Below are positions 1 to 37,977 of a DNA stretch of 37,977 nt, piece after piece. The notes below the pieces were generated by a model. The model saw nothing but the letters and a program-made list of their open reading frames with translations, searched no databases and was not told the DNA's origin. Numbering within the stretch: position 1 is the first letter of the stretch; the number at the start of each line of letters is the position of its first letter. The stretch covers positions 1 to 37,977 of the forward strand of contig JAHLJZ010000137.1 in the NCBI GenBank assembly GCA_025602915.1, in the 5' to 3' direction. Origin of the DNA: Paraphysoderma sedebokerense (taxonomy: Eukaryota > Blastocladiomycota > Physodermatomycetes > Physodermatales > Physodermataceae). The position numbers and the translations under genes are program-made.

Positions 1-9
1 GGTGATAAA

Positions 10-17
10 TATAAAAG
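10..17 (+). promoter_or_regulatory. TATA box of the methyltransferase gene
   Basis: TATAAAAG lies about 50 bases upstream of the methyltransferase ATG at 61, a usual place for a TATA element. Seen in sequence; function inferred. Confidence 0.5.
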
Positions 18-60
18 GGCGGCCTCGGGCTCCCTCGTATGGAAGTCGTAGTCTGTTCTC

Positions 61-1132
61 ATGGGTACTTTGAACGACGAAGAGGCAGCCAACTTAGCTA
101 AAGAGTGGTCTGATGGATCCTCTTCCTATGTGGATACCTTTCTCCCTAGGTTTGGGCAGCTGTATGACGCAGTCGCAAACCAAGTGGTTTCTTGCATACG
201 GAACTCGGATGCACTGAAAGAATGCAAGAACTTGAACGTTTTGGGTATGCTTTTCAGTATATCATCCATAATTTTGGCGTAGTTTTAATTCCCTTTCCCG
301 CCCCGAAGATTACGGAATGGGCCCAGGTAAGTTCTTAAGTCCACCGACCCATCCACACCACGTCTGATTAACATTTCATTCATCGCCGGCAGGGGAACCA
401 GCTTTAACAATTCGCAAAACACTATCTACCTCGGAGAATTCAGATATTCCGTCAGCGCAAATTTATGGTGTGGACTTTGCAGATGGTATGGTTGAACAAG
501 CCACACGCCGCTTCCAGACATCTGGCTGCCAAGGATACCAACTTTCAACAATCAAACCGTCCGCAAGCTCAGCCAACATTGGGCCGCAATTGCGGGCATT
601 GATGAATGAAGCTGACGCTGCGTTCCACATCATAGTCTCTTGTCTTGTAACCCCATATGTTCGAGATCTGAATGAACTTTTCAACACCTTTCATCGACTA
701 TTGCATAAGCCGGGATACCTCATTACAACTCATTGGGCTCATCCCTCCCGAGTCCCGACATTGCGCATTTTGAAGAAAAGTGTCAGTTTTGCTATGAGCG
801 GAGTCGAAGCCACGGACGATACGCTCGAAACAACAGACTCGTCATTCTCGTTATGGAGGGAAACGGAAACAAGTCAGCAACATAGAAACGCAGGATTTGA
901 AATCATCTCTTATAACCCTGTCATGGTTACAATGGCCTTTAACTGCACAGATGAATTGTTAAGATTTGGAGCAAAAGCCCCCTGGTATCGTGATCCTCAA
1001 ATATATGATAAAGCCCGAGGCAAAATGCGTGAGCTTGTATCAAGAGAATTAGGCATAAAGAAGGAATCCGTGGACACTGATGGATTTACACTTGTAAATG
1101 AGGCTGTTTTAGTAGTTGCAAGGAGAGTATAA
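61..1132 (+). CDS. Class I SAM-dependent methyltransferase, 3 exons
   Basis: Exons 61-244, 309-326 and 393-1132 join to 313 residues. The product looks like a UbiE/Methyltransf_11-type class I methyltransferase that transfers a methyl group from S-adenosylmethionine; the acceptor is unknown. Motif I (DYGMGPGE, about residues 61-68) is assembled across two introns, with its centre on an 18-nt second exon. Then come the acidic ribose-binding strand (IYGVDFADGM), the post-II region (FHIIVSCLVTPYVRDLNELF) and a beta-strand plus helix region (HKPGYLITTHWAHPS). The start at 61 follows a TATA box and gives a good N-terminal helix with the W..Y....LPRFGQLYD pattern of the family. No signal peptide or membrane segment, so probably cytosolic. 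The neighbouring WOPR gene is convergent. Family sure, substrate not. Confidence 0.85.
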
Positions 1133-1297
1133 TGCTTCTGGAGGGCACTAATAAAACCTTTATTTCAATTGACACATGATAAATAAACCAGCATTCATCC
1201 GTTCAGACTACGCATTATTGCGTTCCAATTAGATTAATTAATAGCACTTTGAATTGGGTTGACTCTAACTATTGGTCTGTTGTATTCAAAACTTAAT

Positions 1298-2835
1298 CTA
1301 AAATGACAAGCACCTGTCCAATTGTTGAACATGAGTCATGTCCACGGGGGAATAATAAGGATAGGGAACAAACTCGCCAGGAGTTTGTCTGTTCTTCTGG
1401 AACGGGCTGGGTAAATTTGTCGTCATTTCGATGTCCATGTCATCGTTCAGGCGGGGGATCGGCAAAGGTGTTTGAGGAACGGACTGACTAGTAGCTAGGA
1501 GGGTTGGGATTGACTGATTTGAAGACTGAGGATGTATGACTGGGGATGCGACGGGTGTCGAATAGGACGATTGAGAGGAAAATGCCACAGAAAATATAGA
1601 TTTGGTATCGCTGTAGGGATTGGGAGAGGGTTGAAGGCTAGAGGGAGGTGTATTGGAAAGAGAAAATTGTGGATGAACCGAAAAGCTCGCCGACTTAGCG
1701 ACAGCATTCTGTGGTGATGATCCTCGAATTTGTGAAGCCGAAGGGGTGCTCATCAGACCAGAATCGTTACTGCTTTTGCGGTTGTATCTGGGGCCCTGCT
1801 GCCGCTCTTGCATATTAGGATACGTTCCATCGGATATATGCAGATCTCTGTATAAAGGATGTTGATCCGGGGATTGTAAGTTCGGTGCATCTGCATTATT
1901 GCAATAACTAAAAGATTGTACCGGATATTTGGATGATTCAGAGAATTGAAGTTAGTCGTTTGAAATTACAAACAGAGGGGGCTGACGTGTGAAGAACGTT
2001 TCAAACTAACAAACAGTGCAGGACATGTGCTATTATGCCATATCTTCCAAACGGAATTTCCGAATAAAAAGGCACTAGAAATTCGGTACTTACGAAACGA
2101 GATGAAACCTGTCATCAACGGTCGATATAGACACCGCTTTTTTGATTAAACCTTCTTCCATAACTTCACCACCAAAATCTTCGACATCTTGACCACCGTA
2201 TCGCACTTTCTTGCTCAGCTCTCGGTAGACAAGAAAAACTGTGTTTATTCTGGAAGCACTCCATGCTTTTCCATCCTATTATAAGTGCGAAAATCCATAT
2301 CTCCGTCAGTCACAAAGATTTGCAATGATGGGCAAACAAAGGGGACAATTGAAGTTCACAATTCAAAAATATTCCGAATATGGATACATACCGTCCATCT
2401 TTTTATTCCACTTCCTTTCTCATTCCTGATTAGATATAGTATAGTATAGATGGTAGAAGCAAAAGCGATAGCGATCGACCAATGGCAAAATAAACAAATC
2501 GTAAGTATTACTTTTCCATGATTTACCGCGGGCATAATTAAAATTTATCTTACCAGACGAACACACTGCCACTCCTTATTTCGGATCTCTGCTTTGCCGT
2601 CAATCGTTTCCGCACAAGAGGGACCAGCCCAACTCTAGCAGCTTCAATGACTGTTGATGTGATAGATGAAGCATAAAAATTTAAGGTTGCATGAATGTTC
2701 GCCGTACCAAAGTATGTAAGTGGAAACTCAGTGAATATTTTAGCCTCGTAAATTGAGAATAAAGAAAAACATATTACCCAACAAAGCGTCATCAATGTTT
2801 CGGATAAGTCCGTGAAAAGCTTCCAAGTCTGACAT
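1298..2835 (-). CDS. WOPR-domain transcription factor (Gti1/Pac2/Wor1 family), 5 exons
   Basis: Exons in order on the minus strand: 2835-2778, 2650-2554, 2425-2392, 2275-2094 and 1907-1298, giving 326 residues. The first half of the WOPR DNA-binding domain is textbook: an FHGLI..IDDALL start, then LVPLVRKRLTAKQRSEIRSG, SVFVW, GSGIKRWTDGKAWSASR and FLVYREL. The second half (EGLIKKAVSI...RFHLVSYC, about residues 108-126) continues across the last intron. The remaining 200 residues are Ser/Pro/Gln/Asn-rich low complexity, as is usual for activation regions of this family. WOPR proteins are known only from fungi and act as nuclear regulators of morphology, sporulation or nutrient switches. Which of the Gti1 or Pac2 branches this belongs to cannot be told here. 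The 34-nt third exon is very small but is fixed by the conserved GIKRWT block. Confidence 0.9.
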
Positions 2836-5233
2836 TTCGGTGGATTTTTTTATTGTGGGTATATATCTTTGCAACCGATCAACGGATGTTTCTTCTATCA
2901 GATGTAGGGAGTCTGAGTGATAAAATAATAATCCAACTTGAGTTTACCGGAAACTAAGTGGATTTTGATATGCTTCTGATGTCTAAAAGCTCAGCTGAAA
3001 GAAGGGGACGAATATTAAAGTGGGAGGAAACACATGTTATAACCGCCCATGTTCTGATTTTAGCTTTTTCTTGTGAAGCTTGTTACGTGGTGGAAACAAT
3101 TGCAACGGAGCATCAGCCGAAGGTTTCAACTGGCGCGTTCTCGGCACTGGATAATATATATTCCGGCTTACAGAGACAGTCAGACAAGCATCGACAAACT
3201 ATGAGGCTTCCATTAGTCCTCCACCCTATTTTGGCATAATAGCTGATCTGGCGCTGTGCAGGCTGAAGCGATGTCAATAGATGTATTACACATGTTTAAA
3301 CTCTGGCTGACTTATGGTGACGTGGCTTCACACTGGGCTCTATGAAAAAGGAAGTCACCGACACAACGCCTAACTTCTGAATGAAAATCAATGGATCACT
3401 GTCTTTTGTGAGACATTATTAAGGGCGACAATGTAGAAACATTCTCCAATTCTAGCCACTGAAACTTTAGGTATCGTTCCGATAAAATTCAGATAAGAAT
3501 TTATTCATGTCAATTATGCCGGACATCAGTAATACTTATGACCTATCAACAGGATGGAAATGGGATAATATGTAAAATAAAAGTACATATCGTCGAATTG
3601 CATCAAATGCAAATATAGTTAATGAAGGTTTGCCAATGCTCACTTCAACCCACCTTATTTTGGGTGTGTAGCTTGCAGCCAACAAGCGGAATCATAAAAA
3701 TCACATTCTCAGTAGTAGAGCTGCAAATGCTGCACTATTAATTCAGGCCGTCATTGCAAGAGCTGGCAGAATTGATCCCCCCATGGAGAGTCCAGTGCCA
3801 TCAGTCCCAAGAATGCGCAAGATTGAACATGCTACAAAGAGGGTCTAGACTTATGCTTTGATGTATAAGCTGGTGAATAGCAGATATCTACAATGTACAT
3901 AAGTTGTAACACCGGCACTGCAGTAGTCACCGACCTAATACCAAAATCTCAGCACCAACTCAAAAATAACAATTTAAATTCCGGATATTATCGTTGAAAT
4001 ATTACTTAGTGTAATGGAGCAAGCGCATTCAATTATCCTTGATTGAAACGTTACTTTGAAGCCATATAATTTAATGATGCAAGAGAACAGGTAGAAATTA
4101 GTAAGAGAGCATATGCGTGGCTACTGCTTCGGCCAACTTCAAGCCGTGAGCGCATTTGAGGTGCAAATCGATCTCTTAGGGCTGGCCGCGAATTAATTCA
4201 TTAATCGTGGAATAGACACGCATAAAATTTCGCTAAAGTGGAATAAATTTTTCCGGATGCGACTAACATTTCAAGTCGTTTATAAATTTCCGGGCGTTCT
4301 TTTGAATACCAATTATGGATGCTCATGAAGACACAGTTTCGGTCCCATCGCAGATACTTGAGCTAGTAATATTCTCAAAATGTGATAATAATGGTAAGAC
4401 AGAGAGCTGAGAAGTATGTTTTGGAGCTGGACCTACTTGGTTTTTGATTTTTATAGCTCACGGATTCAATACTTGCTAATTTCTTGCGAGAGAGAGCTCA
4501 TGGGCAACGAGTGACTGTCATTCTAGTTCAGGCCTAACTCATCAGCTTCCTATGATATAATAGCTCCGCGCAGAAAGCATAAATAACCTGCCCCCCATCG
4601 CATTATTTTTTTCCTATGCTAATTGCTAATACTGTTGTAGGTTGTCGCCCTGGGAGAATATTATGCAAACAGAAGTTTCTTTCGAAAGTGTCCGCAAATG
4701 TTAGAAGACAATTATACGAGGGAACATTAATCGATTGTCTTAATCAAAAATTGCTATCAGACCAAATATATTCAATGCTTCAGCAGCAGTGCTTAATCCC
4801 TCCGGAAAAATTAATTCTTTTAAATTTTATTAGAGTGCGATAGTAAATCGATCTGATTTTTCGAAAAATGAAACAGTTTCATGTGAATTGCTGTTTCAAT
4901 GTAGAGTGAAACGTATCATTTACACGCACACAACTGCCCCGCATCAATATTGTCCTGACCCGTTCAGTCCTGAAATCGTAAATTGATGAGTCCATCATGG
5001 CATCCCATAGAAGGGATATGTTGTAACGTTCTGAATCAAAGTAGCAATTGTGTTGGAAACATACCCGTCAAAGAATCCTGCTTCAAGCGTTTCAGTTTAT
5101 TATGTGACGTCGGAGTTGGATCGCATATACTTTGAACCCGTTAACCAAAAATTTATAAATACTGAATGAAGTCACCCACTAAATGGTACGTTCAAAAACA
5201 CTTCATTTAATCAATAGGTCTTTAATTTTAAAC
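2836..5233. other. Long intergenic stretch, 2.4 kb
   Basis: AT-rich sequence between the start of the WOPR gene and the cationic secreted protein gene. It holds only short open frames with no recognisable domains (for example 2958-3239 and 4616-4843 on the plus strand). A possible tiny spliced gene at 4315-4479 is listed as a finding. It probably contains the upstream control region of the WOPR gene; WOPR genes of other fungi have long upstream regions. No repeat or mobile element recognised. Confidence 0.5.
5154..5160 (+). promoter_or_regulatory. TATA box of the cationic secreted protein gene
   Basis: TATAAAT 80 bases upstream of the ATG at 5234. The same heptamer precedes the three Kre9-like genes in this window at 60-105 bases. 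Confidence 0.5.
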
Positions 5234-5682
5234 ATGTTCATCGCCAAATTCATCGTTGCCATCGCTTTTATTCTTGCCATCGTTGGCTCATCAATCGCTG
5301 TCCCACCGGCCAGTATCCCTGCCTGGATGGTAGCTCGACTTGGTGCAAAAGCAGCAGCCGCAAAAGTTAATGTTGCACTCGCGAAGGGTAGGTTATTTTC
5401 GCCTAAAATATGAGTATGACCACTTTAATTTACAACCGTAATTTAATAGGCGCCGGTGAAAAAACAGTGACTCGTCTTGCTCAGCAAGCTGTAACCAAGC
5501 AGATTCAGTCGGAAGTATTGAAACAGTTCGGTAAAAAGGCCGGAACTGTCGCTCTAAAGAAACCTGTTTCCAAGAAGTTAATAGCAACTGGTGTTGTCGG
5601 TGGAACTGGACTTGTAGGCGGTGCTTGGGCACTCAATAACCGTGGCACAAATAACCAACCCCCCGCTGTCGTGGCACAATAA
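5234..5682 (+). CDS. Small secreted cationic Ala/Lys-rich protein, 2 exons
   Basis: Exons 5234-5387 and 5450-5682, with a 62-nt GT..AG intron, give 128 residues. The protein is not recognised. It begins with a clear signal peptide (FIVAIAFILAIVGSSIA, cleavage likely before VPP). The ATG at 5234 was chosen over the in-frame ATG at 5183 because the hydrophobic core then starts directly and because a TATA box lies 80 bases upstream. The mature part is strongly basic: many Lys, few Arg, only two Glu and no Asp. It has amphipathic helix-like stretches (ARLGAKAAAAKVNVALAKG, TRLAQQAVTKQIQSEVLKQF). Near the end is a Gly-rich hydrophobic segment (LIATGVVGGTGLVGGAWAL) that could insert in a membrane, followed by a short polar tail. 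No cysteines. The gene lies alone between long intergenic regions. Confidence 0.7.
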
Positions 5683-6248
5683 GTAATATCATAATAATAT
5701 ATAGAACATACATTATATTTGTAACTATAGCCCACACTTTATGTCAATAGAAAAAACAATAATAGTTATTATAGATACTTTGATTAACCAAAATTTCAGA
5801 TTTCAAATTTGACGAAAACAATCAGCAATAAGGGCATAGTCACAATTAATCGCAAGGCCATTGTACTCAGATAGAATATGAGATTGCATTGGTGGGTGTT
5901 GAAAAGATGATTGCTATGATTTCGGTAAGACCAGCGTAACTTGACTGATGGAATCGCGTTTGTGAGGTATCGGCCTTTGACCTGTAGTGTATCGACGGTA
6001 GGGTGTTTTCCTTCAGATGGCATTCTAAACGTCGGCGTGCTGCAAATGATCCAAATTAATATTGCATCAAGTTAAAATCGATTGGTTTGTACTTTAATGA
6101 GATACTTTTGTAAATGAAGAGCGGTTGATTTTCAGTCAAATGTAATTCAATATGTACACATTGTTCGGGTTCATAATTAAACAATTCTTCGTATGTTGAC
6201 AGGATTTCGCGTCTACTTATAATCGGCACCATCCAACAATCTGTTGAA
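5683..6248. other. Convergent intergenic region
   Basis: AT-rich 3' region between the cationic secreted protein gene and the end of the TFIIF alpha gene. The small minus-strand frame 5796-6023 shows no family features. Nothing else recognised. Confidence 0.5.
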
Positions 6249-8313
6249 TTAAATGTATTCCGGTTTTAATTCCAACCCACCGTTGACTTTATTACTGATA
6301 GCTACTTTCTTCACGATAGTGCTCAATAAACTTTTGTTTCGTGAGTCTTTCTTCAGTTTCTTTTTGACTTTTCCTATCAAATCCTTCGTTTGTATATTCG
6401 GATTAGCTTTAATAATTGCAATTATTTCAGCTTCAGTTATGAGATGTTCGTCAGATGATGTCGACGAAACGGTAGGCGAAGCAGCGGTAGAGGATGAGGA
6501 CGGGGGAGATGACGGTTTTAATTTTGCCTAGATAGCCATTGAATCCAAAGGTCAGAGAGCAAGAGACGTCAATTTAAAAGCAGCAAATCACCTTTTTTAC
6601 AGCATCTTTATCCTGCAGTAACTCAGACTCAGACGGAGCCGGCCTCTTCTTCGTTACGGTGGAGGCAGCAGGAGAGGAGGGACCAGAACTGAGATCCTTT
6701 TTGGCTTTAACATTAGATCTCTTCTTGCTAACGTCAAGTTTTGGCTTCGCGGCTCCATTACTTTTACCAGGAGAACCAACGGAATTCGGTCGTTTCTGAA
6801 ACTCCTGCGACTGCTGAGACGGCGAATCTTTGACTTCTTCTTCCAAATCTTCCTTGTCGTCCTAGTGACCAAGACTATTAGATTTGATCTGAAGAGAGGA
6901 ACACATCGTGACACCATACCGAGTCGGCATATGGGTCGCTGTCTTCATCGCTTGCGTAGGCTTCGTTTTTGTCATATTTGTGGATTAACTTTCGCGTCTC
7001 CTATAAAGCCGATTGAGTTAAGCAAATGCCTACGAGCAAATCATCCAAGCCTTTGAGTACACACATGACCAGTGGAATCAAGCTTATCTTCGTCTTCATC
7101 TTCCGCCTCTTCATCAGATGCTCTAAGTCGCTCGTAATCTTTGGTTTTGGGCTCTTCTTTCTTCTCTTCTTCACCGTGTTCAAAAACGTCTTCTTCGTCA
7201 TCTTGAAATTCCTCCCCAATATCGAAATCAAGTTCATCCAAGTCCCCGCTTGTTTTTATTTTCTGTTTGACTACGCTGTCTTCGTCCTGGTCGAACCTGC
7301 ACAGAAATTAGCATGATCTATTACGTCTAAAAACAGCATGATGTACATTAAAACAAACATACCCGATATTATCAGCAATTTTAAACTTGCCCTTGCTAGG
7401 CTTCGCGTCATTGATTTCTTCGTCCTTTATGCCTTTAAGTTTGCGCATCATCCATCGATCGACCTTCTCATTTTGTTTGGAGAACTATATTAAGAGTGAG
7501 TCACCAACCGCTACTTGCAGAATAATTGTGCTACTAGAGGAAGATTGTACCGATGCATCGGCTTCGTCGCTTGTCAAAGTCTTGTATTTCAACTTGGGAT
7601 TAAACTTGTACCAGTTGTCAGCTGGTACCACTTTGAAACCGTCCTCCTGCAAACCACAGGACAAAACAGAAGAAATGCAACGTCGCAAGTTAGCCAAGTC
7701 AGATATCCGTAACAAACTTCATCCGGGAATCCAACACACGATGCAATATCACTTCCTTTAATTGCACAGCCAGTGCCATCAAATTTTCCTAAGAAAATGT
7801 AGCAGATTTTTCAACTGTAGATAACGCTTTCGAGCTAAGTTTCAATCCACTGGATCATGTAAACTAAATACTAACCGAAAACATAAACAAAACGTAATTA
7901 GAACTTTGACCTCCTTCCAAATTGCCCATATACAGATTATCCCCTTCATCGTCCTCTAAAATCCATGGAACACTTTCGGCCTTCTTTTTCAATCTGTCTT
8001 CTTCGTCCTGTGTTTCGATCTGCCTCACTTTTTTCTTGAACAAATTGGTTTTGCTCCATGATCCACTCGGGGCGACCAGAGCTTTATTGATTCCTCCAGC
8101 AGAGGATGACGTGGATGCCTCAGAAGCAGCTTGGGCCTGCTGTGCTAAAAGTTCTTCTTCAGTCGGAAGAGTACGTCTCTGCAGTCGTACAGGAGGTGTG
8201 AATTTTGAGATGTCAACGGGTTTGGGCGTGTGGAATTTGAGGATATGATGTGGGTAGGCTTTGGTGGATGACACTAATTTGAATTCCGAATACGATGGCT
8301 TCTGCTGAGACAT
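6249..8313 (-). CDS. TFG1: TFIIF alpha subunit (RAP74/Tfg1), 7 exons
   Basis: Exons 8313-7876, 7646-7551, 7484-7363, 7296-7065, 7000-6920, 6861-6592 and 6527-6249 give 505 residues. This is the large subunit of general transcription factor TFIIF, which binds RNA polymerase II in the nucleus. The N-terminal dimerisation barrel is clear: PWILEDDEGDNLYMGNLEGG, then YVLFMFSEDGFKVVPADNWY and KFNPKLKYKTLTSDEA. The middle is acidic and disordered (DELDFDIGEEFQDDEEDVFE, EDEDEDK), followed by a Ser/Lys-rich basic part. The C-terminal winged helix is complete (TEAEIIAIIKANPNIQTKDL, KKKLKKDSRNKSLLSTIVKK, final LELKPEYI). Splice sites were set by these alignments. Introns 1 (229 nt), 2 (66 nt) and 4 (64 nt) are good; the last donor (GTGATT) and the GTGTGT donor after residue His are weaker. 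It shares an intergenic region with PPIL3, transcribed the other way. Confidence 0.95.
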
Positions 8314-8848
8314 GATTTTATAATGTGTTAAGAGAGGATTTAAATTTCTAAAACGAGGGAGGTGTGCCTAGCGGGTCTTTAGGCGCAAAATTCAATACTT
8401 GAACACAAACTTCCGCTCGGAGAATTCATTCAGTGATTTGTTTTTCTCTTTTGTTTTTCTCTGATTTCGTAGTTTATATTTAAATGTGCGAAAGATTATG
8501 TTTGGTTCTTTTCCGTTTATTAAGTAATAAATGAAGCAGCTAATGTTGGAGCACCTATTTTCTTTGAAAAACGCTTTTGTGCGAATCCTCATATGTCCTC
8601 CCCATGTAATGAATTCGTCTATCTTCGATGGAATTAGTAAATATATTCGACTAATAGCAATATATTGTTTAGCCTATATAAAGGATTAACAAGGATCGTT
8701 CAACTTATGTGTAATGTAAAGTGTAATTAATGGCCAGCTAAACTGAACTTCTTTGGCCGGCCCCCGAAAAATCATGACATTCTTCTTCCGACTGCCGATA
8801 GTTTTAACTACCTTCTAGATCTGTACGCAGCCATAACATCAAACTATC
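8314..8848. other. Divergent promoter region, TFIIF alpha / PPIL3
   Basis: About 535 bases between two divergently transcribed housekeeping genes. AT-rich, with no open frame of note. A TATATAAAGG-like string near 8675-8685 is about 165 bases before the PPIL3 ATG, too far to be a confident TATA box. Confidence 0.4.
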
Positions 8849-9704
8849 ATGTCAGTCACATTGCATACTGATCTAGGCGATATAAAGGTTTTATGCTTAT
8901 TATTGTATTTCTTTTGGCCTGTCATTGACATGTAAATACGCTATCATTTTTAGATTGAGCTTTTCGTCGACTCGACGCCAAAAGCGAGTCATAACTTCTT
9001 AGCTCTTTGTGCAAGTGATTACTACAATAACTGTCTTTTTCATCGAAATATAAAAGGATTTATGGTGCAGACAGGTGATCCAACGGGTGTGTGCCAGGAA
9101 GATTCACTGCCGTTTGCTATGTCTTCTGATAACTTTTCTAAATCCAATGTAGGAACGGGAAAAGGCGGGGAAAGCATATGGAAAACGAAATTCGAGGACG
9201 AAATCAGGAGTATGTTGAAGGTTGGTAGTTGTTTGCTGATGACACTTGGTTAATTGCAGACTTCAAAAGCTGATCACTCTTTCTGCTCAATGTCATAATA
9301 TTTTCCAGCACAACGTCCGCGGAATAGTCTCAATGGCAAATTCAGGGCCGAATACAAATGCATCACAGGTAAGCCGGTTTTCTTCGTCAAAATACTTCAC
9401 GCAAAGTCTTGGACTGTGGAGATATCTTAACATAGAGTTGCTCTTAGTTCTTCATCACCTACGCCAAGCAACCTCACTTGGACAGCAAATACACAGTCTT
9501 TGGAAAGTGAGTCAATTTTTGAACATTGTTGTTATCATGCTTTTGGAAGAAAATTTCTGACATTTAAATGACAGAGTGATCGACGGGTTCGATACATTGG
9601 ACGCTATTGAGAAGGTCCCTGTGGATGAGAAGAATCGCCCGTTGCAAGATATAAAAATTAAAAGTGTAACCATACATGCCAACCCGATTGCAGAAAGGCA
9701 ATAA
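8849..9704 (+). CDS. PPIL3: Cyclophilin-type peptidyl-prolyl isomerase PPIL3, 6 exons
   Basis: Exons 8849-8887, 8954-9086, 9153-9220, 9309-9368, 9448-9506 and 9575-9704 give 162 residues, almost exactly the length of human PPIL3. The protein starts MSVTLHTDLGDIK, then has the cyclophilin core with the catalytic Arg in FHRNIKGFMVQTGDPTG. TGKGGESIW, FEDE, HNVRGIVSMANSGPNTNASQ, FFITYAKQPHLDSKYTVFGK and the end TIHANPIAERQ follow. The Trp of the cyclosporin pocket is replaced by His (QPHLD), as is typical for PPIL3. PPIL3 is a small prolyl isomerase found with the spliceosome, so the product is probably nuclear. Intron 2 is 66 nt with no stop codon, so it would read through in frame if kept; the family alignment shows it must be removed. 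Not PPIL1, because the HNVRGIVSMA and TIHANPIAE blocks are those of PPIL3. Confidence 0.95.
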
Positions 9705-10109
9705 TTCTTATATTTCTGTACATTATTAATAAACTTCTTTCTGCATCGACATACCGCAAGCAGCATCGCACACAGAATTCCACTTAGAAGCACACCACAC
9801 GAAAATGCAGAATTAGTTGCGAGTTCGCCGTCGGAAAGCCACAGCAACGCATGCTTTGTGCCGATGACAAAGGCCAATGTTCGTCCGATTGCGTATTGCA
9901 GTTATGTAAGATCCCATTCGCCAAATCTCGCAACACACTAATTATTTGTCTGATATCTGCGTTGCCCCTCACATCAATATGAGCGCACCCTTCCTCCTGT
10001 GTTTCAGGAATGACGTGCCTTCTGGCTCGATGCGCTGCCGTGCATTAAGAATAACTGCACTCCGATCATTTTGAGTCAAGTCTACACATCTCTATAACTC
10101 ACTTAAAGT
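9705..10109. other. Intergenic region
   Basis: About 400 bases between PPIL3 and the DOMON gene, both on the plus strand. Minus-strand open frames at 9512-9877 and 9784-9972 have no family features, overlap PPIL3 exons and are probably chance. It should contain the promoter of the DOMON gene. Confidence 0.4.
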
Positions 10110-11207
10110 ATGCAGTCTTTTCTCACCGTCCTTTTGTTCGCTGCCATTGGTATGTATCACATTCTGTTGTTCGGACTTGTGCAGCCCGCACTACTTTCAG
10201 TCGGCTAACGACCGTTGACCACACAAAGCTGCCTCTGTGGCCCAGAATACTCCTCCCCCTGTTGCCCGAGTATGCTCAGATGGAAATCAACAAAGCAACA
10301 CCAACGTCTGTGTTATTATGGTTGATTTGAACAATGAAGTAGAAATCATTGTAGAAGGACCTAGCAGCATTAAGGGTTGGTTGGCAATGGGCTTTGGCAG
10401 GGCCATGGCAAATTCCGATGCTGTGGTTGGATATCTTAGTGAAGGAAGGCCGATAATTTCAGATAGAAAGATAGGCACTGCTAGAAATGATGTGAGAGCT
10501 GACGCACAACAGGTATTCATTCAACCCACGTTAGTGAAAAACTGAAGAATATTCATTGTCAATATTACTGAACCCTCTTTCAGAACGTAGAACTGAGACG
10601 GCCTTTTGGAGTTGTGTCTGAGACGCAGCGCTTCGTTATGGCCTTCCGTCGACCAAAAAGCACCGGAGATTCAAACGATTTCACAATTGACACCAAGCAG
10701 AAGATCCCAATTATTTGGGCATACAAGTATGTTCTTCCTTATCTTTCATGTTTTCGGTTTTAAATTGTTGTTGACCATGTCGCTCTCCACCTATTTAGTG
10801 AAGAAGCATCCTCTGTAACTGGTACTGGCATTGATGCTCGTCTCTCAATTCACAGCCGCAAAGGCGCCATGGTATTAGATTTTGCTAATGCCGCCCAAAC
10901 CTCAAATGCTCGTCGAGTTCTTAAATTAGACGGTTCAAAAGATAGTGCAAAAGATAGTGCGAAGTCTCCATCCAGCGGTGGTACCAATTCCACTACAGCC
11001 CCCGAAGATCATTCCGCCCATCAAGGAGAAACGGCGCCCGAAGCTGGCAATCCTGCAACCCCCGCCCCCGCCCCTGCTGCCGATGCTTCTGCCAGTCAAA
11101 ATCCACCAACACCTGATGCTAATCAGCCCAAGAATTCAGCAAACAAAGTAGCTGCTGCCGGTTGGGGTCTTTTAGGTGTCGTTGTGAGCGCTATCGTAAT
11201 GTTGTAG
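10110..11207 (+). CDS. Secreted DOMON-domain protein, probably GPI-anchored, 4 exons
   Basis: Exons 10110-10149, 10229-10512, 10584-10726 and 10799-11207 give 291 residues. A signal peptide (MQSFLTVLFAAIAASVAQ) is split by intron 1. Residues about 30-175 form a DOMON domain: NVCVIMVDLNNEVEIIVEG, then GWLAMGFGRAMANSDAVVGY, RRPFGVVSETQRFVMAFRRP and IPIIWAYN. DOMON domains bind haem or sugars and act in extracellular redox chemistry; the Met in AMGFG sits where cytochrome-type DOMONs place a haem ligand. A Ser/Pro/Thr/Ala-rich linker follows, with a KDSAKDSAK repeat and APAPA runs typical of O-glycosylated wall spacers. The end (NSANKVAAAGWGLLGVVVSA) is a hydrophobic tail after a small-residue site, as in GPI signals. 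No attached b561 membrane domain or dehydrogenase is seen, so its electron partner, if any, is elsewhere. Confidence 0.85.
10931..10963 (+). repeat. Short tandem repeat in the DOMON linker
   Basis: Two near-identical 12-nt units (AAAGATAGTGCA type) encode KDSA twice in the linker of the DOMON protein. Small and of coding origin. Confidence 0.6.
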
Positions 11208-11832
11208 ACATGTTCTCGGTTGTATTCTAGTTTGTAAAATGAAGTGCCAGCGTTATTGGCAGAACATATTATACTGAATGAATTAAACAAAATAAATGCA
11301 AAAGAATCATTAGAATATAGTAAGCGATATTTCCAGCTGCTTGGTTCTAAAAGTCTTACTCAGAACAAGGCGCGCAGAAGAATTATTTGGAAATTCAACC
11401 CGATAGACTAAGGGTTGCTGGTACATTCAAGGAATAAATCATATTTTGCATTGTGTGTCTCTGGAATTCATCATGTTATATGCTGCAATGTTTTCATTCG
11501 TTATCTCGAGCCTGGACATGATTTAAGCTGTTTGCCAAAATGAGATTTTTAAGTTTTCACCATGATCGAGTCAGAGCGACATCGCAACAGAATATCAATT
11601 ACTGTACGAAATTGGGAATTCACAACTGACAAAAAAAAGAGAGGCGGTGTAGATGAACATTACATATCTTCCACAACGATTATCATACATAACGTAATTC
11701 ATCATTAAGTAATTTAAACAAGGTTTTCGACTATGTTACAACCGAATATCACAAATTTCTATAGTTTTATTGCTTCTTAGCTCCTATAAAAGGTCACCAG
11801 TTGTAAATGCAGGTCAGAACCAACTTTGCAAT
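11208..11832. other. Convergent intergenic region
   Basis: About 625 AT-rich bases between the 3' ends of the DOMON gene and the PPxY membrane protein gene. A plus-strand TATAAAAGG at about 11786 has no gene behind it. No other feature seen. Confidence 0.5.
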
Positions 11833-13371
11833 TCAACGGTTAGACAGTGACGGCGGTTCAGGTGAGGAAGGTTCAGGCGTGGACGATTCAAGTGACGGAG
11901 GGACATCTTGATTTTGACTATCTGTGAGAGATTGAGTAGCGTTTGATTCAGTTAGATCTATTTCATCCGTTTCTCCGGCAACCGATGGAGCTGGAGCTGG
12001 AAGTAACGAAGGAGACGAAGGAGATGGCGATACAATAACCTCGTCGTACGCAGGTGGAGGTGATTCATTTTCATCTTCCGGACATTCTTCGTATCTCGGT
12101 AACGTATCTACCTGCATGTCATCTTCACGATTCCTCGATCCATCTAACATCTCCCTCAATCTAACTTCATTTGCTCTTCGTTCTTCATCGACCTGATTTT
12201 GAATCTTTTTCAGTTTTCGAAGCCGTATAAAATACGCTCCGAGTAATATCAGAATTGCGATATTCCAAAATAATGGTGCAAATGGAAAATTGGGTTTATC
12301 GTCTGGCTCCGATATGACTGGCGGCTCTCCTCTAGGACTACTAGGAAACGACCGGGGTGTACATATAAAGTCATAATTATCATTTGGAGAGTTACAAATG
12401 CCGGACACACATTGTGAAGAAACGATGAAGATGTCCTGTGGAGTTGAAAAGGGATTGAGATTGGGAAGGGAGCAAGATTCGAAATTTTGAGGGGAAGCGA
12501 TGGATTTTTGACTAATGCTATCAATAGACGATGGAAGAGGACAATATGTATAAGAGTAGAACGGTGTTAATTGCCATTGCGTAAAAGCGTTTGTTGCCAG
12601 GTTGCTCCGTAAATATCTTTCCAAGAATTGATCGTCAAACCTCGAAAGAAAGGTGATACTGGAATTTATCATGCGGGGTTTTGTAGATGCATCAAGTGGT
12701 TTAGTTGTCAACTGTAATACTGTATCGTAGGTTTGGTTGTATGAGCAATCTAAGGAAACTGGTTTCGAATAAGAACAGACTCCAACATTCAGGGCCACTC
12801 CTCTTGGAATGCTATCAGTAGAATTCGTATTCAGGGCCGTTTGAAGGTATTGCCATGAAGTAGAGTATTTGTTAAATGGCGGAGCGGAAGGATTTAAACC
12901 AGTTACTGATATTTGTTTGGATAGTAACAGAGATGTTACATTGCTACAAGCAGTTGAATGGCATTGAAAGAATTCGTTTAAACAGTTTGAAATTCCGCAT
13001 CCTCTCCTTTCATCGGCTAACCAAACAGATTTTCAATAACTCCTTTCAATTTAAATACAATCAGTACAGAAAATTGACATACCGATATCATATAGAGGTA
13101 TCAACCCATCTTTCCGTATGTTTGCGGCCGACTCCGCCGTCAGATTAGAGAACGATTCTTTCAAGCTTTGATACTTTGAATTAATTTCAGCACAATTTTT
13201 AGCTAAGCAAGTCTCGTATTCTTGGCAGTTCCCCGTACAGTCATTCGAACTCTCACAAACGTTGAGTACAGGAATTTTAAAATCCGCAGGAACAGCATCT
13301 TTAGCGAATAGTCGAGGAAACGAGTTGGTCAGACCAGGGCCGGTCAGGAATGCAGATGCTGGAGCGGCCAT
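11833..13371 (-). CDS. Single-pass membrane protein with Cys-rich ectodomain and PPxY cytoplasmic tail, 2 exons
   Basis: Exons 13371-13083 and 13016-11833 (66-nt intron) give 490 residues. I do not recognise the family. About 330 N-terminal residues form a Cys-rich, Asn-glycosylatable region with pairs such as CESSNDCTGNCQEYETC and CGISNC...CHSTAC. One membrane segment follows (FAPLFWNIAILILLGAYFI), then a basic stop-transfer run RLRKLKK and a charged helix that may be a coiled coil (IQNQVDEERRANEVRLREML). The acidic, Pro/Ser-rich tail carries LPRY and PPPAY, sites of the kind bound by WW domains of Nedd4/Rsp5 ubiquitin ligases, so endocytic turnover is likely. The predicted N-terminus (MAAPASAFLTGPG) lacks a good signal peptide, so a 5' exon may be missing, possibly in 13380-13860. 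It looks like a receptor or wall sensor, but this is inference. Confidence 0.7.
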
Positions 13372-14181
13372 TTAAATGATAGTGTTTCACTGACAGTTCA
13401 TTTCATTAAAAACAGAGAAGTAATCTAAAGTCCCCGAGATAGAAATATGGTTACGTAAAGGAATGCTCTCATGGACAAAGATAGTCATGAACTTCCACGA
13501 ATGCGGGGCTGGTGATGATGAGCACACATTGTAATGCCGTGCCTGTGTGGCTGAACAATCTAACGCAACCGTAATTGCATACATACTACACATTTGCTGA
13601 TAAACTATGAACATCAAATCTCTCATCCGTACTTTTATTCTTCATATAACAGCTACATAATTTTTCATAGTCATTCCGTAACCTGACAATGATGAGGCCG
13701 CAGATTTGAATCGGGGAAAGTGTCCCGCCGCCGCGCTCAGCGGCCAACTTCGCCGTCACGGATTCACCGGTCCAGCCAATTCTTTGTCATGTATAATAGG
13801 AGCCCTAAGAATAGAATAATAGACATTCGTTTACTACCGATTATCAATTAAAAAGCGGTGGATGCTTGTCCACATGATTGTCATATCAGAATTTAAAAGT
13901 CAGCAAAATTTTGCTATTGCGTTAGTTCCTAGGAACGAGTATATTTTTAAAAGTGTCTTGCTTAAAATGGCTTCTATCATAACGTCAGCAGTGCCTGGGA
14001 TGTTAATTGCTTGTTACCAAAGATTTATTGTCACATGCTATTTGCAATCACTGGATTTGAGGTGTCTCTTATAGCGCTACTAAATACTGTTTTTTTCACA
14101 TTTTCACAGATTTTGAATCCATTCAAGCGAATCTTAGATCTAGATATTTCATTTATGATACAAATTGAAATTGGATGAGAA
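13372..14181. other. Intergenic region upstream of the PPxY membrane protein gene
   Basis: About 810 bases. A short GC-rich patch (about 13720-13770) stands out from the AT-rich surroundings. A minus-strand frame at 13387-13626 has a hydrophobic start (MCSMYAITVALDCSA) but no clear splice into the downstream gene. Plus-strand frame 13862-14074 shows no family features. Confidence 0.35.
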
Positions 14182-17100
14182 CTACACTCTCCAACTATCG
14201 ATTTCTTCACGGCTAATTCCAGCTATAGTTCCAACAAACGGGGCGTCGATACTTTTAATCATGATGTCGCCGCAATAACTACATTCAGAGGCTATCATGT
14301 CGTCTAGTTCCTCCTATGAAAGTTTGTTCAAAAATCGAGAATAAGCGATTCATTGAATCAAGTTAGAGGATGTAACATAAGAAACACAGAAATTGATAGA
14401 AAGCGAATATTACCTTTAACCTTTCGATCCTACTATTCACACCCACACTACTTGAAGCGTCACTCGCAGTTTTACCTTGCGCCCCAGGCACCGTTAACCC
14501 ACTCCCACCCAAATAGGAATGCGAAGAAGGTGACGAACTAAGTGGAGATTTAAACAACGAATCAAATCGTGTCGAGGTGGTTTCCTTTGATTTAGCGAGA
14601 TCCCGTGATAACTGGTTCTGGATATCTTGAAGTCGTTTTCGTTGACGGGGTGGAAGGACGGGTTGGATCTATGGATATCCAAGGTTAGAGAAAGGAAGGT
14701 ATTAACCATTGATGAAAAATTGACAAACCCTTTTAACGAGACATTCTCCGTGAAACAAATGACCACAAGGAAACGCATAGAACCCTCTACCGCCAATTCC
14801 CATCATTCCTACTCCCACTATTTGTTTACATTCTACACATTTATCTAAAGGTGATACAACAATATACCGCGTAGACAATTGTTTGATGTCGTTTCGAATG
14901 AGTTCAGACGACTTGGTGGCTTCGTCCATGTCGTTTTTGAGAGATTGGATATCGACATTATATTGTGCTAAAACTGCGAGGATTTCATCCTTCAAAATAG
15001 CAATAGATCTTAGTATATCAGAACTGTAGATTGCTGAAAACTACAAGAGAAATCAAAATACCTTAAAGTCATCAATATGAACAAAATCAGGAAAGAACGG
15101 CAATATATCCTCGATTTTTATGACATCAGAATACTGCAAAAACTCCATTGCTCTATTGCGAAAATGAAACCGATAAACCACACGTTAGATTCGTTCCATG
15201 CTATTTACCCTAGCGTTCAATAACGGAGAATTGAAAAGGGAAGGATAGTACGTACTTTCTTATATCCTTTTGTTGTTCCACCACATATCGTGCAATCTTT
15301 AACCACAATTTCTTCCTCAGTGATTCGTCATCTTCAGGTTTATCTGCATTGATTTTAGCCAATTCTAAATCATCATGCTATTATTACGAATAAGCCGGAA
15401 CGACAATCTCAATTTAATTAGATTCATGTATCCAAAGCTCAAATGGAGAAGGAAAGTTTAATCACCTTTAACGCCAATTCTACAGCTTCTTCGTACATCC
15501 CCATAGCTCCATACAAGTGAACACAACTCTGAGTTTTGTTATACTGAAGACATAATCTTAACGCATACTCGAGACCGTAGTACCGTTGGGGACCCTTTTA
15601 TATTGTCATAGGTTTAACCGTATTAAGAACTGGCGAATCAGAAATGACAACCGAAAAAAGCGACATACATCCACATTTAAGAATCGTAATAAACTGCTTT
15701 CATCGTCACCAGGTTGTTTTGCATATAAGTTTAAAAGGTAATTATGAATAGCAGGATCGGTATTATCTTGATGGTTGATCGTGTATTCAAGGTACCGAAT
15801 TGCTTGATTCTATTAAAACAGAATACATAAGAACCCTAGAGAAACCGTTTGAACAAAGATAGAAATTTACCTCTTTCACACCCTCTGGATTCCTTCGTTC
15901 ATTATATTTTAACAAACTAGGTATCAATTCTCTAGGATTTAATTTGACTTGGCTAGAACGCATCCAAGCATTGACGAGTTCAACGGGAACTTGTTCCATC
16001 AACGTCGGTGAATAACGATAATACAATTCGGCAGAAGGCTATCACGAATACAATGTTAGAATAAGACATCAATTGTACCGGATAAGAAAAATCGTAGTTT
16101 GCCAACCTGTCGCATCAACATTTCTACTGCTTCTTTCCATTTCTTTTCATTGATGTAATGGCTGACAACTTTGTCGAAGTCAGAGATTAGGAGAGCAAAG
16201 TAAAGGTACTCTTCGATGCGAGAATAAGATGTGAATAAACTGAATGTGGTTTTCCGATCTAGATAGCCCTATTGATATTAAAATAACCACAGAATAGAGC
16301 CAATAAAGGACAATATTAATGGAATTGCATGGAAGGTTTAACGAGGTAACAAATTAGGAATGGGTTCTAAACTCCTACCTGATACGTCTTCAAGAATGCC
16401 TTCACTTCATCCTTTAACAATTTTAACTCCTCTTCTTTTACAGCTTTGTCGGAATTAGAACGGACATTTTCAACTTTTCCATCTCTCGCTCCTTTGCCAT
16501 CAACATTCATATTTTCTTTACTTTTACTCAGACTATTTTTGTTCGGAATCATGACCTCCGAAGTCATATTCTCTAAAACCTCTTCCATTTTGTTAAGCTT
16601 ATCGAGCAAAATTTCAAGTAACCAAGTCGCAATCATAGTCGTCTGTATACTATCCTATTGATCGGACAATCCCCTTGTGAATTTCTCTAATTTCAGAGAG
16701 CAATAGAAGCCAAGAAAACCGACATACCCCTTTCTTGAATACTTTTTCCAGACATAAAGTCAAATAAACTCTTAACGCTTCGTCTTCCATTTTTTCCATA
16801 AATTTTAGACAGACAGTTTCAAAGGGAACATTGCTTTTCGCAAAAAATGAAGCCGAGAGGACGAATCGATTTTGATTGAAGTAATGGTAGGCTTGGGTCG
16901 TAGTAATTTTGACTTTTTGGGCAGGAAGCTTTTGATAATACGGTAATAGATGGTTTATAACGGATTAAATGACGGGTCCATGATGGAAGATGAATATGAC
17001 CCCAACCTTTGCATAATTCATAGCCAATTCAAATTTGTTATGCCCCAAATACCAACTCCACACGTTTCGATCTTCGTCAGTGATTACTAATTCGTATATA

Positions 17101-18872
17101 TTCTGAGTGGTATAAACCCAATAAGTCGATTTCAAATGGTCAACAATGAAGCCAGAAATTTTTTCAGTGGGGTTCTAAAAATTGACATAAAGAATTAATG
17201 ATGAGAAACGCAAAGAGATGATAGATAAAGTTGAAAATGACAATGTACCAAAGGCACTACCCCCTCCCACACGCACTCTAGCACATCATCCTTCTTTACC
17301 GCGGCGCCTTCGCCACTTCTACTTTCTTCCTCTAAAGCCCAGACAGCTTTTATCTTGTCCCCGTAAACAAGCAAATAGTGGAACTCTGTCATTCCAAAAT
17401 CGATTGGATACTCCGAGTTAGCGCCATCTGCTTCGAAGGGTGTTGCAGATATTGGGGGCGGGGACGGATTTGAGGAGGACGGATAGGATAATAATTTCGG
17501 AGACGTCAGAACACTAGAGTATGCGGTTTGCGAGCCGTATGAAATAGACGATCTGTAAATGCCGGATCCTAATGACGATGAAGCAATGAATCGTTAAACT
17601 CATCTGTTTATTCGTTGGAAAGGTAAATCATGGCTGTACCCATTAACCAAGCCAATCTCCGTGATGCACCAACTTGGTCATTCTTGTAGACTGTTCGTAA
17701 TGAGGCCAAACTGCTTTTCCTCATGTTATGGTACATCTCAACAAAGCCTTCTTCTCCGGTAGCGTACTGTGCAAAGATCGATTCATAAAATGCCGGATCT
17801 CCCCCTACTAATCCGCTATTTGTAACTCCGGTGGATAGAGCGACACCAGTTGTGGAGGCACCTATGAATTGATAAAATCTGGTGCGGGTTGTGACGAAAA
17901 TAACAAACTTTCCGGGGGTAGCCGGAAACTGTTCGATGAGAATATCCATGATTGCTCTATCTCTTTCGGTAGATGACGATTGCGAAGAAGGTTGACGGGT
18001 GACTGGAGTGGTGGGAGGAAGAGAAAAGACGAGTCGGAGATACTTGGTGTCATCCGATTGAGGAAGATTTCGGCGAAGAAACGACGATGAAGAGGTTTCG
18101 GTCGTTGTAGGCTGAATTTCTGTCTCATATATCAATCCTGTTGTCGTACCGAGGAGGATGGGGCCGGTAGAGTTTGGATACGGCGAGGGTGGAAAAGCAG
18201 CACTGGTAATGACCGTATTCTATTCGACGCACCGATAAAAGTTAGCCTTTTTCTCTCATCCTGAAAACACGCAAAGACACACCTTCAATTTAGAAAGTAG
18301 TTTTCCTTTCTTCCAACCAGCTAGAACATAATAATTGTCGCCATTCGATGTTGTTACTATCAGATGTTTACCTGTTGGGTCGACGAATACTTTGCTAATC
18401 TGATTTTGATCGGAACCTTGCCCCTGCGACGACTTTGTCCTTGGAAGTTCAATATCTTTGATTGGGAAAACCAAGACCATGTCAAAATTTTTAATCTGCC
18501 ATCACCGAATTCAATAGAAAATTCTGCCAAGTCACCTTCAATAACGTTCTCAGCGTGTAAATTAATACGCAGAACTTTTAAGGATTCCAAACCCATAATT
18601 AGGACATTATTTTTCACATCCAGACTTAAGATCTTTCCTGGAAACTGAAATTGCACTTTCTCAATACTAAAGATTGACGATGGGCCCAATTGTACATTAT
18701 GAATCGCGGTTGCACTTCGAGAATGTGGTTTCGCGGCAAGCGAATGAGGAATAAATTGATCGGCTGGGTCGATATGTAGGGAGTGAGGAAGTGATGGCGA
18801 CGGCGTTAAAGTCGGTTGAGTGGTTGGAGCTGGTGCTGCAGGTGAATTTTCAAAGTAGTCGAATAATGACAT
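14182..18872 (-). CDS. VPS18: Vps18/Pep3, HOPS and CORVET core subunit, about 14 exons
   Basis: The first exons are 18872-18506, 18455-18283, 18219-17640 and from 17568; the last are 15062 back into the 15100s, 14989-14729, 14668-14414 and 14313-14182. Vps18 is a shared subunit of the HOPS and CORVET tethers that drive fusion at endosomes and the vacuole. The N-terminal beta-propeller shows ISKVFVDPTGKHLIVTTSNG, ILLGTTTGLIYE, FVIFVTTRTRFYQFIG and RLAWLMGSGIYRSS. The alpha-solenoid includes WSWYLGHNKFELAMNYAK, RYYGLEYALRLCLQ and MEFLQYSDVIKIEDILPFFP. The RING-type end has CVEC, FPCGHLFHGEC and, after the long loop normal for Vps18, ECSYCGDIMIKSIDAPF. Total roughly 1,050-1,100 residues. Intron 1 is only 50 nt, fixed by frame. 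Intron positions in the middle (15.2-17.3 kb) were not all set to the base. The RING makes this Vps18 rather than Vps11. Confidence 0.95.
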
Positions 18873-19882
18873 TAGAGCACTGAATACTACCGATAAAGTT
18901 TAGTGGACCTGAATTGGTTGGTTTAAGAGGTTTTCAAGATTGATGAATTGGGTAAGACAGAGTGTTCAAGCATGTGATTATCAATATTAACAACAAATGT
19001 GAGCCATGGGATAAGACAATCTTTAATGTAGTAGCTTATGGATGGAGATGTTTACAAGGACCCCAGGTTTATTTACCAAACGGATGACGATAAACAAATA
19101 TGCGACAACGACGTTGATACATCAGAAATTACATGATCAAACAAATAACGTTCCACATCAATTAGTTGCAGTATTGTATGACGAAAGCAAGCATTCCTTA
19201 TTGATGTATTCAGTTTGGTTCGATCTGAATCTTTGCAAAATATTGATCAGGCGTCATCTAGTCATTGGGATGAGGGAGCCGAGTGCAGTCCCCATTCACT
19301 TGGATTTGATGAGGGGCAACCGAGTAATAATACCGACAAGCTATCATGTACATAATAATCGAGATAATTTTGGGAATGGCAACGGAAGAGTAATACTATA
19401 TCTAAGTTCGAACAAAGGGAGCGCGATGAACAAACACTAACAGTACTACTAGTTGAGCACACGTTGAATTATGATTTCGACATCATTATGTGCATAGGGA
19501 TTTCCACTACCGATGCCAGGTTTCCGTCATTCTGGAATATCGTTTTACACTTATCTTGGCTTCTTGACATGCTGGGCGGGCCGTGTTACGGTGTTTGACC
19601 ATTGCTTGTGGTGTCTTATCCCCAAGGCGTGGTGGTGATGAGAGGGTTGAGCAGCGATGCGGTGCGGAGTGACAATCCGAGAAGGGCGGTGCGGCAGGCG
19701 AGTGGAGAGCGACGCGTTCCGCCATCCCGCATAGTGCAGGGGAGAGAACAAAGGGAACGCCGGTCGCTGTTTCACTTTGCTGTCCTGTGACGCTGCTATG
19801 CCTTCATCATATCATACTAGTACACACTCCATCCCTCATCTATCGCACATACACACTCGCTGTCGGGCATGTCCTTTTGCTG
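18873..19882. other. Divergent promoter region, VPS18 / GPCR 1
   Basis: About 1 kb. The part nearest GPCR 1 (about 19,560-19,790) is clearly GC-rich and purine-skewed compared with the rest of the window, while 18,900-19,450 is AT-rich. A plus-strand frame of 132 codons (19042-19440) shows no family features and probably arises by chance. Confidence 0.4.
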
Positions 19883-22800
19883 ATGTTGAAGCCGTCGCTG
19901 TTCCCCCTCCTTGCAATCCTCCCCCTCCTCTGGCCATACGTCGCCGCCGACCTGTTCAAAATCGGCCTCATCCTGCCCTTCTCATTCGGTACGTCCGCCT
20001 CCCCGTCACCCTATCTCCGCTCTCCACTTCTTTTTTCTCCATTACTAACTCTGACTGCCTTTTGGTTACCCGTTGTCCAGAGTACGACCAAACATCTGCC
20101 GAATCCATTTCAAATGCACTTAATTTATCCTTGGTCGAGGAAAATCGATACGCCAGTACCTTCGGCCATGAATTCCAGTTAGTCATGACGGACTCTGGGT
20201 CCGCAAAGTCAAAGGCCGTTAGTGAAGCCTTGAAATTAGCAACCACGGATGGAGTCAGCGGAATAATAGGTGAGTTGTCGCATATCGGCCCTGCTTGAAT
20301 GTTTAAGTCGTTGGAACATCATTAATCAAAGTTTAAAAAACCAAAAAAATAAAAAATTAAAAAAAAATAGGAGGCTACGTCTCTACTGCTACCCAAGTAA
20401 TCGCACTTGCTCTAAATCGATACCATATATTCCAATGCAGTGGATCGGCAACCTTGAGTGATTTGAGCCTTAAATCCGATTATCCCAATTTTTTTCGGAC
20501 GATTCCGAGTGATGCGTATCAGGGGAGAGCCCTTGCTAAATACGTTCATAGCATGGGTTGGCGGCAGGCCGCTATCTTGGCCGGGAATGACGCTTATAGT
20601 TTAAGCAGTATGTTAATTATGCTCCTTATTCAAACTCTTACTGTGAGATGTCATTAACAATCTCCGATCAAAAGTAAGCCAAACGTTTGCCTCGACCGCC
20701 GAATCCGAGCTAAACATGACCATTACTACAAATCAAGTTTATCTCGCTAACGCCACAAATTATACAGTCAATGTACAAGCAGTCAAGCAATCCGGTAGTC
20801 GAATCATCATGTTATTTGGATTTGATCAAGACGCCATCAAGATACTGAGGGAAGCAAGGTATGTCATCAAACTCTACCATATTGCATGTTACACAATTAA
20901 CCGACAATAAAAATTATGCAGAAAACAAGGCATTGTTGGTCCCGATTATGTTTGGATTGGAAGCGAAGGAATTTATTCCATCATAGAGTTTATGAATAAT
21001 CCCAACGAGACCTATACTGTAGAGGACAGGGAAAATCTGAGGGGGATGCTGATTCCATTTCCGAACGAGCGACCGAGCTATACCCGCAAACATGCAGAAT
21101 TTATTCAGCGACTCGGAAGAGAACCCGAACCGTATGTTCTATTTTTCAAAGACTGTCTTACCAGTATGGTCCGTGGTATCATCAATGTTGCATCAAGCGG
21201 AAAAAATGTCACAGATCCTTCTGTCAGTTTAAAGGATTTTCTCACCCCATTTGCTGGCGTTACCGGAAACGTGACATGGGATGACAAGGGAGACCGAGCA
21301 GGAGAGTACATTATGTACAACATTCAGAAAAACGGCACAACTTATGCACGAAAAAGAGTTTCTCTAATCACCGATTCACGAGTCATTCCAATTTCGACGC
21401 CCCTATTTTACTCACAGACGCCCACTATACCTCCCGATAGTGCAATTTTACGACCCGATTACCCTGTTTTCTCGATGCCTGGTGTGATCGTCATTCTCGT
21501 TCTCTACATCAATGCGTTCATCGTGATCGTCGGAACTTGCTTTTATCTCTATCGAAAACGTCAAACGCCACAAGTGCGCCACATGTCTCTTCTATTTGTT
21601 CTATTGATTGCGACAGGATTAATTCTATTAGGATGCTCTATATTGACATGGATTGATATTCCTACAGAGATGACCTGCATATTTAAGCTCTACCTCTTTA
21701 ATGCGGGTTATGCTGTGTTAATGGGATCGCTGTTAATGAAAACCTGGAGGATATTTAAAATCTTCGATAGTTCCTGTGTCATCAAATCCCGCCTGGGTGA
21801 TAAGAAATTATTGATCGGTGTTGCAGGGATTGTGGGAGTAGAATTGCTTTTAGTGACAATCTGGACAGTTCTCAGTCCGCCCAAGCCTACTAAATTCTAT
21901 AAACCAGAATTTTACTCATACAAATGTGTAAGTTCAGATCAAACCGTCGAACTTTTGATGAATATTTTGGTCATTGCGTATAATGGCATATTACTCTTTT
22001 TTGCCAGTGTTTTGGCTTTTAAAACAAGAAAGGTCTACTCGCAGTTCAGGTAAACCTCACTACTTCCATCAATAATACACGTACCACCGATCCGCTGACT
22101 TGATTCATTTTAGGGAATCGGTTTACATCATGTATTCTGTGTCAAACATCATTTTATCAGGAATCATCGTCATTCCCATTCTTTTTTTCTTAAGCGATGT
22201 GATGCCTACCGGTACATTCTACATTAAAACTCTCGGTGTCTACTATGGCGGCGCTTTTGTCTATTTCCTCCTCATTGGACGTATCGCTATCCAGATATAC
22301 TCTGCATCGACTCGCAGACCGTATAAAGTACCTATGCTGAGGGGTTTAACGAATGTAAAAGTCATGGATGGATTCTTTGATAGCCTTGGGAATGATAAGG
22401 AAGAAGAAGTTAGTCTTAGTAGCAGTGGATGTGTTTTACGTGGAACTTTCCCCGTGAAGGAATGTTCATTGTTCGGTACTTGGAGGAAAACTAAACTTAT
22501 GGTGTTACAAATTTCTGGCGAATATTATCTGACAATGGCCAGGATGAAAGCTTCCTCTCAGAAGGAAATGAAGGTAAATCTTCCTTTTGATTCTACTTTT
22601 CTGTCGCTTCAATTTGAGTTCCGTCTAACAATTTATCTTGTACTCCTTTGCAGTCTGGAAGTATCCACAAACTCTCCACAATTATGTTAAATCCCCAGCT
22701 TACCATTAGCAGCACTTTGCCATTATCGACAACGAACACCAACACCGACACCACGACCACTCTAGCACCACCATCCCCTGATTCATCTCGTCCCCCTACT

Positions 22801-23466
22801 GTTCAACTTCTCATCTCCAACTACCTCTACGTCATTCAATTTCCCAACGAATCCACCAAATCATCCTGGCTAAAAACACTCACTCCCGTTTGCCCACCTC
22901 TCAACAAAACCAAAACATCCATTTTCGCAAACCCATTTTCCTCAAAATCCCGAAACAAAGATGAAGACCCACCAATCAATCTCAACGGGTACAACACCGA
23001 CTCCCAAGTTACTTTAACGACACACGAAAACGGCGATACCGATACTCCACGAATCCCAAAACGAAAAGGATCAATTATCCCGTTACCCATACAAATTATC
23101 AATCAATCCGCGACAGCCAGTTTACCTAGTCCCATTAAAATTACTAAACCTGTCACAACGTCACAACGAAACCCCGTAGATACCCAATTTGAGAATTTAC
23201 AGTACCAACAGATACTTCAACAACAGATTCAACAACAAGGACAAGGACAAGGACAAGGACAACGTTCAGTTAGAATTCGACAACACCAATCACGAGAATC
23301 GGTAGCCCCGCAAAATGTGATTACGTTTCATCTTCCTCCCCCACCTAGACGAAATGACAGTTTAAATAGAAACGTTACAAATGGAGTGATACCAATTTTA
23401 CCTAATGTTGACTGTGACTTAACAGATACAGACAACAAAAAAGATAGTCAAGGGGAACAAAATTAA
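19883..23466 (+). CDS. Class C (GABA-B-type) GPCR with LIVBP-like ectodomain and C-terminal PH-like domain, 7 exons
   Basis: Exons 19883-19988, 20081-20269, 20371-20607, 20648-20858, 20922-22049, 22114-22573 and 22654-23466 give 1,047 residues. After a signal peptide (FPLLAILPLLWPYVAA) residues about 25-400 form a periplasmic-binding-like (ANF/LIVBP) ligand domain: DLFKIGLILPFSF, FQCSGSATLSDLS, FFRTIPSDAYQGRALAKYV, GIVGPDYVWIGSEG. A 7TM_3 core from about residue 433 has KTWRIFKIF after TM3, IAYNGILLFFASVLAFKTR at TM5, RESVYIMYS and LLIGRIAIQIY ending TM7. The tail has VKECSLFGTWRKTKL...YLYVIQFPNESTKSSWLKTL, which reads as a PH-like fold with a long low-complexity insert, then a disordered Pro/Asn/Gln tail. 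There is no Cys-rich domain, so it is of the GABA-B rather than the glutamate type. It should sense a small extracellular ligand at the plasma membrane and signal through G proteins. Intron 3 is only 40 nt. Confidence 0.9.
23236..23264 (+). repeat. GGACAA microsatellite in the GPCR 1 tail
   Basis: About four 6-nt units (AGGACA/GGACAA) encode a Gln-Gly run after a Gln-rich stretch. Coding, in the disordered C-terminal tail; likely to vary in length between strains. Confidence 0.8.
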
Positions 23467-23712
23467 TCATATACATTAATTATATTTATATTATTTTTTA
23501 AACACCTGTATTTATTTATTTTGGAGACAGATTCGTAGTAATGCATAGTTTGTAAATAGAGTGTAAACGTATCTTTTATGTCATCCTTTCAAACCAATAG
23601 TATTTATAGATTCATTAAAATTTAACATGACACCTGGTGTTTATTTCTCTAATATGTCTATACACAGCCACCACCCGAAGCAAAACCAAACTAAAAAACA
23701 TGTAAAACGTAT

Positions 23713-26298
23713 CTACGACTCCAACAATTTTCTTAGTCCTTCTAATCTCCCTAAATTAAACACATTAGGAGCACTTTTCACGATGACTTCACATATATTT
23801 TTTCTATTTCCTCTGCCAATTTCAACAGAATCTAACCTCGAAACAGCTTGATCTAAAATGTTACTAATCGTATTCAACAAGTCAGATTTTAAGTCTGCTC
23901 GGGCTAACACTTCAGAATCTGATGCCCCGGAGAGAATAGAAATCACTGTTTTATGGATTGATGAGAAATAATGATTTTGGAGAGACACTGGACCGGTGGT
24001 TGTTATTGAATTGGTGGAGAGAGGGAGAGTGAAGGCCGGTAAGATAGTTTGGTAGAGGAATGAAAGGAGGGGAAGGGTTAATTTTTCGGGGTGAGACTAA
24101 AATGAGGTCGAGAAGAACAAGGAAAGCTTGGTCAGTATAAACTCATATCAAGACGGAAAGTGATTATAGATAAATGTTGAAAGGAGGGAAAAACAAAACC
24201 TTGATCCATCGGTTCATCATATTAATAAAACTCCACCAAAATGATTCTTCAACTCTAAATACTTCGTAGACATCTTCTCGCAATAGCGGCCAACAAAGTC
24301 TACTCAGCCGACTCCACCAACCGGAACTTAAACATTCCAAAATCATACTTTCCATCACGATTAACCCTAAAGTCGGTTTCTTCTGTCCTTGCTCATTCTG
24401 ATTACCACCGGCGCTACCCGTATTTTCAACTGAATGTCCATATTCACAAATATATCCCCACGCGATCAAATCAGTAGCATCGCCAGCCTCGTAGCGTCTG
24501 AAAGCCGCTTCATTAGGATTGTTTGTTTTGGAATTGACGGGATTAGATCTCATAAAATCGACAAGGTGTTGATATACATTGGTGATGACTTGTTTGTCGT
24601 ATTTTGGAATTCGAAAATCTTGGCTTGAAATCAACTGTGAAGCCGATAAACCCAGATGAATAACGGTTGACAACCATTTCACGGGACCGAGGTGTTCCTA
24701 TGTTAATTAAACGTTTTAAGTTCACAATAACCGTCAGTTGTCACAATTGTCATAACAAAAAATGATTAAAATTAGAACCTTCGTTATCGTTTCTTTTCTT
24801 TCTGCGAGGTCTTTTAAGCATGCAACTAATTGCTTCGACAACAAGCTCAATACAAATGGGTCACCCACGACCATCGCAAAATCACCGAATAAAGGATTTC
24901 CCCGTTCATAATTCACTTCTTCTTTCTTACCTAGATCAAAAAACTCTTTGATGGCCCGGATTCGGTTTGAGTCCATATACTGTTCTCGAAGACATTGATC
25001 TAGGTTATACGCTAATTCATGAAGCGGATCATTTTCGTAGATCTTGAGAATCCAAGAAGAAAAGGGAATGCAAACATGAGTTGAATTCAGAATCGTAATA
25101 AAATTGCCTAGTTCAATTTAAAAATCAAATGAATCATCGCTACACACCTCTCGCCTCACTTTTTCTTGCATTCCAACCAACAAATCAATTCTTAAACTCC
25201 CAAAAGCCATATCCCCGGTCTGGAATAAAAACGACCTAAGCTGACTCAGCACTTGATTATACAAGGTTATATCTGTGTCAATCCATTCCACTAATTTCTG
25301 GATTACAGGATGCTGAATCCTACAGTGCAAACATTCAATATTGATTCATTGAGATGGACTCGCTATAGGGATCACGGTCAGCCGAACACACCTGTTAATT
25401 ACTTCATCTTTTGTAGAACGCATTTCTAAATGCAACATCCGTCGATTATTATCATTGCGGTATTCGTCCAACATGATTCGACCAATATACGATTTAAAAT
25501 GAGTCGGATTGTGTTTCCATATCAGGCGTTTTAGACCTACAGGTAGTGTCTAAAAATATCGTAAATCCCAATTCGAAGCACAGTTGAATAAGGAGTCAGT
25601 ATCAGTAACAAAAATTATACAACACCACAGGAATGCCCGAAATGAAGACCTAATCTGGCGCCAACGGGTCCACACATAGCAAGAAAAAAGAGCGGCATAC
25701 TTTACCTCGAATAACTTCAGATCTGTCGTAAATGTATTTAAAGTATCCACATCAACGTCTGGTATTTTCCTCATAACCAAATCAACCAACAAAGGTTGAA
25801 TACAAGGGACATGTATGAAGGGTATGTACTTTTGTAACAAATCCGTCAACCTGTATTAGAGTCAACCGTGGGTAGTATCAAATGGTAGAGTGAAGGAAGG
25901 ATTAGTAGACAAATTAATGATTAATATTTATCGGAACAAAAATTGAAATATATACTGTTGCTCGCTTAAACTGTCAGATTTCACTTTATTGATAAGAACC
26001 GCCACATAAGCTTCCAAACATTTAGTATGAATATTGTATCGTTTCACTCGAGTTGAAATAAACGGAAAAACATATTGAGAAAAGGGATATAGGTAATTCG
26101 TTAAGGATTTATTTTGTTGGTAAAAATGATTTGAGCAGTATTCACAAAATTCTAATTTGGAAAAAGGATATGATTTAGACCATGGTCAGTCTGTATTGAT
26201 TTGATGACATCGGCCGGATTTGCCGATGTAAGTGCTGTGCGAATCGTCTGAGCTGATTGTGGACCTAGGAGTCGTTCATTCTTTGTATCGATTTCCAT
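23713..26298 (-). CDS. NELFB: Negative elongation factor B (NELF-B/COBRA1) homologue, 8 exons
   Basis: Exons 26298-26181, 26151-25956, 25850-25706, 25549-25392, 25319-25148, 25042-24779, 24697-24200 and 24096-23713 give 644 residues (human 580). NELF-B is a HEAT-like scaffold of the NELF complex, which holds RNA polymerase II in promoter-proximal pausing. Matching blocks run in the right order: LTDLLQKYIPFIHVPCIQPL (human LEDLLEKSFSLVKMPSLQPV), ITLYNQVLSQLRSFLFQT with FGSLRIDLLVGMQE (human VKLYDMVLQFLRTLFLRT, YCTLRAELLMSLHD), REIYENDPLHELAYNLDQCL with REQYMDS, and PLFGDFAMVVGDPFVLSLLS (human QVLGDLSMILCDPFAINTLA). The start Met gives an N-terminus like that of the family (TIRTALTSANPADVIKSIQT). 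Intron 1 as drawn is only 29 nt, so that junction is unsure. The 3' end faces GPCR 1 at 247 bases. Confidence 0.88.
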
Positions 26299-26505
26299 TT
26301 TCAATGTAGTGTAGTGGATGCGGGATCTGTTAAGTCTCGACGGCCCTGATCTGCTCACCACATAATGCAGACTTGAATCAATTGCAACGTTCTGCCTAGG
26401 TTGCTCTACAATTATCCTTTATATTAAAAAAAATAGATATTACATTCGACAGCATAATGCATGTCAACATTTTTCCTCGCTTATCATCACACTCAAAGCG
26501 TCGCC

Positions 26506-28737
26506 CTACACGTCCACTTTTCTTCCCTCCACCCCAGTTCGAACTCTTTTCACGCCCGCTCTCTTGTCCCCAACCAGTCTATTAATGGCATTCAAAAATG
26601 CTTTGGCGCTCGCCATCATTATATCAGTATCACTGGCATGACCGTGATAGTAAACCACATCTTTCCCTAGTGTTAATTCTTCTCCATTTCTCTTAAGACC
26701 GACCGAATCAAGGGACACTTGAGAAGAGGTAGGAGAATCCAATTCAGCCGGATGGCTGACTTCCCTAACTTTGACTGTAACCTGACCTAGCGCATCCACC
26801 CCAGCACCGACAGATTTTACTTCATAATTAGACAACACAACATTAACATTGACTAAACGTTGGATTGTTTTGAAAATAGCATGAATCGGACCGTTCCTCG
26901 AAATTGCGGCATCGACAAAAATATTTTTAAATTCATCTAAAGCACCGTCATCATCCCCATTTACGTTCGTAGAGGAGGCAACAGAAGGAATCGATGTGTT
27001 TAAAACTTCAATTGTTGCCGTACTTATCCCACTTGAGTTCGCAACCACGTTTAGTGACTTCAATTTAAACGTTTCCTCTTCTTTGCCAAAATCCAACTCA
27101 TCGTCCATAATCGCCAGAATATCGTGGTCAGTGACCACTTTCTTGCTATCCGCAGTTCGCTTAAATCGCTCAAATGCTTGTTGGAACTTATTTGGGGGAA
27201 TATCTGAATAGCCAAGGGACTCCAATTTATTGCGGAAGGCATTTCGACCGGAATGTTTTCCGAGGACGAGGGAGTTTGAGTTGAGCCCGATGACAGCGGG
27301 GTTAATGATTTCATAAGTTTGTTGATGTTTCAGGACACCATCTAATTTCACAGAAATAAGTTAATTCCAGATTAATATTAACAAGTCCACAAAAATACAC
27401 ATGCCTTGATGAATACCACTTTCGTGGGCAAAAGCGTTCGCGCCAACAATGGCCTTGTTTGGTTGAATCACCATTCCGGTTCGCTGTGTGACTAATTGTG
27501 ATGTGCGATAAATTTGTGCAGTATCGATATCACAATAAACTGGATAATATGTAGGATGAGTGTACAATGCCATGGTGATCTCTTCAAGTGCAGTGTTCCC
27601 TACATTGAAATAAACTGTCTCAGATGCTGTTGAGTTTGAATTCAGGTCATTTTCCCATACCTGCTCGTTCACCAATCCCGTTGATGGTAACTTCGACCTG
27701 TCTGGCTCCATTCATCACTCCGGCGAGGGTGTTGGCGGTAGCTAATCCAAGATCGTTATGGCAGTGAGTGGACCAAATTACCTAAGATAGATAATTGTCA
27801 ATTGCTTTAAACAAGGCAGCGGCAAGAATTAAGTCGTACATACTTTGTCGCCACCCCTTGTGTGTTCTCTCAGGTACTTGATCATTTTACCGTATTCTTC
27901 TGGAGTATTGTACCCGACTGTATCAGGTATATTCAACGTCCCAGCACCAGCTTCGATGACTTTACTCAAAACTTCACATAGGAAGTCATTATCACTCCTA
28001 CCAGCGTCTTCAGGACTGAATTCGACATCATCAACCAAACTCCGAGCAAGCTTGACGGCGGCCACGGCCCGCTCAATGCATTGTGCTCTAGTGATTTTGA
28101 GTTTATACTGCAAATGGATATCCGATGTAGCGAGGAACGTATGGATGCGTTTGTATGGTGCTAACTTGATAGCCTCATATGCTTTGCGAATGTCGTTTTC
28201 AGTTGCTCTGGCAAGCGCACAGATAATCTATTGATTAGAAGTTGAGTATAAAATAAGGTGTTAATCCAGTTTCGCACTACTTTCTTGCCTGCACTATGGA
28301 ATACACAATCTTCAAGACGACAAGGACAAAAAAGGATGTTAAGGACACACCATCGGTTTACCAATCTTTTCTCGATTTACCATCAAACTGCCCACTTCCT
28401 TAGCAATTCTTTCCACAGCTTGAAAGTCACCTTCGCTGGCAACCGGGAAGCCCGCCTCACAAATATCAACACCGAGCCGGGATAGCGCTTTAGCGATTTC
28501 TATTTTTTCATTGATGTGGAGGGTTACTCCAGGAGACTGTTGACGCAATGGCAAAGACAAAATAATTCAGAGGTCACTTTATGTAGAGATAAGTTGTGTT
28601 CGGTGAACTCGTCAAAGTCGGGAAAATCCACTGCTAATTTGAACGGCGCAAGTTCATAAATTGATGGTTACCTGTTCTCCGTCCCTTAAAGAGGTATCGA
28701 AAATAAATAGTTTGTCTTTATGAGCACCGGTAGACAT
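26506..28737 (-). CDS. leuA: 2-isopropylmalate synthase, LeuA (bacterial/plant) type, 6 exons
   Basis: Exons 28737-28672, 28536-28351, 28227-27844, 27781-27661, 27599-27405 and 27341-26506 give 595 residues. The enzyme condenses 2-ketoisovalerate with acetyl-CoA, the first step of leucine synthesis. The HMGL-like TIM barrel has [104 protein letters not shown] and [19 protein letters not shown] (metal-binding His present). The subdomain with [10 protein letters not shown] and a C-terminal leucine-binding regulatory domain ([20 protein letters not shown]) follow. These blocks are those of LeuA, not of the yeast Leu4 type (STDLRDGNQS). Homocitrate or citramalate synthase is less likely given the complete LeuA signature. 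Intron 5 has a GC donor (AAG|GCATGT). No clear mitochondrial targeting sequence. Confidence 0.95.
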
Positions 28738-29836
28738 GATAACTTCAATTCTGAAGGAGTGTAATGATGGATAAATCAAGATATGGTATGTGCGAGCGGA
28801 AATGGAATTTTTGTTTTCCCAACCTGGTAGGCTGGTTGGCACCAACTGTTCGGATCACCTGGTGAAAATCACGGGGTGAGTCATCATATCTCTTTTGCAT
28901 TATCGAATTGTGGTATCGATAATTTAGTAAGAATATCAAATATTACTATCATAAAGATATGTTTTATTAGCGATCCATGATGGGGCTGCAGGTAAAAGTT
29001 CAAGTATAGATCCTGCTATGATTTACATTCGTGCTAGGGTGCGTGAAGCGAGCACCTCTAGCATTAACTGCAAGCCAAAAAATTCAATTCAGGCTAATGA
29101 ATGATTTCCCATGATTCTAGAGTTGTTGCTGGTTTCCTGAACTTTTTGCTGAAATTCTTATATATCTACAGAACAGGCAATGCAGTTCATTCTGCACCAC
29201 AGCAAAAAAAAAAAGATTTCGTTACAGTTATATGCAAAATCCTATATATAATTAAACGAGAAAAATAATTCCATATTTTAGATTCCATAAATCAGTTTAA
29301 CTGCTGCGTTCTCGATGCACTCCAATTTGTCGAGTCTGATAGCTATTGATGGAGAAAACCGATTCATCGAACATCAGTAGAGATCCATTAGAAAGAACAA
29401 GGGCCCCGTCAATATGCGGTATTAAGCCATCTTCAATCGGCAATCAGACATATGTCGAATATAACGACTCAATCTAACAAGAGTTTGAGTTTATCCGGTT
29501 TCACACTCGACTGAAGTCGCGCTGCGCAAAATGTCGAAACAGCCAAAATGATTTTCCGCGAATAAACATAATTGTAGATGTAAGGTAATAATTGTCTTGA
29601 ATTTTTCAATTCAGATCGAAAGGGATCCAAACCACTCGCTTTCATTCAATTCAGCATTCCCTGATTCAAGACATCTTATCGTATTGTCACTTCTAACGCT
29701 TTCCCTTGGATCAAAGGGGACTAACATCTTGAGCAAAAAGTAAAGTCTATAAATATGTCAACTGTCCCTAATATGTGGGAATTAAACTACCCTCGGATAT
29801 CACCTTCATCACTGTATACTACGCAGCTTTCCGAAC
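28738..29836. other. Divergent intergenic region, leuA / Kre9-like A
   Basis: About 1.1 kb, AT-rich, no credible open frame. It holds the TATA box of Kre9-like A at 29748-29754. A poly-A tract occurs at about 29203-29215. Confidence 0.5.
29748..29754 (+). promoter_or_regulatory. TATA box of Kre9-like gene A
   Basis: TATAAAT 89 bases upstream of the ATG at 29837. Confidence 0.5.
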
Positions 29837-30562
29837 ATGATTTCTCACATCGCCTCTCTCGCCGTTCTTGCTGGTGCTCTCGTGTCATCCACAGTCGCTG
29901 AACCGGCCATGGCGGCTGCCATTGGTGCTGCCGGTATCGGTGTCGGTGTTGCTGCTACTGCTGCTGCTGGGTTCTCAGTTAGTGGGGCGTTAAGTCTCGA
30001 CAAACAACGCCATGCCAAGATGGAATTCTTGGTTCCCAATGTCCACACCGAATGGACCTGTGGAAGCAGCGTAAACGTGAAGTATAACACTTTTGGTTTT
30101 GGATCTTTCTGGGTGAGTACCAAAGAATGAATTGATCTATTAGCTAGAAAAATTTTCTAAGTTTCTTTCTTCCTCAGCGTCTTTCCAACGCCAAATTCAC
30201 TCTGCTCGACTCCAGCGGTAACAAAGTGGAAGAGGTCAACCGCGGCAAAACTGCCGATGCTGTTAAGGAAGAGGTAAATATACTGTAGTTTAATCCGTTG
30301 ATATCAATTATTATACCTGACTTCCTTGTCTTATCATTTAAAGCGTACTGCAGCAATCGGTAGAGCTCGTAACGGTCGCGGCGAGATCACTTGGAATATT
30401 CCTACCTCCCTCTCTACTGGTAGTTACATGATTGAATTTGAATCTAGCAATTTGGTTGATATGGATAGATCTAGACATAGATTTTTGTCTTCTCCGTTCA
30501 AAATTCAATGTGACGGGGCTCCCTCTGGCAATGCCAATTCAGACACCAAGAAAACCAATTAA
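29837..30562 (+). CDS. Secreted Kre9/Knh1-like Ig-fold protein (paralogue A), 3 exons
   Basis: Exons 29837-30112, 30178-30273 and 30344-30562, both introns in phase 0, give 196 residues. A signal peptide (SHIASLAVLAGALVSSTVAE) is followed by an Ala/Gly-rich stretch (GAAGIGVGVAATAAAGF). A beta-sandwich resembling the N-terminal domain of the Kre9/Knh1 cell-wall family comes next: EFLVPNVHTEWTCGSSVNVK, KFTLLDSSGNKVEEV, RNGRGEITWNIPTSLSTGSY, MIEFES and SSPFKIQCDG. The W.CG..V...N start, the GEITW.IP centre and the SPFKI end are what suggest the family. Two cysteines (TWTCG and IQC) could form one disulphide. No GPI signal, so probably secreted or wall-bound. The closest relative is the next gene downstream. 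Confidence 0.75.
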
Positions 30563-31420
30563 GCTTCGAGTAATTTAGTACAAGGAACACTCGGTATATC
30601 ACGGCATGAAAAAATTGTAATACGTATTTATAGAATAAATTTTTTGGCATAATCATCGATGATAAGGATACACCTCGTCTTTGAATACAGGCTCATTTCT
30701 TTACAGAAATGCTTGTTATGCAGATTAATAATGGCAGTGGGTGAGCGTTGACCGTGACCAAAAAATCATTTAGGTATGGGCAATTATTGTTCCCAGCAAT
30801 ACCTTCACAGTGAGTGTTCAATAATGTTGTGTCCTCCGACAAAGAAGAAGTCTCGAGTCATGGTTGCTAGCCGCTTACAACGAAAGTCGTAATTACTTTA
30901 AAGCTGAGGATAATTATACATTTAAAGTAGGCGATTAGGTTTCAAAGTGTCGAGTCAAGACGAATTATATATATTAATCACAGCATAGTGCCAAGATCTA
31001 TTATAGCGGTTTAATTCGGGGAAATTCCAGGGGGCTTAATGGGGCCTTGCGACTGGTAGTTATCGTCAACTGTTGAGCGAGGCTTCAAACAGAGAATAAC
31101 TTAAGGTAAGTGAAACAAGGCTAAATAAATGCCGATTTCAAAATAGTGCTATCGAATAGCTAGCAACTTGGGGTGCTTCATGATAGTGTGCGTTGCAGAT
31201 ACGTTGCTCCTGCTGAAACTGTATGCTCCAATTCGAAAATGGGACGTGATTCTGCGATCAGATTTACCAACGCGAACGTAAAACTTCTGTTTCATTGCTT
31301 GTAGATTGTATCCGCATATCAGGGTCACTTCAAACAATCATCTAGGGGATACGAATTTACTATAAATTTCCTTGCTTTCCTCAGACTTCAGTCAGCCCTT
31401 CTTCATCAACTTATTTCATC
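30563..31420. other. Intergenic region between Kre9-like A and B
   Basis: About 860 AT-rich bases without a credible open frame. It holds the TATA box of gene B at 31361. I found no obvious long repeat shared with the region upstream of gene A. Confidence 0.5.
31361..31367 (+). promoter_or_regulatory. TATA box of Kre9-like gene B
   Basis: TATAAAT 60 bases upstream of the ATG at 31421. Confidence 0.5.
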
Positions 31421-32142
31421 ATGCTTTCTCAAATCGCAATTGTCGCTGTTGTCGCTGGAACTCTCGTATCAACTTCACTCGCTGAACCGGCCATAGCTCC
31501 TGCGGTTGCAGTGGCAGCAGGAGCTGTTGGTGCTGCTGGTATTGTTGGTGCTTCTGCTTTTGCAATTCATGGGGCGACAAGTCTCGACAAACAACGCCAT
31601 GCCAAAATGGAATTCTTGGTCCCCAATGGCCACACCGAATGGACCTGCGGAAGCAGCGTAAACGTGAAATTTAACACTTTTGGTTTTGGATCCTTTTGGG
31701 TAAGATATCAAGACAAATTCAATGTGAAATCAGGATGTTAGAAGCTGACATTTAATTTGTTATAGGGCATCTCTAATTCCAAATTCACTCTTGTCGACTC
31801 TAATGGGAACGCCGTCGAGGAAATTGTTCGCGAGAGGCTGGCTCAGTCTGTCCAGGAGGAGGTACTCTATATCTTGTTTCATAGCACATCAACTCTCATA
31901 CCTAACCATTCTCAATTCAATATTAATAGCGTACTGCAGCAATCGGTAGAGCTCGTAACGGTCGTGGCGAAATTTCCTGGAATATCCCTGATACACTCCC
32001 TTCTGGTAGCTACATGATTGAATTTGAATCTCACAATGCTATGAACATGGATCGATCTAGACATAGATTTGTTTCAGCTCCATTCAAAATTCATTGTGGT
32101 GGTGATGCTGGCAATCAAACATTTCAGGCCAAAACTCAATAA
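31421..32142 (+). CDS. Secreted Kre9/Knh1-like Ig-fold protein (paralogue B), 3 exons
   Basis: Exons 31421-31699, 31766-31861 and 31930-32142 give 195 residues, with both introns at the same sites and in the same phase as in paralogue A. Layout as in A: signal peptide (MLSQIAIVAVVAGTLVSTSL), a longer Ala/Gly/Val stretch (AVAVAAGAVGAAGIVGA), then the beta-sandwich (EFLVPNGHTEWTCGSSVNVK, KFTLVDSNGNAVEEI, RNGRGEISWNIPDTLPSGSY, SAPFKIHCGG). Exon 1 around the DKQRHAKMEFLVPN block and the start of exon 3 (RTAAIGRARNGRGEI) are nearly identical in DNA to A, while introns and the middle of exon 2 differ. This points to tandem duplication with selection or local gene conversion. The 3' end faces that of GPCR 2. 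Confidence 0.75.
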
Positions 32143-32589
32143 TTATAAACCATAGACAAAATCGTGTCAGCAATAAATTAAACTCCTGCATTCATTATCT
32201 TTATTCAAAAACATAATAGTTTATTTTTGAACATCGTAGCTCTTTAAATCAAAATCATCGATAACTGCACATTCTGTGTATGTTGTCTATGGAGCATCAC
32301 AACTTAATTTTCAGCATGATAAAACACAAATATCACTGGACCAATCTATCTGTTGAAACATTGATATTTGCCTTAAAATTTAATATGAAAGATTTCAAAT
32401 GTGAATATTGGATCAAAACAGTTTCCGCAGTTATTCATACTCAAATCACATATACTCTTTTACAGCCTCTTATCTTATTTAATATGGCTTAATGTTATAA
32501 TAAGGCTTAATTAGACCATCTGATAGCGATACAATTATTTCTTACTTGATCCGTCCCTATTATTTAGCGTTACATGGCCCCCAATATCC
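32143..32589. other. Convergent intergenic region
   Basis: About 450 AT-rich bases between the 3' ends of Kre9-like B and GPCR 2. The frame at 32280-32492 shows no family features. Confidence 0.5.
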
Positions 32590-35500
32590 TTATATCCTGG
32601 ATTTTGACCTGCTATTAGAACTTGAAGAAGCCTTACTCTCAATTGCAAGCGTATTGGCTTTTAATAAATCCCACCACAAATCAAACGTAGGCTTGTCAGG
32701 GAACTGGAGCAACAGAGTTTTGTTTGCATTCACAAAATCGATACATTTGTCGATCTGATCACTTTTAACCACCCTTGTGAGGGAGACGTCGTACAATACG
32801 CACGGCTAAAGTATACAATAATGTGAGTAACTATATAAACGACTGAACATATAGAAGAACGGGCGGGAACAAACTTCATGAGCAGGTCTTCTTTTGTCGC
32901 GAAATCCCAATAGATTTTTAGACTTGAAATATATAAGCAGATGATTGCGCCAAGTACCGAAAATTGATCCAGCTTCTTTTACGGGAATCTCGATTTGTAT
33001 AGTTTGCTGTAAATAATACAAACGGTTGGATATCGGACATTTAAGAAGATCGAAATACATACATCAACTGATGCTGTAGCGGATAAAATCGTAGACATGT
33101 TTATTTTGCCCTCCCCTTGGGATTGCTTGGATTTTCCATGACTTATATTGTATACTTCATTCTTTGCGTCGGTGTAAATGCTAAAAACTATTCGGCCAAT
33201 CAAGCAGGTGTAAGCTACCGTCGTTGCATAGGAAAAAAAAGCCGTGCGAATGTAAAAGACAGTGGTAATTGATCCAGTCGAGTTGATAATTGGGAACAAA
33301 ACAATGACTGAAATGCACACGTTCTGGACTGTGTATCCGATCCACTGAGATTCACGGTATCGAGATACAACTGAGCGCGTTTTAAACGCAAGGAAGAGAA
33401 CGAAAGCAAGCAGAATGCTGCCATACAAATAAATTATGTCAGACTAGAGTAAATATCATCGCAAAAAAAGAGAGACTGACAAATTGTAGACGTTGATAAC
33501 CCAATTCAATTCCATCGGACGGACTTGAACGCAGGACGTGTATTGAATAGATAAGCTCTTGAGAACAGTGGTAACAGGTCGAGGAGGATCCATCAGTGTT
33601 ACAATGGTCAATAGAACGATTTCTATTAAAACCAAAAGGCTCGAAACGATAAGAAGGTTCCTGTCTTTAAGGCCATTGAGTTGTGCCATTTGGGGATTAT
33701 CTAAAAAATAGTGCAATTCCATGTGAGTTCATGCCGCCAATACGATGACACCTGTAAGCAATTCTATACCGAAAATCCTGTACATCGATCCAAATTTAGC
33801 AACATAAATAATATGAGTTCAATAATAAATAAGATGGGACCATACCTGTATATTCGAAACACCTTGACTGCCAAATTACTAATGACAATACCAAAACCAA
33901 TCCACTAACACGCATCTGAAACGTTAACTCTGTACTCTTGTGACTAGTAGTATGCAACATCCACTTACAGGAACCCACATTTGTGCCAGACATTGGTCTT
34001 CAGTCGGGACACCGATAGACGTGAAAATAGAGGTATAAATGAGCAGTATCTGCAAGAAAAGTTTTAGATTCCGACTAGTCTGGAGCTAGTGTAACATAAT
34101 TAAACTCACCCCGAGTGCTATCAGATAGACCAAGTTTAAAGAAAGGGATTTGACAACTTTACTATCTCTCTCTCGATATAAGATGATCACCGAACCAACA
34201 ACAACCAATATCATAATCAAATGTAAAGCAACAAGAATTGCAACACCCGGATCATCCCATGAGACAACGATAGAGTAAATGCTCGCAAGGCCTGAGGGGA
34301 CAGAAGATGTGCCATCATAAAATCGGAGGACATCCAATTTCTCGAACAGATTGGTTATGGCGTTGTAGACGAATACAACTTTCTCTGTAGTGTTATAGTT
34401 GTTGATAATTGCATAGTTACCGGACCGGTCAGCATTCGAGTCGAAAGCCACAGTCCCAGTGGCTCCTTCAAATGTTAGACCGCCAACAAACTGTAGCGCA
34501 TCGATACCAGAATTTGCCCGATCGAGAATTTCTGTCAATGTTAGCGACGTATTCTGTTGGAGTAAGTGTGCGATTCCGTGGACTGACATTGCGAATGAGT
34601 TGCACTGTAAGTATTAAAATGTAATCTGTGCACAAATATGAGACATGCTTACCGTATGTGGCGAGGCAATCTCTAAAAAACAAAGTATAAGGTGTAGGTT
34701 CGGAGCCGTAGTGTTGGCGGAATTGATCAATGGTGGCATTTGCAATCTCCGTCCGAGGGTTTTCCATTGGAAAGGAAGCCAGCATTCCATTCACGGTCTC
34801 TCTATATTCACTTTGATATGCACTTGTGTCTCGCACCATATCCATCGTTGCATAGAAACTTTCCGCGCCGATCCACACATAATCTTTACCGATCAGCCCA
34901 TTCTTCTTTGCGGTGAGCAAAAGCTCCGGACCACAAGTTGGAAACTGAGGTCCGCAGTCGTTATGAGAGAAGACTAAAAAAATCCTTGCGCCGCTTTCTT
35001 TCAGTTGCAGTATATTTGCGGTAAGATCGACAGAGCTTGGAGTGTGGAGTACATTGGCCAGGATAGTGACAGATAATTTCGAGGCTTCTTCCTGAAATGC
35101 TTGGGCGAGGCCGAGACCGTATTCATCGTTGGCAGTAATTATGGCAACATGTGTCCAATTCATGAACTAGACGCGGATATAGAATATGAGAAGATTGGTT
35201 GACACGAGTGAGAACGTTCATGCAAGCCCAAACCTTGACATATCGAGCGAGCACGACACCTTGAATATTGTCACTGGCCCTGAGTAAATGTTGAAAAGTT
35301 AACATCGACAAATAATTTAGAGTTGAACCAAGATGATAGAATGGGATACATACACTGTACGGAAAAAGTACTGATAATCCGTTTTATTTGATAAATCGGC
35401 ACTAGTGGAGGAGCCGGAACATTGGAACACTTTAAATTGATTTAGTGCTAATGCAGACGGTATTGTATTTCTTGAATAGAACTCCCCGATAGTAGCGAAC

Positions 35501-35847
35501 ACATTATAATCTTTGGCGTAATTGACTGCGTCTTTTACCGCCAGAGATTTGGAAAACTGAGTATCTTTGAAGGAGAGCACAACTGTCGCATTCGGTAATA
35601 GCGTTGAGTTGTTCACCTCTTCGGCGTACAGAGTTAGAGCTCTCCAAATGCTCTTGCCTTGAAAAGAGTGAAATGTTACTATTTGAGCTAGTTAAGCGAG
35701 ATGCAGAAATATTAAATAAAACAGACTTGCGGAAAAATCGGTTGTATTTGGTAAGAACACCCCAATTTTTATTTGTATTTGAGCATTTAGTCCCATATGC
35801 GCGAAACACAAGACGGCAAGGAATGCGATCAACACTGCAGGGGTCAT
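32590..35847 (-). CDS. Class C (GABA-B-type) GPCR with LIVBP-like ectodomain and C-terminal PH-like domain, 11 exons
   Basis: Exons 35847-35727, 35657-35354, 35279-35234, 35166-34653, 34582-34110, 34049-33969, 33915-33846, 33700-33481, 33417-33063, 33006-32875 and 32805-32590 give 843 residues. Signal peptide (TPAVLIAFLAVLCFAHMGLN), then a LIVBP-like domain: QIKIGVFLPNTTDF, VFQCSGSSTSADLS, FFRTVASDNIQGVVLARYVK, WTHVAIITANDEYGLGL, GLIGKDYVWIGAESFY, YTLFFRDCLA. The 7TM core starts near residue 438: VAILVALHLIMILVVVGSVI, IGVPTEDQC, NWVINVYNFILLAFVLFLAF with KTRSVV, YRESQWIGY, CLIGRIVFSIY. The last 115 residues hold the same module as GPCR 1: PVKEAGSIFGTWRNHLLIYF ... LLLQFPDKPTFDLWWDLL, without the long insert. 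A divergent paralogue of GPCR 1. Splice sites were set by aligning the two; several donors are weak (GTCTGT, GTTTGG, GTCAGT). Confidence 0.88.
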
Positions 35848-37841
35848 TACACGCTACTCGATATAATAATGAGCTCGAAAAGCAGAAGAACAGCTCGTGT
35901 GGAAAGGTAAATTATAGACTTTGTTAGTAACGCGGCGGTCGCCAAGGGGTAGGAGTTGGTGAAAACGGAAGTAAGGATATACTGAATATGGAGATTGCTC
36001 AATGCTGTTTCCTTCTTCTAGACCATGTCCTTTTATCCATTAATTGGTGAGAACGAGCTAAAGGATGGGAATGACAGGCGGAAATTTAACCAACTGATGT
36101 ATCGAAATTGCAAAGCTCGGGGGGATAGAATGATCTTGCGGCCTAAAGAGCCTGAACAGTAAGAAAACAGTGCCTGAGCTTCACAGCTGGCGGGAGTCTA
36201 CCGGGAGCTCAGTCATTTAAGCGGCTTTGTGGTAGACTGAGCCGCCGAGGCCCGAGTGACAATTCGAAATGTGAATCCTGGATCCTGGGCGACTCTTTGG
36301 GGTTCTCGTACTGTTCTCGTGTGTCACAAGACTGAAGACACAGGCTAACCGCATTACCGCAGTGATGTCTCGTGAGGGAGAGACAGTGGACCGACCACTC
36401 GGTTATGAAATACTAGTTGATACATTAATTGATGAATCATAAGGAGGGCTGACAGCGGTTATAGTCCGTTGTATTTTGTTGCACTGTTGCATACTAGAAA
36501 TGTTACTCAAGTCACAAGTGTATGCACTAATAGCATCTAAAAGCATAACCAGACCTGCGATACTATTTTCAGAGGTTGACAGTCCTTCCGCCCGAGACCG
36601 AAGAGTGTGGCCGAAGAAATTTGTCACGTGTCTTAAGTGTTTACATTTCACACTAAATCTGACCATTATCTGACGACATTCTACAATTTCAGTTTTCAAC
36701 TCGCCACAGATGACCGAGGCCCATGGTATGTTGACCAGAGCTGACATCATAGTTGATAGTCATACAACTGATGTAGGTTGGGACCTAACTCTTGGGATTG
36801 TGAGAGTTGGGACCGTTCACCGTTATCCAATGTGCAGGGAGAATCGAGATTCCACATCCATCCCAATCGCGCTGACGGTCTTTCCCTTCAATTGCCATAG
36901 ATATAGATGGGTATCAGATGTCCAGTTCATTAACCAGAGACAAAACGTCCTCTTTCCTTCCATTACCTTTCTTTGTTTTTGAAGGCTAGAAATGACCGAG
37001 CATTCGGGTATGCCCTTCTACAGCTGGCTGTATTCGTGAAAAGACAACTCAGCTGAATTAAATGCATCACATCAATTGCGATCCTTGGTTGCCTCATGTC
37101 CAAGGTCAAGCATGAATGACTATCGTGGCGTTAAATCAACTACAATATCTGACTACTGAACTATACTCAGATAACATAGAGATTTGCTCGCCCGTCTGTG
37201 ATTTATCCAAAATTGAGTATCCAGTAACCGCCGATACCCAGTTCCACCAACGAAACCTTTGCCCTATACGAAAATCGATTCTTGTGCGGTGACGCACTCC
37301 CTGGAACACCCATCAGCTAAATTTGTGGACAAAGGACTGCTTGAACAAATCAGCACTGAGTCTTCAGCATTGACTATCAAGCAAAAGGTCCAGCTTACTG
37401 GAACTTTACAGGAATGGTACTGATCCGAGGTAACCCCTGAACGACGCAATGATGCCGCAGTGTCGTTGATTGGTTTCCGGACGCGTTGACAGTGCTGAAA
37501 CAGGTTGAGATTTGTCTACGGTGCGTACCCCTAGTTACAACCGAAAATAATTGTTCAGGAAATAATGTCTACCCCATACGTCGTTTGGATAGGCACGAAT
37601 CTATAATCGGCGCTTAGCGCGTACTCAGGGAAATGTAACACTTCTCTTTATCATATTCCAAAATGCGCTGCGCCGTTCTATTATCTACTCCAACTGTCTG
37701 AATAGTCAGTGCAAGGGGAAAACTGCTGCTCCAAAAAATATAAATTGCTCAGTATTTCCCCATAATTAACTATCAATCTCACCTTACTCTGCCTACAGTT
37801 TTTCGTTAACCTCGCCAATCAGTACTTCTATAAATTCGATC
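35848..37841. other. Long intergenic region, GPCR 2 / Kre9-like C
   Basis: About 2 kb between two divergent genes. The longest open frame is 115 codons on the minus strand (36403-36750), discussed as a finding. The TATA box of gene C is at 37739. No repeat or mobile element was recognised. Confidence 0.45.
37739..37745 (+). promoter_or_regulatory. TATA box of Kre9-like gene C
   Basis: TATAAAT 103 bases upstream of the ATG at 37842. A second TATAAAT at 37829 is only 13 bases from the ATG and is less likely to be used. Confidence 0.4.
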
Positions 37842-37977
37842 ATGATTTCCCAAATCGCTACTGTTGCTGTTGTCGTTGCTGCTCTCGTTTCATCCACAAT
37901 CGCTGAACCGGTCATAGCCCCGGCGGTTGCAGTGGCAGCAGGAGCTGTTGGTGCTGCTGGTATTGTTGGTGCTACGG
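37842..37977 (+). CDS. Third Kre9-like paralogue (C), 5' end only
   Basis: The frame starts MISQIATVAVVVAALVSST and runs off the window after 45 codons. It has the same signal peptide type, EP.IAP boundary and Ala/Gly/Val stretch as paralogue B, with 51 consecutive identical bases. The Ig-like part would lie beyond the window, so the family call rests on this 5' match only. Confidence 0.7.
   Translation, partial: MISQIATVAVVVAALVSSTIAEPVIAPAVAVAAGAVGAAGIVGAT

Follow-up and report, generated by a model that had tools for sequence, protein, structure and literature searches.

The NELF-B locus

The window is the whole stretch of 37,977 nucleotides analysed here, positions 1 to 37,977 of contig JAHLJZ010000137.1 from the assembly GCA_025602915.1 of the blastocladiomycete Paraphysoderma sedebokerense. 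On its minus strand, from 26298 to 23713, lies a gene modelled from reading frames and splice signals as eight exons encoding 627 residues, which is matched by the Pfam profile COBRA1, by NELF-B sequences of the PDB and by the protein P0001. The ATG is found at 26298 and the stop codon ends at 23713, in agreement with the limits 23713..26298 given in a preliminary description of this DNA. The same description had reported four blocks resembling NELF-B; the peptides LYNQVLSQLRSFLFQT and FGDFAMVVGDPF that it quoted are indeed present, in exons 5 and 6 respectively, but the model contains eight exons.

The exons, all on the minus strand, are located at 26298-26173 (exon 1), 26092-25956 (exon 2), 25850-25706 (exon 3), 25549-25392 (exon 4), 25319-25148 (exon 5), 25042-24779 (exon 6), 24697-24200 (exon 7) and 24096-23713 (exon 8). 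Introns 2 to 7 are all of the GT-AG type and measure 72 to 156 nt. Exon ends were picked by frame, splice signals and comparison by eye with human NELF-B, and the similarity tests were done afterwards.

P0001 is identical to the model at 447 of 466 residues (96%) and can be regarded as coming from a near relative that carries the same NELF-B protein. It runs without gaps across the joins 4-5, 5-6, 6-7 and 7-8; for the joins 1-2, 2-3 and 3-4 the support is the gene model itself. P0001 may derive from spliced RNA or from a gene prediction made independently, and its longest contig, of 1876 bases, would also fit the same genomic stretch including four introns. A frame-1 stretch had suggested that one more exon separates exons 7 and 8; this was rejected because P0001 runs from exon 7 straight into exon 8.

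Identity of the protein

When the genome was searched in six frames with COBRA1, two matches were obtained, both above the cut-off and both inside this gene, one near exon 6 (24788..25051, minus strand, 40.7 bits) and one near exon 5 (25127..25324, minus strand, 26.6 bits); none of 14 control genomes gave a match in the same search. Once spliced, the 627-residue protein reaches 137.3 bits with COBRA1 (PF06209; cut-off 22, E = 8.3e-40), the outcome of the profile comparison that the preliminary description had proposed. Its residues 11-384 are colinear with residues 8-382 of NELF-B in the PDB (E = 5.1e-36). Because COBRA1 alone passes its Pfam cut-off and NELF-B accounts for 6/6 of the PDB matches with E up to 1, the locus is considered, on the grounds of its sequence, to encode a true NELF-B, as had been suggested, and not a member of another HEAT-repeat family. 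Helical repeat proteins can look alike, and a member of another HEAT-repeat family could in principle merely resemble NELF-B; nothing found here favours this reading, and the uniform PDB matches speak against it, as does DUF16, the one further Pfam row with E up to 1 (E 0.021), whose 15.7 bits fall short of the cut-off of 40. Its probability is accordingly taken to be negligible.

A second comparison was made with P0002, classed as an animal-like NELF-B, which aligns with NELF-B of the PDB near end to end (residues 15-569 to 4-560, E = 6.4e-190). The fungal protein shares with it 105 of 367 aligned residues, in an alignment that stops at residue 390. When fungal residues 1-384 were set against residues 1-405 of P0002, the score was 346, a value reached by none of 300 shuffles (average 38). 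The N-terminal similarity is thus far above chance. When the mixed alignment A1 served as the profile, P0001 was the sole match. AlphaFold models were of low confidence, both for P0001, which was all-helical (mean pLDDT 44.9), and for P0003 (mean pLDDT 49.2).

A NELF-C/D partner in the same genome

NELF-C/D, which the preliminary description had proposed to look for in the same genome, was found. In the genome search, the Pfam profile TH1 (NELF-C/D) matches contig C44 in two exons, and the gene model built at C44:91896-94830 (positions 3397-6331 of L005) has 14 exons and encodes 625 residues (TH1 E = 5.2e-80). Its introns, of 57 to 143 nt, are GT-AG in 13/13 cases. Compared with NELF-C/D of the PDB, the model reaches E = 8.4e-57; NELF-C/D accounts for eight of its ten PDB matches, the other two being secretagogin with E values of 0.36 and 0.62. 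NCBI holds a protein of the same assembly recorded as 'TH1 protein, partial [Paraphysoderma sedebokerense]', which agrees with the model at 564 of 568 aligned residues. This partial NCBI protein parts from the model at its own end, which is unlike the homologous one, and the 14-exon model extends the protein to 625 residues. A complete NELF-C/D gene is thus predicted elsewhere in the P. sedebokerense genome, which encodes at least the NELF-B/C core.

Other factors were also searched for. Neither the N-terminal domain of NELF-A (PF23553), a further subunit that the preliminary description had proposed to look for, nor HEXIM (PF15313) gave a match in the genome; both profiles likewise failed to match any control genome (14 genomes for NELF-A), so that these searches had no positive control. 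As for NELF-E, its RRM domain is common to many other proteins and hence does not make a specific probe. The fungal NELF-C matches an N-terminal NELF-C fragment of 8jj6 as well as the NELF-C of the NELF-A/C crystal 5l3x, and it retains the part that binds NELF-A. Homologues of NELF-A and NELF-C are described in Dictyostelium and a green alga in a passage of PMC4940160. Since NELF-A occurs in these organisms and the fungal NELF-C keeps the NELF-A-binding part, a diverged NELF-A may have been overlooked in the genome.

Fungal origin and neighbouring genes

The surroundings of the gene bear on its origin. An alpha-isopropylmalate synthase-like gene, with a LeuA dimerisation domain and an HMGL-like domain, is found 207 bases upstream of NELF-B. 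The preliminary description had also relied on a WOPR gene on the same contig. Two WOPR (Gti1/Pac2) matches above the cut-off do lie within 2204-2654 on the minus strand; they are weak (25.2 and 24.1 bits for a cut-off of 23.6) and one has an internal stop. The other 20 of the 22 WOPR matches in the genome are located elsewhere. Among them, matches with the same scores as those at 2204-2654 were observed at C25:272899-273349, so that the contig end in question may represent a duplication or a haplotype that overlaps.

The gene might instead be non-fungal, brought in by contamination from an animal or another eukaryote or by recent horizontal transfer. Nothing was found here in favour of this possibility, other than that the best-known fungi have no NELF. 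It is countered by the isopropylmalate synthase-like neighbour and the WOPR matches, by the NCBI record that names NELF-C of the same assembly as a Paraphysoderma sedebokerense protein, and by the identity to the animal-like P0002 at only 105/367 aligned residues. The probability of a non-fungal origin of either kind is therefore very low, and animal contamination, already judged improbable in the preliminary description, is excluded for practical purposes.

Other features were noted in the window. At 20911-22053 on the plus strand lies a gene for a receptor of class C (7tm_3, glutamate/GABA-B type) that includes a ligand-binding domain. A further fragment, at 34086-34613 on the minus strand, has both of these domains just below their cut-offs; for both loci, the domain scan covered 10 of 29 frames. 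A weak match to TFIIF-alpha, another polymerase II factor, was seen at 7864-8367 on the minus strand (17.8 bits, below the cut-off of 27.1).

The two halves of NELF-B

Similarity to known NELF-B is confined to the N-terminal part of the protein. The match with human NELF-B of the PDB (8uhg, 7ycx and 8jj6) stops at residue 384, and the remaining 243 residues display no detectable similarity to it. This segment, residues 385-627, comprises the rest of exon 7, intron 7 and exon 8 (23713..24547 on the minus strand, counted from the exon coordinates) and was not detectably similar to other NELF-B. Compared with residues 406-586 of P0002, it obtained a score of 28, which was reached by 191 of 300 shuffles. 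Hence, the C-terminal half, which NELF-E needs in mammals, is not recognisable by sequence when compared with P0002 and NELF-B of the PDB.

These two parts can be set against the mutational data on mammalian NELF-B reported in a passage of PMC10591015. Binding of NELF-A/C is lost when the first 78 residues are removed or when residue 183 or 194 is mutated, and binding of NELF-C is lost upon mutation at 144. NELF-E, in turn, no longer binds once residue 486 is mutated or the last 60 residues are missing (PMC10591015). The fungal protein thus has recognisable sequence over the region of the NELF-A/C-binding sites and none over that of the NELF-E-binding sites of mammals. This split leads to a biochemical prediction, namely that the fungal NELF-B would bind NELF-C and not NELF-E.

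Evolutionary history and proposed role

According to a passage of PMC11482795, NELF-B and NELF-C/D are widespread in eukaryotes, were probably present in their common ancestor and have disappeared from S. pombe, S. cerevisiae, C. elegans and land plants. Both subunits of this core are likewise encoded in P. sedebokerense, in which the NELF-A domain and HEXIM were not found, in searches without positive control. Because that survey places NELF-B and NELF-C/D in the eukaryote ancestor, the presence of NELF-B in the fungal ancestor, as had been proposed for this locus, follows by inference. The history of the gene is most simply explained if it was kept since the fungal ancestor and lost in yeasts.

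The preliminary description had, however, overrated the novelty of a fungal NELF-B. A passage of PMC10591015 already states that Fungi possess orthologues of NELFB and NELFC and not of NELFA and NELFE; the claim is the same, but that passage gives no species, whereas the genes are modelled here exon by exon in one species. With NELF-B and NELF-C already published for Fungi and for the eukaryotic ancestor in these parts of PMC10591015 and PMC11482795, the novelty is modest. The main text of PMC11482795 mentions fungi at one place, about CDKs, and its supplementary table may list fungi. No literature was found on NELF in early-diverging fungi or in Blastocladiomycota, nor on NELF pausing in Mucoromycota or chytrids. 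What is new here is an exon-level blastocladiomycete NELF-B, its complete NELF-C/D partner, the division of NELF-B into one half that is conserved and one that is unrecognisable, and a first intron of the minor type. As the two model yeasts have no NELF, fungi are easily overlooked in thinking on pausing.

Taken as a whole, the best explanation, and one in which we have good confidence, is that P. sedebokerense has a true NELF-B orthologue and a NELF-B/C core that acts on early polymerase II. NELF-B would serve as a HEAT-repeat scaffold and hold NELF-C by its N-terminal half, the two forming the core complex. Together with DSIF, this core would bind early elongating RNA polymerase II and slow or stabilise it near gene starts. 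The C-terminal half of NELF-B would have lost, or never had, the animal dock for NELF-E. From the recognisable NELF-A/C-binding region and the unrecognisable NELF-E-binding region, we infer a B/C core devoid of the animal-type NELF-E arm. In human cells, NELF-B and NELF-C associate with RNA according to a passage of PMC4940160, and by analogy the fungal B/C core could still touch nascent RNA.

NELF-B is one of the four subunits of the animal factor that causes RNA polymerase II to pause close to gene starts. The presence of NELF-B alone does not prove pausing. In a passage of PMC10591015, it is proposed that NELFB and NELFC may serve roles other than pausing in organisms without NELF-A and NELF-E, and that such orthologues have a more primal, pausing-independent role. 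The fungal protein could accordingly be a true NELF-B orthologue without a pausing role and act as a scaffold, cytoplasmic or of another kind; a role of this sort has been proposed for cytoplasmic NELFB and signalling kinases in mammals. The C-terminal half unlike that of animal-like NELF-B would fit such a role, as would the lack of NELF-A and HEXIM matches in searches that had no positive control. Nevertheless, P. sedebokerense has kept the NELF-C-binding half of NELF-B together with a full-length NELF-C, as befits a B/C complex, and a non-pausing scaffold is considered unlikely next to a B/C core acting on early polymerase II. That the fungal NELF-B/C represents a naturally occurring, minimal version of a pausing factor among fungi is put forward tentatively, and we are inclined to doubt it. 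A fungus with this core gives direct access to the question of whether NELF-B/C can pause polymerase II by itself, as well as to what was lost towards yeasts.

A first intron with minor-type signals

The first intron of NELF-B displays the signals of a U12-type intron at 26093..26171 on the minus strand, with the start ATATCCTT, the branch motif TCCTTAAC and the end TTAC, for a length of 79 nt as AT-AC. The stretch begins with ATATCCTTTTT at 26171 and contains TCCTTAAC followed by GAATTAC, letters that follow the pattern of U12-type AT-AC introns. Exact removal of the 79-nt AT-AC intron shifts the NELF-B frame by one base, whereas removal of 80 nt (26172-26093) preserves it, and the latter was used in the model. 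A 29-nt GT-AG intron at 26180-26152 also fits the frames, yet it was rejected because the 13 NELF-C introns measure 57 to 143 nt, U12-type signals are present from 26171 and the U12-type version gives a longer and better match with NELF-B of the PDB. With the latter version, this match rises from 117.2 bits (residues 58-401) to 127.6 bits (residues 11-384); the COBRA1 score is nearly the same for both versions (137.2 and 137.3 bits).

PMC10639083, a survey across eukaryotes, describes minor introns in other fungi, and its main text does not mention Allomyces, Catenaria, Paraphysoderma or names in Blastoclad-; no literature was found that joins the minor spliceosome or U12-type introns with Mucoromycota. 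In the P. sedebokerense genome, a U6atac gene was detected with 39.8 bits (Rfam cut-off 33), together with a U12 RNA candidate below the Rfam cut-off (42.4 against 53 bits, E = 5.3e-6). Genome-wide, the pattern RTATCCTT, 40-70 bases, TCCTTRAC occurs at 50 places, including intron 1 of NELF-B. As controls, the pattern read backwards was found at six places and the pattern with the second motif reversed at five, two of which overlap the 50 places. Eight of these 50 make up four identical pairs.
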